From NCBI RefSeq assembly GCF_023115425.1, contig NZ_CP096032.1, forward strand, positions 992,001 to 1,056,000: DNA of 64,000 nt. The letters are read 5' to 3'. Position numbers and translations under genes: made by a program. Positions 1-64,000 of the stretch are shown here, in pieces. Origin of the DNA: Synechococcus sp. A10-1-5-1 (GTDB taxonomy: Bacteria; Cyanobacteriota; Cyanobacteriia; PCC-6307; Cyanobiaceae). Position 1 is the first letter of the stretch. Every line of letters begins with the position of its first letter. Under the pieces are notes generated by a model that saw nothing but the letters and a program-made list of their open reading frames with translations, had not been told where the DNA came from and did no database searches.

Positions 1-18
1 GACTTTGGATCAGCAGAG

Positions 19-1107
19 ATGGGCGTCCTGACGGCTCTGGCGATCCTGGCCGGCCTGATCGTGGTGCATGAGGCCGGGCACTTCTTCGCTGCGACATGGC
101 AGGGGATCCGCGTCAGCGGATTCTCGGTGGGTTTTGGACCGGTGCTGCTGGAGAAGCAGCGTCGGGGGGTGCAGTTCGCCCTTCGGGCAATCCCCCTGGG
201 GGGCTTTGTCTCCTTTCCCGATGACGACGAAGACAGCTCCATCCCCCTCGATGACCCCGACCTGCTGAGGAATCGCCCCCTGCACCAGCGGGCCCTGGTG
301 ATCGCCGCTGGAGTGATCGCCAACCTGCTCTTGGCCTGGGCGGTCCTGATGGCCCAAGGGACCTTCGTCGGCATCCCCGCTGGCTTCAGCGCCACCCCCG
401 GAGTCCTGGTGTCCGGAGTCCAGCAGGGGCTGGCGGCCGCCGCCTCAGGCCTGAAGGCCGGCGATCGGATCCTGGCGGTGGATGGCCTCGACCTCGGGGG
501 CGGGCAGAGCGCCGTCAGCCAACTGGTCGAGCTGGTTAAGGGCGCCCCGGATCAGACCCTGCTTCTGAGCGCCGAGCGCCAAGGCCAAGCCCTGGAACTC
601 CAGCTGACCCCCGCTGACCTAAGCGGCATTGGCCGTATCGGCGCCCAACTGCAGCCCAACGGCAGCGAAGCCTTTCGCCGCCCCCGCAGCCCCATCGAGG
701 TCATCAAACAGGCCAATCACGATGTCGCCCTGCTGACCAAGCGAACGGTCGATGGCTTTGTGACCCTCGTGACCCACTTCGGCGAGACCGCAGGCCAAGT
801 CTCTGGCCCCGTGAAGATCGTCGAGATGGGGGCCTCCCTTGCCAAACAGGGCGGCAGCAGCCTGTTCCTCTACACCGCCTTGATCTCGATCAACTTGGCG
901 GTGCTCAATGCCCTTCCCCTGCCGATGCTCGATGGCGGGCAGTTCATGCTGCTGCTGCTGGAGGGCCTGCGCCGCAAGCCCCTGCCCGAGAAGTTCCAGA
1001 TGGCCTTCATGCAGTCAGGTTTTGTCCTGCTGATGGGCCTCAGCCTGGTGTTGATCGTCAAGGACACCAGCCAGCTGGCGGCAGTTCAACAGTTGCTGGG
1101 ACGCTAA
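19..1107 (+). CDS. rseP: RseP-type site-2 metalloprotease (M50)
   Basis: Predicted membrane-embedded zinc protease of the site-2 family, which cleaves transmembrane segments such as anti-sigma factors. Visible: HEAGH zinc motif at residues 17-21 inside the first hydrophobic segment, a GFGP motif near 38-41, a PDZ-like segment at about 125-200, and the second metal-binding motif LPMLDGG near 301-307, followed by a C-terminal membrane segment. The length of 362 residues fits cyanobacterial members with a single PDZ domain. The ATG at 19 puts HEAGH at the usual distance from the N-terminus. rpsN follows 41 bases downstream on the same strand. Family assignment is firm; the natural substrate cannot be read from sequence. 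Confidence 0.93.
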
Positions 1108-1148
1108 GAGGTAGGCTTTCTGGTCACTGCTTACGAGATCCAGGCCGC

Positions 1149-1451
1149 ATGGCGAAGAAGTCGATGATTGCGCGCGACGTCAAGCGCCAAAAGCTTGTGG
1201 ATCGCTACGCCGCCAAGCGCGCAGCTCTGATGGCCGCCTTCGAAGCTGCTGGCGATCCGATGGAGCGCCTGGAGATCCACCGCAAGATCCAAAACCTGCC
1301 CCGCAACAGCGCTCGCGTGCGTCTGCGCAACCGCTGCTGGGCCACCGGCAAGCCCCGTGGTGTGTACCGCGACTTCGGCCTGTGCCGCAACCAACTGCGC
1401 GAGCGCGCCCACAAAGGCGAGCTGCCCGGCGTGGTCAAGTCCTCCTGGTGA
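1149..1451 (+). CDS. rpsN: 30S ribosomal protein S14
   Basis: Basic 100-residue protein of the small ribosomal subunit head, involved in 30S assembly. The start [10 protein letters not shown], the central [11 protein letters not shown] segment and the C-terminal GVVKSSW are typical of bacterial S14. It is the long zinc-independent form: the four-cysteine zinc knuckle of the short form is absent, and 100 residues is the normal length. It lies between the RseP-type protease and pnp and is followed by a strong hairpin with a T-run, so it probably ends its own transcript. Confidence 0.97.
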
Positions 1452-1477
1452 GTTCCCGGTCCATTGATCGATCCGAA

Positions 1478-1502
1478 GGGCGCCGAAGGGCGCCTTTTTT
1501 GT
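1478..1502 (+). terminator. Rho-independent terminator after rpsN
   Basis: A short GC-rich stem (GGCGCC, GAAG loop, GGCGCC) is followed directly by a run of seven T. It begins 26 bases after the rpsN stop codon and separates rpsN from pnp. Confidence 0.8.
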
Positions 1503-1617
1503 TGTTCGCCCGCCTGAGTGCGTTGTGGCATTCCGGAAGAGATTGCGCCTGTTTTCCGCAAGTCTTTGGGCTCAGATGCAAGAATTGGTCTTGACAACAA
1601 ACAAGACATAAGCCCAC

Positions 1618-3750
1618 GTGCAAGGTCACACTCAGTCGGTCTCCTTCGATGGTCGGGAGATCCGACTGACCACAGGTCGGTTCGCCCCGCAGGCCGGGGG
1701 TTCCGTGATGGTCGAATGCGGAGATACCTCTGTTCTCGTCACTGCCACCCGCTCCGGCGGCCGTGAGGGCATCGATTTTCTGCCGCTGATTTGCGACTAC
1801 GAGGAGCGCCTCTACGCCGCTGGTCGCATCCCCGGCAGCTTTATGCGCCGCGAGAGCCGTCCTCCCGAGCGCGCCACCCTGATCGCGCGTCTGATTGACC
1901 GCCCGATGCGCCCGCTGTTCCCCAGCTGGCTGCGGGACGACCTGCAGGTCGTCGCCACCTGCATGTCCCTGGATGAGCGGGTTCCGCCCGATGTCCTGGC
2001 CGTGACCGGTGCATCACTGGCCACCCTGCTGGCCAAGATCCCCTTCAACGGCCCCATGGCCGCCGTGCGGGTGGGTCTGCTGGGTGATGACTTCATCCTG
2101 AACCCCAGCTACCGCGAGATCGAACGCTCCGAGCTCGATCTGGTGGTCGCCGGCACCCCCCAGGGCGTGATCATGGTCGAGGCGGGCGCCAACCAGCTGC
2201 CCGAGCAGGACGTCATCGAAGCGATTGACTTCGGTTACGAGGCGGTCTGCGAACTGATCAAGGTCCAGCAGAACCTGCTCAAGGAGCTCGGCATCGAGCA
2301 GGTCCTCCCCGAGGCCCAGACCGTCGACGCCACCCTGCCCAGCTTCCTTGAGAAGGAATGCAGCAAAGGCATCGGCGAGGTCCTCAAGCAGTTCACCCTG
2401 ACCAAGGCCGAGCGCGACCAGCAGCTCGATGCCATCAAGGCCCAGGTGGCCGAGAAGATCAGCGGCCTCAAGGACGACGACGCCGTGAAGGTAGCCGTCA
2501 GCAGCAATGGCAAGGCCCTGGGCAACAACTACAAGGCGCTCACCAAACAGCTGATGCGCGCCCAGATCGTCAAGGACGGCAAGCGCGTCGATGGCCGCAA
2601 CCTCGATGAGGTGCGTCCGATCAGCGCCGCCGCCGGCGTGCTGCCCAAGCGCGTGCATGGCTCCGGTCTGTTCCAGCGCGGCATGACCCAGGTGCTCTCC
2701 TGCGCCACCCTCGGCACCCCGAGCGACGCCCAGGAGATGGACGACCTGAACCCGTCCAACGAGAAGACCTACCTCCACCACTACAACTTCCCCCCCTACT
2801 CCGTCGGCGAAACCCGCCCGATGCGCAGCCCCGGCCGCCGCGAAATCGGCCACGGCGCCCTGGCGGAGCGGGCCCTGATTCCCGTCCTCCCCAGCAAGGA
2901 GAGCTTCCCCTACGTCCTGCGGGTCGTCTCGGAATGCCTGAGCTCCAACGGCTCCACCTCCATGGGTTCGGTCTGCGGCAGCACCCTGGCCCTGATGGAT
3001 GCCGGCGTGCCCCTGAAGGCCCCCGTGAGCGGTGCCGCCATGGGCCTGATCAAGGAAGGCTCTGAGGTGCGGATCCTCACCGACATCCAGGGCATCGAGG
3101 ACTTCCTCGGCGACATGGACTTCAAGGTGGCCGGCACCGAGAAGGGCATCACCGCCCTTCAGATGGATATGAAGATCACCGGTCTCGAAGTGAAGACCGT
3201 GGCTGAGGCCATCAACCAGGCCCGCCCGGCCCGTCTGCACATCCTCGAGAAGATGCTCTCGGCGATCGACAAGCCCCGCGATGTCCTGAGCCCCCACGCC
3301 CCTCGCCTGCTCAGCTTCCGGATCGATCCCGAGCTGATCGGCACCGTGATCGGCCCCGGCGGCCGCACCATCAAGGGCATCACCGAGCGCACCAACACCA
3401 AGATCGACATCGAGGACGGCGGCATCGTCACGATCGCCAGCCACGACGGTGCAGCGGCTGAGGAAGCCCAGCGCATCATCGAAGGCCTCACCCGTCGCGT
3501 CTCCGAAGGCGAGGTCTTCAGCGGTGCGGTCACCCGCGTGATCCCCATCGGCGCCTTCGTCGAGATCCTGCCCGGTAAGGAAGGCATGATCCACATCTCC
3601 CAGCTCAGCGAAGCCCGCGTTGAGAAGGTGGAAGACGTGGTGAAGGTGGGTGACCACGTCACCGTCCGCGTCCGCGAGATCGACAACCGCGGCCGCATCA
3701 ACCTCACCCTGCGGGGTGTTCCCCAACAGGACGAACCGGCTCAGGCCTGA
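1618..3750 (+). CDS. pnp: Polyribonucleotide nucleotidyltransferase (PNPase)
   Basis: Phosphorolytic 3'-5' exoribonuclease and RNA-tailing enzyme of the RNA decay machinery. The 710 residues show the expected order: first RNase PH domain with an early [20 protein letters not shown] segment, an all-helical linker, and a second RNase PH domain with [19 protein letters not shown] and [15 protein letters not shown] domain follows ([11 protein letters not shown]), then a C-terminal S1 domain ([19 protein letters not shown]). The start is GTG at 1618, giving [10 protein letters not shown], which matches the family N-terminus. A hairpin terminator follows. Product assignment is certain. Confidence 0.98.
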
Positions 3751-3758
3751 TCCAGCCA

Positions 3759-3783
3759 AGCCCCCGAAAGGGGGCTTTTTTCA
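3759..3783 (+). terminator. Rho-independent terminator after pnp
   Basis: AGCCCCC-GAAA-GGGGGCT stem followed by TTTTTT, starting nine bases after the pnp stop. On the opposite strand the hairpin has no T-run, so it serves pnp rather than the convergent cysQ-like gene. Confidence 0.9.
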
Positions 3784-3786
3784 TGC

Positions 3787-4725
3787 CTAAACGGCAAACC
3801 CCGGATCGATGCGGCCCATCGCCTCGGCCGCTTTTGCGCAGAGCTCTTGGTGGCTGACGCCGTGGCTGGCAATCAGGCAACCGGCCTGACGCACGTCGCC
3901 GGTGTTGTAGCGGAGCGGTTCACCGTCGGCATGGGTGAAGGCCCCGCCGGCAGCCTTGAGCACGGCCTCCGGCGCCGCCATATCCCAGTCCTTCGGGGCA
4001 CTCTTGCCCGACAGTGAGATGTAGACGTCGGTCTCGCCACGCAGGATCGTGGCGACCTTGCCGCCAACGCTGCCGATGGCCTTGGTGTCGCCCAGGGCCA
4101 GAGCCTCCAGTAGCTGCTCCAGCCGCTGGTCCCGGTGGTTGCGGCTGGCCACCAGCACCATCTCCCCAAGGGCCTGGCGGGAACTGAGCTGGGCGGGCTG
4201 CTGCTCACCAGCGCGGTTCTCCCTCCAAGCCCGGCCCTGGGGCACCAGACCAAACCAGAGGTCCTCCAGCAGCGGTTGGAGCACCACCCCCAAGACGGCC
4301 TCACCGCGGTGAACCAGCGCCAGGTGCACGGCGTACTCGCCGGTGCCCTGCAGAAAATCCTTGGTGCCATCGAGGGGATCCAGGATCCAGAGCCACTCGG
4401 CATCGAGGGGCTCGCCTGCGGTGAGTTGCTCCTTGGCGGTCTCCTCGCTAAGGAGCGTCCAACCGGCCTCGGGATAGGCCTTGGCCAGCCCCTCGAGCAG
4501 CCACTGGTTCACAGCCAGATCCGCCGCACTGACGGGGCCCTCGCCCCCGTCATCAACACTCAGGGCCTTGGGAAAGCCATAGGGGGGCTGCTCACCGCGG
4601 CCATAAGCCAGCAAGATATCCGCAGCACCCCAGCAGAGTCGACGCAGGTCCGCCAACAGCTGCTTCTCCTCGATGCCAGGGGGAAAGCAGGCAGCGGCGG
4701 GCATCATGGAAGGGCAAAGGAGCAT
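3787..4725 (-). CDS. cysQ: CysQ-like inositol-monophosphatase-family phosphatase
   Basis: Metal-dependent phosphatase of the inositol monophosphatase superfamily, most like 3'(2'),5'-bisphosphate nucleotidases, which hydrolyse the PAP left over from sulfate assimilation. Visible: GPVSAADLAVN early, LLSEE, motif 1 DPLDGTKDF with the metal-binding Asp residues, and motif 2 WDMAAPEAVLKAAGG. About 300 residues is normal for the family. The start is uncertain: in-frame ATGs occur at 4725, 4707 and 4704, none with a good Shine-Dalgarno, and the family N-terminus makes 4707 or 4704 likelier. It is divergent from rsmI and their 5' ends nearly abut. Substrate (PAP versus another sugar phosphate) is inferred. 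Confidence 0.85.
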   Translation of the reverse strand: MLLCPSMMPAAACFPPGIEEKQLLADLRRLCWGAADILLAYGRGEQPPYGFPKALSVDDGGEGPVSAADLAVNQWLLEGLAKAYPEAGWTLLSEETAKEQLTAGEPLDAEWLWILDPLDGTKDFLQGTGEYAVHLALVHRGEAVLGVVLQPLLEDLWFGLVPQGRAWRENRAGEQQPAQLSSRQALGEMVLVASRNHRDQRLEQLLEALALGDTKAIGSVGGKVATILRGETDVYISLSGKSAPKDWDMAAPEAVLKAAGGAFTHADGEPLRYNTGDVRQAGCLIASHGVSHQELCAKAAEAMGRIDPGFAV

Positions 4726-4729
4726 TCTG

Positions 4730-5587
4730 ATGCAGGGCGCCGAACCCGCTGCAGGCGTGCTCTACCTGGTGGGCACACCGATCGGGAACACCGGAGATCT
4801 CTCCCCCCGGGCCAAAACCGTGCTGGCCGGGGCAGATCGGATCGCCTGCGAAGACACCCGCCGCAGCGGCCTGCTGCTGCACAACCTGGGCATCAAGAAC
4901 CGTTTGGTGAGCTTCCACGAGCACAACCAAGCCACCCGGATCCCGGAATTATTGGAGGCCTTGGAGAGCGGAGAGGCAATTGCTGTCATCAGCGACGCCG
5001 GCCTACCAGGCATCTCCGACCCCGGCGAGGAACTGGTGGCGGCAGCCCGCAGCCAAGGGCGCACCGTGATCTGCGTGCCCGGGCCCTGTGCCGCCACCAC
5101 CGCCCTAGTGAGCAGTGGGCTGCCCTGCGGACGCTTCTGCTTTGAAGGCTTCCTGCCGCCCAAAGCCACAGCACGCCGGGCGCGGCTCCAGGCCTTGGCT
5201 CAGGAGGAGCGGACCTTGGTCTTCTACGAGGCCCCCCACCGCCTGCTGGCGGTGCTCGAGGACCTGCTGGAACTCCTGGGGGATCGCCCGGTGGCCGTGA
5301 CCCGGGAATTGACCAAGCGCCATGAGGAGCAGGTGGGCCCGACCCTGACGGTTGCCCTGGAGCACTTCCGGCAGCACCCTCCCCAGGGCGAATTCACCCT
5401 CGTCCTCGACGGAGCTGAGATCAACGCTGCTGAGCGGCCCAGCGATGCCGATCTACGGAAGCAGCTGCAGGCCTTGGTCAGCGGTGGGCTCAGCAGCAAC
5501 GATGCCGCTCGCCAACTGGCCCGCAGCACGGGCATCGCCAAACGTGAGCTCTACGCTTTGCTGCATCAAGACGACGACACCCCCTGA
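4730..5587 (+). CDS. rsmI: 16S rRNA (cytidine-1402 2'-O)-methyltransferase
   Basis: SAM-dependent methyltransferase of the tetrapyrrole-methylase fold that 2'-O-methylates C1402 of 16S rRNA in the decoding centre. Visible: LYLVGTPIGNTGDLSPRA at the N-terminus, CEDTRRSG, SDAGLPGISDPGEEL and the VPGPCA segment. The ATG at 4730 is chosen because AAAGGAG lies seven bases upstream and the LYLVGTPIGN motif then starts at residue 11, as in the family. The stop codon overlaps the next start (TGATG), suggesting translational coupling with the small membrane protein. Confidence 0.95.
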   Translation: MQGAEPAAGVLYLVGTPIGNTGDLSPRAKTVLAGADRIACEDTRRSGLLLHNLGIKNRLVSFHEHNQATRIPELLEALESGEAIAVISDAGLPGISDPGEELVAAARSQGRTVICVPGPCAATTALVSSGLPCGRFCFEGFLPPKATARRARLQALAQEERTLVFYEAPHRLLAVLEDLLELLGDRPVAVTRELTKRHEEQVGPTLTVALEHFRQHPPQGEFTLVLDGAEINAAERPSDADLRKQLQALVSGGLSSNDAARQLARSTGIAKRELYALLHQDDDTP

Positions 5588-5829
5588 TGCTGCTGCGCCT
5601 GCGCTTGCTTCTGGCCAGCCTTGGAGGCGGGGTGCTGCTACTGCTGATCCTGTGCCTGGGGGCCCAGAACCTGGATCAACGGACGCGGCTGAACCTGGGG
5701 TTTGGCCGCACGGCTGAGCTCCCGACCGGATTCCTACTGGGGGTTTCACTGGTGCTTGGCGTCATCAGTGGCGGCGCCGCGACCGCTCTATTGCTGCCGG
5801 GCGGCGATCAGGCTTCTGAGAGGGAATAG
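5587..5829 (+). CDS. LapA-like (DUF1049) small membrane protein
   Basis: 80 residues with two hydrophobic segments (about 8-27 and 45-70) joined by a short polar stretch around NLDQRTRLNLGFG. This matches the LapA/DUF1049 pattern, in which an N-terminal helix ends near a conserved Asn and the second helix contains GVISGG. The family is poorly defined; in enterobacteria LapA/B proteins act in envelope homeostasis. Its start overlaps the rsmI stop by one base. The family call is by pattern and the role is unknown. Confidence 0.65.
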   Translation: MLLRLRLLLASLGGGVLLLLILCLGAQNLDQRTRLNLGFGRTAELPTGFLLGVSLVLGVISGGAATALLLPGGDQASERE

Positions 5830-6569
5830 AGCAGGCCGCCTTCCACCACCAATCGGGTGATGCCCTGAGCCACCAAGTAGGAGGAGCGCCGTTGGAGCAC
5901 GTCGCTGTCGGGCACCTTGATCACCCGCTGGCTGCGGCCGCACTGCCGTTTGGCCTGGCGGGGGTTGGTGAAAAGCATGAGGGCCTGGCGGGCCTGCTCG
6001 GCTTCCGGCAGAGAACCCAGCTCAGGGAATTCGTTGAGGGGCTTGGCCTGAAGCTCCACCACCTTGTCCACCAGCATGTAGACGCTGCTGGGCAGCAGGC
6101 CAGGAAGCAGGGGAATCGGATCAATCAGCTCAGCCGCTGGTGCACCGCCGAGAGTCGCTGCGTCGGAGCTGTCATCGCCGTCGTCGAAGTTCTCCTCCTC
6201 TCCGTCATCGCCGAAGTCATCGGCGTCGTCGATGGCCAGAACGCCGACGCGCTCGTCATCGTCATCGGCGGCGTCTGAATCGGAAGCAATCTCCACTTCG
6301 CTGCTGACGGGCTCAGCCTCAAGCAGCGGATCAGGCGCAGGTATTTCGATCGCTTGGGCAACAGCTTCGACCGGTTTGGCGGCAGAGCGGCTGCGGGATT
6401 GCTTCTTCAGCGCAGCCAGCTCATCGGGATCGATCCCGGCCTTCAGGACGCGGCTGACCGTGTTGGGGCTGCAGCCATAGCTCGCGGCCAGGGCCTGGGC
6501 GGTTTCACCCTGGCGGTAACGAGCGACCAGCTCCTCTTTTTGGCTTTCTGTCAGCCGTGGAGCGGGCAT
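5808..6569 (-). CDS. Helix-turn-helix protein with acidic linker, conserved in picocyanobacteria
   Basis: The N-terminus (MPAPRLTESQKEELVARYRQ, then GETAQALAASYGCSPNTVSRVLK) is a clear transposase/sigma-type helix-turn-helix. It is followed by a Lys/Arg-rich patch and a very acidic, Asp/Glu-dominated linker at about 75-140. A C-terminal domain contains PSSVYMLVDKVVELQAKPL and RQAKRQCGRSQRVIKVPDSD. There is no catalytic motif of any recombinase, so a DNA-binding or nucleoid role is inferred. The ATG at 6569 is preferred because the HTH starts there; a GTG at 6590 is also in frame. The 3' end overlaps the convergent LapA-like gene by 22 bases. Confidence 0.7.
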   Translation of the reverse strand: MPAPRLTESQKEELVARYRQGETAQALAASYGCSPNTVSRVLKAGIDPDELAALKKQSRSRSAAKPVEAVAQAIEIPAPDPLLEAEPVSSEVEIASDSDAADDDDERVGVLAIDDADDFGDDGEEENFDDGDDSSDAATLGGAPAAELIDPIPLLPGLLPSSVYMLVDKVVELQAKPLNEFPELGSLPEAEQARQALMLFTNPRQAKRQCGRSQRVIKVPDSDVLQRRSSYLVAQGITRLVVEGGLLYSLSEA

Positions 6570-6637
6570 TACGACTTTGACGTCCAGCACACCACCATAG
6601 AAGCTCTAGCTCAGCTGGCACAATGCGTCAGATCCAA

Positions 6638-6711
6638 GCTCCCTTAGCTCAGCTGGATAGAGCAGCTGCCTTCTAAGCAGCCGGTCGTTGGTTCGAATCC
6701 AACAGGGGGCG
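6638..6711 (+). tRNA. tRNA-Arg (anticodon TCT)
   Basis: A full cloverleaf can be folded: acceptor GCTCCCT with AGGGGGC (one G-T pair), D arm from TAGCTCAGCTGGATAGAGC, anticodon stem GCTGC/GCAGC with loop CTTCTAA, and T arm around GGTTCGAATCC. Positions 34-36 are TCT, reading AGA. It is 74 nt long and CCA is not encoded. Confidence 0.96.
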
Positions 6712-6712
6712 T

Positions 6713-6982
6713 CTAGAGCTCGTACTCCTCTTCGAAACGCGCCATCAGGCCGTTGTAGAGGGCGAGGGTGCCCTCGGTTTCTTCGCAGAAGCCCTTGAGT
6801 CGATAGGCCTCAATCAGATGGGCCAGCGAGGCATGCACCTGAGCAAAGGCCTGGGCAAATTCGTTCTGAATATCTTCGTCGCGGATATCTCGGATCTTGG
6901 CTGTCATCAACTCAACTCTTCTCTGAGCGACGACCATCTCCGCCTCCATCTCCTTGTTGAGTTTCCGGCGCTTGGCAGCCAT
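6713..6982 (-). CDS. Conserved hypothetical helical protein
   Basis: About 89 residues from MAAKRRKLNKEMEAEM, predicted almost wholly helical and rich in Glu, Lys, Arg and Ala, ending ...ALYNGLMARFEEEYEL. No enzyme motif. The ATG at 6982 is preferred over the upstream 7009 because the basic start MAAKRRKLN looks like a natural N-terminus. The stop is one base beyond the convergent tRNA-Arg 3' end. No function can be assigned. Confidence 0.65.
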   Translation of the reverse strand: MAAKRRKLNKEMEAEMVVAQRRVELMTAKIRDIRDEDIQNEFAQAFAQVHASLAHLIEAYRLKGFCEETEGTLALYNGLMARFEEEYEL

Positions 6983-7045
6983 CAATCCCGCTCTGGTTGA
7001 GCCCCACATCTACACCAGTGGGGCCTCAGGGGCGGAGCCTCGCCA

Positions 7046-7285
7046 CTAGCGGTAGGGGATGCAGTCGAATCCACGAGATGTCTTGCCGTCACTGGGTGCT
7101 GCCGCGACCCAGCGGCGACCCGTTTCGATACAGCCCTTGAGGGTCGGCATCGGAACCTTGGTGACCGCCACGTCCTTGGGGCCGATCTTGTGGGGCTCAA
7201 AGGTGGAACGGACCAACCAGGCCTCATAGGCCATGGCAGCTGGCATGGACGCCCAGACCAAACAGCCCAGCAGAAGACGCTTCAC
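7046..7285 (-). CDS. Small secreted hypothetical protein
   Basis: From the GTG at 7285 it begins KRLLLGCLVWASMPAAMA, a signal peptide with likely cleavage after AMA, leaving a mature protein of about 60 residues with two cysteines (KGCIETGRRW and FDCIPYR) that could form a disulfide. An upstream start at 7339 would spoil the signal peptide. No recognised domain. It lies just downstream of the dnaJ gene on the same strand's opposite side of a short gap; function unknown. Confidence 0.6.
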   Translation of the reverse strand: MKRLLLGCLVWASMPAAMAYEAWLVRSTFEPHKIGPKDVAVTKVPMPTLKGCIETGRRWVAAAPSDGKTSRGFDCIPYR

Positions 7286-7352
7286 AGCCAATGCAGTGCT
7301 TGGCGAACCCTGCCACAGGTGGCCACAGAGACCGAGCAATCGGGGGGCTTAG

Positions 7353-8348
7353 TTACAGACGAGCCGCGGTAATCCAGTCCGCGCGTGGATCAGAACTGCG
7401 GGCAGCCCGCAATTGCTCGAGCAGCTGACGCTCCTGGTCGCTGTAGCGGGCCGGTTGCTTCAAGCTGAGGCTGAGCAGCAGATCACCACGTCCTCCTTTA
7501 GCCGGCCAACCCTTGCCCTTGAGGCGAAGACTCCGGCCGACGGCCATCGCCGGGGGCACCGTCACGGTGGCTTCACCATCGGGAGTGGCCACACGCACCT
7601 CCCCACCAAGGGCCAACTCATCGAGGCTGAGGGGAAGATCCGCCTTGAGCTGATCTCCATCGAGGGTCCAGACCGGATGGTCCTGGACCTGGAGGGTCAG
7701 ATAGAGATCACCCCGGCGTCCCGTTCCAGGCTGCAGGTTCCCCTTGCCCTTCAGGCGGAGGCGACTGCCCGGCTTCACGCCGGCGGGGATCCGGACCTGA
7801 ACGCGCTCGTCATTCACCGCCAGGGTGCGCTCGCAGCCACGGAAGGCCTCCGAGAACGACAGGGAAATGCTGGCCTCGGCATCGAGATTCACCGGCGCGG
7901 CCTGACGACCGGGGCCGCCGGGGAAGCCGCCGGGGAAACCAGAACCAAATCCACTGAAGCCGCCGGGGGCTCCACCAAATCCACCGCCGGGGAATCCACC
8001 AGCTCCGCCCCCAGGCCCCCCGAAGCGGCCGAGGAGGTCATTGATGAAGTCGTCGAAATTGCCGTAGCGGCCAAAATCAACATCCACGCCGCCGGGGCCC
8101 GGGCCCGCACCCGCCTGACTCCAGTACTGCCCAAATTGCTCGTAACGCCGGCGCTTATCGGGATCCGAGAGGACCTCGTAAGCCTCGCTGACTTCCTTGA
8201 ACTTCGCCTCAGCGCCCTGATCCCCGGGGTTCACATCCGGGTGGTACTGGCGCGCCAACTTGCGGAAGGCCTTTTTGATCGTGTCCGCATCGGCACCACG
8301 CTCAACGCCCAGAACTTTGAAATAGTCGCGGTAACCGTTGGCGCTCAT
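7353..8348 (-). CDS. DnaJ-family co-chaperone without zinc finger (CbpA-like)
   Basis: Hsp40 that delivers substrates to DnaK and stimulates its ATPase. The J domain is at 8-72 with HPD at residues 36-38. A Gly/Phe-rich linker runs from about 105 to 150, then the two beta-sandwich substrate-binding domains run to about 300. The four CxxCxGxG repeats of type I DnaJ are absent, so this is a type II, CbpA/DnaJ3-like form. Length (331) and domain order fit. Cyanobacteria carry several DnaJ paralogues, so a specific symbol is not given. Confidence 0.93.
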   Translation of the reverse strand: MSANGYRDYFKVLGVERGADADTIKKAFRKLARQYHPDVNPGDQGAEAKFKEVSEAYEVLSDPDKRRRYEQFGQYWSQAGAGPGPGGVDVDFGRYGNFDDFINDLLGRFGGPGGGAGGFPGGGFGGAPGGFSGFGSGFPGGFPGGPGRQAAPVNLDAEASISLSFSEAFRGCERTLAVNDERVQVRIPAGVKPGSRLRLKGKGNLQPGTGRRGDLYLTLQVQDHPVWTLDGDQLKADLPLSLDELALGGEVRVATPDGEATVTVPPAMAVGRSLRLKGKGWPAKGGRGDLLLSLSLKQPARYSDQERQLLEQLRAARSSDPRADWITAARL

Positions 8349-8496
8349 CGCAGCAGCTGGGGAGGAACGATCAACGGCACCTCAAGTGTCCCAGCCTCGG
8401 GGCTGATTGAGCGAGGGGCAAAACAGGCGGAAGGCCGAACGCGTGAACAGACCCGGCATCACCCTTAAGGTGCGGCGAACACCTCCAAAGCAAGCC

Positions 8497-8907
8497 ATGG
8501 CCGGCCTTCGCAGCGTCCAAGTCATCGGGCGCCTGGCCCTCAGCCTGGGGCTGCTGATCACCACGCCGGCGCTGGTGCCCTCGGCCCAGGCGGCAGAGGA
8601 ACAACCCGCAGCCGCCAGCGCGTCGACAACGCGGCAAAAACAACTGGCCAAGCACCTGCAGAGCCAGGGATTTCTGGTCTATGGGGCCTGGTGGTGTCCC
8701 CACTGCAACACGCAGAAAGAGCTCTTTGGCGTCGAGGCCATGGAACTCCTGCCCTATGTCGAATGCGACAAAGAAGAGGAGGGGCGCAAACGCTGCATGG
8801 CCGCCAAGGTCAGGGCCTACCCGACCTGGGACTACAAGGAGGAGCGCCGTGAAGGTGTCATGACCTTGGAAGAACTGGAGGTCTGGAGCGGCTTCCAGGG
8901 CTCCTAG
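8497..8907 (+). CDS. Secreted thioredoxin-fold protein with CPHC site
   Basis: Signal peptide at 1-32 ending AQA-AEE, then a thioredoxin-like domain with GAWWCPHC (Cys67, Cys70) and two further cysteines (VECDKE and KRCMAA). The WCPHC setting and the following QKELFG resemble the periplasmic thioredoxin domain that is fused to VKOR in many cyanobacteria; here it stands alone. It probably acts in disulfide formation or reduction in the periplasm or thylakoid lumen (inference). The ATG at 8497 is chosen because it gives a clean signal peptide. Confidence 0.8.
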   Translation: MAGLRSVQVIGRLALSLGLLITTPALVPSAQAAEEQPAAASASTTRQKQLAKHLQSQGFLVYGAWWCPHCNTQKELFGVEAMELLPYVECDKEEEGRKRCMAAKVRAYPTWDYKEERREGVMTLEELEVWSGFQGS

Positions 8908-9011
8908 TCACCAGCGAGCTGACCCAAGAAGCCTTTTGCGGCTCTGGCGCGGCACAACTTGGCATTCATCTCCATGCTGAACAGGAGGTCTTGACTTGGC
9001 TGCGCCAGCCC

Positions 9012-9212
9012 ATGAAATTCCACGTCGCCAATGCGGTTGCGGTGTCGCTCTTATCGGTGGCTGTTTTGGTGCTGGCGTTAAAGGACAACCGCTGCACCTC
9101 TGCCATCCCAACAACGGAGCCCCAAGCCAGAGCCAATCCAACGCCCCAGCCCGCGGCAAACACCCCAGCACCTCAGAGGCCACGTCAGCGGCGGGAGCTG
9201 GGGAAGTTTTGA
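9012..9212 (+). CDS. Small membrane-anchored Pro-rich protein
   Basis: 66 residues from MKFHVANAVAVSLL: one N-terminal hydrophobic segment (about 5-25), then a Pro/Ala/Gln/Thr-rich tail ending in a basic cluster PRQRRELGKF. The pattern (anchor plus disordered extracytoplasmic or cytoplasmic tail) suggests a real short protein, but no family is recognised. Followed by a hairpin without a T-run. Confidence 0.5.
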   Translation: MKFHVANAVAVSLLSVAVLVLALKDNRCTSAIPTTEPQARANPTPQPAANTPAPQRPRQRRELGKF

Positions 9213-9225
9213 CCCCCCAACAACA

Positions 9226-9251
9226 AAGCCGGCACCCAATGGCACCGGCTT
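9226..9251. terminator. Imperfect hairpin, possible transcript end
   Basis: AAGCCGG and CCGGCTT pair around an 12-base interior that can add two more pairs. There is no T-run on either strand, so termination is only possible, not shown. Confidence 0.35.
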
Positions 9252-9606
9252 CGAGAGATCGTGTGGGTCGGAGCTTCTGAAGGAGGCACACCTGGGGCCA
9301 AGGGTCCAGGTGTCGAGCGGTGGGTTCTCCCAGGGCACCTCAGGCGATGCAGACGGAGTGCCGACAGATCAGACGCTCACTCTGTGTCCAATCTGACGAC
9401 CCGCTCACAAGCGGTAGAAGACTGTTGGAGCAGGGGCCTTCGGTCAGCTCGCTCCTCAGGACTGGTTCGGTGGAGTGTCGGTCACATCCGCCTCCGAGAT
9501 CGATGGGCCCAGCATCGGAGGAAGCAATGTCAAGAGCAATCGGGGTTAATGCCCATTGCCTCCCAGTCCGTTCAGATCGAGAGTGGATGGCTGATTTCAG
9601 CCGCCC
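9252..9606. other. Intergenic stretch with no convincing gene
   Basis: Open frames here are short and have no recognisable domain, signal peptide or start context. No repeat or strong hairpin was seen. Confidence 0.5.
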
Positions 9607-9765
9607 CTAGACCAGAACCGGCTTGCTGAAACGTCCGTTGCAGGCCTGCCAGAACTGGGAGTGGGGAGTCAAGAGTGCCCCGTGCAAGCTGCAGAACCCG
9701 TGGCAACTCGGATCACCTTTGACGTAGCGACACCCAGAACAATGGAATTGCAGTTGGCAGCGCAA
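9607..9765 (-). CDS. Possible 52-residue Cys-rich protein
   Basis: From a TTG at 9765 the frame reads 52 residues and contains HCSGCRYV, DPSCHGFCSLHG and WQACNGRF. The spacing C-x2-C-x8-C-x3-C-x2-H, with a fifth Cys further on, looks like a compact metal-binding or zinc-ribbon unit, and the aromatic and Gly positions around it are protein-like. The start is a guess; the frame extends open further upstream. No known family is claimed. Confidence 0.4.
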   Translation of the reverse strand: MRCQLQFHCSGCRYVKGDPSCHGFCSLHGALLTPHSQFWQACNGRFSKPVLV

Positions 9766-9926
9766 GGAAGCGAGGTGGAGATCTCCTCGGGTGCCATGGG
9801 CCGGTACAGCGTGGGGGGAATGAAACACGGGTGCAACCCCTTGAGGCTTGTGCCCCCGGTCTAGGAACGCTGGTCCAATCCGGCCAATGCAAAGAAGCGA
9901 ATCCAAACGCGGGCCATCGAGAGCGG

Positions 9927-10097
9927 GTGGCCGCAGCGGGCGCAGATGGCTACGACAGAACCAGTCGAAGCGATGCGGTGGAAGACGGACTCCTTGGACT
10001 CGCAGGGCTCGTGATACTCCTGGCCCTGGCCGGTTTTGGCCTGCAGGAACTGGCGGTTGAACTGAGAAATGCCCAGGAGCACCCCTCAGCAGAGTGA
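9927..10097 (+). CDS. Possible small single-span membrane protein
   Basis: From a GTG at 9927 the frame encodes 56 residues with one strong hydrophobic segment (LLGLAGLVILLALAGFGL) and an acidic C-terminal helix ELAVELRNAQEHPSAE. No family recognised. Codon start and reality are uncertain; the opposite strand is also open here. Confidence 0.35.
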   Translation: MAAAGADGYDRTSRSDAVEDGLLGLAGLVILLALAGFGLQELAVELRNAQEHPSAE

Positions 10098-10136
10098 AGC
10101 CGCAGCCACCTGGGGCAAGCAGGCGCTAGATGTGGA

Positions 10137-10340
10137 ATGGATGCAGCCCGATCCATGGCCCTTCAGCGACTGCGCTTAATCAAAAAGCGCCTGATTCAAT
10201 CAATGGACCGCCTGACCCAGGGGAACTCCAAACGGGCCTACACCAAAAAACTGATTAGCCAGAAGAGCCAAGAGGCCTACGAAGTGGTCTGCGGAGTCGC
10301 TGGCTGCGTGCTCAAGAAAAAGGACACGAGCGGCTCCTGA
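10137..10340 (+). CDS. Small basic hypothetical protein
   Basis: 67 residues, very rich in Lys and Arg (LIKKRLIQSMDRL, RAYTKKLISQKSQ, LKKKDTSGS), with two cysteines in VVCGVAGC. An internal ATG at 10155 (MALQRLRLIKK) is an equally plausible start. Composition suggests nucleic-acid or membrane-surface binding, but no domain is recognised. Confidence 0.45.
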   Translation: MDAARSMALQRLRLIKKRLIQSMDRLTQGNSKRAYTKKLISQKSQEAYEVVCGVAGCVLKKKDTSGS

Positions 10341-10343
10341 ACC

Positions 10344-10607
10344 TCAAGAGGGATCCTTTTGATCAGGACTTTGATCAGAGGAGTCTTGAGAGCGACGGAT
10401 CAGCTCGGCCAACATCTCCAGCTTGGAATTTTCAGACTCAGACGCACGGGAAGCCATCCAGGCGCGAGCCGCTTTCTGCTGAGCCAGCTGCTGAACCAGC
10501 AAGAGAGCCATCTCGCGTAGCGCTTCCAACTCCGTGCAGTCGTTAATCCAACGAACGAGTTTCTCACTTTCAAATGAGGACTCAAGTGAATGCTTGATTG
10601 GATCCAT
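10344..10607 (-). CDS. Conserved helical hypothetical protein
   Basis: About 87 residues from MDPIKHSLES: a mostly helical protein with WINDCTELEALREMALLLVQQLAQQKAARAWM split over two helices and an acidic, Ser/Asp-rich tail. Similar short helical proteins recur in picocyanobacterial genomes (my recollection of the pattern, not a search). A start three codons upstream at 10616 is possible. Function unknown. Confidence 0.6.
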   Translation of the reverse strand: MDPIKHSLESSFESEKLVRWINDCTELEALREMALLLVQQLAQQKAARAWMASRASESENSKLEMLAELIRRSQDSSDQSPDQKDPS

Positions 10608-10640
10608 CGCTGCCATTGATCAACAACAAGTAACGAACAC

Positions 10641-11300
10641 TCAACCCTTGAGCTGTTTCAGCGCAGCAAACCGGCGGCGAACCTTGCCCTGCACCAAAGC
10701 CAACAGAAAAACACCCACAATCGAAGCAACCAGAGTTGTCTTCCCACCATCAAAGACGCCCGCACCAAGGGCCACGATCGGCAGATCACTGGCCACAACG
10801 CTCAAAACCAAGGCGGGCATGAAACGCTGCAGCGATGTCCCCGCCAGACCCAAGCCATAACTCACAAAATCAAAGAATCCGGTCATCAAAAGACCCGTCA
10901 TCAAAAAGAAATTGGACTCGAGCCTGGACCCACTAAAACGCTCAACAACCGACATCGCCTTATCCCCAACCAACCGACGAACAGGCCCTCTTCCCCAATA
11001 ACGAGCCAGCGAAAAGGCAATCAGGCACGCAATGAGATCGGTGACTGCAATCGTTAAAAAACCAGTCTTAAATCCAAGCAGAGCCCCAGCCAAGAGCGAG
11101 TAGGCCGTGCTCGGCAAAGCAGGCAAAACAATACTCAATCCGCGAAGAAGCATGATCCCGAGGGGAGCCCAAACCCCCATCGCCTCTACCGCCTGCCGGA
11201 TCGGAGGCATGAGGTGGGCCTGAGCCAACAGCGTTACGCCGACAAACCCCGAGAGGATTAAGACTCCAAGCAGCACTCGGCGATAGGCCAGAACCCTCAA
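10641..11300 (-). CDS. TVP38/TMEM64-family (VTT domain) membrane protein
   Basis: 219-residue inner-membrane protein with five to six hydrophobic segments. A VTT/SNARE-associated core is visible at about 55-175: the LPSTAYSLLAGALLG segment, then LIAFSLARYWGRGPVRRLVG and LMTGLLMTGFFDFVSYGLGLAGTS. This is the family signature shared with DedA-like flippases. It may act in lipid or solute handling across the membrane. Cyanobacteria usually hold several copies; the specific substrate is not known. Confidence 0.8.
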   Translation of the reverse strand: MRVLAYRRVLLGVLILSGFVGVTLLAQAHLMPPIRQAVEAMGVWAPLGIMLLRGLSIVLPALPSTAYSLLAGALLGFKTGFLTIAVTDLIACLIAFSLARYWGRGPVRRLVGDKAMSVVERFSGSRLESNFFLMTGLLMTGFFDFVSYGLGLAGTSLQRFMPALVLSVVASDLPIVALGAGVFDGGKTTLVASIVGVFLLALVQGKVRRRFAALKQLKG

Positions 11301-11398
11301 AACACCTCAACCAGCAAAGACCCTAGGATTTTTTCACAACAACCAAAGAGGAGGGCAGCAGCGACACTCTCTGTATTGAAGAATCCCTTGCTCATTCA

Positions 11399-12058
11399 TT
11401 GAACGCCCAGCCCTTGATGCACAACGAAGAGCCAAGATCGAGCCGTATAGAAAAGCAGAGAGGCAACCTAGTTCAATACAACAGCGGAGAATGGGAAAGC
11501 ATTTTCATCCGCATCGGGAGCAACCGACGGGAGCTCGAACGTTTTCCATGCCATCTCAGCGTGTTCGAGAGCAACGATCTGATTCAGGCCAATTTGACCT
11601 ACAAGCAGTCAGGAAAGATTGCAAGGTCTGCCTTCCGAGACATCCCCGAATCGATGCAAATTGAGCCGGGTGGTCACTGGTCTCTTGGCCCGCAATACCT
11701 GACCCAAGAGTTTTGGACCACCGAGTTCTGCCTTTGCAGACCGCAGGAGCGCCGCAGAGCAGTGATCCGCCAAAGCCGATCCTGGCTGGGATCAATCGTC
11801 GTCATCATCGAATGGAGAGAGGAATCCACTGAACCCCCCATCACGCTGGCCTCTCCCCACCCTCTCGGCCTGCAGGAATCAAGCCAAAGCCATGGCCTGA
11901 AGCTTGAGGTACTCAGCAATGGCGCACCCTTGGGTTTAAGCGTTGCCATCTCAAATACACCTGAACAGCAAGCAACAACCTGGAGCTGGGGCCCACAGTC
12001 CATTACCCGCAGGTACGACGCAGCCAACCAACTCGTCCCGAGCTATCCCGAGGACTAG
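11399..12058 (+). CDS. DUF3598-like (lipocalin-fold) hypothetical protein
   Basis: 219 residues. The segments QYNSGEWESIFIRIGSN, FPCHLSVFE, WSLGPQYL and TEFCLCRPQERRRAVIRQS follow the order seen in cyanobacterial DUF3598 proteins (GxWxGxFxR, a beta strand with PSxLxL, a G-S-xS-xG stretch, then E-F-x-x-x-x-RRxR). That fold is related to CpcS/CpcT bilin lyases. The start codon is TTG at 11399; MHNEEPRSS at 11417 is an alternative. Family match is by pattern and divergent; no function is established. Confidence 0.5.
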   Translation: MNAQPLMHNEEPRSSRIEKQRGNLVQYNSGEWESIFIRIGSNRRELERFPCHLSVFESNDLIQANLTYKQSGKIARSAFRDIPESMQIEPGGHWSLGPQYLTQEFWTTEFCLCRPQERRRAVIRQSRSWLGSIVVIIEWREESTEPPITLASPHPLGLQESSQSHGLKLEVLSNGAPLGLSVAISNTPEQQATTWSWGPQSITRRYDAANQLVPSYPED

Positions 12059-12276
12059 CCCTGCCTGAATTTCCGAAGGACCTCAGCATCCTGTTCAGGG
12101 TCAATGCTGAGGTCGGTCAACACAAGCGCTTTCCCCATCGTGTTGATTGCGTACTCAATTGCAACCAAGGCCTCAGCACCTGCAGCGCTCTTGCGTCCGG
12201 CACGAATCACCTCCGGAGTCACAAAGGCAGCAGCATCGTTCAGCTGAGATGCGATTCGAGCCAATTGCTCATCCAT
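12055..12276 (-). CDS. Small hypothetical protein
   Basis: 73 residues from MDEQLARIASQLNDAAAF, predicted helical, ending DAEVLRKFRQG. No motif recognised. The ATG at 12276 is preferred to 12291. Its 3' end overlaps the convergent DUF3598-like gene by four bases, which is consistent with both being real in a compact genome. Confidence 0.55.
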   Translation of the reverse strand: MDEQLARIASQLNDAAAFVTPEVIRAGRKSAAGAEALVAIEYAINTMGKALVLTDLSIDPEQDAEVLRKFRQG

Positions 12277-12475
12277 CGTCCGAAGGGGCAAGCGAAACCG
12301 CCATCGAGCATCTCATTGGTGGCCCAACAGGCAGAGCCTCTCCCGCAAAAGACAGGACTCGCAAGACCAGCACCAACCCCGAGCGTCATGACCCGGGTCC
12401 AGAGGGACAGCCAATCCGCCTGCAACAAAGTCGTTCAGCGCCTGATCAGCCAGCCGCCCCAAGCCGGCTGACAGA

Positions 12476-12502
12476 CAAAAAAAGAGCCCCTGGACGGGGC
12501 TC
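12476..12502 (-). terminator. Rho-independent terminator on the minus strand
   Basis: Read on the minus strand: GAGCCCC, CGTCCA, GGGGCTC, then seven T. Strong stem with an ideal T-run. The nearest minus-strand gene upstream of it is the small ORF at 12876-13025, almost 400 bases away. Confidence 0.8.
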
Positions 12503-12630
12503 GACGCAATTCTCATGAAGGAAATCTAAAGACCACAGGGAAAAGCATCAAGCGAGATCAAGCCCGCAAACCCCCTCAATAGGCGTGGCTTATCAATGGC
12601 GCGCCCTTCGCCATTGCCATGGGCGCAAGG

Positions 12631-12843
12631 ATGAGTCACCGACGAGGCCCTGCAGTGGATCAAGCCTGGAAAGAGAGCGAGCAGATCCGGCTTGAGCGCG
12701 TCCTGGCGATTGCCAAGGCCAACCAAAACAAAGAGATGCAGAGCAACATCGAACGTGAGCTGGAAGCCTTAAACCGCGAGGAGCCCTCTCCGCTCATCGC
12801 GGAGTATCTCAACGAAAACGGCGAGATTCGAGCAGACCTGTAG
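12631..12843 (+). CDS. Small charged helical hypothetical protein
   Basis: About 70 residues from MSHRRGPAVDQAWKES, strongly helical and charged (EQIRLERVLAIAKANQNKEM, then IERELEALNREEPSPL), ending in NENGEIRADL. A start at 12619 adds four residues. Composition and the amphipathic repeat suggest a real protein; no family recognised. Confidence 0.5.
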   Translation: MSHRRGPAVDQAWKESEQIRLERVLAIAKANQNKEMQSNIERELEALNREEPSPLIAEYLNENGEIRADL

Positions 12844-12875
12844 GTCTGGAGCGCCGGCAGGCTCACCCATAACGA

Positions 12876-13025
12876 TCAAGAGCGGAACCGACCAAGCTCA
12901 GCCAAGGGATCAGGACGACCCTCAGCAATCGCTTTTGCTCGGGCGCAAAACCAAGTCTCCGCCGAATCGGACTGGTCAAGCCTGGTGGCAATTTTCAGCC
13001 AATTCTCCCGCTCCACACGGTCCAT
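12876..13025 (-). CDS. Small hypothetical protein (49 aa)
   Basis: From the ATG at 13025 the frame reads MDRVERENWLKIATRL and continues through DSAETWFCARAKAIAEGRPDP to AELGRFRS. Amphipathic helix plus a Pro-containing tail; coherent amino-acid use. It is the best candidate to be the gene served by the minus-strand terminator at 12476-12502, though it lies far from it. Function unknown. Confidence 0.45.
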   Translation of the reverse strand: MDRVERENWLKIATRLDQSDSAETWFCARAKAIAEGRPDPLAELGRFRS

Positions 13026-13173
13026 ACCAATCCCGGAACTCTCTTCAGCCTCGTGAACGGCACCGCCAGGGCGTGACCTCCACAGGGTTCGGTTCACCGA
13101 AGCCGGTGGGGGCCAACAGCAGCCACGCCGACGAGGGGCGCTCTGTAAAATTTTGTAAAAGCACCGCTTCGTT

Positions 13174-14061
13174 TTGCCTCAGCGCTTTGGTGTTATCGGC
13201 TGTGGCTACGTGGGATCCGCGGTCTGCAAGAGACTTCGACTGGGCGGCCATGACGTTTTGGCGACCACCCGAGATCGGTCTCGCTTTGAAGCACTGAAAA
13301 ACCTGGGTGTTACGCCAGCGCTGCTCAACATCGCCTCTGACCAGGCGGACTTCAGCTTCATCGACCAACTCGACGGCCTCCTGATCAGCGTTGCGCCAAC
13401 ACGGAAAGACGAGAGCTACGAGGAGGTTTTCTCCAAGGGAATCAGCAACCTGGTTCAGGCTCTTCGGCAGCGTCCAGAGCAGAAACCACTGCACATCACC
13501 TACATCAGCACAGTTGGGGTTTTTGGAGACCAGGGCGGTCAAACCGTGAGCGAAGGATCGCCGCTTGACATCAGCCATCCCATCAACCGCCTACTGATCA
13601 ACGCTGAGCTGGCGCTTCAAGGGCTTCAGGGTGGCAACACAACCATCTGCACTCTCCGCCTAGGAGGCATCTATGGCCCTGGCCGTGACATGGTCTCACT
13701 CGTCAAGGACGCCGCTGGTCAACGCATCGCTCGCGATGGTGATCACATTCCGGCCTGGACTCACCTTGACGACATCACCCGAGGCGTTCAATTTGCCTGG
13801 GATCGCGATTTAAACGGCACCTTCAACTTGGTCGATGACATGCGCCTGAGCAGAAGGGAGCTCTCCAATGCCATTTGCGAACACATTGGCCTACCCCCTG
13901 TGATTTGGTGCGGTGCACCACGGGGTGCTCGCGTGGTCAACGCTGTGGTCTCCAACGCAAAAATCAAGCGCCAAGGCTTTTCTTTTCACTCTCCATCGAT
14001 GTTGCACCGACAGACATTGCAGAGGTCAGACCTCAGCCCACGGGTGAAAGCGCATTCCTGA
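13174..14061 (+). CDS. NAD(P)-dependent epimerase/dehydratase-like protein (extended SDR)
   Basis: 295 residues. Rossmann start PQRFGVIGCGYVGSAVCKRL with GCGYVGS at 9-15; ISTVGVFGD and the segment RLGGIYGPGRD later are typical of atypical extended SDRs of the YeeZ type. The usual YxxxK is not obvious, so catalysis as a classical dehydrogenase is uncertain. It starts with TTG at 13174 without a clear Shine-Dalgarno; no ATG nearby fits the Rossmann start better. It lies 120 bases upstream of, and on the same strand as, the methyltransferase operon, but the AT-rich gap suggests a separate promoter for that operon. Confidence 0.75.
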   Translation: MPQRFGVIGCGYVGSAVCKRLRLGGHDVLATTRDRSRFEALKNLGVTPALLNIASDQADFSFIDQLDGLLISVAPTRKDESYEEVFSKGISNLVQALRQRPEQKPLHITYISTVGVFGDQGGQTVSEGSPLDISHPINRLLINAELALQGLQGGNTTICTLRLGGIYGPGRDMVSLVKDAAGQRIARDGDHIPAWTHLDDITRGVQFAWDRDLNGTFNLVDDMRLSRRELSNAICEHIGLPPVIWCGAPRGARVVNAVVSNAKIKRQGFSFHSPSMLHRQTLQRSDLSPRVKAHS

Positions 14062-14181
14062 TCAAAAAGGTCAGAAATAAATTCCACTGAGAAAAACATT
14101 TCAAGAAAGAATATTTAATCAAAATCAAGGCTGAATGAATGCTTCAAAGCACTGATTTCTGACGTTGTACGTTGATTCCAG

Positions 14182-15234
14182 GTGCTGTTGAAATCGATGG
14201 CCATTGCGATGACCACGGGCTACAGCTCACAGACTGAGGGGGCTCTGCTTTGCATTGAAGCTGCTTCTGACTGGGCATTGAGCTGTGTGGACAGCCTGGC
14301 GGGCGATCGCCATTACATCCTGATCGACTACGGCGCTGCCGACGGAGGAACGGCCGTCGGGCTCTGGCAAAAGGTGCTGGACCGGCTTCATGCCAACCAC
14401 CCCAATGCACACCTCACGCTGATCGGCAACGATCTACCCAGCAACGACAACCAAGCACTCGCAGACAACCTGGCCCTGCAAATCCCAAGGCCACCCAAGC
14501 CGACGGTGCTCGTGAGTGCCCGCAGTTTTTATGAACCATCCGTCGCCCCTGAGACGGTCAGTTTTGGCTTTTCAGCCACGGCAATGCACTGGCTGAGTGC
14601 CTCGCCGGGGCCCCTCAACACCCACACACACGTCTTGGCCTCAGGAGATGACGAAGCTCTCCAGCGCTTCAAGGCCCAAGCCATGAAGGACTGGAATCAC
14701 ATCCTTGAGCTCCGCAGCCGCGAGCTCAAGGTCGGGGGGCGCTTGCTAACGGTCAACCTCTCGCGCGATGAGCAGGGGCTCTACCTCGGAGAGAACGGAG
14801 GTGAAACCAGGAATGTTCACGACCAACTTCACGAGATCTGGCGAGGTATGGCCGAAGAGAAGCTGATCAGCGAGGAGCAGTACCGCAGCGGCACGGTCAA
14901 CAACTTCTACAAGTCCCCCGAGGAATTCATGGCTCCTCTGAAGGATCCCAACTCTCCCGCCCATCGAAATGGGCTGCGACTCGTCGACCAACGCACCGTC
15001 TATGTGAAGTGCCCGTACCGGCGCCGGTGGAAAGAGAACGGTGATACGGCCGCCTTCGCAGCGGGACTCATGGCGACCATTCGCAGCTGGAGTCGCCACA
15101 GCTTCGCCAACGCGGCCGGTACTCAAGCCGCTGACATGGTTTACCAGCGATTGGAGAAACGCATCGCGGAAGCACCGGATGAGTGGAGCCTCGACTACGT
15201 CGAGCACCACCAAATGATGGAGCGCGTGGGCTGA
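14182..15234 (+). CDS. SABATH-type carboxyl/N-methyltransferase
   Basis: SAM-dependent methyltransferase of the SABATH group, which methylates carboxyl or ring-N groups of small molecules (salicylate, indole-acetate, xanthine in plants). Visible: SAM-binding segment YILIDYGAADGGTA, LIGNDLPSND, and SFGFSATAMHWLS, matching the family's FSxxxLHWLS substrate-pocket motif. After it come GGRLLTVNLSRDE and YKSPEEF. The 350-residue length is normal. Starts: GTG at 14182, ATG at 14197 or 14209; AGGTG at 14180-14184 favours 14197. The stop overlaps the next start (TGATG). First gene of a compact four-gene unit. The substrate is unknown; family assignment is by motif. Confidence 0.8.
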   Translation: MLLKSMAIAMTTGYSSQTEGALLCIEAASDWALSCVDSLAGDRHYILIDYGAADGGTAVGLWQKVLDRLHANHPNAHLTLIGNDLPSNDNQALADNLALQIPRPPKPTVLVSARSFYEPSVAPETVSFGFSATAMHWLSASPGPLNTHTHVLASGDDEALQRFKAQAMKDWNHILELRSRELKVGGRLLTVNLSRDEQGLYLGENGGETRNVHDQLHEIWRGMAEEKLISEEQYRSGTVNNFYKSPEEFMAPLKDPNSPAHRNGLRLVDQRTVYVKCPYRRRWKENGDTAAFAAGLMATIRSWSRHSFANAAGTQAADMVYQRLEKRIAEAPDEWSLDYVEHHQMMERVG

Positions 15235-16295
15235 TGGTGTTATCGACAACAGCGCCGCCGGATGTGTCGGTGCTGTCGCAGCATGTCTCGCCGCACCTCT
15301 CGGTCTTCATTGTTGGAGAGACGACCCACCCGGGTCGCCCCGCCAATGGCGGGCTTCGGCTACTTCCGTACTCCAGCGATGACGCCTGCATCGCCGATGG
15401 TCGACGGCTCGCAGCACTGATGACACACAAACACGATCTCTACGGCACCGGCTTCGCGGGCGGAAAAATTGTGGCGCGCGCGGCCGATCTCGACGCCGTC
15501 AAAGACGAGCTCATTGGAGTCACCGCAACACTCCTTGAGTCCCTGGATGGAGCGATGGTGACTGGGTGTGATCTCAACACAACCCTGGAGGACATGGAGC
15601 GTCTAACGACGCTCACGCCCCATGTCCTGGCCGCAGTCGGCAGTCCAATCGATGCGAGTGCGGCAACAGCCCATGGGACGCTTGGTGCCGTGGAGGCCGT
15701 CTTGGGCGAGACGCTGGCAACAGCCGAACCAGGTCGGGCTCTGGTGCATGGCTGCGGAGCGGTGGGTGGAACGGTGGCCCGCTCTCTGGTGGATCACGGC
15801 TGGACGGTGTTCACAATGGATCACTATCGCGACCGCGCCAGATTCCGTGGAGCCACCCCACTTCCCGCAAATTGTTCATGGTGGGAATTGGACCTTGATC
15901 TGCTGCTTCCTTGTTCAATCTCCAGGCTGATTGATCAAGACATGACTGAAGCGCTGCGTGCCAGAGCCGTGGTGCCGGCTGCCAATGCTCCATTTCATGA
16001 GGCCCATCTCGCTGAGGAGCTGCGCCAACGAGCAATTCCTGTACTGCCCGACCCCCTGGTCAATGCAGGCGCGGTCATCGCCGACTCAATCGAGCGCTTC
16101 TCTCCAGATAGCTGGCGGCAAGCTGAAGCGGATGCGGTCTATTCCTTTGTACGCGAGGAAATCCGTAACCGCTCTGATGAGTACTTGCAACAGCGCAAGA
16201 GAGGAGCATCAGCACACACAGCCCTGGGCACCGTCGCCGCAGGCTCTGAGGGACGACCGATTGGTCTGAGCTTCAGAGGAAGGCATGATCCATGA
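15234..16295 (+). CDS. Leu/Phe/Glu-dehydrogenase-family (ELFV) enzyme
   Basis: 353 residues resembling leucine dehydrogenase, an NAD-dependent oxidative deaminase. The dimerisation/catalytic domain shows GGLRLLPYSSDD, MTHK and AGGK, which supply the two lysines of the family, and GCDLNTTLEDM, matching the catalytic-Asp segment (DVGTTVEDM in leucine dehydrogenase). The NAD domain has ALVHGCGAVGGTVARSL, and VVPAANAPF matches the A-N-N-x-L-like region. Start is the ATG at 15234, overlapping the methyltransferase stop by one base; the next gene overlaps by four. Active-site residues look intact, so it is probably an active amino-acid dehydrogenase. Which amino acid it uses is open. Confidence 0.82.
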   Translation: MVLSTTAPPDVSVLSQHVSPHLSVFIVGETTHPGRPANGGLRLLPYSSDDACIADGRRLAALMTHKHDLYGTGFAGGKIVARAADLDAVKDELIGVTATLLESLDGAMVTGCDLNTTLEDMERLTTLTPHVLAAVGSPIDASAATAHGTLGAVEAVLGETLATAEPGRALVHGCGAVGGTVARSLVDHGWTVFTMDHYRDRARFRGATPLPANCSWWELDLDLLLPCSISRLIDQDMTEALRARAVVPAANAPFHEAHLAEELRQRAIPVLPDPLVNAGAVIADSIERFSPDSWRQAEADAVYSFVREEIRNRSDEYLQQRKRGASAHTALGTVAAGSEGRPIGLSFRGRHDP

Positions 16296-17476
16296 CATCC
16301 ACCGTCCCCAAGAGCGTCAGCGTCCTGATCCTGGGTGGAGGCATGGCCGGCCTCAGTTCTGCCGCTGCCCTAGCGAGACAAGGAATCACCGATGTCCTGC
16401 TGCTTGAAGCAAAGACCCTCGCCCATGCCCAAGCCAGCAGCTTCGGTGAGACTCGGATGTTCCGGGAGATGTACTCCGATCCAGTGCTCTGCGAGCTGGC
16501 TCAAGCCGCAAATCAACTGTGGATGAAAGAAGAACAAGAGGCTGGAGTCCCGCTCAGGGCAACCCATGGATTGCTCTTCTACGGCGAAAGCTGGGAAGAG
16601 GAAACCATCGAAGGCTCGATCCCTGGGGCCCGCCGGGTCATGGATGAGCAGGGCATTCCCTACGAAGCACTCTCTTCGGCAGAGATCGCGGCACGGTTTC
16701 CGCTCAAGCCAAAACATGAGTTCACAGGACTCTTCGAACCCACGGCCGGAGCTGTGCGCAGCGACAGGGTCATTGCGCACTGGTGCCAAACAGCTCGGGC
16801 CGCAGGACATCAACTCCTGGAGCACACCCCTGTAGAGAGCATTGACTCTGATGGACGCGGCGTGACCCTCAAACAAGGGCAACACATCAGGGCCGATCAA
16901 CTGGTGATCGCTTGTGGAATCTGGAGTCAACAGCTGCTCGCCCCCCTCGGGCTACAGCCAAAACTTGAGATCTGGCCGATGCTTTGGGCGCATTACACGG
17001 TCGATCCAGCGCTGGCAGATCGCTATCCCCAATGGTTCTGTTTTCAACAAGAACGTGGTGATGACGGCGGCCTCTATTACGGCTTCCCCGTTTTAAGCCA
17101 CACCCCTGATGGGCGTCCCAGGATCAAGTGTGGAATCGATTGGACACCAAAGGAACTGCGTGTCCATGAACCAGGCTTGATGCAGAGGGATCCTCCAGCT
17201 CGATTGGTTGAACTCTTGGATCAATTTCTCTTCAACGAGCTCGAGGGCATCCAAGATCGCATGGAGACTGTCATGAGCCCCTATTCAATGACCGAGGACG
17301 TGAATTTCGTTCTCGATCGCATCACGCCAACCATCAGTCTCTTCTGCGGGGGGTCAGGACAGTCCTTCAAGTTTGCCCCCTTAATTGGCGACTCCCTTGC
17401 GCGCTTCGCGAGTGGTCAACAACCAGCTGTTGATGTCAGCTGCTGGAGCCATCAACGACCTGCCGTCACTGCATAA
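16292..17476 (+). CDS. Sarcosine/N-methyltryptophan-oxidase-like FAD enzyme
   Basis: 394-residue flavoprotein of the MSOX/SolA family, which oxidatively demethylates N-methyl amino acids to give formaldehyde and peroxide. Visible: dinucleotide motif LILGGGMAGLSSAAALA at 12-28, ASSFGETRMFREMY matching the family's SHHGDTRxxR region, and CGGSGQSFKFAPLIGD near the C-terminus. At the place where MSOX and SolA carry the cysteine that binds FAD covalently (V-C-M-Y-T), this protein reads M-S-P-Y-S, so covalent attachment by that cysteine is lost. ATGA overlap with the dehydrogenase gene; five bases before the transporter gene. The substrate is unknown. Confidence 0.85.
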   Translation: MTSTVPKSVSVLILGGGMAGLSSAAALARQGITDVLLLEAKTLAHAQASSFGETRMFREMYSDPVLCELAQAANQLWMKEEQEAGVPLRATHGLLFYGESWEEETIEGSIPGARRVMDEQGIPYEALSSAEIAARFPLKPKHEFTGLFEPTAGAVRSDRVIAHWCQTARAAGHQLLEHTPVESIDSDGRGVTLKQGQHIRADQLVIACGIWSQQLLAPLGLQPKLEIWPMLWAHYTVDPALADRYPQWFCFQQERGDDGGLYYGFPVLSHTPDGRPRIKCGIDWTPKELRVHEPGLMQRDPPARLVELLDQFLFNELEGIQDRMETVMSPYSMTEDVNFVLDRITPTISLFCGGSGQSFKFAPLIGDSLARFASGQQPAVDVSCWSHQRPAVTA

Positions 17477-17481
17477 GCGTT

Positions 17482-19071
17482 TTGCCTGATCTCAAAAGAC
17501 AACCACAACCTGACATCACCCCACGGGACGTTCCCTGGCTGAAACAGCCACCCCTCTGGGTTGGTTCTATCCCACTACTTCTGTTTCTGCTGATCGCAGC
17601 GGTGGATCTGGAACTCGCCAGGACTTTCACCAGCAATGGCAAAACAATCATCAGCCAACACATCGGTGGCCTCTGGCAGTGGCTGGTGCTCGCGGTGTTC
17701 CTCGTGGCCATGGGCCTGGCGATCAGTCCCATCGGATCAGTGAAGCTGGGGGGAGCCGGAGCCAAACCAACCATTCGTTTTTTTGATTGGTGCGCAGTCC
17801 TGATCTGCACACTGCTGGCGGGTGGAGGGGTGTTCTGGTCTGCCGCAGAGCCTCTGTTCCACTTCCAATCTCCAGCTCCCTACTTCCCACAAATCACTGG
17901 GGGCAGCTCAGAAGCCGTTGATCCGGCGCTGGCCGTGAGCTTTCTGCATTGGGGGTTTTTGGCTTGGGCACTGGTGGCGACCACAGTGACCATCACCTTC
18001 TCAATGCTGGAGAAACGGGGGGAGCCCCTGCGGCCTCGTTCACTGCTGGTGGGGGTCCTCCCAAGGGCTTGGGTGGATGGAGCTGTTGGTGATTTCGCGG
18101 ATGGGCTCTCGGTCGTCGCCGCTGTTGCGGGCACCGTCGGCCCTCTGGGCTTTCTCTCCCTGCAACTGAGTAATGCAGCTGGACAGCTGCCATGGCTCAG
18201 CGACAGCGCTGGTTTGCAATCCCTCGTGGTGATCTTGCTCACAGCGGTGTTTGCCACCTCCACAGTCAGTGGAATTCAGCGCGGCATCAAATGGCTCTCT
18301 GAGTTGAACGTTGTACTCACCCTTGGGCTGGCGGCAGCAATCCTTTTGGTTGGCCCAGGGCTCTGGCTGCTTCAGCATTTCCTGAGTGCAATGTTGCTCT
18401 ACATCAACGAGTTGCCCGCGATGGCCCTGGCGAGCAACAACGCCGAGCAAGCCGGCTGGTTGAACGGTTGGACCATTTTTTATTGGGGTTGGTTTCTGGG
18501 TTATGCCCCACTCATGGGGCTGTTCACCGCCGGGGTCAGCCGTGGCAGAAGCATTCGGGAGCTGGTACTGGCGGTGGCCATCCTCTGTCCACTCGTGACC
18601 AATTTGTGGTTCACCCTGCTGGGGGGCACGGGAATCGCCCTGGAGCTCGCCGATGCTGGTTCCATCAGTGGGCCGCTTCAAATGAGCGGAGCGGCGGCTG
18701 CCTTATTGGCGATCCTCAGCCAACTGCCTCTGGCCTGGCTGTTAATCCCAACGGGACTCCTACTGGTGGTTCTGTTTATGGCCACCAGCGCTGATTCGAT
18801 GAGCTACGCAGCGGCCATGGTGGTCAGTGGAGAGCGCGAGCCCGCCCCGTTACTGCGATTGTTCTGGGCCCTCATGATCGGCAGTCTCACCCTGGTGCTG
18901 CTTCGAATCGGAACAAGCCTGGGCGACAGCACGTCCATTGACGCGCTGCAGGCCTTCATCGTCATCGCGGCAGTTCCTGTCACACCACTGGTGCTGTTGA
19001 GTCTCTGGAGCGCACCGCGGCTGGCCTGGAGAGAGTGGGCTAGCACCAGTCGAGCAACAGCTAGGCCATAA
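17482..19071 (+). CDS. BCCT-family transporter
   Basis: 529-residue secondary transporter with about twelve membrane segments. The betaine/carnitine/choline transporter signature is clear: GWTIFYWGWFLGYAPLMGLF followed by AGVSRGRSIREL, with FHFQSP early and FMATSADSMSYA late. BCCT proteins carry quaternary ammonium compounds (glycine betaine, choline, carnitine) using Na+ or H+, or by exchange. The first gene-start codon is TTG at 17482, five bases after the flavoenzyme stop, with no clear Shine-Dalgarno, so coupling is likely. The context suggests that its cargo is the substrate or product of the three upstream enzymes. Confidence 0.93.
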   Translation: MPDLKRQPQPDITPRDVPWLKQPPLWVGSIPLLLFLLIAAVDLELARTFTSNGKTIISQHIGGLWQWLVLAVFLVAMGLAISPIGSVKLGGAGAKPTIRFFDWCAVLICTLLAGGGVFWSAAEPLFHFQSPAPYFPQITGGSSEAVDPALAVSFLHWGFLAWALVATTVTITFSMLEKRGEPLRPRSLLVGVLPRAWVDGAVGDFADGLSVVAAVAGTVGPLGFLSLQLSNAAGQLPWLSDSAGLQSLVVILLTAVFATSTVSGIQRGIKWLSELNVVLTLGLAAAILLVGPGLWLLQHFLSAMLLYINELPAMALASNNAEQAGWLNGWTIFYWGWFLGYAPLMGLFTAGVSRGRSIRELVLAVAILCPLVTNLWFTLLGGTGIALELADAGSISGPLQMSGAAAALLAILSQLPLAWLLIPTGLLLVVLFMATSADSMSYAAAMVVSGEREPAPLLRLFWALMIGSLTLVLLRIGTSLGDSTSIDALQAFIVIAAVPVTPLVLLSLWSAPRLAWREWASTSRATARP

Positions 19072-19130
19072 GCCCCAATGACAACAGCTCTTTGCCTTGC
19101 TAGCGATAAGGAGTCTCCGGACGACCTGTA

Positions 19131-19364
19131 ATGACTAACCTGAATCCCATGCAGAGTCAGCCGATGAACGTTAGACAATCTCGCGATTACCTCCAACAGA
19201 AGCGAAGAGAAATCAGGAAGCAGGGCCTCTTAACCAACGAAGTGTTGACCAAAAAGCAGGGACAATTCAGCCAGGAGAAGGGCACCACAGCTCAACAATC
19301 CAAGGTCTCCAGACTATGGGACCGTTTCGCAGAACAAGTCAGTGCTGTGGTGAGCAAGGACTAA
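19131..19364 (+). CDS. Small basic hypothetical protein
   Basis: 77 residues, Gln/Lys/Arg-rich helical protein (RQSRDYLQQKRREIRKQG, then a C-terminal amphipathic SRLWDRFAEQVSAVVSK). AAGGAG lies at 19108-19113, rather far from the ATG at 19131. No family recognised. It lies 59 bases after the transporter and may be read from the same transcript. Confidence 0.5.
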   Translation: MTNLNPMQSQPMNVRQSRDYLQQKRREIRKQGLLTNEVLTKKQGQFSQEKGTTAQQSKVSRLWDRFAEQVSAVVSKD

Positions 19365-19677
19365 ACAGCCTTCGCGACAACCGTTAGATCGAGGCCCCAG
19401 GTTGAACCAAAGGGGTCGTTATTAAGGCGCCATAGAAAGACTGATCCAAGCAATCGGCAGATAACAGCAATACAGAGTCTTGCTGGCAAAAACAAGAAAA
19501 ATGAACGATAGCCGAGGCGGAGATCGCGAGAGGCAATCCAAACCATCCGATGCATGCGTCTGCACACTTCAAGGACAAGACCGGAAAGTGCCGCAGATAC
19601 GCCCTAGATCCACGCAAGGGCCAACCAGAGGATGATTAATCGATTTGCATTACATGATTCCAGCCGTCACACATACC
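19365..19677. other. AT-richer intergenic stretch, nothing assignable
   Basis: Minus-strand frames of 68 and 77 codons are open here but have erratic composition and no start context. No strong hairpin or repeat seen. Confidence 0.45.
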
Positions 19678-19869
19678 ATGAAGAACTCGCTAACAAGATT
19701 CCATATCGAATCCAGGCTAAACAGGACCCACTCCAACACGACCTGCCTTAAATGGCGCGGGGACGGATCACTCTCTGAGATCGATCATCAAGAAATCATG
19801 GGACGACTGTGCACTGTTGACCCCGAGCTTTCAAACACAGGTCTATGCCTAGAAATGATTCATCGCTAG
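19678..19869 (+). CDS. Possible small hypothetical protein
   Basis: From the ATG at 19678 (MKNSLTRFHIESRLNR) 63 residues are encoded, including CLKWRGDGSLSEIDHQEIM. No Shine-Dalgarno is visible. Coherence of the central part argues mildly for a gene. Function unknown. Confidence 0.3.
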   Translation: MKNSLTRFHIESRLNRTHSNTTCLKWRGDGSLSEIDHQEIMGRLCTVDPELSNTGLCLEMIHR

Positions 19870-19929
19870 GCATCAAGCTGAATGACAAAAGCCATTGGCC
19901 TGGATATGCCCTGCTGGGCACCATGAACC

Positions 19930-20067
19930 CGCCCCACTAGTTGACTGCAGATTAACAGCAGTTTCGCAGCCTGAGTGACGCATTCACTCCCGTGAATCAA
20001 CGCCAGAATAAAGACGGAGAGGGACTCTCCGGTGAGGCAACAGAGGGGCTTAACCCCCTCTTTTTTT
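19930..20067 (+). ncRNA. Candidate structured RNA ending in a terminator
   Basis: Upstream of a strong terminator the plus strand holds GAGTGA-CGCAT-TCACTC (19973-19989), the overlapping alternative ATTCAC-TCCC-GTGAAT (19982-19997), and GGAGAG-GGA-CTCTCC (20016-20030). No ORF covers this stretch in the plus direction. The 5' boundary is arbitrary. It could be a small RNA or the 3' UTR of the ORF at 19678-19869. No known RNA family is claimed. Confidence 0.4.
20042..20067 (+). terminator. Rho-independent terminator
   Basis: AGAGGGG-CTTAAC-CCCCTCT followed by seven T. No annotated plus-strand gene ends directly before it, so it marks the end of either the candidate RNA or the small ORF upstream. 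Confidence 0.85.
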
Positions 20068-20088
20068 GGCGAGCACCGGGGCAAATAA

Positions 20089-20364
20089 CTAATCAGAAGA
20101 TTGCGAGAGCAATTGCTCCTCAAGATCTGGAGTAATTCCCCCATATGTATATTCAGAACTAGGAGGAAGATTGAGCTCACGAAGCCACTCAATCAGAAGC
20201 CGACGGTCCCGCATGGCAACAGCAAGCTCAAGAAAATCACGCCCAATTTCACCGGCGACCTGAATCGTATCCTCAAGCGCTTCCAGTTCAGAGCAAATGG
20301 CTCGATAGAGCGCATAATCACGGAGAGTAAGCTCCGAAATCTTTGAACGGTGCTGATTACCCAC
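20089..20364 (-). CDS. Conserved-looking hypothetical protein
   Basis: 91 residues beginning MGNQHRSKISELTLRDYAL, helical through about residue 65 (ICSELEALEDTIQVAGE, RDFLELAVAMRDRRLLIEW) and ending in an acidic tail. No motif recognised. It stands divergent from psbA; the 308-base gap between them must hold both promoters. Confidence 0.6.
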   Translation of the reverse strand: MGNQHRSKISELTLRDYALYRAICSELEALEDTIQVAGEIGRDFLELAVAMRDRRLLIEWLRELNLPPSSEYTYGGITPDLEEQLLSQSSD

Positions 20365-20672
20365 AAATGAACGCTAAAACCATTGATCACTGGTGGAGAT
20401 CCAACAAGCAGATCCATGGCAGAGATGCCTCAACCACATTGAGATTCCAGATACATCGAACGCTCGGTTCTTTTCTGCTGCTGAACAGAGGCAGAAGAGC
20501 TGATCAATCGCGAAGAGCCAGGGAAGGCTTTCAAGCTGGACAAGGGCATTCACGGGAAAGCGCAGGAGAATAAACAACTCCCTGAATCACCCCACAACAA
20601 ACAAACACTGCTAGAAAAACTTCTCTCACCAGAGAGAGATAAAGAGACACACCCAATCAGCGGAGGATCTTT
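20365..20672. promoter_or_regulatory. psbA 5' region with leader hairpin and strong RBS
   Basis: AT-richer gap between the divergent small gene and psbA. A short stem TCTCT-CACC-AGAGA at 20622-20635 lies just upstream of the ribosome binding site GGAGGA at 20662-20667, six bases before the psbA ATG. Such a leader could influence translation. I do not identify a -35/-10 pair with confidence. Confidence 0.4.
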
Positions 20673-21752
20673 ATGGCAACATTGACAACAAAGAAACGCC
20701 TACTCAGGAATGGCAAAGCCTTCTCGGAATGGATTACTTCAACGAAGCAGCGAATTTACATCGGCTGGTTCGGCGTCTTATTCATCCCGACGGCACTGAC
20801 AAGCGCCATCGCATTTGTACTCGCAATACTGTGCGCTCCAGTGGTCGATATTGACGGAGTTCGAGAGCCGATCAGCGGAGCCTTGCTCGATGGAAACAAC
20901 ATCATCACAGCCGCAGTTGTTCCAAGCTCGAACGCCATAGGCTTGCACTTTTATCCATTGTGGGAAGCCACAAGCATCGATGAGTGGCTTTACAACGGAG
21001 GACCCTATCAGCTCATTGTCCTCCACTTCCTCATTGCAATCACAGCCTATTTAGGGCGCCAATGGGAATTGAGCTACCGCCTAGGAATGCGCCCATGGAT
21101 TGCCATTGCGTTTTCAGCTCCCTGGTCTGCAGCAATGGCTGTTTTTCTTGTTTATCCCATGGGTCAGGGATCGTTCTCCGATGGAATGCCACTGGGGATT
21201 TCTGGCACCTTTAATTTCATGCTGGTCCTGCAGGCCGAACACAATGTGCTCATGCACCCATTGCACATGCTCGCCGTTGCAGGCACTTTTGGAGGCTCAC
21301 TCCTTGCTGCACTGCATGGATCTCTCGTAACCAGCAGCCTAGTGCGAGAGACCACGGAAGCAGAATCAATCAACCGCGGCTATGCATTTGGGCAGAAAGA
21401 AACCACATACAATTTAGTGGCTGCACATGCATATTTTGGCCGCCTTGTATTTCCCTATGCAGCATCAGATAACAGCAGAAGTATTCATGCCATTCTGTTT
21501 GCATGGCCAACCATTGGAATTTGGTGCTCATCACTGGCCGTAGCTTCCTTTTCCTTCGGTCTCAATGGATTCAATTTCAACCAATCCATACTCGACACCC
21601 AAATGCGAACCATCAACAGCTGGGCAGACGTCCTGAATCGAAGCAACCTTGGGATTGAAGCAATCCATGAGCGGAATGCACATAATTTCCCCCTCGATCT
21701 CGCATCATCTGAAACGTCCTACATCGCTCTATCTCGATCCATTGAAGGGTAG
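20673..21752 (+). CDS. psbA: Photosystem II D1 protein, divergent isoform
   Basis: 359 residues whose numbering matches standard D1 without gaps. Donor side is intact: D59, D61, Y161 (TyrZ), D170, E189, H190, H332, E333, H337, D342 and A344, with a 15-residue C-terminal extension for processing. Chlorophyll and iron ligands H118, H198, H215 and H272 are present. Q130 is the low-light (D1:1) type. Departures are unusual: G80A, Y147F, F211L, E244T, G253A, Q261P, S264A, F265S, N266D, F285C, T286S. Many of these lie in the QB, bicarbonate and acceptor-side regions. A GGAGGA site precedes the ATG. Clearly a D1 of oxygenic type, but not the standard housekeeping copy; condition of expression is unknown. 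Confidence 0.95.
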
Positions 21753-21760
21753 CATTACCC
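21747..21760 (+). other. Hairpin spanning the psbA stop codon
   Basis: GGGTA-GCAT-TACCC; the stem includes the TAG stop. It is followed by AAAAGAG rather than a T-run, so it is not a terminator by itself. Confidence 0.4.
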
Positions 21761-21778
21761 AAAAGAGTGGCTCATCTC

Positions 21779-21805
21779 AGGGGCAGTCCTCATCAGGCTG
21801 CCCCT
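21779..21805 (+). terminator. Probable psbA transcript-end hairpin
   Basis: AGGGGCAG pairs with CTGCCCCT across an 11-base loop, 27 bases after psbA. The following sequence is pyrimidine-rich but lacks a clean T-run. Confidence 0.5.
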
Positions 21806-21836
21806 CTCAAGACGTTCCCCTTCTTTGAAGATCAGA

Positions 21837-21870
21837 CCTCTTGATGGAGTTAATCAACGCCATCAAGAGG
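21837..21870. repeat. Perfect 11-bp inverted repeat
   Basis: CCTCTTGATGG and CCATCAAGAGG enclose a 12-base AT-rich loop. It could form a stable RNA hairpin or be a protein-binding dyad. No T-run follows on either strand. Confidence 0.55.
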
Positions 21871-22126
21871 CCTCCATCTTTCGCATCGACTGAGTGTCTC
21901 TATCGAGAAAAAAGGGAGGAATCTTCCCCCCTTCTGGGGACACGCGTAAATGGTCTAAGCCGCACCCTCAGTGTTGATGGCCAAGGCCTGCCAACGCCAC
22001 TCAACAAGCAACGCCGGCTGATGGAACAACCGACCGGTACCGATCGCATGCCCTATGCGTAGGGGTGCTGATGGAAGTCCTGACTCGCCAGCGAGCAACG
22101 AAGAGATCCGAGTGCTAAGAAAGGAT

Positions 22127-22369
22127 TTAGGCTCTCGCCGCCTTGCGTTGCTGACCGGCATAGACCCCAGCACCGGCGACGACAATCGCCAAACCACTAC
22201 TGACCGCAAGAAAGGCGAGGGTCTGCAGCAGAAGCAACAAGACGCCCAGCGCTGAAAAGGCTGTGATCCTGATCTTGGCCTTGATCAACATGGTGAGCAA
22301 CAGGAATACCGTTGCTTTTAAGCCAAGAATCGTTGCCGCTGAAAAGGGGCAGAGCGGGTTGATCAACAT
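22127..22369 (-). CDS. Small two-span membrane protein
   Basis: 80 residues from MLINPLCPFSAATILG. Two hydrophobic segments (about 10-28 and 38-70) are separated by the basic turn KAKIR, and the tail QQRKAARA is basic. The ATG at 22369 is chosen because GGAG lies six bases upstream on the minus strand; a longer start at 22423 and a shorter one at 22291 exist. No family recognised. Confidence 0.5.
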   Translation of the reverse strand: MLINPLCPFSAATILGLKATVFLLLTMLIKAKIRITAFSALGVLLLLLQTLAFLAVSSGLAIVVAGAGVYAGQQRKAARA

Positions 22370-23574
22370 GGGTCGCTCCGGAGTAGGGACATGCTGGTGC
22401 AGCTTCCCTAGGAATGCGAGCACTCAATCACTCTGCATCACTTCTGCGGCAACGAAGCCACACTGAACACCGTGATGGACAGCTCAGGCATGAATCACTG
22501 CTGGCAGCCGCCCCCTGCTTGCGGTGCTAAGGTGAAGGGACACACCATGGATCCAACTACCTGCTTTCAGAACAGGAGTTCGGATAGTCCGGCTGAAATA
22601 CTCGGAGCATCAGGCTTTCTGGCCTAATCACATTCGCTTTTTTGCGGCTGTGGTCCGACAATTCGGTCCACTCAACAGCGTGGACGTGCGGCACTGGTTG
22701 ACGCGCTCCACGGCTCCAACGTGTTGGCCTTGCAAGGCTTCATCAGACGCGTCAGGGAACAAGTGTGTTTTTTGTCCATTACATAGGCAGTTCATTCACG
22801 ATTCATCCAATCCTGTGTCAATTCTTGGCTCGATCAATGCTCAATGGCTGCATTCATCCCGGCTCTGGGCTAAATCAGCTCACCTAGAGGCGTGCGGGAG
22901 TCGAGCAACAACCACAACTCCAAACTTGATATCAGATCTGTTTCATCATTCACTGAAGATTCACCTACAAATGCCCAGTCAGTCCAATCCATCTATCGTC
23001 ATTTCCAGCCTGCCAAGGTGCCTTGATCCCAGTCGTGATGACCTGTGGTCAGCCCAGGCAAAGCGTTACTGGCGGCAAGTGTCTGCTTCTGAACAGCCTT
23101 CTGCACCAGTGGTCTCTGACCATCTGTTGCGGTAGCAGGCTGTTTTCTGCTTGGAGGCAAGCCATCCATCAATCTCTTGTTCAAGGCCTCCATACTTGCT
23201 GCAGCCATCGATCAATCAACACGCGATTGATCCCCACCCTCCACATCTAAGGGTGATTCAGGTGTCCAGGCTCGCCGAGCAGAGGAAAGCGAGTTGAGCA
23301 GTTTTCATTCCTGATGCTTTGGTAAGGAGTCAGAGCCTCAGTTGCTGCGCTTGAGGGCCTGGCAATCCGTCCAAGATGTCATTCAAACGCGCAAGCAGGT
23401 GCATTTTTCTGCTGCCAGAGAATATTGCCTACCCCTGGGGCCCTGTCTCTGAAGGGTATTGGCCGATTTTTTTCATGGCATTTTCTGCTCAGCAGTGCCA
23501 TAACTGAAATGTGCTCGTTCGTCTAGAGGGATTCGAACCAGGCCAACCGTGTCGCCTGCGTGCCGGGGAAATGA
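22370..23574. other. Long stretch without a convincing gene
   Basis: Roughly 1.2 kb with low apparent coding density. A plus-strand frame at 22650-23135 and a minus-strand frame at 22999-23208 overlap each other and show no domain, signal peptide or ribosome binding site. No transposase or integrase remnant was recognised. It may hold decayed genes or regulatory RNA. Confidence 0.5.
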
Positions 23575-23844
23575 ATGCATCAACTGTGCGGAGGCGACTT
23601 GACCGAATACACCTTTGATCCTGTCGATCAGGAAGTGATCGTCGAGATTTCTTTAACAGAGCTGTATCAAGTACAAACAGAAGCTCGCAATGCTCTTGGG
23701 GGCATCTGGAATTTGCAGCATGAAAAATGGTGCGTGGATCGCCACCGATCTCTCTTTCACTGCACAACCCAAGAAGCGAATCGTATGCATCGAGGCATTC
23801 GATACAGGTCATGGCAAAAACTTTCTATTTTGAGCTCAAATTAG
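23575..23844 (+). CDS. Possible small hypothetical protein
   Basis: 89 residues; the part TEYTFDPVDQEVIVEISLTE, then LYQVQTEARNALGGIW and HEKWCVDRHRS is protein-like, with coherent hydrophobic periodicity. A GGGGAA lies just before the ATG region. No family recognised and neighbours give no hint. Confidence 0.35.
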   Translation: MHQLCGGDLTEYTFDPVDQEVIVEISLTELYQVQTEARNALGGIWNLQHEKWCVDRHRSLFHCTTQEANRMHRGIRYRSWQKLSILSSN

Positions 23845-23933
23845 CAAGAAGTTATGAGCATCTTCATTCAAACAAAGCTGACCCTAGAGCGCCAACCGTT
23901 CAATGATTGCCTTGATGAGAATTAAGGCACAGC

Positions 23934-24248
23934 TTAGTAATCGTCTCCGTACTTCACTGAAGATGAAGCATCCATGAGTTCAACAGTGGTCTGGTAACCG
24001 CTCTGAACAGTGACCTCGTGCTGGATTGCAACGTCCTGCAGCGCCTCAACATCCAATTTGGGCGCAGTGATCCAACTAAATCCCTTCCCAAAGGTGTTGT
24101 CAGGGTTCACGACATACCAATGGCAGGCAGTGTCCGGGACAGCCACCGAGCACTTAGTCCAGTCGTTGTCCCACTGGGGAACCTGAACAAACGACAGAGC
24201 CGCAAACAGAAAGCTCAACATTCCCGCAAACATTGGCTTTCTTGGCAT
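23934..24248 (-). CDS. Small secreted or membrane-anchored hypothetical protein
   Basis: 104 residues from MPRKPMFAGMLSFLFAALSF. An N-terminal hydrophobic segment (signal peptide or anchor) precedes a polar domain with a Cys pair (TKCSVAV and TACHWYVVN), which may form a disulfide. It ends in an acidic SSVKYGDDY. The ATG at 24248 is preferred to 24296. Unknown function, probably extracytoplasmic. Confidence 0.6.
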   Translation of the reverse strand: MPRKPMFAGMLSFLFAALSFVQVPQWDNDWTKCSVAVPDTACHWYVVNPDNTFGKGFSWITAPKLDVEALQDVAIQHEVTVQSGYQTTVELMDASSSVKYGDDY

Positions 24249-24372
24249 GGCCCATGACCCTAGCAGCCATCTCCGGGCACCAATGCCCCCCAGCACTGAT
24301 CAGTCGAGGCCGAAGGGAGACGTGAAGCCATGGGTCGTTCGGTCTTGATTGGCAGCGGTCCATAGTGCGTGC

Positions 24373-24597
24373 ATGGAACATCCGAACGCACATCAACTCC
24401 GATCACTTCGCCTTGATGCGCTTGCTCGCGATCACCGTGTCGTCTCCGACTTGAACGACGGGATTGCCAATGGGCCCGATGCGCTGGTGATGGAACTGAT
24501 GGACAACCATGGCTGGCCGGCCCATGAGGCCCTTGATGCAGTGCAGCGGCTTCAGGAAAAAGCCCTTCGCGGCACCTCTCAACAGACGGCTGCTTGA
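24373..24597 (+). CDS. Small hypothetical protein
   Basis: 74 residues from MEHPNAHQLRSLRLDAL, helical, with VMELMDNHGWPAHEALDAVQ and a basic C-terminal helix. The frame also opens at 24349. A clear terminator lies downstream on the same strand, which supports a real transcript. No family recognised. Confidence 0.5.
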   Translation: MEHPNAHQLRSLRLDALARDHRVVSDLNDGIANGPDALVMELMDNHGWPAHEALDAVQRLQEKALRGTSQQTAA

Positions 24598-24674
24598 GTC
24601 GTCCTGATCGATTGGCTCTGTTTTTTTGTCTGAAGTTGAGCCATAACCAAGACGTGTCACGCAGACACCAATGG

Positions 24675-24701
24675 AAGCCGGGGAGGTCACCGGCTTTTTT
24701 C
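24675..24701 (+). terminator. Rho-independent terminator
   Basis: AAGCCGG and CCGGCTT around an 8-base loop, followed by TTTTTT. It ends the transcript of the small gene at 24373-24597. Confidence 0.8.
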
Positions 24702-24797
24702 ATGCCTGAAGCCTGCCCAGCGAAGCAGCGACTTTCGCCCAGATCAATGCCCTAGAGAGGGTCTGGCGTAATGCCAGAAGCTTCCGCTGGACTGATT

Positions 24798-24820
24798 AAA
24801 GGGGCCTCCCAGCCCCCATG
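24798..24820 (-). terminator. Probable tmRNA terminator
   Basis: On the minus strand GGGGGCTGGGAGGCCCC can form a GC stem and is followed by TTTAAT. It lies about 50 bases beyond the tag-coding stop of the tmRNA. Confidence 0.5.
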
Positions 24821-24849
24821 GATCATTTGGTTGATAAGGCTGATCTAAC

Positions 24850-25080
24850 CCCATCTCCCTTAATTAGGGTCAGGCAGCCACAGGGGCGGTCTGACGGGAG
24901 AAACGAACGATGTTGTTCGCTGTTACGGGTTCGCTCTTACCGAGCAGGCTTCAGTCACCCTCCTCATGCCCCGTCGAAACCATTGCAGCCCCATGAAGTG
25001 GAGCTGAGCGGAATCGAACCGCTGTCCGAAACACTGGTGTGAGCCACCTAGTCCGGTCAAGACCGGACCCCTTCATTCTG
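24850..25080 (-). ncRNA. ssrA: Two-piece permuted tmRNA
   Basis: Ribosome-rescue RNA with tRNA and mRNA functions. On the minus strand the acceptor piece comes first. It contains the hairpin GTCCGGTC-TT-GACCGGAC and a T arm around GCGGTTCGATTCCGC, and ends CAGCTCCA at 24999. After only six bases (24993-24998) the coding piece starts at 24992 with GGGGCTG, which pairs with CAGCTCC as the acceptor stem. The tag frame is 24920 to 24870: ANNIVRFSRQTAPVAA then TGA, with the degradation end PVAA. The permuted order is the known arrangement in the Prochlorococcus/Synechococcus clade. CCA is not encoded. Outer ends are approximate. Confidence 0.93.
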
Positions 25081-25145
25081 CAGGGTCAACGCACAATGAG
25101 AGTGACCTCCTTGCGGGAGGGAAACCGACCGCGTTGATCGATGTC

Positions 25146-26315
25146 ATGACAGAAGCCTGGCACCGGCAAACCAATCGCCGCCGCGGTGTGATTCAAGGGA
25201 TTGCGGTGCTGCCCCAAGGCCTGGAGGAGATCGGGGCGGAAGAGCTGGTCAACCTCGGGGCCAAGCAGGTTCAGCCCCTGCGTCGCGCCGCGGCCTTCGA
25301 AGCCGATATGGCCTGCCTCTATCGGCTCCATCTGCAGTGCCGCTACCCCTTTCGCTTCCTGAGGGAGGTCGCGCGGTTCCCCTGCCATGACCGCGAATCG
25401 CTCTACTTCGGCATCCAGAACGCCCTCGAATGGGAACGCTGGCTGCATCCCTCTATGAGTTTCCGCGTCGATGTCAGCGGCAGCAACCCCGGACTCAGCC
25501 ACAGCCACTACACGGCCCTACAGGTCAAGAACGCCGTGGTTGATCTGCAGCGCAATCTCTGGGGCGAGCGCTCCTCCATCGATCTCGACGAACCCGACCT
25601 CTCCCTCCATGTCCACCTCAGCCGCCAGGAAGCACGGCTCAGCCTCGATGGCTCAGGCGGCAGCCTGCATCGCCGGGGGTACCGCAGCGCCATGGGCCTG
25701 GCCCCTCTCAAGGAAAATCTGGCCGCGGGCCTGGTCCGCCTGAGCGGCTGGGATGGATCCATCCCCCTCGTGGACCCACTCTGCGGTTCTGGAACGCTCT
25801 TGATCGAAGCCGCCAGCTGGGCCCTCTCCCAAGCCCCCGGGCTCCATCGCTCCTTTGCCCTCGAGGGCTGGGCTGACTTCAATGCCGAGCTCTGGGAGGA
25901 AGAGCAGCGCCGGGCCCAAGCCCGCGAACAACCGACCAGAACGCTGCCGATCCTGCTGGGCTGCGAACAGAACCCCGACGTGGTGGAGCAAGCCCGCCAT
26001 AACGTCCAGGCCGCAGGACTTAGCGGAGCCATCACCATCCAGGCTGGCGATTTTCGCGCGCTGGAACTGCCAAGCGGCCCGGGAGTTCTGGTCTGCAACC
26101 CGCCCTATGGCGAGCGGATCGGCGAACGCGATGAACTCGAGCAGCTGTACTCGGATCTGGGGGCCATGGTGAAAGAGCGCTGCAGCGGCTGGAGCCTCTG
26201 GCTCCTGAGCGGCAACCCGGAACTCACTGGAGCCCTGCGGATGAAAGCCAGCCGGCGGGTTCCCGTGAGCAATGGCGGCATTGATTGCCGCTGGCTCCAC
26301 TACGAAATCCGTTAG
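25146..26315 (+). CDS. RlmL-like 23S rRNA guanine-N2 methyltransferase (THUMP/UPF0020)
   Basis: 389 residues from MTEAWHRQTNRRRGV. The N-terminal THUMP-type RNA-binding domain is followed by a Rossmann methyltransferase domain with VDPLCGSGTLLIEAA (SAM site), GCEQNP and the catalytic NPPYGERIG (N-P-P-Y for amino-group methylation on a base). It corresponds to the N-terminal half of E. coli RlmL, which makes m2G2445. A TTG at 25134 would add four residues. The modified position is inferred from the family. Confidence 0.9.
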   Translation: MTEAWHRQTNRRRGVIQGIAVLPQGLEEIGAEELVNLGAKQVQPLRRAAAFEADMACLYRLHLQCRYPFRFLREVARFPCHDRESLYFGIQNALEWERWLHPSMSFRVDVSGSNPGLSHSHYTALQVKNAVVDLQRNLWGERSSIDLDEPDLSLHVHLSRQEARLSLDGSGGSLHRRGYRSAMGLAPLKENLAAGLVRLSGWDGSIPLVDPLCGSGTLLIEAASWALSQAPGLHRSFALEGWADFNAELWEEEQRRAQAREQPTRTLPILLGCEQNPDVVEQARHNVQAAGLSGAITIQAGDFRALELPSGPGVLVCNPPYGERIGERDELEQLYSDLGAMVKERCSGWSLWLLSGNPELTGALRMKASRRVPVSNGGIDCRWLHYEIR

Positions 26316-26336
26316 TGCCCGGCTTAGGGTTGCAGC

Positions 26337-27674
26337 ATGAGCCATTGGATCACCCCCCTGCTGGCGAGTAGCCAGGGGTTAATGACAGTTCCCCTTGAGA
26401 TTCAACTGCTGTTTATCGGAGCGGTTTATCTCGGGACACTGATCATCAGTCGCTTCTCGATTCGCATTGGCCTACCCGCTGTGCTTGGGGTTCTGTTCTT
26501 AGGCCTGCTGGTCCATATTCATGCCTTGGATGTTGCGACAGAGGAAGTGGAGCGACTTCAAACCTTCTCCCTTGCCCTGCTGCTCTTTTATGCCGGCCTC
26601 AAAACAGACACCCAAGCGATTCGTGGCTTCCTGAAGTACGGACTCGCCCTCGCCATTGCCGGGGTTGCCATCTCCACCCTGGTTCTGGGTGCTGCCATCG
26701 TCTGGCTGACCTCCCAAAGCGGCAGCGCCATCACCCCAGGGCTCGGCAACGCCATCCCGCTTGGGGCCGCCCTTCTGGTGGCCGCCTGCCTGGGCTCGAC
26801 CGATGCCGGCGCGACCCTCGGAGTCTTGCGCCAGGTCAAACGCCAAGTCCCTCAAAAAGTGCAGGACCTGCTGGAATTCGAATCGTCGGTGAACGACCCT
26901 TCGGCACTGATTCTGTTCAGCATTGCCGCGAGTCTCTTCACCGTTGGTTCGCAAGGCCAAGCCCTTCCTGAAGTGATCATCGGTGGCTTCTCCAGCCTGC
27001 TGCAAAAGATGGGCTCGGGGGTCTTGGTGGGATTGGGCTTCGGTTACATCGCCCGATTGATGATTAACCGTTTAGTGGTCGATCGCGAGCAACTGCTCAT
27101 TGTGGCGATCTCCATCGCCTTTATGGATTACGGCTGCACCCAAATCCTCGGCGGATCAGGTTTTGTAGCGGTCTACATCACGGGTTTGTTGATGACCAAT
27201 GAGCACTACCAAAAGCCCGAGATCAATCACCAAACGATTCAAGACGTGCTGCTGCCGTTCAACACCATGACGGAGATCAGCATCTTTTTCATCTTTGGCC
27301 TACTGGTGGACCCCAACCAGTTACTCCCAGCCTTACCGGCTGGCCTGGCCACCGCTGCAGTCTTGATGCTCGTCGCCCGCCCCTTGAGCGTCCTGGTCTT
27401 TCAACGGCTTTCGCCCTTCAGCGTCAAGGAGTCCCTGTTGATTGCCTGGTGCGGCCTGCGCGGGGCGGTGCCCTTGGCGCTCTCCTTCAACGTCATGGCG
27501 GCCATCCCGATGCTGCGCGGGGTGCCTAGCGATACAAGTGCCGCTCTGCTGGCTCAGAACTGCCAGGCCATCGTTTTCATCACGGTGATGCTCAACCTCA
27601 GTCTGCAGGGACTCTCCCTGCCGAGCCTCTGCCGCTGGCTCAGCGACCCACCAACGCCCGTGTCGTCTTCGTGA
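26337..27674 (+). CDS. Cation/proton antiporter (CPA1, NhaP/CvrA-like)
   Basis: 445 residues with about twelve membrane segments. The ion-binding region shows LGSTDAGATLGVLRQ and FESSVNDPSALIL, the ND pair of electroneutral NhaP/CPA1 antiporters. ADD-like CGLRGAVPLALSF near the C-terminus is also typical of this family. It exchanges Na+ or K+ for H+ and acts in ion and pH balance. There is no long cytosolic TrkA-type domain. Starts 21 bases after the RlmL-like gene. Ion preference is not readable from sequence. Confidence 0.9.
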   Translation: MSHWITPLLASSQGLMTVPLEIQLLFIGAVYLGTLIISRFSIRIGLPAVLGVLFLGLLVHIHALDVATEEVERLQTFSLALLLFYAGLKTDTQAIRGFLKYGLALAIAGVAISTLVLGAAIVWLTSQSGSAITPGLGNAIPLGAALLVAACLGSTDAGATLGVLRQVKRQVPQKVQDLLEFESSVNDPSALILFSIAASLFTVGSQGQALPEVIIGGFSSLLQKMGSGVLVGLGFGYIARLMINRLVVDREQLLIVAISIAFMDYGCTQILGGSGFVAVYITGLLMTNEHYQKPEINHQTIQDVLLPFNTMTEISIFFIFGLLVDPNQLLPALPAGLATAAVLMLVARPLSVLVFQRLSPFSVKESLLIAWCGLRGAVPLALSFNVMAAIPMLRGVPSDTSAALLAQNCQAIVFITVMLNLSLQGLSLPSLCRWLSDPPTPVSSS

Positions 27675-28050
27675 GACCCGCCAAGGTTTCCGGCAGATAG
27701 GGGCCCTTGGTCATCAGCCCGCCAATCCGCAGGAAGAGCGCACTCAGCAGCAAGTTGATCCCCATCAGGCCCAGGGCGGCCTGAATCCAACTCCAGCCCC
27801 GGCTCTGATGCAGCCAGATCAGCAACGCCACATCGGCTGCCAACCAGGCCATCAACAACGCCGAGAGGCCAGCCATCAGCAAGACGACGCCGCCAATCAG
27901 GCGGCGCTTCTCGCGATCGGCTTCCTTGAGCGCAATGCGGACATGCAGGTCCATCACCGAGGCCACCAGCCCCGTAATGCGGGAGGCCGCCTTCAGGGGA
28001 ACCCCACGCCGCGGTGGATCTTGCGGAGAGGAGGAGTCGGAACTGGTCAT
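27640..28050 (-). CDS. Phage-holin-family membrane protein (YqjE-like)
   Basis: 136 residues. A polar N-terminus and amphipathic helix (LVASVMDLHVRIALKEADRE) precede two hydrophobic segments (about 52-80 and 88-108) as in PF07332/DUF1469 proteins. These are called holins by family name, yet E. coli YqjE is a chromosomal membrane protein of unknown role. Its ATG overlaps the stop of the DUF883-like gene (ATGA) and its 3' end overlaps the convergent antiporter gene by 35 bases. Not evidence of a prophage. Confidence 0.75.
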   Translation of the reverse strand: MTSSDSSSPQDPPRRGVPLKAASRITGLVASVMDLHVRIALKEADREKRRLIGGVVLLMAGLSALLMAWLAADVALLIWLHQSRGWSWIQAALGLMGINLLLSALFLRIGGLMTKGPYLPETLAGLTKTTRALVGR

Positions 28051-28547
28051 GAAGAACGGCGACCGGAGAGCAACAGACCCAGCAGCAGCCCCACTCCAGC
28101 AGCCAATCCCAGTGCCATCAAGGGGCGTTCACGCACGGGTTTTTCGATGCGCGGCCGCAAGTTGGCATTCAGGTCATCGAGTAAGTGCTCGAGCTGCTCC
28201 TCCAAGGGCCGCAGGGAATCAGCCCATTGCTGGGCCTGGTCCTCACCAAGCGTCAGCAGATCCAAGAGCTGAACCTTCACACCGTCACTGGTGCGTCCCG
28301 TTTGGCGAGCAATGACCTCCACCACGGTGTCCAGGCTGCCGCGCGTGGCCTCCAGGGTGTGGCGGGCCACCTCCGGCCATTCCTGCTGAATCGTCGGCAG
28401 AAACTGCTCGAAATGCTCCCGGAACAGGGACGCCACCGGCGAAAGGGGCTCGTTTTCAGGCGCCTCTTCCGGCTCGATCTTGGCCCGCCAGGGCTGCTCC
28501 TGCACGGGCTCCTGGGGGACACCGTTGCTGGTCGTGCCTGAGTCCAT
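28047..28547 (-). CDS. DUF883 (YqjD/ElaB-like) membrane-anchored protein
   Basis: About 166 residues from MDSGTTSNGV. A helical middle (FREHFEQFLPTIQQEWPEV and later LEEQLEHLLDDLNANL) ends in RERPLMALGLAAGVGLLLG followed by LLLSGRRSS, the tail anchor characteristic of DUF883. In E. coli the YqjD homologue associates ribosomes with the membrane in stationary phase. The pairing with a YqjE-like gene copies the yqjDE order. The ATG at 28547 is preferred to 28583. Confidence 0.78.
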   Translation of the reverse strand: MDSGTTSNGVPQEPVQEQPWRAKIEPEEAPENEPLSPVASLFREHFEQFLPTIQQEWPEVARHTLEATRGSLDTVVEVIARQTGRTSDGVKVQLLDLLTLGEDQAQQWADSLRPLEEQLEHLLDDLNANLRPRIEKPVRERPLMALGLAAGVGLLLGLLLSGRRSS

Positions 28548-28638
28548 GGGGCCGTGGGACAGCCACCACACCGTAGTGACCATGCCTTGAAATCGACAGA
28601 GGGTCGGCTACCTTTCTGGTGCTCGACGCTCGGGCCTG

Positions 28639-31600
28639 TTGGTTCACATCAATCAGGTAGAGCTGACCCACTTCAAGTCCTTTGGCGGATCGATGTCGAT
28701 CCCACTGGACGAGGGCTTCACCGTGGTCACCGGCCCCAACGGTTCGGGCAAAAGCAACATTCTTGACGGGGTTCTCTTCTGCCTGGGTCTCGCCAGCAGC
28801 CGCGGCATGCGGGCTGAGCGACTGCCCGACCTGGTCAACAGCTCCAAGCTGAAACAGGGCAAGGCCGCCGAAACGGTGGTCTCGGTCCGCTTTGACCTCA
28901 GCGACTGGCAGCCCGATGAAGCTGAACAGGGCCTCGAGGCATCGGAGGAAGGCCCCTGGATCAAACCCGGGCAAACCGAATGGACGGTGACCCGAAGGCT
29001 GCGCATCGCCCCGGGCGGGACCTACGCGAGCACCTACAGCGCCGACGGCATCCCCTGCAATCTCCAGCAGCTCCAAACCCAGCTCAGACGTCTACGGGTC
29101 GACCCCGAGGGCAGCAACGTCGTGATGCAGGGCGACGTGACCCGCATCGTCTCGATGAGTTCCCGCGACCGCCGCGGAATCATCGATGAGCTGGCTGGGG
29201 TGGCGCTGTTTGACTCCCGCATCGAACAGACCCGCTCCAAGCTCTCCGATGTGCAGGAGCGGGAGGAGCGCTGCGCCATCGTCCAGCAGGAACTGCTGGT
29301 CTCCCGCCAAAAGCTTGAGCGGGACTGCGCCAAAGCCCGCACCTATCAAGAGCTGAGGGAGCGTTTCCAGCGGGGCCGCCTGCAGGAACAGGTGCTGGGG
29401 TTCGAGCAGGCTGAAGCGCAGTTCCAGCAACTGCAAAGCCGTCAGGAGGCACTGAAACGCCAGCAGGAGAGTGATCGACAGAGCGTCAGTGAGGGCCGCA
29501 CCGCCCTCGAGGGGGCCTCCAAAGCCCTTGATGCCCTGCAGGCCGAAGTCAAGGCCCTTGGGGAAGATCAACTGCTCGCGGTGCAGTCCGAGCTAGCTGG
29601 GCTCGAGGCCAGTGCCAGGGAACTCAGCCGGCAGGCGGAAAAACACCAGCAGAGCGCCGAAGAGCTGCAGCGCCAACGCATGGAGCTGGGCCGGCAGCAG
29701 GCCGACCTCAAACAGCAGCAGAGCCAGCTCAAGAGCGCCGACGATCAAGCCAGCCTGGATCAAGCCGAAGCCGATTGCCGCAGCGCCGAATCCGCCGTCG
29801 AACTCTCCCGCCGGCGCCTCGGGGAAGTCGCCGGCCGTAGCGGCAGCTGGCTCGAAGAGCAAAAGCAGCGCAGCCGTCAGCGCCAGGACCTCCAAACAAA
29901 GCTTTCTCCCCTTCAGGCTGAACAACAGCAACTGGTGGAGCGCCTGCGCCAAGAGCAGGAACGCCTTGGCGAGCTACAGGAGCAACTGCAACAGGACGCC
30001 GCCAACAGCGATGGGGTCTCCAGCTCCCTGACCGCCCTGGAGGGCGAATGGCAGCAGTTACTCGAGGAACTCAGAACCCAACAAACCCGCGCCCAGGAGC
30101 TCGCCGAAGCCCTTGCCCTGCAGCAGCGCACCCGCCAACGGCTCGAGCAGGAACAGGTCAACCTCGAACGGGAGATCGCCCGGATGGAATCCCGGCGGGA
30201 GACCATCCAGGAAAGCCGCGGCACCGGAGCCCTGCGCCTACTCCTAGAGGCCGGCTTGGAGGGGATCCATGGCCCGGTCGCGCAACTCGGGGAGGTCGAG
30301 GAAGCCCATCGCCTGGCTCTGGAAGTGGCTGCTGGGGCTCGCCTTGGGCAAGTGGTGGTTGATGACGACCGCATTGCAGCGCGGGCCATTGATTTGCTGA
30401 AGAGCCGCCGGGCCGGACGCCTGACTTTCCTACCGCTCAACAAGATCCGCGGGGGTGGAGGTGCCATGCGCAACGGCGCCGCCTTCGAACGGGGTGGGGG
30501 CACCGTGGGCGGCGACGGTCTGGTCGGCCGGGCCGTTGAACTGGTCCGCTTCGAGCCCGTCTATGGCGAGGTCTTCCGCTACGTCTTTGGCGACACCCTG
30601 GTCTTCCGGGATCTCGCCAGCGCCCGCCGCGAACTAGGCCGCTGCCGCGCCGTCACCCTCGATGGCGAACTGCTCGAGAAGAGCGGGGCCATGACGGGCG
30701 GCAGCTTCCAGCAGCGGGGCAACCAGCTGAGCTTTGGTGCCGCCAGCGACGCCGATGAAGCCGAGCCCCTGCGCCGGCGCCTGCTGGAACTCGGTGAAAC
30801 CCTGCTGGCCTGCAAGCGCAAAGAGGCCGAGCTCGGACGGGCCCTTGAGGAACTGCGGCCGCAGCTCAGCCGCCTTGAACAGCGCAAAGCCGCCCTGGAG
30901 GCCGAACGCACGGCCGCCCAACGGGCCCATGGCCCCCTGCAGGAGCGCCGCGATCAACTGACGGCCCGGATCAAGCAGATCGAGACCGACCTCAGCGGCG
31001 GGCAGCAGCGACTGCAAGCCATCGCCACCGAACTGAGCCCGCTTCAAAAGTCACTGCAAGAGCTGGAGGCCAGCGAGGCCAACGCCCAAGCCAGCGGCGA
31101 CAGCGAGCGCTGGCAGGGCCTGCAGAAGGAACTCGAAGCCGCCGATGGCGCCCTCACCCAGGCCAGACAGGAACGGGACAACCTGCTCGCTGCACGCCGG
31201 GAACGGGGACTGGCCGCTGAACGGGTCAGCAGCCAACTGCAGGCCCTCGGAGGAGAGGAACAACGGCTGGCACAAGCCGTCAATGCCCTGATCGCCGAGC
31301 GCACCCAGTGGAAAGAGCAGCAGCAAGCCGATCAACAGAAGCGCAGCGAACTCGAAGCCAAGCAGCAGGAACTGCAAACCCGCTTTGGTGAGCGGCGGCG
31401 CGCCCGCGACGAAGCGGAGGCCCAACTCTCCAAGAAGCGCCAAGTCCTGCAACAGCAGGAATGGGAACTCCAGCGCCTGGGCGAAGAACTCTTGGCCCTG
31501 GCCGAAGAGGAGCGCAGCAGCGGCGGGCGGCTGGAGCAGCTGCAACGGGAACTCCCCGATCCACTGCCTGAGATCCCCGAGGAGGTGCGCGAGAACGGCC

Positions 31601-32244
31601 TGGAGGCCCTTCAGGCCGAGCTCAAGAGCTTGCAGCAGCGGATGGAGGCCCTCGAGCCGGTCAACATGCTCGCCCTCCAGGAGCTCGAGGAGCTGGAGAC
31701 CCGCCTCGCTGATCTGCAGGAGCGCCTCGATGTCCTCTGCAAAGAACGCGAAGAGCTGCTGCTGCGGATCGAGACCGTGGCCACCCTGCGCCAAGAGGCG
31801 TTCATGGAGGCCTTCAACGCCGTGGATGAGCACTTCCGCGACATCTTTGCTGGCCTCTCTGACGGGGAAGGCTTCCTACAGCTTGAGAACCCGGAGGCCC
31901 CCCTCGATGGCGGCCTCAACCTGGTGGCCCACCCCAAGGGCAAAGCGGTGCGCCGCCTGGCCTCCATGAGCGGCGGCGAGAAGTCCTTAACAGCGCTGAG
32001 CTTCCTCTTTGCGCTGCAGCGCTTCCGTCCCTCGCCCTTCTATGCCCTCGATGAGGTCGACAGCTTCCTGGACGGCGTCAATGTCGAACGGCTGGCCGCC
32101 CTGATCGCCCAGCAAGCCGATGCAGCCCAGTTCCTGGTGGTCAGCCACCGCCGTCCGATGATTGGGGCCGCCACCCGCACCATCGGTGTGACCCAAGCCC
32201 GCGGAGCTCATACCCAGGTGGTGGGATTACCACCGGCTGCGTAA
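28639..32244 (+). CDS. smc: Chromosome segregation protein SMC
   Basis: 1201-residue ATPase that organises and segregates chromosomes with ScpA/B. The N-terminal head begins VHINQVELTHFKSFGG with Walker A GPNGSGKS at 32-39. Coiled coil runs to about 510, then the hinge (GIHGPVAQLG onward, with a Gly-rich insert RGGGGAM), a second coiled coil, and the C-terminal head with SMSGGEKSLTALSF and Walker B FYALDEVDSFLD. Glu and Gln dominate the coils. TTG start at 28639 gives the standard N-terminus. Divergent from the DUF883-like gene. Assignment certain. Confidence 0.97.
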   Translation: MVHINQVELTHFKSFGGSMSIPLDEGFTVVTGPNGSGKSNILDGVLFCLGLASSRGMRAERLPDLVNSSKLKQGKAAETVVSVRFDLSDWQPDEAEQGLEASEEGPWIKPGQTEWTVTRRLRIAPGGTYASTYSADGIPCNLQQLQTQLRRLRVDPEGSNVVMQGDVTRIVSMSSRDRRGIIDELAGVALFDSRIEQTRSKLSDVQEREERCAIVQQELLVSRQKLERDCAKARTYQELRERFQRGRLQEQVLGFEQAEAQFQQLQSRQEALKRQQESDRQSVSEGRTALEGASKALDALQAEVKALGEDQLLAVQSELAGLEASARELSRQAEKHQQSAEELQRQRMELGRQQADLKQQQSQLKSADDQASLDQAEADCRSAESAVELSRRRLGEVAGRSGSWLEEQKQRSRQRQDLQTKLSPLQAEQQQLVERLRQEQERLGELQEQLQQDAANSDGVSSSLTALEGEWQQLLEELRTQQTRAQELAEALALQQRTRQRLEQEQVNLEREIARMESRRETIQESRGTGALRLLLEAGLEGIHGPVAQLGEVEEAHRLALEVAAGARLGQVVVDDDRIAARAIDLLKSRRAGRLTFLPLNKIRGGGGAMRNGAAFERGGGTVGGDGLVGRAVELVRFEPVYGEVFRYVFGDTLVFRDLASARRELGRCRAVTLDGELLEKSGAMTGGSFQQRGNQLSFGAASDADEAEPLRRRLLELGETLLACKRKEAELGRALEELRPQLSRLEQRKAALEAERTAAQRAHGPLQERRDQLTARIKQIETDLSGGQQRLQAIATELSPLQKSLQELEASEANAQASGDSERWQGLQKELEAADGALTQARQERDNLLAARRERGLAAERVSSQLQALGGEEQRLAQAVNALIAERTQWKEQQQADQQKRSELEAKQQELQTRFGERRRARDEAEAQLSKKRQVLQQQEWELQRLGEELLALAEEERSSGGRLEQLQRELPDPLPEIPEEVRENGLEALQAELKSLQQRMEALEPVNMLALQELEELETRLADLQERLDVLCKEREELLLRIETVATLRQEAFMEAFNAVDEHFRDIFAGLSDGEGFLQLENPEAPLDGGLNLVAHPKGKAVRRLASMSGGEKSLTALSFLFALQRFRPSPFYALDEVDSFLDGVNVERLAALIAQQADAAQFLVVSHRRPMIGAATRTIGVTQARGAHTQVVGLPPAA

Positions 32245-32279
32245 CCAAGCCCCGGCCGCTTTTCGGTCACAATGCGCCC

Positions 32280-33206
32280 ATGACAAGCACTCCACCCGGA
32301 AGCGAGCCAGCCGCGACCCCAAGCGACCGCCTCTGGCTGCGCTCGGAGCTGATGGGCACCCAGGTGATCACCCGAGACACCGGACGCCGTCTTGGTGTGG
32401 TGGGAGAAGTCGTCGTCGATATTGACCGCCGCGAGGTGGTGTCCCTAGGCCTGCGGGACAATCCGCTGACGCGCTTTCTGCCGGGTCTACCGCGCTGGAT
32501 GCCCCTGGAAAGCATCCGCCAAGTGGGCGACGTGATCTTGGTGGACTCGGCCGACTCCCTCTCGGAGAACTTTGATCCGGAGCGCTACTCCCGGGTGATC
32601 AACTGCCAGGTGATCACCGAATCAGGCGAACAGCTGGGCCGGGTGCTGGGCTTCAGCTTCGACATTGAGACCGGAGAGCTCACCACCTTGGTACTGGGGG
32701 CCGTCGGCGTTCCTCTGCTCGGGGAAGGGGTGCTGAGCACCTGGGAGCTCACCGTTGAGGAGATTGTCAGCAGCGGCCCCGATCGCATCATTGTTTACGA
32801 GGGCGCCGAAGAAAAGCTCAAGCAGCTCGGCACCGGACTGCTCGAAAAACTAGGCGTCGGTGGCCCCAGCTGGGAGCAGGAAGAGCGGGAGCGCTATCGC
32901 CTGAACATGGTTCCCGTCGAGAACCAACTGGCCGCAGGTCAGCCCAGCGCCCAGGAGGAGCAGAGGCGCATCGAACCAGCCACCAATCGCCGCTTCGAGC
33001 CGGAAGAGGATTACGACTACGTCGAGGTGGAGCAGCGCCGCGAACGGGAACCGCTTCGCCAGCGGCGCTATCTCGATGAGGAGCCCACTCCGCGCCGCTA
33101 TGTGCGCGATGAGTCCCCCTTGGATGTTGAGCCCTATGAGCCCTACGACGAGCGGGCGCCCATGCCGCGGCGGCGAGAGCCCTCCGGAGGCGGCGATCCC
33201 TGGTGA
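32280..33206 (+). CDS. PRC-barrel domain protein with disordered C-terminus
   Basis: 308 residues. Two PRC-barrel domains at about 15-85 (SELMGTQVITRDTGRRLGVV) and 100-180 (INCQVITESGEQLGRVLGF). The last 90 residues are highly charged and repetitive in Glu, Arg and Tyr (EEDYDYVEVEQRRERE), probably disordered. PRC barrels occur in photosynthetic reaction-centre H subunits and in RimM; stand-alone cyanobacterial forms are uncharacterised. It starts 35 bases after smc and may share its transcript. Confidence 0.85.
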   Translation: MTSTPPGSEPAATPSDRLWLRSELMGTQVITRDTGRRLGVVGEVVVDIDRREVVSLGLRDNPLTRFLPGLPRWMPLESIRQVGDVILVDSADSLSENFDPERYSRVINCQVITESGEQLGRVLGFSFDIETGELTTLVLGAVGVPLLGEGVLSTWELTVEEIVSSGPDRIIVYEGAEEKLKQLGTGLLEKLGVGGPSWEQEERERYRLNMVPVENQLAAGQPSAQEEQRRIEPATNRRFEPEEDYDYVEVEQRREREPLRQRRYLDEEPTPRRYVRDESPLDVEPYEPYDERAPMPRRREPSGGGDPW

Positions 33207-33215
33207 GGGAAGGGC

Positions 33216-33617
33216 CTAGCCCTTCTCCTCCTCAAAGTTCAGGGACGCGGAGTTGACGCAGTAGCGCAACCCCGTGGGGGTTGGTCCGTCATTGAACACA
33301 TGCCCCAAGTGGGCATCGCAGTTGGCGCACTTGATCTCGGTGCGGACCATCCCATGGCTGTTATCGGTGTGGGTGCTGATCGCTCCCTCCTTGGCCCCAT
33401 CCCAGAAGCTTGGCCAACCGGTTCCGGAGTTGAACTTGGTGTCGGAGCTGAAGAGCTCATTGCCGCAGCAGACGCAGCGGTACATGCCCTTGGCCTTGTT
33501 GTCCCAATAGATCCCGGTGAAGGCCCTCTCGGTCCCCCCCATCCGAGCCACCTGAAACTGCTCAGGAGTGAGCTTCTCGCGCCACTGCTCGTGGTCGTGC
33601 TGGGCGGCGTCAGCCAT
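33216..33617 (-). CDS. msrB: Peptide-methionine (R)-S-oxide reductase
   Basis: 133 residues. MsrB repairs oxidised methionine in proteins. Visible: two zinc CxxC pairs (CVCCGNEL and [16 protein letters not shown]), SGTGWPSFW, and the catalytic cysteine in [11 protein letters not shown]. Length and motif order are canonical. It acts in oxidative-stress defence using thioredoxin as reductant. Confidence 0.97.
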
Positions 33618-33646
33618 CGCTCTTGATCCTGAGGAGGCCGTTCAAA

Positions 33647-34945
33647 TTAGGCAGCGCCGGCAGAGGGCGGCGGCAGCAATTCCCGCACCATCCCAGCCAG
33701 GGCGGCCACCGCACCGGGCTGCCCGCGCAGGCTGCGCAGGTCCTCCCGCATCCCCTCCAAACGCTGGGGGTGGGCCAACCAGTCGGCGGCCTCCGCGGCA
33801 ATCTCCTCCGGTGTGATCGCCCCGACCCGCTCCGGCACCACCTGACGGCCAGCCGAGATGTTCGGCCAAGCCAAAAAGCCGTGGTTGCGCATCCGCCAGG
33901 CCGTCAGCGCCGCCCCCAGCAGCCAACGCAAAAAAGGCAAACGGGCCAGAATCCCAATTCCGCCGTCCCAGGCCTGCATCACATGCAGATGCTGGGTGGG
34001 CACCAGGACGATCATCGGCACCCCCAGGGCACCCAACTCAGCGGTATTCGCCCCAACGGTGGTCAAGGCCAGTTGGCACTGGCTAAGCACCCCATGGGCG
34101 GGCTGCTCCTCCACCAGGAGAATCCGAGAGCCCGCTGGGGTGACCAGTTCCGTCCCGTCCAGCAGCGGTTCTCCAGAGCCGTAGTACTGGGCGATTGGAT
34201 TGGCCGCACTGCCGAAGGCCAGCAGCTCTTGAATGCTGGTGGTGGGAGCCACCGGCAGAAGGAAGCGACAGCCTGGACGCTGGGCCGCAAGGCGATCGGC
34301 GGCCTCCAGCAGGAACGGCATTCCCACTTGCAACTTGGCCCGCTTCGATCCAGGCATCAGAGCAACCCATTCCCCCTGGGGCAGGGGGCGCTCGGAGCGA
34401 GCCGCATCCGAGAGATCGGCCATCAGATCGCCAACCACCTGGCAGCGGGTCCGCCAACGCCGGGACAAGCGATCAGCCGCAGCCGGTCCCATGGCCGCAA
34501 TCCGGTCGTTCCAGCGGGGCCAGCGGGCCACCCATTCGGCATAGGTGATGTGGCGATAACCCAAACGGGCTGAGAGCAGCACGGTCCAGAACTGATCACC
34601 GCCAAGGAAAACCACGACGCCACGCCGGGGCCAACGGCCGAAGCGCTCGGGCCGTAGCAGCAGGCTCCAGAAGCGTTTGGCAGGACTGATTCGCTCAAAC
34701 AACCCCATGCGATCAGCCACCTGATGCTCAATGCCAGTGGCATTCGGGCAGGGGACCAGTACCAGCTGCAGGGCCATCGCGGCCTCTGGGGTCACTGGAC
34801 GCAGGGCCATCTCACGATGCAGTCGCTGAGCCAGGGGCCGGACCCAGGTGGCCAGCTCGCCTGGACCGTTGCACACCAAGACGATGCATGCCGGATCAGC
34901 CGAGGCAAGACCCGATCCAATGGGCTCAGCGGCGGCAGGCATCAC
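33647..34945 (-). CDS. Lipid-A-disaccharide-synthase-related glycosyltransferase-like protein
   Basis: 432 residues of GT-B fold resembling LpxB. Near the N-terminus VLVCNGPGELATWVRPLAQ matches the GNG/SGE-type loop of LpxB-like proteins. RWRTRCQVVGDLMADL and WVALMPGSKRAKLQVGMPFL mark the nucleotide-sugar domain, and LVTPAGSRILL and STVGANTAELGALGVPMIVL mark the donor region. Cyanobacteria have a separate copy of true LpxB, and this paralogue is of unknown acceptor. ATG at 34942 is an equal alternative. Firm as LpxB-like; role unknown. Confidence 0.8.
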   Translation of the reverse strand: MMPAAAEPIGSGLASADPACIVLVCNGPGELATWVRPLAQRLHREMALRPVTPEAAMALQLVLVPCPNATGIEHQVADRMGLFERISPAKRFWSLLLRPERFGRWPRRGVVVFLGGDQFWTVLLSARLGYRHITYAEWVARWPRWNDRIAAMGPAAADRLSRRWRTRCQVVGDLMADLSDAARSERPLPQGEWVALMPGSKRAKLQVGMPFLLEAADRLAAQRPGCRFLLPVAPTTSIQELLAFGSAANPIAQYYGSGEPLLDGTELVTPAGSRILLVEEQPAHGVLSQCQLALTTVGANTAELGALGVPMIVLVPTQHLHVMQAWDGGIGILARLPFLRWLLGAALTAWRMRNHGFLAWPNISAGRQVVPERVGAITPEEIAAEAADWLAHPQRLEGMREDLRSLRGQPGAVAALAGMVRELLPPPSAGAA

Positions 34946-34964
34946 GCTGCGGAGCTCTGAACAA

Positions 34965-35046
34965 TGCGGATGGCGAGACTTGAACTCGCAAGACCGAAGT
35001 CACACGCCCCTCAAACGTGCGTGTCTACCAATTCCACCACATCCGC
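34965..35046 (-). tRNA. tRNA-Leu (anticodon GAG)
   Basis: Minus-strand cloverleaf with acceptor GCGGATG/CATCCGC, a D arm around TGGTAGACACG, anticodon stem CACGT/GCGTG with loop TTGAGGG (anticodon GAG, reading CTC), a class II variable arm and T arm around GAGTTCAAGTCTC. 82 nt; CCA not encoded. Confidence 0.93.
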
Positions 35047-35258
35047 GTGGTAGTGAGCGCCCAGGCCAGAACGATGTCCTGGAATGGATTCTCGGGGGGA
35101 GTCCACCGCTGCTGAACAGCGGCGTGAGGGGTGCAGCGCTGACGCACTGCTCAGGCAATATACCCATCGCCTGACCCCAAACAACGGCGGGGTTGGCTCG
35201 GTCATCACTGATAAAGTCCCACCGGCCTGCCCTGCCGGATTCGCCGGACTGCCACTGG

Positions 35259-36611
35259 ATGCCCATCGGCAAACTGCTGATCGCCAACCGCGGCGAAATT
35301 GCTCTTCGGATCCTGCGCAGCTGTAGGGAACTAGGCATACCCACCGTTGCTGTGTACAGCACGGTTGATCGCAACGCGCTGCACGTTCAGCTCGCTGACG
35401 AGGCGGTCTGCATCGGCGATGCACCAAGCAGCAAGAGCTACCTCAATATCCCCAACATCTTGGCGGCGGCCACCTCAAGGGGCGCCGATGCCATCCACCC
35501 CGGCTACGGCTTCCTGGCGGAGAACGACAAATTCGCCGAGATCTGCGCCGACCACGGCCTGACCTTTGTTGGCCCCTCGCCGGAATCGATTCGCTCGATG
35601 GGCGACAAGTCCACGGCCAAGGCCACCATGCAAAAGGTGGGCGTCCCCACCATCCCTGGCAGTGAAGGCCTGCTGGAGAACGTGGATCAGGCCAGGAGCC
35701 TGGCGGAATCCATGGGCTATCCCGTGATGATCAAGGCGACCGCCGGTGGTGGTGGCCGCGGGATGCGCCTCGTCCCTTCAGCGGACCAACTGGACAACCT
35801 GTTTAAGGCCGCCCAAGGGGAAGCGGAAGCCGCCTTTGGCAACCCCGGGCTCTACATGGAGAAATTCATCGACCGGCCCCGCCACGTCGAAGTTCAGGTG
35901 CTGGCCGACCGCCACGGGAACGTGGTGCACGTCGGGGAACGTGACTGCTCCATCCAGCGGCGCCACCAAAAACTGTTGGAAGAGGCCCCCAGCGTGGCCA
36001 TCAATGCCGAGCTGCGCCGGCGCATGGGCGACGCTGCGGTTTCCGCAGCACGAACCATTGGCTACGAAGGTGCGGGCACCGTGGAGTTCCTGGTGGATCG
36101 CACCGGCAACTTCTATTTCATGGAGATGAACACCCGGATTCAGGTGGAGCATCCCGTCACCGAGATGGTCAGCGGAGTGGACCTGATTGCCGAGCAACTG
36201 CGGATCGCCGGCGGCGAGCCCATCTCCTTCAGCCAAGACGAGATCAAACTCACCGGCCACGCCATCGAGGTGCGGATCAACGCCGAGGACCCCCGCCAAA
36301 ACTTCAGGCCCGCCCCCGGCAAGATCACCGGCTGGCTCCCCCCCGGTGGACCCGGCGTTCGCTTCGATAGCCACGTCTACACGGGCTACGAAATCCCGCC
36401 CTTCTACGACTCCCTGATTGGCAAGCTGATCGTCTGGGGCAAAGACCGCGACCACGCTCTCAAACGTCTCCGCCGCGCCCTGACCGAATGTGCCGTCACG
36501 GGAATTCCCACCACCATTGAATTCCACCTGCAACTGCTGGAGCGTCCGGAATTCATTTCCGGCGATGTCCACACCAAGTTTGTCGAGCAGGAGATGCTCC
36601 CGAACGGCTAG
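35259..36611 (+). CDS. accC: Acetyl-CoA carboxylase biotin carboxylase subunit
   Basis: 450 residues. ATP-grasp enzyme that carboxylates biotin on AccB, the first step of fatty-acid synthesis. Visible: [40 protein letters not shown] (Gly-rich ATP loop), [32 protein letters not shown] and the C-terminal RINAEDP. The ATG at 35259 gives the canonical start [13 protein letters not shown]; the frame opens further upstream but that part has no homology pattern. Assignment certain. Confidence 0.98.
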
Positions 36612-36952
36612 GCCGGCAACACACTGAGCCGCATCACGATCTGCGTGAGCAAGCCCTGCTGACCCACCAGCAGCTCTCGGATCAGGCTGACCAGTCCCAC
36701 CCAGATGACCGGGGTGACATCAACACCGCCGATCGGAGCAATCAGCTTGCGGCTCACTGACAGCACAGGCTCGGTCGGAATGGCCACGAGCTTCCAAAAG
36801 CCCTGGCTGAGATCCACCTGGGGATACCAGGTCAGAACGATTCGGAACAGGAAGAGCAAGGTCCAAGCCGAGAGCACAAGCCCCAGGCCCATGGCGAAGG
36901 GTGGCAGCACCAGACGGAGCAGTTCCAGGCTGGAGCCATCAGATCCCGTCAC
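36608..36952 (-). CDS. YggT/Ycf19-family membrane protein
   Basis: 114 residues with two hydrophobic segments flanking the family motif [12 protein letters not shown] and [24 protein letters not shown]. YggT proteins act in membrane protein/nucleoid arrangement or cell division; in chloroplasts the CCB3/YlmG relatives assist cytochrome b6 or nucleoids. The 3' end overlaps convergent accC by four bases. Confidence 0.9.
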
Positions 36953-37029
36953 AAAGCCCTAAGCAGCAGCTCCGCAATCGTAGGAAGTTGCCATCACTGC
37001 CTAGGATTGCCGGCGGATTCGGCACTGTC

Positions 37030-37152
37030 ATGACCCCTTCCCTCGCCAATTTTCTGAGCAGCCTCCTCTGGGGCGCCGTGATCGTGGTCATCCCTGTGTC
37101 TGCCGCTGTGTTCCTGATCAGCCAGAACGACCGCGTCGATCGCAAGCTCTGA
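37030..37152 (+). CDS. psbX: Photosystem II protein PsbX
   Basis: 40-residue single-span thylakoid protein: MTPSLANFLSSLLWGAVIVV, then the rest of the helix and the C-terminal ISQNDRVDRKL, which is the PsbX signature. PsbX sits beside cytochrome b559 in PSII. The ATG at 37030 is the family start; the longer open frame upstream is not coding. Monocistronic between the divergent YggT gene and ycf66. Confidence 0.95.
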   Translation: MTPSLANFLSSLLWGAVIVVIPVSAAVFLISQNDRVDRKL

Positions 37153-37249
37153 TCCCTGGAGTTGCAACGCAACCAGGGTGAAGCGCTTCTGCAGACAGGC
37201 CGCTGGCCTCGACGACGGGCCTAGAGTGGCTTGAACGGGCAATCGATCT

Positions 37250-38125
37250 GTGGTTAACGCCAGCCTTAATTGGGCCAGCATTGTCGGGATCGTGCTGGCC
37301 GTCGGTGGAGCTCTCCTCTACTTCATGAGGAGCTTTAAGCCAGCTCTGGCCCGCGACTACGACGTCTTTTTTGCCGCCGTTGGTCTTCTCTGCGGTGGCA
37401 TTCTCTTTTTTCAAGGCTGGCGCCTTGACCCGATCCTCCAATTCGGTCAGTTTTTGCTGGCTGGCACCACCGTTTTCTTCGCCTACGAGAGCGTGCGGCT
37501 CCGCGGAGTAACCACGGAACAGGCCCGCCGCTCCTCCTACTTCGACGACGACGACGAACCGAGTCCCCGCCCGCGCATGGGCGGTGGCCGCGATTTCCGC
37601 GATGACGCTGATCGCTTTGAGGATCCCCGGCCCCTCCGGCGGCGGATCCGCTCTCGCGACGACAGCTATGGCGATCGTGAGGAAGAGGACCTCTACCGTC
37701 CTCGGCGTCCAGCCCGTGCAGCCATCCCCGAGCGGGCGGCCTCCCGCGATGATTGGCAAGGCAAGGCTGGTCGTGGTGAACGGGAACCCGAGCAATCCAG
37801 TCGCTTCCGAGCGGGCGGGGCCCAGCCGTCCTCACCGGAATTCGGCAGCCGCCGCCAGGGACGTGATGACATGCGCCGCGGCAGCCGCCCGAATAGTCGC
37901 CCGGATGAGATGCCCCGCTCCAGCAGGCGCGGCAGTGCCATGGGCGCCCCAAGTCCCAGCAACCCTGGCGTTCCCCAGGGGGCTCCTTACCAAGCCAGCG
38001 CGAAAAACAACGAAGCGGACGCCGGCGTGAGTGACGCTGAGTTCCGTCCCGTTCGCCCGTCAGCTGGCGGCAACCCCAGCGGTCCATCCCGTCCCCGCGA
38101 CAACAGCTCCCGTTTCGACGACTGA
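37250..38125 (+). CDS. Ycf66-family protein
   Basis: 291 residues. The first 90 form three membrane segments with the Ycf66 pattern (NWASIVGIVLAVGGALLYFM, ARDYDVFFAAVGLLCGGILF and TVFFAYESVRLRG). The long C-terminal half is charged, Arg/Asp/Ser/Pro-rich and low complexity, probably disordered. GTG start at 37250. Ycf66 proteins are conserved in cyanobacteria and some plastids, with no settled function. Confidence 0.88.
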   Translation: MVNASLNWASIVGIVLAVGGALLYFMRSFKPALARDYDVFFAAVGLLCGGILFFQGWRLDPILQFGQFLLAGTTVFFAYESVRLRGVTTEQARRSSYFDDDDEPSPRPRMGGGRDFRDDADRFEDPRPLRRRIRSRDDSYGDREEEDLYRPRRPARAAIPERAASRDDWQGKAGRGEREPEQSSRFRAGGAQPSSPEFGSRRQGRDDMRRGSRPNSRPDEMPRSSRRGSAMGAPSPSNPGVPQGAPYQASAKNNEADAGVSDAEFRPVRPSAGGNPSGPSRPRDNSSRFDD

Positions 38126-38130
38126 AGCCG

Positions 38131-38673
38131 TTGTTGCACACCAAAGCACTGGTGATGGCTGGCTTGCTGCTGGCCATCGGCGGATGCGGTCTGCGCCGCC
38201 AGACGGCTAGCCCGATCGGCCTCAACGGTGCTGAGAACCGCGAACAGCCAGCCCTGAGCGGCGATGGTCGACTACTGGCCTCCCTGGTAGAGCGCGGCGG
38301 CCGCACCACGGTCCTGCTGCAAGAGCGCCTCAGCGGGAAAGTCCTGCCACTGAGACACCTCAGGCGGCATCAACCCCATAGTTCCCCCTCACTGAGCTGG
38401 AACGGTCGCTACCTCGCCCTACTGATCCAGCGAGGTGCACGCCGGGAAGCTGTCATTGAAGATCGGGCCAGCGGAGCCCTGCAGCCCCTCTTCCTGCCGG
38501 GGAATGCCGAGCCCAGGCGGCTCAGCCTGTCTCCCGATGCTCGGCAATTGGCCGTAGAGCTCACCCGTCAGGGCAGCACGCGCCTACAGATCTATGACCT
38601 CAGCGGCCTGCTGGAGCCAGACCTGGCCCCAGGACTACGCGAGAGCGGCGGCGGACCGGGGGTTCAGCCTTGA
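38131..38673 (+). CDS. TolB-like beta-propeller lipoprotein (first of two)
   Basis: 180 residues. Signal peptide with lipobox AIGGC (Cys near residue 19), then short repeats of the TolB/WD40-like type: LSGDGRLLASL, LSWNGRYLALL and LSPDARQLAVEL, each followed by a variable strand. TTG start five bases after ycf66. The stop overlaps the next gene (TTGA). Lipid-anchored periplasmic protein; partner unknown. Confidence 0.75.
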   Translation: MLHTKALVMAGLLLAIGGCGLRRQTASPIGLNGAENREQPALSGDGRLLASLVERGGRTTVLLQERLSGKVLPLRHLRRHQPHSSPSLSWNGRYLALLIQRGARREAVIEDRASGALQPLFLPGNAEPRRLSLSPDARQLAVELTRQGSTRLQIYDLSGLLEPDLAPGLRESGGGPGVQP

Positions 38674-39152
38674 ACCGACTCCTGCTTAGCGCTAGCGCAA
38701 CGCTGCTGCTGCTCAGCGGCTGTGGTGGCGGACGGCTGCGGCCCCTTCCCGGCTTGAACCAGCAACTGAATCAACTCGGCCAGGGCCGTAGCCCCTCCCT
38801 CTCCGGCGGCTGGCTGGCCTTGATCGCAGCCCGAGGCAGTGGCCGCGTCCAGGTGCAACTGATCGACGTCAACCGCCGCAATCCCGTTCCACTCCCCGGC
38901 CTGAATAGACCGGATGCTTTACCGATCAGCGTGGCGGTGGATCAAAACGCTGAACGCCTCGCGGTCGTTCGCCAGAGGGATGACCGTACAGAACTCGTGC
39001 TCTACAAGCGCAGCCTCCAGGCCACCCAGTTACTACCCATGGAGCCAGCCGGGGTACCCCGCCAGGTGAGCTTCAGCGCCAATGGCCGTGTGCTGGCGGT
39101 GGAGGTCAGCCGCGAGGGACTCTGGCAAATCGATCTACTCGAGATTCCTTAA
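38670..39152 (+). CDS. TolB-like beta-propeller lipoprotein (second of two)
   Basis: 160 residues. Signal peptide with lipobox LLSGC (Cys near 18), then SPSLSGGWLALIA, VDQNAERLAVVRQ and FSANGRVLAVEVS, the same short blades as in the preceding gene. TTG start overlapping the upstream stop by three bases, so the two are translationally coupled. Likely a tandem duplicate pair forming half-propellers. Confidence 0.75.
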   Translation: MNRLLLSASATLLLLSGCGGGRLRPLPGLNQQLNQLGQGRSPSLSGGWLALIAARGSGRVQVQLIDVNRRNPVPLPGLNRPDALPISVAVDQNAERLAVVRQRDDRTELVLYKRSLQATQLLPMEPAGVPRQVSFSANGRVLAVEVSREGLWQIDLLEIP

Positions 39153-39159
39153 CGGAACC

Positions 39160-39342
39160 TCAGCCCACAAAGCCGGCCCAGCGCAGGAAGGTCTCACCGC
39201 TAATGGCCTCCACCACCAGAATCGCCACAAAGCCCACCATGGCGAAGCGACCGTTCACCCGCTCGGCGTAGCCGCTCCATCCGAAGGCCGGAGCGTCATT
39301 GGTGGTGGCACTGGTCGCAGGGACCGCGGGCGTCTCGGACAT
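39160..39342 (-). CDS. hli: High-light-inducible protein
   Basis: 60 residues from MSETPAVPATS. The single chlorophyll-binding helix is clear: FGWSGYAERVNGRFAMVGFV then AILVVEAISG. The E-x-x-N-x-R motif carries the Chl ligands. Hlips bind chlorophyll and carotenoid and protect PSII during stress and assembly. The ATG at 39342 is chosen; it lies seven bases after the ABC transporter stop with AGGAG upstream, so both are likely cotranscribed. Confidence 0.92.
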   Translation of the reverse strand: MSETPAVPATSATTNDAPAFGWSGYAERVNGRFAMVGFVAILVVEAISGETFLRWAGFVG

Positions 39343-39349
39343 GGTGGGA

Positions 39350-41341
39350 TCAGGCTCCTGAGCTGAAGTCATAGCTGGTGGCGGGAATCAGCTTCCAACC
39401 CCCCTGGCCATCGAGCTCGAGCACCAGGTCGTGGAAGCTCTTGAGGCTAGGGCGGTGACCCACGCTCACAAAGGCCATCTCCCGTTGGGAGAGCAGCTCA
39501 TAGAGGTGCTTCTCGGTGGCCACATCCAGAGCACTGGTGGCCTCGTCCAGCACGACAAAGCGCGGGGAATTCAGCAGCAAACGGGCGAAGGCCAGGCGCT
39601 GCTGCTCACCAAGAGACAACAGCCGCGGCCAGTCCTGCTTGATGTCGAAATCCGGATAGCGCTGCACCAAGGCCGACAAACGAACTTCGTTTAAGACGCT
39701 GCGGAGGTGCTCATCACTAAAGCGCTGGGGATCCTGGGGATAGCAAAGCTGCTCCCGCAGGCTGCCCAAAATCATGTAGGGCTTCTGGGGAATGAACAGC
39801 AGCTCCTGGAGAGGCGGCCGCTGGACCTCACCCCGGGCCGCGGGCCAGAGGCCACTGACCAGACGCAGGAAGGAGGTCTTGCCGCAACCGCTGGGGCCCA
39901 CCACCAAAACCCGCTGCCCCGGCCCAACCTCCAGGCTCAAATCCTGAATCAGCCGCCGCTCACTATTCGGGGGGATCAGATCAACGTGGCGGACCAGCAG
40001 CGAACCTGAGGCGCCCGTAATCGACTGCGTCTCGCTCAAGCGCTGCTGCTCAGCGTTGACCTCACTGATGGCCTCAACCTTGCCCTGAAACCCTTCCAGA
40101 CGGCTGATGGATGCGGAGAAGGCCGCCAGGCGATCGATGTTATTCACGATGAAACTCACCGAGAACAACACCTGGGAGAAGGCGATACCAGCCTGAGCAA
40201 AGACCCCGAAATCAACCTGCTTCGCGAAGTAGATCGGCGCGATCACCAACCAGGGCAAGAAACGGGAGAAGTAGTCATAGGAGCGCTGAATGACACTGAT
40301 CAGCGCCTCCCAAACAATCAGCTTGTTGTAGTTCTCGATCGCCCCACCCAGCCGTCTCTCAGCCTCCCGGGACTCCTGCTCTTCACCGCGGTAAAAGGCG
40401 ATCGATTCGGCGTTATCCCGAATGTGCACCAGCCCATAGCGGAAGTCAGCCTCCAGGCGCAACTGGTCGTAGTTCAGGGCGACCAGCTTGCGGCTGGCAA
40501 AGACAATCACAGCCGTGCCACCGACGGAGTAGATCAACAGCCACAGCGCCAAGGTCGAGCTGATCGTCCACAGCACCACGATGAAGCTCAGGAAGGTCAG
40601 AAGGGCAGAAACCACCTCCACGCTGACGCTCAGGCTGGTGCCCGTGAAGCTGGCTGTGTCCTGGGAAATCCGCTGATCCGGGTTATCAATTTCTTCGGCC
40701 GCCTCATCGTTCGGATTGAGGACGTAGTAAGCACGATTGGTGAGATAGCGGCGCAACAGGCGACCACTGAGCCATTCCCGCCAGAGCAGACCCAACCGCG
40801 GGATCAGATAGCTCTGCAGCGCCCGAATTGGCAGAGCCAGCACCAAACAGAAGGCATAGATCGCGACGATCTGCCAGAACTCTTCGACCTTGTAAGTGAC
40901 CAGAGCATTTTCAACGTTTCGAGCGACGTAGCTAATGCCAACGTTGATCCCATTGATCACCAGGATCAGCAGGGTGATCACCCCCAACAGGACCCAAGGA
41001 AGCCAGCGGCCCTGACGCAACTTGCTGCGCAGGGAGACAAAGCTGCCGATCCCCGCCGCAAACAGCACCATCAAGATGGGCCCAGCGGGACTGGCCCAGA
41101 TCGAGGCGACCTGCTGGGGGACCCCCGGCAGGAAGCGCGCCTGGAACTCTGGAACCAGTGCACCGCTCAGCGCCATGACCCCACTGAGCAGAAGCAGGGT
41201 GCTACCGGCTACCACCACCAGCAGGGCGACGATCAGCAGCAGGAATTGCCAACCGCTTGTCTCTTCGACGGGAAGGAAGTAGGGCTGAGCCAGCCGCTGC
41301 AGCTTGATCAGCTGACGGCGGAAGGCCTGCAGGGGATTCAT
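39350..41341 (-). CDS. ABC exporter-type ATPase/permease (YddA/ABCD-like)
   Basis: 663 residues: about six membrane segments in the first 360, with the EEIDNPDQRISQD signature of the SbmA/BacA and ABCD subgroup, then a nucleotide-binding domain. The domain has Walker A GPSGCGKTS, LSLGEQQRLAFARLLL and Walker B FVVLDEATSALD, and an H-loop SVGHRPSL. Relatives move long-chain acyl-CoA, cobalamin or peptides. Substrate unknown. Followed by hli in the same orientation. Confidence 0.88.
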   Translation of the reverse strand: MNPLQAFRRQLIKLQRLAQPYFLPVEETSGWQFLLLIVALLVVVAGSTLLLLSGVMALSGALVPEFQARFLPGVPQQVASIWASPAGPILMVLFAAGIGSFVSLRSKLRQGRWLPWVLLGVITLLILVINGINVGISYVARNVENALVTYKVEEFWQIVAIYAFCLVLALPIRALQSYLIPRLGLLWREWLSGRLLRRYLTNRAYYVLNPNDEAAEEIDNPDQRISQDTASFTGTSLSVSVEVVSALLTFLSFIVVLWTISSTLALWLLIYSVGGTAVIVFASRKLVALNYDQLRLEADFRYGLVHIRDNAESIAFYRGEEQESREAERRLGGAIENYNKLIVWEALISVIQRSYDYFSRFLPWLVIAPIYFAKQVDFGVFAQAGIAFSQVLFSVSFIVNNIDRLAAFSASISRLEGFQGKVEAISEVNAEQQRLSETQSITGASGSLLVRHVDLIPPNSERRLIQDLSLEVGPGQRVLVVGPSGCGKTSFLRLVSGLWPAARGEVQRPPLQELLFIPQKPYMILGSLREQLCYPQDPQRFSDEHLRSVLNEVRLSALVQRYPDFDIKQDWPRLLSLGEQQRLAFARLLLNSPRFVVLDEATSALDVATEKHLYELLSQREMAFVSVGHRPSLKSFHDLVLELDGQGGWKLIPATSYDFSSGA

Positions 41342-41379
41342 GACGGCGCTCAGATGTCCCCATTCTCGCCGCTCAGAAC

Positions 41380-41742
41380 TCAGCCTGGAGGCCAGGCCAA
41401 GGGACGACCACCAATCACATGCACATGCAGGTGAAACACGGTCTGCCCAGCCTCCTCACCGCTATTGATCACCGTTCGAAAACCGCTCAGCCCCTCCTGC
41501 TTGGCGACCTTGGCGGCGACCAAGAGCAGATGCCCCAGCAACTGCTCTTGGCTGGCCTCGGCCTCCGCGAGATTCACCACGTGTTCGCGCGGGATCACCA
41601 GCACATGCACCGGAGCCTGCGGGGTCACATCGCGAAAGGCCAGGCACTGCTCATCGGCATAGACCTCATCGCAAGGGATCTCCCCCCGCAGGATGCGACC
41701 AAAAATCGTGTTGTTGCTGGCGAGGTCAGCGGCTTCGGCCAT
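41380..41742 (-). CDS. HIT-family nucleotide hydrolase
   Basis: 120 residues, close in form to Hint/HinT purine nucleoside phosphoramidases. The N-terminus TIFGRILRGEIPCDEVYADE and the histidine triad HLHVHVIGG near the C-terminus are diagnostic. It hydrolyses AMP-lysine-type or other nucleotide conjugates. Divergent from comM. Confidence 0.95.
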   Translation of the reverse strand: MAEAADLASNNTIFGRILRGEIPCDEVYADEQCLAFRDVTPQAPVHVLVIPREHVVNLAEAEASQEQLLGHLLLVAAKVAKQEGLSGFRTVINSGEEAGQTVFHLHVHVIGGRPLAWPPG

Positions 41743-41803
41743 GGGGTTCGGGCGGCTGGTGAAACAGCGGTGGAACTTCTAAAACAGCGCTGTCCGTTCG
41801 CTG

Positions 41804-43333
41804 ATGCTGGCACGATCAAGCACCGCCGCGTTAGCGGGAATCGAGGCCTATCCCGTCCAAGTGGAGGTGGATCTGGCCCCGGGCCTACCGGCCCTGGTCA
41901 TCGTCGGACTGGCCGATGCGGCCGTTCAGGAATCCCGAGAGCGGGTGCGCTCGGCCCTCCGCAACAGCGGGCTACGCCTTCCCCTCTCGCGAGTCATCGT
42001 CAGCCTGGCACCGGCGGACCGCCGCAAACAGGGTCCCAGCTTTGATCTACCCATCGCCCTGGCCCTGACCTGCGCCAGCGGCCAACTGGATCCCAGCCAA
42101 CTGAAGGGGATCTGGAGCTGCGGCGAACTCGGGCTTGATGGGCAGTTGCGCCCCATCCGCGGAGCCCTATCCATCGCCCTGGCCGCCCACCGTGCAGGGG
42201 CCCGAGCCCTGCTCGTGCCCCTAGACAATCGGGACGAAGCCTGTTTGGCGAAAGGACTGGACGTGCGGCCAGCCGGCAGCCTCAACCAAGCCCTGGAGGC
42301 CCTGCAGCCGAACTACAAACCCTGTTCTCTGCCGCCCTCAGGGATCAAGCCGCGGCCCAAGCCTGCCCCAGTCGATCTGCAGGACGTACAGGGCCAGGCC
42401 CATGGCCGGCGCGCCCTGGAAATCGCGGCAGCAGGTGGCCATCACCTGTTGCTTGTGGGCCCGCCCGGCAGCGGCAAGACCCTGCTCGCCCAAAGCCTGG
42501 CGGGGCTGCTCCCGCCCCTTAGCCCCCCGGAGCAACTCGAAATCACCCAGCTCTATTCCGTGGCGGGAGAACTGGAACAGCAGGGCGGATTGATCCACGA
42601 ACGGCCCTTTCGTAGCCCGCACCACAGCTGCTCAAGTGCAGCCCTCTTGGGCGGTGGCAGTTCCCCCAGACCCGGGGAATTGGCACTGGCCCACCGCGGC
42701 GTGCTGTTCCTCGATGAACTCGGGGAATTTCGCAGGGATGTCCTCAACCAACTGCGGCAACCGCTTGAACAAGGCGCGTTGCGGCTGAGCCGGGCCAAAC
42801 AGCAGCTGCACTACCCCTGCTGCATCAGCCTGGTGGCCGCTACAAACCCATGCCCCTGCGGATGGTATGGCGACCCGGAGCACGACTGCAGCTGCACCGC
42901 CTCTGAGCGCCAGCGCTACTGGGGACGCCTCTCGGGCCCGCTACTCGATCGCATTGACCTGCAGGTGGTGATGCAACGCGTACCCGCGGAGATCCTGCTG
43001 CAGGGCTATGGCGCCCCCAGCTCCCTACCTCTGCCGGAATCCACGGCCTGCGTCGCCAAGCGAATCGAACAGGCGCGCCAGCGCATGGTGAACCGCAATC
43101 CCAAAGGGCTCAGCAACCACAGGCTCTGCACTCGAGATCTACGCGAGCGGGCTCAGCTGGCCGAGGACGCACTGGCCCTCTGGCAGCAGGTCATGGCGGC
43201 TCGAGCGCTGTCGGCCCGCAGTGGTCAACGACTGCTGAGCGTGGCTCGCACCATTGCCGATCTCGATGGCGATAGCCAGGTCGGGAGCTCAGCCGTGGCT
43301 GAGGCCCTGACCTACCGAAGCTTTATGCCCTAG
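41804..43333 (+). CDS. comM: YifB/ComM-family Mg-chelatase-like AAA ATPase
   Basis: 509 residues. N-terminal Lon-protease-like domain (GLADAAVQESRERVRSAL), central AAA+ module with Walker A GPPGSGKT and Walker B VLFLDELGEF, followed by CCISLVAATNPCPCGW with its Cys-rich loop. A C-terminal magnesium-chelatase domain ends in TYRSF. ComM is a branch-migration helicase in natural transformation in Gammaproteobacteria; the same role here is inferred. Start at 41804 (codon ATG). Confidence 0.93.
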   Translation: MLARSSTAALAGIEAYPVQVEVDLAPGLPALVIVGLADAAVQESRERVRSALRNSGLRLPLSRVIVSLAPADRRKQGPSFDLPIALALTCASGQLDPSQLKGIWSCGELGLDGQLRPIRGALSIALAAHRAGARALLVPLDNRDEACLAKGLDVRPAGSLNQALEALQPNYKPCSLPPSGIKPRPKPAPVDLQDVQGQAHGRRALEIAAAGGHHLLLVGPPGSGKTLLAQSLAGLLPPLSPPEQLEITQLYSVAGELEQQGGLIHERPFRSPHHSCSSAALLGGGSSPRPGELALAHRGVLFLDELGEFRRDVLNQLRQPLEQGALRLSRAKQQLHYPCCISLVAATNPCPCGWYGDPEHDCSCTASERQRYWGRLSGPLLDRIDLQVVMQRVPAEILLQGYGAPSSLPLPESTACVAKRIEQARQRMVNRNPKGLSNHRLCTRDLRERAQLAEDALALWQQVMAARALSARSGQRLLSVARTIADLDGDSQVGSSAVAEALTYRSFMP

Positions 43334-43473
43334 TGCTTGTGGGGCGGGGTATCGCGAAAGGGCTGAAAGCCCACATTGGGGGGCTGGTGCTGCCGCTCTT
43401 CGAGGGGGTTGCCGAAGGCATTGCCCACGCTGTTGCCAAACCAGCGGTTGATGGCACGGATTAACTGCTTCAC
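43330..43473 (-). CDS. Small conserved-looking protein (47 aa)
   Basis: From the GTG at 43473: KQLIRAINRWFGNSVGNAFG, then PLEERQHQPPNVGFQPFRDT and PPHKH. An amphipathic N-terminal helix precedes a Pro-rich tail. AAGGTG precedes the start. The stop codon is interlocked with the stop of convergent comM (CTAG). Such short proteins recur in picocyanobacteria by my recollection; no function known. Confidence 0.6.
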   Translation of the reverse strand: MKQLIRAINRWFGNSVGNAFGNPLEERQHQPPNVGFQPFRDTPPHKH

Positions 43474-43514
43474 AGCGCACCTTGACGGAGGACTTTCTCC
43501 ATCATTGGTAGCCA

Positions 43515-43553
43515 TGAAAAAAGCGGAAATCGGTAAAAACACCGATTTCCGCT
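43515..43553 (-). terminator. Strong terminator after rpsU
   Basis: A perfect 13-bp stem (AGCGGAAATCGGT with its complement, loop GTTTTT on the minus strand) followed by TTTTTT on the minus strand. It separates rpsU from the small gene downstream. Confidence 0.93.
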
Positions 43554-43578
43554 AGGAGGTTTGTGCTGAAGACGAAGC

Positions 43579-43749
43579 TCAGCGACGGCGACGACGCTGT
43601 TGGGCCTTGCGCTTGTACTTCTCGACGGGGGTCTCGTGGTGACGCAGGCGCTTGAGATCGGCAAAGATCCCAGCCTTGGAGACCTGGCGCTTGAAGCGGC
43701 GCAGAGCCGATTCAATGCCCTCGTTCTCGCCGACGGTGACCTGGGTCAT
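43579..43749 (-). CDS. rpsU: 30S ribosomal protein S21
   Basis: 56 residues, very basic: [20 protein letters not shown], then the [18 protein letters not shown] stretch and the terminal run of five arginines. This is the canonical bacterial S21. Its own terminator follows. Assignment is certain. Confidence 0.97.
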
Positions 43750-43826
43750 AAAACCGATCTAGGAATTTTGCAGTTTGAAGATGGTAGCAAGCGCTCTCCA
43801 CCCCATCCCAGGGGAGGAAGGAGGGC

Positions 43827-44444
43827 TCACCAAAGACCGGGGACCCCAGGGTCAGGAGACGACTGATCGCCCGTCGTGGAGGGCTGCTCGGCCACGGGCC
43901 AACTCTCCCGATAGAGGTAAACGTGACCGAGGTTCCGTCCCCCAAACTGGCGCCGCATCAACTTCCAGCCGGGCTCGGGCTGCAGCAAAAGGTAGTCGGT
44001 GTTTTGGCTGTGCCCACCGGTACGGGCGATCACCATCTCCGGGCCAGCACTGGGCTTGGACGGGAAGGCCATCAACACGTTGTCGCCCTTCTCCCGCACC
44101 ACGCTGATGCGGTAGGTGCTGGCCAGGTCGTCCTCCCCAACCCGCAGGGAATAGCCGTTGCCGTCGATGTAACGGCTGCAGATCCCCGTGAAGTCAAACC
44201 CGGAGAGCAGCGGGTCGACCTTCACTGGCCCCTCCTCCGCCAGGGCGTAACAGGGCCGCGTGTCCTTGCGCTGTTCGTAGATGTTCAGCTGGGCCCGCTC
44301 GCCAGTGCCGATCGGAGCGGCGACGATGACGAACTTGGTCTGGTCCACCTCCACAGCGTCGAACAACGCCTTGGCCTGCAGGGGCGCAGCCATCAGGCCA
44401 GCGACCGGAAGCAGTGCAGCCAGGGTTCGGACCAGAGAAAACAC
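43827..44444 (-). CDS. DUF3747-family secreted protein
   Basis: 205 residues. Signal peptide ending LQAKALF, then LFDAVEVDQTKFVIVAAPIG, DPLLSGFDFTGICSRYIDGN and the C-terminal WKLMRRQFGGRNLGHVYLYR, which match cyanobacterial DUF3747 proteins. These are extracytoplasmic and often carry S-layer-like partners; function not established. Lone gene between rpsU and the small membrane protein, all on the minus strand. Confidence 0.82.
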   Translation of the reverse strand: MFSLVRTLAALLPVAGLMAAPLQAKALFDAVEVDQTKFVIVAAPIGTGERAQLNIYEQRKDTRPCYALAEEGPVKVDPLLSGFDFTGICSRYIDGNGYSLRVGEDDLASTYRISVVREKGDNVLMAFPSKPSAGPEMVIARTGGHSQNTDYLLLQPEPGWKLMRRQFGGRNLGHVYLYRESWPVAEQPSTTGDQSSPDPGVPGLW

Positions 44445-44503
44445 AGAGTCGATTGAGTTGGCAGGGGCTGATCGTAAAAGTGATCGGCAGCTGCGCCAGT
44501 CCC

Positions 44504-44701
44504 TCAGGCCGGCTTATTGATCCGGATCGCCACCAGCAAGCTGATCACAGTTCCGGGCAGGGACAGGCCCAGGATCGTGCCGGTGGTGGTGACCCCCAAC
44601 TCGGGATCGCCGTAGGCCAACTCGAACACCGATCCGGTGGCGGCGATACCCAAAATGCAGGCCAGGGCAAGGAACAGTCCCGCCAGGGGTTTCATCGGCA
44701 T
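44504..44701 (-). CDS. Small two-span membrane protein
   Basis: 65 residues from MPMKPLAGLFLALACILGIA: two hydrophobic segments joined by the polar loop FELAYGDPELG, ending in ISLLVAIRINKPA. No recognised family, but the composition is that of a thylakoid or plasma-membrane subunit-like protein. Ten bases after def, so probably in one transcript. Confidence 0.65.
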   Translation of the reverse strand: MPMKPLAGLFLALACILGIAATGSVFELAYGDPELGVTTTGTILGLSLPGTVISLLVAIRINKPA

Positions 44702-44711
44702 AACAAATGGC

Positions 44712-45314
44712 TCAGGCGATGGTGTGAACGTCGGAGCGATCAAACCCCTTTTCCTTCAATCCTTCCAGCAGCTTCTCCTCGTCGGTCACCCGATCAACGA
44801 ACAGCACCCCATTGAGGTGATCCATCTCGTGCTGGATGCAACGGGCCATCAGGCCATCGGCCTTCATCCGCTTGGGGCGGCCAAAGGCATCGCGGTAGCT
44901 GACATCCACCACGCTGGGGCGGACCACATCCAAATAAACCCCGGGGATGCTCAAGCAACCCTCCTCATAGGTGCAGAGACCGCCACCGACAGCGGTGATC
45001 TCCGGGTTGATCAAAACCAGGGGAGGGCTGTTGGGGTCCTCCAGCTCAAGGTCGATCACCAACAGTTGTTGGTTCACGCCAATCTGCGGAGCGGCCAGGC
45101 CAATGCCTTTGGCGGCGTACATGCTCACAAGCATGTCGGTGGCCAACTTGCGGACCGCGTCATCCACCTTGCCGATGCGCCGCGCAGGCTCACGCAGAGC
45201 TTCATCACCCAACTTGTGGATGTCGTAAGGAGGATTCTCGATGGGCTCCTTGGACACCTGCAGGCGTCCTGAGAGCTCAGCCGAGCGCGCCAACTTGGCG
45301 AAGCTATTGGCCAA
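44712..45314 (-). CDS. def: Peptide deformylase
   Basis: 200 residues. Removes the formyl group from new proteins. All three metal-site motifs are present: GIGLAAPQIG, EEGCLSIPG and QHEMDHLNGVLF. A basic N-terminal extension of about 25 residues precedes the catalytic core. Ends 10 bases before the small membrane protein. Confidence 0.97.
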   Translation of the reverse strand: MANSFAKLARSAELSGRLQVSKEPIENPPYDIHKLGDEALREPARRIGKVDDAVRKLATDMLVSMYAAKGIGLAAPQIGVNQQLLVIDLELEDPNSPPLVLINPEITAVGGGLCTYEEGCLSIPGVYLDVVRPSVVDVSYRDAFGRPKRMKADGLMARCIQHEMDHLNGVLFVDRVTDEEKLLEGLKEKGFDRSDVHTIA

Positions 45315-45373
45315 GACGTGTCCTCAACGGCGTTGCGAACAGCGATTCTAGGAGGCCTAATCAGCCTGTTCCG

Positions 45374-47278
45374 TTGAGCCTGCCCCCTCAAGCCACGCTC
45401 ACTCCCCTGTCAGCAGAGGTCGTGCTGGGGAAAACCCCAAGCCTCAAGGAGCCTGTGCTGCTGGGTGGAGCGCTCTATTGGCTGGAGCAGCGTCCCCACG
45501 AACAGGGACGCACCACCTTGATGGGGCGATCGGCGCAGAACGAGGAGGCCAGCGAACGAACGCCAGGCGATTGGAATTTGCGCTGCCGCGTCCATGAATA
45601 TGGCGGCGGCCCCTGTGCCATCGGCCAGCGCGCCAATGGGGAGGCCGTGGCGGTCTTCGTTCATGACGGTGACCGCTGCCTCTGGCGCCTGGATCTCGAT
45701 CAGCCGGGAGCCGAGCCTCAGCGCCTGCTCACACCGCCAGGTGACCGCTTTGACGGAGCCCTGGGGGGCGGCCTGATCGACCCACTGCAGGACCGCTGGA
45801 TTGGCGTTCTGGAACGGGATGGCATCGATCAGTTGGTGGCGCTGCCCCTGGAGGGTGGGGAGCTCCTTTCCCTGCACCAACCCGCGGACTTCTGCGGCTA
45901 CCCCGCCCTCAGCCCCAACGGGTCGCGCTTGGCCTGGGTGGAATGGCAGCAACCGGCCATGCCCTGGGACTGCAGCAGCCTCTGGCTGGCGGACGTCGAT
46001 GGGTCGGGCCAGCTGAGCCCAGGCCAACGGGTCGCCGGCGCCAGCCCCCAAGACGCCCAGGCGATCTCGGTGTTTCAGCCGATCTGGGCGGGGAGCGATC
46101 TTGTGGTCGCCAATGACCGCAGCGGGTTTTGGAATCTCGAGCAGTGGTCCACAGCCGAGCAGTCCAGCCTCAGGGAGCCCAGCTGGGAACCCCTGCTGAA
46201 CCTGGAGGCCGAGTTCGCCATGCCCCAGTGGGTCTTTGGCATGAGCACCCATGCCTGGGATGGAGAGAGGCTGCTGGCCATCGCCTGCCGCCAAGGCCGC
46301 TGGGAGCTCGGGGAAATCAAGGGCCGCCAGTGGCAGCTGATCGAGCAACCCTGCAGCGATCTAGCGGGGCTCTGCGCCGAGGGGGGCCAGCTCGCTTGCA
46401 TCGCCAGTAGCCCAACCCAGCCATCGGGGCTGCTGGAGGTCGACCTGAGCAACGGCCAGTGGAGCCATCGAGCGGCAGCCCCCTGCCCGATCGCGCCGGA
46501 GGCCATCAGCCAGCCCCAGGAACTCTGGTTTAACGGCCACGGCGGCCAAGGCACCCAGGCCTGGTACTACCCCCCAGCCGGCGGAGGCCATGGCGAGGCG
46601 CCATTGCTAGTGAAAAGCCACAGCGGCCCCACTGCGATGGCCCGCACCGGGCTGAATCTAGCCATCCAGTTCTGGACCAGCCGCGGCTGGGGTGTGGTCG
46701 ATGTGAATTACGGCGGATCCACCGGGTTTGGGCGGGCCTACCGCGAACGGCTCAACGGCCAATGGGGCGTGGTGGATGTCACCGACTGCGCTGCCGCGGC
46801 CCAGGCCGTCATCGATCAAGGGCAGGCCCACCCGCAGCGGGTGGCGATTGAAGGGGGCAGTGCCGGGGGCTTCACCACCCTGGCGGCCCTGTGCTTCAGC
46901 GACCGCTTCAGCGCCGGTGCGAGCCGCTACGGCGTCGCCGACCTCAGCGCCCTGGCGGAGGACACCCATCGCTTTGAAGCCCGCTACCTCGATGGACTGG
47001 TCGGTCCTTGGCCTGAGGCGCGCGAGACCTACGCCGCCCGCTCCCCCTTGAACCACGCCGAGCGGATGAGCTGCCCTGTGATCTTCTTCCAAGGCCTCGA
47101 GGACGTGGTGGTTCCGCCGGAGCAAACCGAGCGGATGGCTGAAGCCCTGCTCCGCAAAGGCATCCCAGTGGAGGTGCGCCTGTTTCCTGAGGAGGGTCAT
47201 GGGTTCCGCAAGGGCAGCACCCAGATCGAGGTGCTGGAGGCAACCGAAGCCTTCTTCCGAACACACTTCGCCCTTTGA
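45374..47278 (+). CDS. S9-family serine peptidase (prolyl-oligopeptidase type)
   Basis: 634 residues. An N-terminal seven-bladed propeller-like region is followed by an alpha/beta hydrolase domain. Catalytic triad: Ser in EGGSAGGFTTL, Asp in FFQGLEDVVVPPEQ and His in PEEGHGFRKGS. It resembles acylaminoacyl-peptidase or dipeptidyl-peptidase-type enzymes acting on short peptides. TTG start at 45374 without a clear Shine-Dalgarno. No signal peptide, so cytoplasmic. Stop overlaps the next gene (TGATG). Confidence 0.9.
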   Translation: MSLPPQATLTPLSAEVVLGKTPSLKEPVLLGGALYWLEQRPHEQGRTTLMGRSAQNEEASERTPGDWNLRCRVHEYGGGPCAIGQRANGEAVAVFVHDGDRCLWRLDLDQPGAEPQRLLTPPGDRFDGALGGGLIDPLQDRWIGVLERDGIDQLVALPLEGGELLSLHQPADFCGYPALSPNGSRLAWVEWQQPAMPWDCSSLWLADVDGSGQLSPGQRVAGASPQDAQAISVFQPIWAGSDLVVANDRSGFWNLEQWSTAEQSSLREPSWEPLLNLEAEFAMPQWVFGMSTHAWDGERLLAIACRQGRWELGEIKGRQWQLIEQPCSDLAGLCAEGGQLACIASSPTQPSGLLEVDLSNGQWSHRAAAPCPIAPEAISQPQELWFNGHGGQGTQAWYYPPAGGGHGEAPLLVKSHSGPTAMARTGLNLAIQFWTSRGWGVVDVNYGGSTGFGRAYRERLNGQWGVVDVTDCAAAAQAVIDQGQAHPQRVAIEGGSAGGFTTLAALCFSDRFSAGASRYGVADLSALAEDTHRFEARYLDGLVGPWPEARETYAARSPLNHAERMSCPVIFFQGLEDVVVPPEQTERMAEALLRKGIPVEVRLFPEEGHGFRKGSTQIEVLEATEAFFRTHFAL

Positions 47279-48663
47279 TGGCCGAGCTCCTGCCGGGACT
47301 GTGGAGCAGTGATCTCTTTGATGGGATCAGCTGGCTGGTCCTGGCTGGAGGCGTTCTGGCGGGGATCCTGGCGACGGGTCGGGCCATCGGCCGGCGGCTT
47401 CAGCTGCAGCTCTGGGGCATCCCGGAAGCACTGGTGGCAGGCGTGTTGGGGCTACTGGTGGCCCCCAAGGGACCCTTCCCGCTGCTGCCTGAGCACTTGA
47501 TGGAGCTCTGGGCCCAACTGCCCTTGGTGCTGCTGACCTTGGTCTTCGGCTCTTTGATGCTGGGCAAACCACTGCCCAAGCTCGCGGGAGTGTTGAAGCC
47601 GGTAAGCGGCCATGTCTCGCTGGCCCTGGTCCTGGCCTTCGGTCAGTACGTGGTGGCGGGCCTGGCGGTACTGCTGGTGCTGCAGCCCTTATTGGGATTC
47701 AGCCCGGTGATGGCCTGCTTAATCGAAGTGGCCTTTGAAGGGGGCCATGGCTCCGCTGCAGCCATGGGGGCAAGCTATGCGGCCCTGGGGTTTGAGAGCG
47801 GCCAAGACCTGGGACTGGCCCTGGCCACGGTCGGCCTGCTCTCCTCCACCTTGATCGGCGGCTTGGTGGTGGTGCTCGGGCGGGCGCGGGGATGGCTGGT
47901 CGCCGACCTGGCCCCAGAGTCCGTGCAGATCTCGCCAACACCAGAGGGCGGGGCTGAAGCTCCCAGCAGCCCCTGGGCCGCTTGGCTCTGCAACCTGGGC
48001 CTGGTGGGGATCGCCGTAGCCGTGGGCTGGGTTCTGCTCCAGCTGCTGCAACTCGTGACCGGCTGGATCGGGGGCGGGGTCGCCACGGTGGGGCAGGCCC
48101 TGCCGGTGTTCCCGCTGGCGATCCTGGGATCGTTGCTGGTGCGTTGGCTGCTGCAGCGCAGCGAACGCAGCCACTGGGCCTCTGCCCCGATTCAAAGCGA
48201 AGTCAGCACCCTGGCAGCCGATCTGCTGATCGCCTCGGCCACCGCGGGGCTCAATCTGCAGTTACTCCGGGCCAACTGGCTGCCGATCACCCTGCTGGGT
48301 GGAGCCGGGTTGGCCTGGAACCTGCTGATCTGTCTCTGGCTGGCCCCCAAGCTGCTGCCGAAGGACTGGTTTGAGCGGGCTCTGGTGGAATTCGGCCAAG
48401 CCACCGGTGTCGCAGCCTCAGGCCTGCTGCTCTTGCGGATGGCGGATCCGGACGACCACAGCGACGCCCTACCGGCGTTTTCGCTCAAGCAACTGCTGCT
48501 GCAGCCCCTGCTCTCCGGCGGGGTGATCACGGTGGTGGCCCCCCTAGCCGTGGCTGGCTGGGGGCTGCCGGTCTGGACCCTGGTCTGCGCAGCCGTGATG
48601 CTGCTGGCCGGGGCAGCGGGACTCTGGATCGCTCAGCTGCCGGAGCCAGAGGAGGCCCGGTAG
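47278..48663 (+). CDS. Sodium/glutamate symporter-family (GltS-like) protein
   Basis: 461 residues with ten to twelve membrane segments. GltS-type features include GGHGSAAAMGASY and the symmetrical C-half FGQATGVAASGLLLLRM, both in re-entrant regions. GltS proteins import glutamate with Na+. The ATG at 47278 overlaps the peptidase stop by one base, so peptide hydrolysis and amino-acid uptake or release may be coupled. Substrate is inferred from family. Confidence 0.85.
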   Translation: MAELLPGLWSSDLFDGISWLVLAGGVLAGILATGRAIGRRLQLQLWGIPEALVAGVLGLLVAPKGPFPLLPEHLMELWAQLPLVLLTLVFGSLMLGKPLPKLAGVLKPVSGHVSLALVLAFGQYVVAGLAVLLVLQPLLGFSPVMACLIEVAFEGGHGSAAAMGASYAALGFESGQDLGLALATVGLLSSTLIGGLVVVLGRARGWLVADLAPESVQISPTPEGGAEAPSSPWAAWLCNLGLVGIAVAVGWVLLQLLQLVTGWIGGGVATVGQALPVFPLAILGSLLVRWLLQRSERSHWASAPIQSEVSTLAADLLIASATAGLNLQLLRANWLPITLLGGAGLAWNLLICLWLAPKLLPKDWFERALVEFGQATGVAASGLLLLRMADPDDHSDALPAFSLKQLLLQPLLSGGVITVVAPLAVAGWGLPVWTLVCAAVMLLAGAAGLWIAQLPEPEEAR

Positions 48664-49307
48664 AGCAGGCTGCGGAACTGGTGGCGCACCTGCTCCATCT
48701 GCTCAGCGCTGAGCAGCGGCGGTTCACCCAAGGCCAAAGCCTGCAGGTAAATCCGCGCCAGAGTCTCCACCTCCACCGCCAACGCGAGAGCCTTATCGAG
48801 GGTCGGACCCACGGCCACCTGGCCGTGCTGAGCCATCAGGCAAGCCAGCCGTCCCTCCAGGGCCTGAACCACCCCATCGGAAAGCGCCTGGGTACCAAAG
48901 GTGGCGTAGGGAGCGCAGCGGATGTCATGGCCGCCGGCCACCGCCGTCATGTAGTGGAACGGAGGGATGTCCCGGCCATGGCAGGCCAAGGCGGTGGCAT
49001 GGATCGAGTGGCAATGCAGCACCGCCTGCACCTCCGGGCGACTGGCGAGCACATCGGCATGCAGGCGCCACTCCGATGACGGCCTGCGTTGGGGACGGCC
49101 ATCGGCGGGGATCTGCAGGGGCTGACCCTTCAGATCGAGTGCCACCAGGTCCTCGGGCTGCATCAGCTCGTAGGCCAGTGAGCTGGGGGTAATCAGCATC
49201 CCGCCGGAGATGCGCACCGAGAGGTTGCCGGAGGTGCCTTGGTTGATTCCGCTGGCCTGCATGCGCCGGGCGCAGTCGACCAGTTGCTCGCGCAGGTCCT
49301 GATCAGA
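48633..49307 (-). CDS. Class II aldolase/adducin-family enzyme
   Basis: 224 residues from MSDQDLREQLVDCARRMQ. Zinc-binding class II fold with GINQGTSGNLSVR, VLHCHSIHATALACH and MAQHGQVAVGPTL. Relatives include 5-methylthioribulose-1-phosphate dehydratase (MtnB), L-fuculose-phosphate aldolase and Ald2 of the DHAP shunt. Start at 49307 is preferred over 49355; it overlaps the mtnA stop by five bases. The mtnA neighbour points to methylthioribulose-1-phosphate as substrate. MtnB versus Ald2 cannot be told from this sequence alone. The 3' end overlaps convergent GltS by 31 bases. Confidence 0.85.
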   Translation of the reverse strand, partial: SDQDLREQLVDCARRMQASGINQGTSGNLSVRISGGMLITPSSLAYELMQPEDLVALDLKGQPLQIPADGRPQRRPSSEWRLHADVLASRPEVQAVLHCHSIHATALACHGRDIPPFHYMTAVAGGHDIRCAPYATFGTQALSDGVVQALEGRLACLMAQHGQVAVGPTLDKALALAVEVETLARIYLQALALGEPPLLSAEQMEQVRHQFRSLLYRASSGSGS

Positions 49308-50391
49308 CATCGCCATAGAGCTCCTTGAGACCATCCGCGCTGGCGGCGACCACACCCCGCTCGGTGATCAGAGCCGTGACCAGGCGGGCTGGGGTGACGT
49401 CGAACGCGGGATTGAAGCCCGGACTGCCATCGGGGCTGAGCTGAACGCTGGTGATCCCCCCATCGGGGCCGCGTCCCTGGATGTGGGTGACCTCCTTGGG
49501 GCTTCGGGCCTCGATCGGAATCTCAGCGACCCCGTCATCGATCTGCCAGTCGATCGTGGAAGCGGGCAGCGCCACATAGAAGGGGATGGCGTTGTCGCGG
49601 GCCGCCAGGGCTTTGAGATAGGTCCCGATCTTGTTGCAGACATCGCCGCGGCGGGTGGTGCGGTCAGTCCCGACGATCACGGCATCCACCTGACCGTGCT
49701 GCATGAGGTGCCCACCGGCGTTATCGACGATGACGGTGTGGGGCACCCCTTCGCGGCCGAGCTCGTAGGCGGTGAGCGAGGCGCCCTGGTTGCGGGGGCG
49801 GGTCTCATCAACCCAGACGTGAATGTCCAGCCCGGCGCGGTGGGCCTTGTAGATCGGTGCGAGGGCCGTGCCCCAGTCCACCGTGGCCAGCCAACCGGCA
49901 TTGCAGTGGGTCAGGACGTTGAAGGTCGTCCCAGGACGGGCCGCCGCCAACTCCTGGAAGATCGCCAGGCCGTGTTCGCCGATGGCCTCGCACATGGCCA
50001 CGTCCTCATCGGCGATGGCCGCCGCTTCGGCCTGGGCCGCTTCAGCCCGCTGCTCGGGTGGCAACGGCGCGACGAGATCCCGGACCCGCTCAAGGGCCCA
50101 GCGCAGGTTCACCGCCGTCGGGCGGGTGGCATTGAGCTGCTCAAACGCCGCCGCCAGGGAGGCATCGCTGGGGTCAACCTGCAGGGCCAGCATCAGGCCG
50201 TAGGCCCCGGTCACCCCGATCAAGGGCGCGCCGCGAACGACCATCGTGCGGATGGCCTCGGCTGCTTGATCGCAGCTGCTCAGGCTGCGGGTGGTGAAGC
50301 GGTGGGGCAGCAGGGTCTGATCGATGACTCCCACCGAGCGACCACCCTCTTCCAACCAGATGGTGCGCCAGGACTGGCCGTCGATCTTCAT
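49303..50391 (-). CDS. mtnA: S-methyl-5-thioribose-1-phosphate isomerase
   Basis: 362 residues. Converts methylthioribose-1-phosphate to methylthioribulose-1-phosphate in methylthioadenosine salvage. Visible: VVRGAPLIGVTGAYGL, the catalytic Cys163 in LTHCNAGWLATV, and Asp243 in VIVGTDRTTRRGD, then NKIGTY. Overlaps the downstream aldolase-family gene, so both act together. No other mtn genes lie in the window. Confidence 0.95.
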   Translation of the reverse strand: MKIDGQSWRTIWLEEGGRSVGVIDQTLLPHRFTTRSLSSCDQAAEAIRTMVVRGAPLIGVTGAYGLMLALQVDPSDASLAAAFEQLNATRPTAVNLRWALERVRDLVAPLPPEQRAEAAQAEAAAIADEDVAMCEAIGEHGLAIFQELAAARPGTTFNVLTHCNAGWLATVDWGTALAPIYKAHRAGLDIHVWVDETRPRNQGASLTAYELGREGVPHTVIVDNAGGHLMQHGQVDAVIVGTDRTTRRGDVCNKIGTYLKALAARDNAIPFYVALPASTIDWQIDDGVAEIPIEARSPKEVTHIQGRGPDGGITSVQLSPDGSPGFNPAFDVTPARLVTALITERGVVAASADGLKELYGDV

Positions 50392-50439
50392 GGGTGCTGC
50401 CCTGGCGGATGACTGAACCGATCATCCCCTCCGGCCCCC

Positions 50440-50985
50440 TCAGATCGGGCGATAGCCCTGCCAATCAGGGACCTGGGGCTGACTGAACCCAGCGGGGTCT
50501 GGGCTGAGCTGCACATGCCAGCGCTCGCCGCCGAGCAGCTGAAGCTGCTCGATCGCCAGGCAGTCATCCACGGCGCAGAGGTCGTCCTTGTGTTGCTGCA
50601 GGGCGCCCTTGAGCCACTGGCGTTTCGCCGCGGCCTTGGCCGCCTGGGGGCTGCGGGCCACCACGAGGCCGAACTGGTGCAGTTCCGCCAGGGAGTCCGG
50701 GCGGTAGGCGCCCAGGTTGACGAACCAGAGCTTCTCGGGCCGGGGCGCGGCAGGCTCGAGCCCCAGGCCCACCGTCCAGCCATCGATCGATCGCACGGCC
50801 ATGTAGGCATCCAGGTGCAGACCCTCGCGCCTCCCGAACCACTGGCGCTTGAGCTCCGGGATCGTGGCGTCGATGCTCGATCCGGCCACAAAGCGGACGT
50901 CATGGAGCTCGATCAGGCTGCTGGCGGTGCGGCCGCCCAGCACCACCAGAAATAGGGTTGGGGCGCGGGGGGATGGCGGCGTCAT
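50440..50985 (-). CDS. DUF1543 domain protein
   Basis: 181 residues. Repeats of the DUF1543 type: LFLVVLGGRTASSLIELHDV, WFGRREGLHLDAYMAVRSID and LWFVNLGAYRPDSLAELH. These are small cyanobacterial and bacterial proteins with no known function. The start codon ATG at 50985 overlaps, base for base in CATG, the start of the divergent methyltransferase. Confidence 0.85.
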   Translation of the reverse strand: MTPPSPRAPTLFLVVLGGRTASSLIELHDVRFVAGSSIDATIPELKRQWFGRREGLHLDAYMAVRSIDGWTVGLGLEPAAPRPEKLWFVNLGAYRPDSLAELHQFGLVVARSPQAAKAAAKRQWLKGALQQHKDDLCAVDDCLAIEQLQLLGGERWHVQLSPDPAGFSQPQVPDWQGYRPI

Positions 50986-51673
50986 GGACCTGTTTCAACA
51001 GCAGTGGGCCACCTACCGGGCCGTACTGGATCACGACCTGATGGAGCACCAGGCCATGAGCCTGGCCTGCGGGCAACAACTACGGCAGTGCTGCACTGAA
51101 GCCAAGGCCCCCAGTGTGGTGGATTTGGGCTGCGGCGATCTTGCCTTGTTGGCGCCGGTGCTGCGGGCCCTGCCCCTTGGTCATTACACCGGTCTGGATC
51201 TCTGCGCCGAGGTGCTGCCGCTGGCGAAAGCGGCCCTGGAGAGAGCGCCCTATCCCCGCTCCTGGATTGAGGGTGACCTTCTGGGCTGGGCCTGCGATCC
51301 CAAGGGAGCGCCAGTGGAGCTCATCCACAGCAGCTATGCGGTGCATCACCTCGAGGACGCGGAGAAAGCGCACTGGCTGGCTGGCTGCCGCCGGCGCATC
51401 ACCCCTGGCGGGAGCTTGATCTGGATCGATGTCTTCCGCCAAGCAGGGGAGAACCGCGAGGCCTATCTGACCCGCTACGGGGATCGAGTGAAGGGCTGGA
51501 GCAGCCTTAGCCCAGATCAACGGCAGGCGGTCTTGGGACACATTCAGCGCTTTGACTTCCCTGCCGAGCGGGGCGCCATTGAAACCGTCGCCGCGGCGGC
51601 CGGCTGGTCTTGGCAGTGGATCTGGCAAGGGAGCCACAGCGCCGAGGCCATGGCCGTTCTGAGGCCTACCTAG
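50984..51673 (+). CDS. Class I SAM-dependent methyltransferase
   Basis: 229 residues. VVDLGCGDLALLAPVL is the SAM site, followed by YTGLDLCAEVLPLA and IHSSYAVHHLEDAEK, then GGSLIWIDVFR. Small-molecule type; the substrate cannot be inferred. The ATG at 50984 shares bases with the divergent DUF1543 start. Its stop overlaps convergent sufS by four bases. Confidence 0.88.
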   Translation: MDLFQQQWATYRAVLDHDLMEHQAMSLACGQQLRQCCTEAKAPSVVDLGCGDLALLAPVLRALPLGHYTGLDLCAEVLPLAKAALERAPYPRSWIEGDLLGWACDPKGAPVELIHSSYAVHHLEDAEKAHWLAGCRRRITPGGSLIWIDVFRQAGENREAYLTRYGDRVKGWSSLSPDQRQAVLGHIQRFDFPAERGAIETVAAAAGWSWQWIWQGSHSAEAMAVLRPT

Positions 51674-52947
51674 CTGTGCTCGCGCAGAAAACTGATCGTT
51701 CCCTGGAGTTCATCCGCGAAGCGATCGATCTCCTCGACCGTCGTGGTGAAACTCAGGCTGGCCCGCGCTGAAGCACTGAGGCCGTAGTGGCGGTGCAGGG
51801 GCTGGGTGCAGTGGTGGCCGCTGCGGATACAAATGCCAGCGGAATCCAGCAGGGCCGAGATGTCGTTGGCGTGCACACCATCCACGTGGAAGGCCGCCAG
51901 GGCCGCCCGATCCGGCTGCTGCTCGGGCGTGGGCCCGAGGACCGTCAGGCCATCAATGGTCTGCAGACGCGCGAAGAGATGGGAGGTGAGTTGCTGCTCC
52001 CAAGCGTGGATGCGGTCAAGCCCCAGGGCCTGGAGGTAATCCAGGGCCGCACCCATGCCGATCGCCTCGCCGATGGCGGGGGTGCCGGCCTCGAACTTGT
52101 GGGGCAGGCCCGCCCAGCTGCTGTGGTCCAGGTAGACGTCCTGGATCATCTCGCCGCCGCCGAGGAAGGGCGGCATGGCCTCCAGCAGGGCCTCTTTGCC
52201 CCAGAGGAATCCCATCCCCGTGGGACCGCAGAGCTTGTGGGAGCTGCCCACCAAAAAGTCGGCGTCCAGCTCCTTGACGTTGACCGGCAGGTGGGGAAGG
52301 CTCTGGCAGGCATCCACCAGCACGAGGGCACCGGCGGCATGGGCTAGGGCCGCCACCTGGCTGATCGGATTGAGGCAGCCCAGGGTGTTGCTGACCTGCA
52401 CCAGGCTCACCAGCCGCGTGCGGTCGGTGATCTTGCTGCGCAGATCCTCCAGATCCAGCTCACCGCTTTCAGTCAGTCCGGCGTGGCGCAGCACGCAGCC
52501 GGTGCGATCCGCCAGCAGTTGCCAAGGCACCAGGTTGCTGTGGTGCTCCATCACCGTCAGCAGTACCTCATCGCCCGGGCGGAGGTTGGCCTCACCCCAG
52601 CTGCGGGCCACCAGGTTGATGGCCTCACTCGCATTGCGGGTGAAGACGATTTCGTTCGGGCTCGAGGCGCCCACAAAGGCGGCGGCCTTTGCGCGAGCAC
52701 CCTCAAAGCCCTCGGTGGCGCGGGCGCTCAGCTGGTGGGCACCACGGTGGACGTTGGCGTTGTCGTGGTCGTAGTAGTGCTGCAGCGCTTCTAAAACCTG
52801 GTGGGGCTTTTGGCTGGTGGCGGCGTGATCGAGGTAGATCAACGGCTGACCCAAGCAAGCCTTCTGCGCCAACAGCGGAAAATCCTGGCGGGTCTGGGCC
52901 GCCAAATCCACCGCAGGAACGCTCATCAGGCTGGTGGGACTGCTCAT
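51670..52947 (-). CDS. sufS: Cysteine desulfurase SufS
   Basis: 425 residues. PLP enzyme that takes sulfur from cysteine for Fe-S cluster assembly. Visible: YLDHAATSQKP, ANVHRGAHQLS, EHHSNLVPWQ, SSHKLCGPTG (the PLP lysine) and the class II active cysteine in CIRSGHHCTQPL. Start ATG at 52947 overlaps the sufD stop (ATGA). Last gene of the suf operon. Confidence 0.97.
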   Translation of the reverse strand: MSSPTSLMSVPAVDLAAQTRQDFPLLAQKACLGQPLIYLDHAATSQKPHQVLEALQHYYDHDNANVHRGAHQLSARATEGFEGARAKAAAFVGASSPNEIVFTRNASEAINLVARSWGEANLRPGDEVLLTVMEHHSNLVPWQLLADRTGCVLRHAGLTESGELDLEDLRSKITDRTRLVSLVQVSNTLGCLNPISQVAALAHAAGALVLVDACQSLPHLPVNVKELDADFLVGSSHKLCGPTGMGFLWGKEALLEAMPPFLGGGEMIQDVYLDHSSWAGLPHKFEAGTPAIGEAIGMGAALDYLQALGLDRIHAWEQQLTSHLFARLQTIDGLTVLGPTPEQQPDRAALAAFHVDGVHANDISALLDSAGICIRSGHHCTQPLHRHYGLSASARASLSFTTTVEEIDRFADELQGTISFLREHS

Positions 52948-54182
52948 GCCGACTCCAGCTCCAGCTGATCCAAGGGGCACCACTGGCGAGCGGGCTCCGG
53001 CAGGGCGCGCAGGACCTCTTCACAGAAGGCGCGCTTCAGCAGCCCAGCGGCCTGCTCTGCAGCAATGCCGCGACTTTGGAGATAGAACAGCTCGTCTGTT
53101 TGCAGGCTGCTGACCGTGGCGCCGTGGGCGCACTTGACGTCGTCAGCCACGATCTCGAGTTCGGGCTTGGTGTCGATCCGCGCGCGATCCGAGAGCAGCA
53201 GGTTCCTGCTCAACTGCGCCGCATTGGTCTGCTGGGCTTCGCGAGGCACGCGCACCGCTCCGTTGAAGACGCTGCGGCCCTGGCCGGCGGCCACCGCTTT
53301 GTGCACCTGATCGAGCTCTCCTTCGGGGCCGGAAAACTGCACAAAGCTGTGGGTATCAGCGATCTGCTGCCCCCCCACCAATTGCAAGCCCCGTAGAGAC
53401 GAGTGAGCCTGGCCCTCAACCTGAACCAAGCGAGGCTCATGGCGGGCCAATCCCCAACCGACCGCCACATTGCTCAAGGCGGCCTGACTCTCCGGCTCTT
53501 GCTCAACCGCGACATGGCTCAGCAGCGCGGCCTCGCTTCTGCCAAAAGCCACCAGGCCGTGGCGCAGTTGGGCACTGCGGGCCAGGTGCGCTTCGATGAC
53601 CAAGCTGACCAACCCCGCCCCTTGGGCCTCAATCAGCTGCGAGAGATCGAGTTGGGCCTTCTCCTCCAGCACCAGCAGGATCCGCAGGGGCAACATCCCC
53701 GCGGCGGTGGCGCTGACCAACTCCAGAGCAGCTGACGCACGGCTCTTGACCCGAAGGGCCAACACCTGGGTGGCGCTGGCCTGGTTGAGTTCCACCGGCC
53801 AGTGGTTCTGGCAGCTGGTCGCCGCCAGGGTGTGGCCTAGCCCTTGGGCGATCTCCGTGGCCGTCAGGGGCTCCAGGCCGTCCGGCAGGGCTACCCCAGC
53901 CAGGGGGTCGCTGCAGCCATCAAGCCGCAAACGAAGAACGGACGCTTCTGCGGCGGGTGTGGGGTTCGCTGCGCTCGGGGCACCGAGTGGAATCCCTTGC
54001 AGGAGGCTGAGGTCGGTGAACCGCCAGTCCTCACTGCGGGAGGAGGGCACACCCTGTTCTGCGAGGGCTTCGCGACCACGCTGCTGCACAGCGGCTAGGG
54101 CACCCGACGCCGGTGGGAGCTGGGAGAGCCATTGCTCCAGCCAAGCTGCCCGGTGAGTGGGGGCGCTGAGGCTGGCGGTCAT
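52944..54182 (-). CDS. sufD: Fe-S assembly protein SufD
   Basis: 412 residues. Scaffold-complex partner of SufB and SufC. The N-terminal SRSEDWRFTDLS and the C-terminal [15 protein letters not shown] with ADDVKCAHGATVS are characteristic of SufD beta-helix proteins. Overlaps sufC and sufS by a few bases, so translation is coupled. Confidence 0.96.
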   Translation of the reverse strand: MTASLSAPTHRAAWLEQWLSQLPPASGALAAVQQRGREALAEQGVPSSRSEDWRFTDLSLLQGIPLGAPSAANPTPAAEASVLRLRLDGCSDPLAGVALPDGLEPLTATEIAQGLGHTLAATSCQNHWPVELNQASATQVLALRVKSRASAALELVSATAAGMLPLRILLVLEEKAQLDLSQLIEAQGAGLVSLVIEAHLARSAQLRHGLVAFGRSEAALLSHVAVEQEPESQAALSNVAVGWGLARHEPRLVQVEGQAHSSLRGLQLVGGQQIADTHSFVQFSGPEGELDQVHKAVAAGQGRSVFNGAVRVPREAQQTNAAQLSRNLLLSDRARIDTKPELEIVADDVKCAHGATVSSLQTDELFYLQSRGIAAEQAAGLLKRAFCEEVLRALPEPARQWCPLDQLELESA

Positions 54183-54970
54183 CAGGCCACCTCCGCTGCA
54201 GCCAATTCCTGGTCAACCCAGTCATAGCCGCGCTCTTCCAGTTCCAGAGCCAGTTCTTTGCCTCCAGTGCGCAGCATCCGACCCGCTGCCATCACGTGGA
54301 CGTAGTCCGGAGTGATGGCATCCAGCAGGCGCTGGTAGTGGGTGATCAGAAGGGTCGCGTTGTCGGGGCTTGCCAGCTGATTGACCCCACCGGCGACGAT
54401 GCGCAGAGCATCAATGTCCAAGCCGGAATCGGTCTCGTCGAGGATCGCCACCATGGGATCCAGCAGAGCCATCTGCAGGATCTCGTTGCGCTTTTTCTCG
54501 CCGCCGCTGAAGCCCTCGTTGACCGAGCGATCCAGAAACGCGGGATCCATCTGAACCACCTGGAGACGCTCGCGAACGAGATCCTCAAAAGCAAAGGTGT
54601 CGAGCTCCTCCTCGCCCTTCTCGGTGCGGCGAGCATTGGTGGCCACCCGCAAAAACTCCAGGTTGCTCACGCCAGGAATTTCAACCGGGTATTGGAAGCC
54701 CAGGAACACCCCCGTGCGCGCCCGCTGCTCGGGATCCAACTCCAGGAGGTTCTCGCCGCGGTAGGTCACGCTGCCGCCAGTGACGGTGTAGGCGGGATGA
54801 CCGGCCAAGACTTTGGAGAGGGTGCTCTTGCCGCTGCCATTGCGGCCCATCACGGCATGGATCTCACCCGCACGAATCGTCAGGTTGACGCCCTTGAGGA
54901 TCTCCTTGTCCTCCACCCGAGCGTGGAGATCCCGGATCTCAAGCAGCACTGGAGCGTCAGGGCGAATCAC
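54182..54970 (-). CDS. sufC: Fe-S assembly ATPase SufC
   Basis: 262 residues. ABC-type ATPase that drives the SufBCD scaffold. Walker [11 protein letters not shown]-loop [12 protein letters not shown], signature [16 protein letters not shown] and Walker [12 protein letters not shown] are all intact. Typical length. 76 bases downstream of sufB. Confidence 0.98.
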
Positions 54971-55046
54971 TGGAAAGGGAAACGAAAGGGAAAAGGAGGA
55001 ATGGAGCGGCGACCGACCACATCAGGGCCGCAGTCAGAGGTGGGCG

Positions 55047-56489
<1,443 letters not shown>

Positions 56490-56498
56490 TGGCGAGCC

Positions 56499-56852
56499 TC
56501 AACCGCCCGTATGGGCTTTGACGTCTTCCATGGAGATGGTCTGGTTCTCACCGCGGAAGGGGTTGTCCTCCGTCAGGAACAGCATGCAATGGCACTCCTT
56601 GCGCTCACGCATCGGCACACACGGGCAGTTCCAGAAGGCCTGAGCGACTTCCGCTTCCTTGTCTTCGTAGTGGCGGCAAGGGCAGAGGGCACCACCCAGT
56701 TCATCCTTATGGCGGGCCAGACCCTCCAGCACAACAGCAGTGACACTGGGGTCGCTGCAGAAATAGGTTCCCGTGCGCTGCGCGTAGGTCTCCGCAAACT
56801 TGCGGATCACCTCGAGGCTGTCGCTGGCTGACGTGGAGGGAGCTGCAGACAT
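56499..56852 (-). CDS. ftrC: Ferredoxin:thioredoxin reductase catalytic subunit
   Basis: 117 residues. Passes electrons from photosynthetic ferredoxin to thioredoxin through a 4Fe-4S cluster and a redox-active disulfide. Cysteines are placed as in the family: YFCSDPS, GALCPCRHY, WNCPCVPMRERKECHCMLF. It is the first gene of the minus-strand suf unit, so its own Fe-S need is linked to that operon's control. Confidence 0.97.
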   Translation of the reverse strand: MSAAPSTSASDSLEVIRKFAETYAQRTGTYFCSDPSVTAVVLEGLARHKDELGGALCPCRHYEDKEAEVAQAFWNCPCVPMRERKECHCMLFLTEDNPFRGENQTISMEDVKAHTGG

Positions 56853-56930
56853 GAGCGCAGGGACAAAGCTGGGACGTGCGTGCTGGGCGCGGATGACGCT
56901 CAGCGAAGGCTGGCGGCCCGTCCATCAACA

Positions 56931-56958
56931 ACTTACGAAACGTGGTGGTTTCGTAAGT
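56931..56958. promoter_or_regulatory. Perfect dyad between sufR and ftrC-suf (candidate SufR operator)
   Basis: ACTTACGAAAC and GTTTCGTAAGT are exact inverted copies separated by six bases (GTGGTG). It lies in the 245-base divergent intergenic region. The inner AAAC-N6-GTTT has the N6 spacing of the CAAC-N6-GTTG motif reported for Synechocystis SufR. It is the natural binding site candidate for SufR repression of both directions. Confidence 0.75.
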
Positions 56959-57097
56959 CGACGATAGAGGCCGAAGGCCGTCAGCAGTGAGTAGCCATTG
57001 TTGCGCGTTGCCGGCGCCATTCGGGGGCGGGAAGCTTGAGCCCGCACTCGCCAGTGCCCGTTTAGCCGTGGCATGGTGTGGTTGACCGCCTCAAACC

Positions 57098-57733
57098 ATG
57101 AGCGTCTCCGCCCAGGCACCTACCCGCGAAGCCGCTCTGAGCCTGATGTTGCGGCAAGGGGAACGCACCGCCGCCCAGCTTGCTGAGGCACTGCAGGTAT
57201 CAGTGCAGGTGATGCGGCGCCATCTGCGCTCTTTAGAAGAAGAGGGATTAGTCGAAGCCAGCCCCTCCAGCGAGGGCCAGGGCCGGCCCAGCAACCGCTG
57301 GCGGCTGACCAACAACGGTCGGGGGCGCTTCCCCAACGGCAGCGAGCACTTCGCCCTGGGACTCCTGAACTCAATGACCGCCAACCTGCCCAGCGGGATG
57401 GTCGAGGAACTGCTCGAGCGGCAGGCCAGCGACAAGTCGGAAAACTACCGAAAGGAAATTGGGGCAGGCACCGTGCTCGAGAGGCTGGAGCGCCTGGTGG
57501 AACTGCGTCGAAGGGAGGGTTACGTCGCCGAGTTCCACGCGGAGCCAGACCAGAGCAGCTGGGTGCTCAGCGAGTTCCACTGCTCGGTCCAGTCCATTGC
57601 TCAGCAATTCCCCTGTGTCTGCGAGCAGGAACTGGAGCTCATTCGCCGCACCTTTCCCGACTGCCAAGTTGATCGAGTCCACTGGCTGCTGGAGGGCAAT
57701 CAGGCCTGCGGCTTCCGGCTTACCCCATGCTGA
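57098..57733 (+). CDS. sufR: Fe-S cluster biogenesis regulator SufR
   Basis: 211 residues. Winged-helix repressor of the suf operon. The N-terminal HTH (RTAAQLAEALQVSVQVMRRHL, shortened here) recognises DNA; GRPSNRWRLT forms the wing. C-terminal cysteines Cys162, Cys173, Cys175, Cys189 and Cys204 include the set expected to bind a 4Fe-4S cluster. Divergent from ftrC-sufBCDS, the usual cyanobacterial arrangement. It probably senses Fe-S supply and also controls itself. Confidence 0.95.
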   Translation: MSVSAQAPTREAALSLMLRQGERTAAQLAEALQVSVQVMRRHLRSLEEEGLVEASPSSEGQGRPSNRWRLTNNGRGRFPNGSEHFALGLLNSMTANLPSGMVEELLERQASDKSENYRKEIGAGTVLERLERLVELRRREGYVAEFHAEPDQSSWVLSEFHCSVQSIAQQFPCVCEQELELIRRTFPDCQVDRVHWLLEGNQACGFRLTPC

Positions 57734-57737
57734 TGTC

Positions 57738-58088
57738 GTGCTGAGCGAACAGGACCTAAGCGAACTGGAGAGCACCCTGCTCCCCGCCCTCGAGCGTCAT
57801 CACCTACGCCTGCTGGCCCATAGCCTGCGCTGCTTGCAACAGGCTGCCGCCCAGGGGGAAGACCTACCGGAAGGAATCAGGCTTAGCGCCTGGGCTGAAC
57901 GTCAGCCCAACCTTGCGGTGGATCCCACCTTTATTCCTGTGCTGGTGGAGCAGTTGGGCAAGGCCTCAGTCCAACTCGCGAGCATTGGCAACGACCTCGG
58001 CAAACCGCCGCTGCAGCTCGAGATCGCCGATCTGGTGCGCTGGGGACAACAGAAAGCGGATGACCGGATTAAGCCACCACACAACTGA
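57738..58088 (+). CDS. Conserved hypothetical protein downstream of sufR
   Basis: 116 residues from the GTG at 57738 (LSEQDLSELESTLLPALERH), helical, with RLSAWAERQPNLAVDP and FIPVLVEQLGKASVQLASIG. The frame opens further upstream inside sufR, but that part is its shadow. Five bases after the sufR stop, so probably cotranscribed. No family recognised. Confidence 0.65.
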   Translation: MLSEQDLSELESTLLPALERHHLRLLAHSLRCLQQAAAQGEDLPEGIRLSAWAERQPNLAVDPTFIPVLVEQLGKASVQLASIGNDLGKPPLQLEIADLVRWGQQKADDRIKPPHN

Positions 58089-58938
58089 CACCAGCCAGGC
58101 CCAGCAGGGCCGCAAAGACGCCGCGCCATCCGGGATGGTCGCCCTCGAGGGAAGCAAGCGGAAGGGCCATCACCGGGGCCGTCGCCAGCAGAGCCACCGC
58201 CAACGCCCCCGGTAGATGCAGCAGGGCGGTTTGTTGCAGAGAAATCCCGGCGGTGGTCCCTAGCAAGGTGGCGAGCACCCCGAGCGGCCAGCGCCGCCGC
58301 AGTGGCCTTGGACCCTGGGGGCGACGCAGCAGGGATGGCAGGAGCGGCAGCAGCACCAGCGCCGCCGCCAAGAGTCGTAGGGCCGCTGCATGCAGGGGAT
58401 CAATCGCGCCAGAACGCAACGCCGCCCGGGCCAGCACGGCCCCACCACTGCCGCAGGCCAAGGCCCCAAGGGCCAGGGCGACGCCCAACCCCCAGTCCCC
58501 TGAGCGAGGAGACGCGGAGTCGTGTCCTGCCACCAGCCAGAGGGCGGCGGTGATCAGGGCAATCCCGAGCCATTGCAGCGGGTTAGGGCGCTCCGCCAGG
58601 GCCGCCATCCCCAAGAGCGCCGTCACCGCAGGGCCTCCGGCATCGAGGGTCAAGGTGCGGCGGGTGCCAATCCGGCGCAGGGCCGCAAAGAACAGGCTGT
58701 CGCCGATGGCGATCCCCAAAACGCCACTGGCAGCCAGCAGCAGCAAAGCCTGGGGCTCATGCCAAAGAGCAGCAGCACCGGATGCGCCCAGCAGAGGGAG
58801 CAACAACAGGAGCGCAAGGCCATTTTTCAGCAGATTGAGCTGACTGGCGCTCAAGGCCGTGGGCAGCCGCCTCCAGACGCTGCTGGCGAGGGTCCAGCAG
58901 AGGGCACCAGCCAGGGCCGCCAGGACTCCGCTGAGCAC
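58069..58938 (-). CDS. DMT-superfamily (EamA) transporter
   Basis: 289 residues, ten membrane segments in two five-helix halves. Repeats such as GVLGIAIGDSLFFAALRRIG and PVTALLGMAALAERPNPLQW followed by GIALITAALWL are EamA-type. Exports or imports metabolites; substrate unknown. 3' end overlaps the convergent sufR-linked gene by 20 bases. Confidence 0.88.
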   Translation of the reverse strand: MLSGVLAALAGALCWTLASSVWRRLPTALSASQLNLLKNGLALLLLLPLLGASGAAALWHEPQALLLLAASGVLGIAIGDSLFFAALRRIGTRRTLTLDAGGPAVTALLGMAALAERPNPLQWLGIALITAALWLVAGHDSASPRSGDWGLGVALALGALACGSGGAVLARAALRSGAIDPLHAAALRLLAAALVLLPLLPSLLRRPQGPRPLRRRWPLGVLATLLGTTAGISLQQTALLHLPGALAVALLATAPVMALPLASLEGDHPGWRGVFAALLGLAGVSCVVA

Positions 58939-58991
58939 TGCTGCAATGGACGACTACGGCTTGCGATCATCGCTACAACTGTTCCGGCGCC

Positions 58992-59597
58992 GTGACCCTT
59001 GCAATCGAGGATGCCCTCAGCTTTTTCCAGCTGAGCTGCGGCCGCTGGCGCTCCCAACGGAGCGTCCATCACCTGTTGCACCGACGCGCCGAGGCCGGTG
59101 GATCGCTCATCGTGGTGGAAGAGCTGGAGCGCAGCGACAAGCGACTCGCCGAGATCGCGGCACTCCACGGCCAGGATCCCGCCGGCCTTGTGGGGGGCTG
59201 CTGGGTGCGCTGGAGCGCATCGATGGCCTGGGACAAAGCCGGTGAGGACCACACCGGCGAAAGCCTGTTTGGCCTCATCCCCACGGATGAACGCGGCCGG
59301 TCGGGAATCTTGCTGCGCGATCAGGGGTATGCGGAGAAGGCCCCTGCCAGCTCTGATTTTTCGATGGACGAGCACAACGGCCTACTTCTGAGCACCGGGT
59401 ACGAAACGATGAACGTCTGGGAGCGCTTCTCGTTTGCGGGCCCCAATGTGCGCGTCCGCAGCAGCACCGTTGAGGGACTCTCAAACAACGCTTCGTTCTG
59501 CGTGGAAATTCGATGCGACGTTGAGGCGGCCCCCAAACAAGGGTCGAGCCATGTCAAGCAGGAGCCTTTGGGAGCGATCTCTCCCCTGGGTTGGTGA
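58992..59597 (+). CDS. S-type (CpcS/CpeS) phycobiliprotein lyase
   Basis: 201 residues. Attaches bilins to cysteines of phycobiliproteins. Visible: SFFQLSCGRWRSQRSVHHL, VGGCWVRWSASMAWD, SGILLRDQGYAEKAP, GLLLSTGYETMNVWERFSFA and PNVRVRSSTVEG, then ASFCVEIR. These are the strands of the lipocalin-fold lyase in correct order. GTG start at 58992. It lies 99 bases upstream of cpcG on the same strand. Which CpcS/CpeS/CpcU class it belongs to needs comparison. Confidence 0.88.
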   Translation: MTLAIEDALSFFQLSCGRWRSQRSVHHLLHRRAEAGGSLIVVEELERSDKRLAEIAALHGQDPAGLVGGCWVRWSASMAWDKAGEDHTGESLFGLIPTDERGRSGILLRDQGYAEKAPASSDFSMDEHNGLLLSTGYETMNVWERFSFAGPNVRVRSSTVEGLSNNASFCVEIRCDVEAAPKQGSSHVKQEPLGAISPLGW

Positions 59598-59696
59598 GTC
59601 CTCAGGAACGTTACGGACTGTGATCCCTCGCCTCCCGCGGGCAGTGTCTGAAACGACACCACGCTTAGGGTCACTGGGTTGGATTGCGAAGCTCGA

Positions 59697-60455
59697 GTGG
59701 CCATCCCTCTTCTGGAGTACGCCCCCACTACTCAAAACAACAGGGTCGCTCCCATCCGAGTGAACTCCGACGAGACGGTGCGCGCGAATTCAATGGAATT
59801 CGCCACCGATAGCGAGAACTGCAAAACCGTTATCGATAGCGCCTACCGCCAGGTTTTCTTCCACGCCTTCAAGTCAGACCGCAATCCATACCTGGAATCC
59901 CAGCTCAAGAACGGGCAGATCACGGTTCGCGACTTCGTCCGCGGCCTGTGTCTCTCTGACACCTTCAAGCGCAGCTTCTATGGGATGAACAGCAACTACA
60001 AGGTGGTTCAGCACCTTGTAGAGAAATTGCTGGGCCGCAAAACCCACGGAAAATCTGAGGAAATCGCCTGGTCCATCGTGATCGCCACCCGCGGCGTCGA
60101 AGGCCTGGTCGACACGATCCTCGACAGCGAGGAGTACCTCGACAATTTCGGCTACCACTGTGTTCCCCACCAGCGCGCCCGGGTTCTGCCCGGCCGCGAG
60201 CTCGGCGAAACCCCGTTCAACATCACCAGCCCTCGCTACGACGAGTACTACAGGGGAATCCTGGGCTTCCCGCAGATCGTCTACACCGGCACGGCAAAGA
60301 GCGTTCCTGCACGCGCCAAGCAACGTCGTGGTGGGTACATCCAGGACTACACCGATTGGGTGCGTTCGATGCCGGCAGCGCGTGGTGCGAGCCCCCGTGG
60401 CGGCACCGACATCGACTACCTCTCCAAGGTCCCCTATCGCAGCGTTGGCCGCTGA
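59697..60455 (+). CDS. cpcG: Phycobilisome rod-core linker CpcG
   Basis: 252 residues from the GTG at 59697, giving MAIPLLEYAPTTQNNRV, the CpcG N-terminus. A linker domain (PF00427) spans about 20-160: SAYRQVFFHAFKSDRNPYLE, ITVRDFVRGLCLSDTFKRSF and LVEKLLGRKTHG are visible. The basic C-terminus contains the core-binding region. It joins phycocyanin rods to the allophycocyanin core. A strong terminator follows. Confidence 0.95.
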   Translation: MAIPLLEYAPTTQNNRVAPIRVNSDETVRANSMEFATDSENCKTVIDSAYRQVFFHAFKSDRNPYLESQLKNGQITVRDFVRGLCLSDTFKRSFYGMNSNYKVVQHLVEKLLGRKTHGKSEEIAWSIVIATRGVEGLVDTILDSEEYLDNFGYHCVPHQRARVLPGRELGETPFNITSPRYDEYYRGILGFPQIVYTGTAKSVPARAKQRRGGYIQDYTDWVRSMPAARGASPRGGTDIDYLSKVPYRSVGR

Positions 60456-60473
60456 TTCGCGGTCCCAGACTTC

Positions 60474-60504
60474 AAAAGCGGCGGTCCATCCGCCGCTTTT
60501 TTTG
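60474..60504 (+). terminator. Rho-independent terminator after cpcG
   Basis: AAAAGCGGCGG-TCCAT-CCGCCGCTTTT with a T-run of seven, starting about 20 bases after the cpcG stop. Confidence 0.92.
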
Positions 60505-60572
60505 TGTTTCAACACCGAAGCCAGTCACGGGATCCTGACCCCGACTGCCGATTCCCTTTGGGATCAGGGAGA

Positions 60573-61673
60573 GTGAAGTCACTGATCCCGAAAGGATTCC
60601 GAACTGCTGTGACGCAAGCCCTGTCTTCACTGGCACGCATGACCCTGCGCCAACTGCGGCAGGTGGCAAGCGAACTGGGTGTGACGCTCTACAGCCGTAA
60701 AACCAAAGCTCAATTGGTCGATGCCATCGGCGAACGCCAGGCCGACATCAGCAGCGTCGAGGAAGAGCACAGCCCCCCGCCCAAAACCATCGATGTCACG
60801 CGCGTGGTGTTCCTGCCTCGCGATCCCCAGTGGGCCTACGTCTTCTGGGAAATCTCTGAGGGGGATCGCAAGCAGGCGTTTAAGGACGGAGCCAGCCAAC
60901 TGTGCTTGCGGGTCGCCGATGTCACCGGTGTGAGCGGTGGTGGCGTGCACCCACACACCCTGCAGGAAGTTCCGGTCGATAGCCATGCGACCGAGTGGTA
61001 TCTCCCAGTCCCCCTCAGTGATCGCGACTACCGCGTCGAACTGGGCTATCGGCTGACCGCTGGCGGCTGGATTTCCCTGGCCTATTCATCGGTTGCGCGG
61101 GTCCCTGCGCTCCATCCCAGCGAGCAAATCCTCGATCAGTTCGTTCCGTTCTCCCTCGACGCCCCCGTGGGCTCGGCCGACGCCGCTGGGATCAGCACCC
61201 AACCGGCGATGAGTCCCGACAGTGGGCTGCACGAGCGGCTCTACCAAACCGCGACCAGCTTCGGGCGCTCGATGGGACGCGGGTCAGAAGCCTTCCACGA
61301 GCTCGGCGGCGACAGCAGCGCTGGTCTCAATGCTTCGGGTGCCGGCCTCTGGGCCAGCGGCCGCAATGAATCTGGCAGCGGCATCGTTGGTCAACGCAAG
61401 CGCGCCTTCTGGCTCGTCGCTGATGCCGAGTTGATCGTCTACGGAGCTACCGATCCCTCCGCACGTCTGAGCATCGGTGGGGAGGAGGTTCCCCTCTCCA
61501 GTGACGGAACCTTCCGCGTCCAGGTGCCCTTCCGTGATGGTGAGCAGGTTTATGCGATCGAGGCGATCGCTGCAGACGGCGAACAAAAGCGGAATATCAC
61601 CTTGAATTTCGATCGCAGCACACCTGAAGACAACAGCAACCCCAGCGATCAAGCTGTGGCCGAGTGGTTCTGA
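60573..61673 (+). CDS. DUF4912 protein with N-terminal Rho-N/SAP-like domain
   Basis: 366 residues from the GTG at 60573. The start holds a helix-extended-loop-helix DNA/RNA-binding module (MTLRQLRQVASELGVTLYSR then KTKAQLVDAIGE), as in Rho-N/SAP domains. The DUF4912 part follows: PRDPQWAYVFWEISEGDR, HATEWYLPVPLSDRDYRVEL and, late, FWLVADAELIVYGATDPSA with GTFRVQVPFRDG. A GTG at 60609 is another start. A conserved bacterial architecture of unknown role. Confidence 0.85.
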   Translation: MKSLIPKGFRTAVTQALSSLARMTLRQLRQVASELGVTLYSRKTKAQLVDAIGERQADISSVEEEHSPPPKTIDVTRVVFLPRDPQWAYVFWEISEGDRKQAFKDGASQLCLRVADVTGVSGGGVHPHTLQEVPVDSHATEWYLPVPLSDRDYRVELGYRLTAGGWISLAYSSVARVPALHPSEQILDQFVPFSLDAPVGSADAAGISTQPAMSPDSGLHERLYQTATSFGRSMGRGSEAFHELGGDSSAGLNASGAGLWASGRNESGSGIVGQRKRAFWLVADAELIVYGATDPSARLSIGGEEVPLSSDGTFRVQVPFRDGEQVYAIEAIAADGEQKRNITLNFDRSTPEDNSNPSDQAVAEWF

Positions 61674-61686
61674 TCACAGATCTGAG

Positions 61687-61860
61687 ATGAAAGCCGTTGT
61701 CGCCTTCACCCCTCTGGCTGGAGCCGTTCTCCTGCCCATCGCCGTTCCTCTGCTGATGGTCAAGGTGAGCCTTGGCGCAGGGGTCTTGGCATCGGTGGTC
61801 CTCAGCAGCCTCTGGTTCGGATCGATGCTGCTGACCTCGGAAATGCCCGAACACGGCTGA
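61687..61860 (+). CDS. Small two-span membrane protein (57 aa)
   Basis: MKAVVAFTPLAGAVLLPIAV begins a protein of two hydrophobic segments, ending LLTSEMPEHG. It starts 13 bases after the DUF4912 gene and is likely in that transcript. No family recognised, but composition and operon position support a real gene. Confidence 0.65.
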   Translation: MKAVVAFTPLAGAVLLPIAVPLLMVKVSLGAGVLASVVLSSLWFGSMLLTSEMPEHG

Positions 61861-61904
61861 GTCCAGAGGGGAACACTGGCGCAAGATCCGTCTTGCCTGC
61901 CCCG

Positions 61905-63314
61905 ATGACGCACAGGCCCAGTCTGAGAGGGTTGCTGGCTCTGACCTTTCTCCTGCAGAGCTGCAGCAGCGCCGGTCAGCTGATCGGAGCAGAGCGCGCC
62001 CCTGTACTTCCGCAGCACCCGCAAATCAGGGCCGCCTTCAACCAACGGGAGGACCGCGGATACATCAGCCCGATCAGCGGCCAGTGGCGACCGGGGGACA
62101 ACCTCGAAGCGCTGATCCTGGAGGCGATCCACTCAGCCCGCTCCGAAGTCCTCGTCGCGGTCCAGGAACTCTCCTTACCGGCCATCGCCAAGGCCCTAGC
62201 CCAACAGCACCATCGAGGGATCCAAGTGAAGGTGGTGCTCGAGCACCTCTACAGCCAACCCTGGAGTGAGGAGCATGACGCGGGACTCACGCCCCATCAG
62301 CGGCAGCGAAAAAGACAGCTCAGCGCTTTAGCCGACCGGAACGCAGACGGGCACCTCTCGGAAGGCGAACGGCAGCAAGGGGATGCCGTCGGCATCCTTC
62401 TGCGCGCGGGGGTACCGCTGATCGATGACACAGCCGATGGCAGCAAAGGCAGCGGGCTGATGCACAGCAAATACCTGGTGGTCGATGGTCAGATCGTGAT
62501 CACGGGATCCGCCAACTTCACGGCCTCGGGGATCCATGGGGATCCGGGCGCACCGCAAACCCGAGGCAACACCAACCATCTGCTGCAGATCGAGAGCCCA
62601 GCGCTGGCCGCACTCTTCCGCCAGGACTTTGAGCGGATGTGGGGGGACGGCCCTGGGGGAAGAAATGACAGTCGCTTTGGTCTAGGCAAAGGGCAGAGAG
62701 CTGCTCAGCTTGTCCGGGTTGGCGACACCGAAATCGCGATTCTTTTTGCTCCCCATCGCCGCCATGACCCACGCAACGGCCTAGCCCTGATTGCGGCCGA
62801 GCTGGCGGAGGCAAAGGAACAAATCGATCTCGCCCTGTTTGTTTTCTCCGCCCAGTCACTCACCAACCAACTGGCCTCTCAGCTGCAGAAACAAGTGCGT
62901 CTGCGGCTGGTGGCGGATCCGGGCTTTGCCAGCCGGCCTTTTTCTGAAGTCCTGGATCTGCTGGGGGTGGCGATGGCCGACCGCGACTGCAGGATCGAGC
63001 GGGGCAACCAACCGCTCCAACGGGGAGCCGAAGGGGTTGGAACGCCGCAGCTAGCCCGCGGCGACAAGCTGCATCACAAGTTCGCCGTGATCGATCGCAA
63101 GACCGTCATCACCGGCAGCTTCAACTGGAGCCCGAGTGCTGCCCATCAAAACGATGAGGTGCTGCTGGTGATCCGCTCACCGCAGGTCGCTGCCCACTTC
63201 ACCCAAGAGATGGATCGTCTCTGGCGCAGTGCCGATCTGGGCATCACCGAACGATTGCGGCGCAAGCTCGAACGCAACCGCCAGCGCTGCGGCAGTGGGA
63301 TCGAGCGGAATTAA
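61905..63314 (+). CDS. Phospholipase-D-like lipoprotein with EF-hand-type loop
   Basis: 469 residues from MTHRPSLRGLLAL. N-terminal signal with lipobox LLQSC (Cys20). Two HKD half-sites: HSKYLVVD (about 187-194) with ITGSANF, and HHKFAVID (about 390-397) with ITGSFNWS, so both catalytic halves are present. Between them DRNADGHLSEGE at about 144-155 is a canonical calcium-loop pattern. Probably a secreted, lipid-anchored phosphodiesterase or nuclease; substrate unknown. A start at 61893 (MPAPMT) is possible. Confidence 0.85.
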   Translation: MTHRPSLRGLLALTFLLQSCSSAGQLIGAERAPVLPQHPQIRAAFNQREDRGYISPISGQWRPGDNLEALILEAIHSARSEVLVAVQELSLPAIAKALAQQHHRGIQVKVVLEHLYSQPWSEEHDAGLTPHQRQRKRQLSALADRNADGHLSEGERQQGDAVGILLRAGVPLIDDTADGSKGSGLMHSKYLVVDGQIVITGSANFTASGIHGDPGAPQTRGNTNHLLQIESPALAALFRQDFERMWGDGPGGRNDSRFGLGKGQRAAQLVRVGDTEIAILFAPHRRHDPRNGLALIAAELAEAKEQIDLALFVFSAQSLTNQLASQLQKQVRLRLVADPGFASRPFSEVLDLLGVAMADRDCRIERGNQPLQRGAEGVGTPQLARGDKLHHKFAVIDRKTVITGSFNWSPSAAHQNDEVLLVIRSPQVAAHFTQEMDRLWRSADLGITERLRRKLERNRQRCGSGIERN

Positions 63315-64000
63315 GCCGGCAGGATCTCGAGCTCGGGATAGGCAGGGGCCATCTCCACCAACCGCTGACGCAGGTGAGCCACGAGGGCCAGGAAGCGCGG
63401 GTGATCGGCAAACCGACGCGGTACGACCACGCTGTCACCCACGGTGAGGGGGATCTCAATCGGCAAAATCACCTGCTGCACCGGAAAGAGCTTGATCGAA
63501 AATGCTGAGGCATAACCGACCGTGACCTCATCAGCGGTTCGTCCTTCCCAAGCCTCGTAGGAGTAACGGCGCACCGCTGTGGGGGAATTCCATAAACCCA
63601 ATCCCTCGAGCGCAGCCTGGCATTGAGGGAGGGCTCCATCAGGCAAAGCCAGGCACGGGAATTGGCGAACATCTTCCAGAGTGACCGCTTCACCCAAGCG
63701 CGTTAAAGGGTGACCTGGAGACACCACCAAGTGAGTGGGCAATCGATCCAGGTGCACAACGGCGAAGTCGACGTCATCGTCATCTGGAACATCTGGAAAC
63801 CCGCCGATCCAAACATCGATAACACCATGCCTCAATAAATTCAAGGGAACAGCAACATCAAGGAAATCAAAGGCACCACATAACCATCCCTGCGGTGGCT
63901 GATCGAGCAATAACGGACCGGAATAATATTGGGCATCAATGCGCAGGGGAAGGTCCCGTTTCCAGCGGCAGTCTTGATGCACCTGCCGCTCCAAGTTCAG
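63311..64000 (-). CDS. LysR-type regulator, C-terminal part (cut by window end)
   Basis: The frame is open to the window's end and continues beyond it. What is seen is the linker (LERQVHQDCRWKRDLPLRID) and the effector-binding domain of a LysR-type transcription factor. VIDVWIGGFPDV, DRLPTHLVVSPGHPLTRLGE and a ..YEAWEGRTADEVTVGYASAF segment are typical. The DNA-binding N-terminus lies outside. It ends four bases inside the convergent phospholipase-like gene. Effector unknown. Confidence 0.85.
   Translation of the reverse strand: MNLERQVHQDCRWKRDLPLRIDAQYYSGPLLLDQPPQGWLCGAFDFLDVAVPLNLLRHGVIDVWIGGFPDVPDDDDVDFAVVHLDRLPTHLVVSPGHPLTRLGEAVTLEDVRQFPCLALPDGALPQCQAALEGLGLWNSPTAVRRYSYEAWEGRTADEVTVGYASAFSIKLFPVQQVILPIEIPLTVGDSVVVPRRFADHPRFLALVAHLRQRLVEMAPAYPELEILPA

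Follow-up and report, generated by a model that had tools for sequence, protein, structure and literature searches.

Synechococcus sp. A10-1-5-1 carries a compact run of four genes encoding a SABATH-family methyltransferase, an ELFV (Glu/Leu/Phe/Val) dehydrogenase, a flavoenzyme of the MSOX superfamily and a BCCT transporter, and this raises the question of which compound the four proteins handle together. An earlier note on this DNA had suggested that the four act together on a methylated amino-acid or betaine-like compound, which might be an osmolyte, a nitrogen store or a signal. Our analysis of the window, the whole stretch of 64,000 nucleotides to which all coordinates refer, indicates that the operon is likely to serve the biosynthesis and transport of homarine (N-methylpicolinate).

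Layout and distribution of the operon

The four open reading frames are on the forward strand (Table 1) and are joined, in order, by a 1-base overlap, a 4-base overlap and a 5-base gap, in agreement with the tight arrangement that the earlier note had described. The SABATH gene could start at the ATG at 14197 instead of the GTG at 14182, and its orthologs align from the Met at 14197. The ELFV frame, listed with 370 aa, is 51 bases too long at its start; the ATG at 15234 is the coupled start. The family assignments were upheld since every Pfam score was above its cut-off: 74 bits for Methyltransf_7/SABATH (cut-off 29.8), 57 bits for ELFV_dehydrog (23.4) and 28 bits for its N-domain (25.3), 147 bits for DAO in the flavoenzyme (27.9) and 430.5 bits for BCCT (27). 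The leader was AT-rich, as had been claimed, compared to a G+C content of 62% in the window; a value as low was found in ~0.016% of 120-bp segments (step 10). The leader is probably the promoter region, and a promoter scan gave no match to the sigma-70 consensus in it.

Table 1. Positions of the leader and the four genes in the window, with proposed functions
Feature	Coordinates	Strand	Remarks
Leader, AT-rich	14062..14181	+	between SDR-like gene and operon; 32.5% G+C
SABATH-family SAM methyltransferase	14182..15234	+	proposed picolinate N-methyltransferase; Pfam, ortholog alignment
ELFV dehydrogenase	15234..16295	+	proposed NAD-dependent L-lysine 2-dehydrogenase giving piperideine-2-carboxylate
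NikD-like flavin oxidase	16292..17476	+	proposed piperideine-2-carboxylate to picolinate
BCCT transporter	17482..19071	+	proposed homarine uptake/retention carrier

A synteny search, as the earlier note had proposed, revealed wide conservation, including in groups outside Synechococcus. Of 37 loci from one genome scan, 30 had all four genes in the same order, some of these being interrupted by the end of a contig, and thus the four-gene arrangement is not due to chance. The other seven comprised four loci cut by contig ends (L020, L053, L054 and L055) and three with the enzymes but without BCCT (L051, L052 and L056, the last with its SABATH gene cut by a contig end). The three enzymes clustered in Synechococcus, Okeania, Microbulbifer, a Myxococcales MAG and six small genomes of Prochlorococcus size. 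The sampled searches of the phylum and the class were without any Okeania-type trio, so these searches are hardly informative about rare carriers. One genome (G053) had an ELFV gene alone with the other operon genes not nearby, as might be seen if the four genes were a chance or historical neighbourhood with no common pathway. Against this, co-occurrence was near-perfect, with the trio present in 52 of 271 genomes of the family, exactly two of the three genes in none, and a fixed order, and the trio recurred in distant groups with other flanks, which leaves a chance neighbourhood scarcely credible.

The SDR-like gene at 13174, which had been suggested as an added member, was rejected as a fifth gene because it had no match at E <= 1e-10 in any of the 39 related loci (4-17 kb each). 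In the phylogeny, the copy in the window grouped weakly with UW140/UW105 (support 0.69). The location and patchiness of the operon suggest that it was transferred, of which the tree is no proof.

The flavoenzyme, NikD and the sarcosine oxidases

When the flavoenzyme was compared with solved relatives, a single-sequence search ranked NikD first (117 bits, 7e-33) and sarcosine oxidase second (116 bits), and the fold comparison also placed NikD first by a narrow margin (E 6e-36 versus 9e-35 for sarcosine oxidase). Neither search separates the two, and we therefore put weight on the profile search and on individual residues. The profile search gave 189 bits for NikD, 165-145 bits for sarcosine oxidases and 139 bits for N-methyltryptophan oxidase. 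The identity to NikD, the nearest solved relative, was ~27%. E107 (16610-16612) corresponded to NikD E101 and D283 (17138-17140) to NikD D276, and both residues were kept in 10/10 orthologs from five groups; the corresponding positions are occupied by Ser and His in two sarcosine oxidases and in E. coli SolA. The E101 column sits in a gapped stretch, and Glu is also found there in G101, an unrelated homolog. In NikD, Glu101 and Asp276 are active-site carboxylates. Both active-site Arg residues, Tyr258 and Lys358 were also common to the two enzymes. The covalent-FAD residue Cys321 of NikD was Ser in 8/10 orthologs, including S329 (17276-17278), and Cys only in the two from Microbulbifer, and Trp355 was Gln in all ten. 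Due to these two differences, the enzyme is called NikD-like and is not filed as NikD.

A comparison with MSOX/MTOX showed the same fold, carboxylate-binding Arg and Lys, and oxygen-site Lys. According to PMC6222107, this Arg/Lys pair binds the substrate carboxylate in MTOX, MSOX and NikD. In contrast, the MSOX/MTOX feature His269 was replaced by Asp in 10/10 orthologs, Ser at the NikD E101 position by Glu, His345 by Gln, and the covalent Cys mostly by Ser. The best-scoring NCBIfam model, N-methyltryptophan oxidase (PRK11259), reached 185 bits against a cut-off of 257, and soxA_mon 147 of 480.

The next-best flavoenzymes in the phylum sample, from G101 and G658, were rejected as further members since the Asp276 position was not kept and there was no SABATH or ELFV match within 16 kb; both were read with approximate ends, and each reading contains one stop. 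The G101 flavoenzyme is adjoined by a BCCT-like gene with 34-36% identity.

The earlier note had left open whether the compound is made or broken down. In a breakdown pathway, BCCT would import an N-methylated amino acid or betaine, the flavoenzyme would demethylate it and the ELFV enzyme would deaminate it, as the MSOX-like, ELFV and BCCT family memberships could suggest. Such turnover has no place for the methyltransferase, the trio stood without a BCCT gene within 15-16 kb at 6/6 small-genome loci (neighbours listed for 4/6, just one of them annotated), and NikD-type carboxylates occupy the place of the sarcosine oxidase histidine, all of which make catabolism improbable. The betaine-like product was retained from the earlier reading and the MSOX-type demethylase was not. 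As the flavoenzyme is NikD-like by profile and residues, and not an N-methyl amino acid demethylase, the direction is best read as biosynthesis, with homarine as the best product.

Substrates of the dehydrogenase, methyltransferase and transporter

The ELFV protein shares its domains, the catalytic Lys/Lys/Asp (K66, K78 and D113) and an NAD-type Asp ending the second strand with leucine, phenylalanine and tryptophan dehydrogenases, but differs from them in the side-chain pocket, formed by N38 (15345-15347) and D284 (16083-16085), and in the proposed substrate, L-lysine. Asn and Asp were present in 10/10 orthologs, compared to Lys and Ser in E. coli GdhA, which belong to the side-chain pocket of glutamate dehydrogenase. 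The alignment at D284 needed no gap with glutamate dehydrogenase and 7vid, but with leucine dehydrogenase 8gxd it was offset by two residues. Judged from sequence, the Asn/Asp pocket would suit the side chain of lysine, which may be the substrate.

Among NCBIfam models, ScyB scored highest for the ELFV protein, with 85.5 bits against an equivalog cut-off of 600. Together with the N-methyltryptophan oxidase model for the flavoenzyme and a SABATH enzyme that methylates IAA in plants (3b5i), this could point to a tryptophan pathway in which a ScyB-like ELFV enzyme is followed by a flavoenzyme acting on a tryptophan derivative and a SABATH enzyme methylating an indole acid. With the ScyB score far under its cut-off, the oxidase score also below, polar or acidic residues at the pocket positions and a flavoenzyme profile that favours NikD, we consider a tryptophan pathway very unlikely.

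Foldseek with the SABATH protein returned exclusively SABATH structures down to rank 29, and the closest solved structure was a fatty-acid O-methyltransferase. The protein resembles mycobacterial FAMT, plant SAMT and caffeine N-methyltransferases in its Methyltransf_7 domain and fold, but its identity to solved members is 12-23%, and the acceptor proposed here is picolinate. Ala21 (14242-14244), invariant in 11/11 orthologs, aligned in a single pairwise alignment with the N-terminal-motif Gln of 8wwq (geniposidic acid O-methyltransferase). The Y-x6-Q motif of the carboxyl O-methyltransferase subgroup, whose Gln binds the acceptor carboxylate, thus has Ala in place of this Gln. Plant trigonelline synthases are SABATH methyltransferases. 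We infer N- rather than O-methylation.

This genome has no BCCT match other than the transporter gene, whose protein gave a full-length family match to the BCCT carriers DddT, BetP, CaiT and BetT. The NCBIfam model of the glycine betaine subgroup (betaine_BCCT) scored 294 bits, below its cut-off of 650. DddT has an FYWxWW motif, and here the last Trp of that motif is replaced by Phe338, which was invariant in six Synechococcus-type copies and also present in the myxobacterial MAG sequence. The Okeania trio was adjoined not by BCCT but by an OpuAC betaine-binding protein of the betaine ABC type, so that betaine-type transporters of two unrelated families adjoin the enzymes. The cargo of the BCCT transporter may be homarine.

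A proposed route to homarine

In the proposed pathway, the ELFV enzyme would oxidatively deaminate L-lysine at C2, and the keto acid would spontaneously cyclise to piperideine-2-carboxylate (P2C). The NikD-like flavoenzyme, with O2, would carry out a four-electron oxidation of P2C to aromatic picolinate, and the SABATH enzyme would transfer a methyl group from SAM to the ring nitrogen. The resulting homarine, a zwitterionic betaine, is probably a compatible solute that the BCCT protein would take up or recover, and an osmotic role may apply here. The nikkomycin picolinate branch of Streptomyces (NikC lysine 2-aminotransferase and NikD) likewise leads from L-lysine via P2C to picolinate, and PMC4021061 describes P2C, the NikD substrate, as made from lysine by the aminotransferase. 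In contrast to that branch, an ELFV dehydrogenase would replace the aminotransferase, and picolinate would be methylated and not activated to CoA. An Amycolatopsis NikD homolog is proposed, in PMC11446937, to stop at partly oxidised P2C, so aromatisation is not given by the family; we infer that the NikD-like enzyme proceeds fully to picolinate.

The same first two steps could have another end: methyl picolinate, an ornithine-derived pyrrole/pyrroline-2-carboxylate or a pre-aromatic stop. The Amycolatopsis proposal, the O-methyltransferase as best solved SABATH relative and the N38/D284 pocket, which would fit ornithine too, agree with this, whereas the BCCT and OpuAC carriers indicate a quaternary, zwitterionic product, the 8wwq motif Gln is an invariant Ala, and WH7803 is known to contain homarine, to which the lysine route would lead. 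Another end product is thus possible but doubtful.

WH7803, for which homarine has been published, carries all four genes (L024), yet of the two strains tested it contained ~0.2 mM compared to up to 18 mM, a roughly 90-fold difference, and gene content is therefore no guide to the quantity of homarine. In the richer producer, WH8102, a BetT-like gene lies within an operon of five genes, published as a range only (SYNW0229-0233), that is consistent with a homarine operon. Heal et al. (2021) state that no biosynthetic pathway for homarine has been characterised, and we found none in the open-access literature and no pathway with this gene set in the literature searched, in line with the earlier note; the available portions of the Synechococcus salinity literature do not mention the operon genes. 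Heal et al. considered a tryptophan/quinolinate origin. The kynurenine route to picolinate was rejected here on the absence of tryptophan dioxygenase from this genome with positive controls; a search for 3-hydroxyanthranilate dioxygenase gave no match, with its controls likewise silent, and was uninformative. The GSMT/SDMT glycine betaine synthesis and ProVWX genes of marine Synechococcus (PMC2874817) also combine methyltransferases with a betaine transporter but differ in enzymes, precursor and betaine.

It is reasonably likely that the three-enzyme module with exchangeable betaine carriers is the first genetic route to homarine. We propose that it comprises a new ELFV L-lysine 2-dehydrogenase, a NikD-like picolinate synthase and a SABATH pyridine N-methyltransferase, and that it spans marine Synechococcus, some genomes of Prochlorococcus size and a few other bacteria. 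We know of no bacterial lysine 2-dehydrogenase or pyridine N-methyltransferase of the proposed kinds, and both would be added. Homarine has been counted as one of the abundant osmolytes in particles from the surface ocean, with values since lowered ~25-fold to <=0.25% of particulate carbon. If true, the pathway would explain how a betaine widespread in the sea can originate from bacteria, and would connect cyanobacterial lysine metabolism with osmolytes and labile nitrogen. The presence or absence of the trio makes sharp predictions for culturable strains, and as a marker the operon could reveal in metagenomes and transcriptomes who makes homarine and when.

Conservation of the four-gene unit

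Re-reading of the ORFs and base composition bore out the four genes, their overlaps and the AT-rich leader described in the earlier note, and Pfam agreed with its SABATH, ELFV, DAO/MSOX-type and BCCT family calls. The ELFV protein was searched against 149 relatives; beyond the window, six matches were strong and the remainder weak (at most 36 bits). Five of the six belonged to loci with all four genes in the same order as in the window, and the sixth, in genome G053, stood alone. This lone ortholog was 58% identical, retained N38 and D284 and had no SABATH, flavoenzyme or BCCT gene nearby; it is possibly a relic, or a dehydrogenase put to a different use. When the flavoenzyme alignment was run against named genome contigs, it picked out 37 loci, and the conserved synteny in other cyanobacteria that the earlier note had proposed looking for was found: 30 loci carried all four genes in order, including those of WH7803 (L024), RCC307 (L041) and a Myxococcales MAG (L050; 46–53% identity). 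Four loci ran into contig ends, and three had the enzyme trio but no BCCT gene (Okeania hirsuta and two Microbulbifer; in one of the three, SABATH was cut by the contig end).

The genome carrying the window is a single contig of 2.40 Mb with one BCCT match. Past the operon lay a short ORF without a Pfam match and a divergent psbA, whose product was 70–72% identical to six other D1 copies in the genome, five of them matching equally; it looks like a special-purpose D1.

Coordinates of the operon genes and of single genes observed in the window and elsewhere
Feature	Location	Coordinates	Strand
SABATH	window	14182-15234	+
ELFV	window	15234-16295	+
Flavoenzyme	window	16292-17476	+
BCCT	window	17482-19071	+
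77-aa ORF	window	19131-19364	+
Divergent psbA (D1)	window	20673-21752	+
Lone ELFV ortholog	L019 (G053)	7549-8673	
OpuAC gene	L051 (Okeania)	8371-9432	
MFS transporter gene	L052 (Microbulbifer)	4414-5799	
Distant SABATH match	G330:C9	450281-451132	

Distribution and boundaries of the unit

Among 271 genomes of the family that were at least 90% complete, 52 (counted from the rows) had a strong flavoenzyme profile match (>500 bits). These were distributed over the window's genus (1/14) and genera g5 (17/19), g34 (24/24), g24 (3/3), g25 (1/1) and g17, with small genomes (6/87). Below them, among the matches listed, came a 63-bit piece of a split gene in G217 and then matches under 30 bits. The SABATH profile returned the identical 52 genomes plus G330, which lacks the other genes and whose distant SABATH match (75 bits) contains an in-frame TAG, and the ELFV profile returned the identical 52 plus G053. 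The complete trio of enzymes was present in 52 of the 271 genomes, and two enzymes minus the third in none. One gene was in two pieces in three of the 52 (SABATH in G205 and G348, the flavoenzyme in G217), with the remaining enzyme genes of the operon intact, reflecting either recent decay or sequencing error. Beyond the family, the flavoenzyme matches in a phylum sample (386 genomes in all) were all weaker, at most 169 bits, and a class sample (388 in all) gave ELFV matches of at most 140 bits, in seven genomes; the Okeania-type trio is present in neither sample.

A Ham1/phosphomannomutase pair adjoined the operon in 29 of the 35 Synechococcus-type loci examined, and a 489-aa gene was common on the opposite side. 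Five of the other six loci were cut on the Ham1/phosphomannomutase side. The sixth, L016 (G048), had neither the pair nor the window's flanks and is a second genome with the operon off the usual site. The window's flanks (SDR, psbA) were found at none of 39 loci tested, and 13 of the 14 genomes of the window's genus were missing the four-gene block. The different site and the congeners without the block suggest that the unit was relocated or transferred as a whole; tree placement of the window copy was weak.

In the six g17 small genomes the unit was SABATH-ELFV-flavoenzyme, with no BCCT match within the 15–16 kb examined; neighbours were listed for four of the six loci, one of them annotated, and another carrier may lie nearby. 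The four small-genome loci tested had neither the Ham1/phosphomannomutase set nor the window's flanks. In L088, a small hydrophobic ORF lay about 1.2 kb downstream. That the unit can be reduced to a form lacking BCCT favours synthesis as the direction of the operon.

Active-site residues of the three enzymes

The ELFV enzyme retains the catalytic Lys66, Lys78 and Asp113 and an NAD-type Asp196. All 10 ELFV sequences compared, one of them from G053, have Asn38 in place of the glutamate dehydrogenase Lys that binds the side-chain carboxylate, and Asp284 in place of its partner Ser. Such an acidic residue would suit an ammonium side chain, which makes L-lysine (or ornithine) the candidate substrate. 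The pocket aligned without gaps to E. coli GdhA and 7vid and with a two-residue shift to 8gxd, so the assignment is a lead, not proof.

For the flavoenzyme (predicted structure, mean pLDDT 86.7), the picolinate-forming oxidase NikD ranked first in sequence, profile and fold comparisons, by a narrow margin in sequence and fold. More telling were the positions of the NikD active-site residues Glu101 and Asp276: all 10 orthologs have Glu and Asp there, whereas two sarcosine oxidases and SolA have Ser and His. The shared Arg pair, Tyr and Lys are also retained; the Arg/Lys pair binds the substrate carboxylate in this family (PMC6222107). In contrast to NikD, Gln replaces Trp355, Lys occupies the oxygen site, as in MSOX, and Ser replaces the covalent-FAD Cys in eight of the orthologs examined, only the two Microbulbifer enzymes (L056 and L052) keeping Cys. 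Thus, FAD is probably bound non-covalently in the cyanobacterial enzymes.

The predicted SABATH structure (mean pLDDT 81.1) matched SABATH structures, with mycobacterial FAMT on top, and all 11 orthologs have Ala21 where the O-methyltransferase 8wwq has the Gln of the N-terminal motif.

Carriers and the proposed product

In Okeania, OpuAC, ELFV and SABATH genes follow in order on one strand, with the flavoenzyme gene facing them on the other. The OpuAC gene encodes a glycine-betaine-type binding protein and takes the BCCT position of Synechococcus, a swap of carrier family. Two unrelated betaine-carrier families flanking the trio suggest that its product is a betaine. Ahead of the trio in Microbulbifer (L052) lies an MFS transporter gene, perhaps for secretion of the pathway product.

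In the proposed pathway, L-lysine would give piperideine-2-carboxylate (P2C), which would be oxidised to picolinate, as in nikkomycin biosynthesis (PMC4021061), and ring N-methylation would then yield homarine. Only partial P2C oxidation has been proposed for an Amycolatopsis NikD homolog (PMC11446937), which calls for caution in assuming full aromatisation here. Heal et al. 2021 (PMC8269262) detected homarine in each of the two Synechococcus strains that they tested; in the corrected values (PMC10134881) the content reaches 18 mM, and WH7803 has about 0.2 mM. Metabolomics of marine Synechococcus and Prochlorococcus names pipecolate among the lysine catabolites (PMC10100731). Boysen et al. 2021 (PMC8269247) describe genetic information on homarine synthesis as lacking. 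Mao et al. 2010 (PMC2874817) placed the WH8102 BetT gene SYNW0229 in an operon, SYNW0229-0233, and read the other four genes as possible transporter subunits. Both the range and the order of these genes would be consistent with BCCT, flavoenzyme, ELFV, SABATH and Ham1. No published homarine pathway or earlier mention of the operon was found among the open-access papers searched; a recent report could be missed.

Taken together, this is probably a conserved biosynthetic operon, with homarine made from lysine as its most likely product. The protein families are already known. To our knowledge, novelty would lie in how the genes are combined, in the lysine dehydrogenase and in the pyridine N-methyltransferase.
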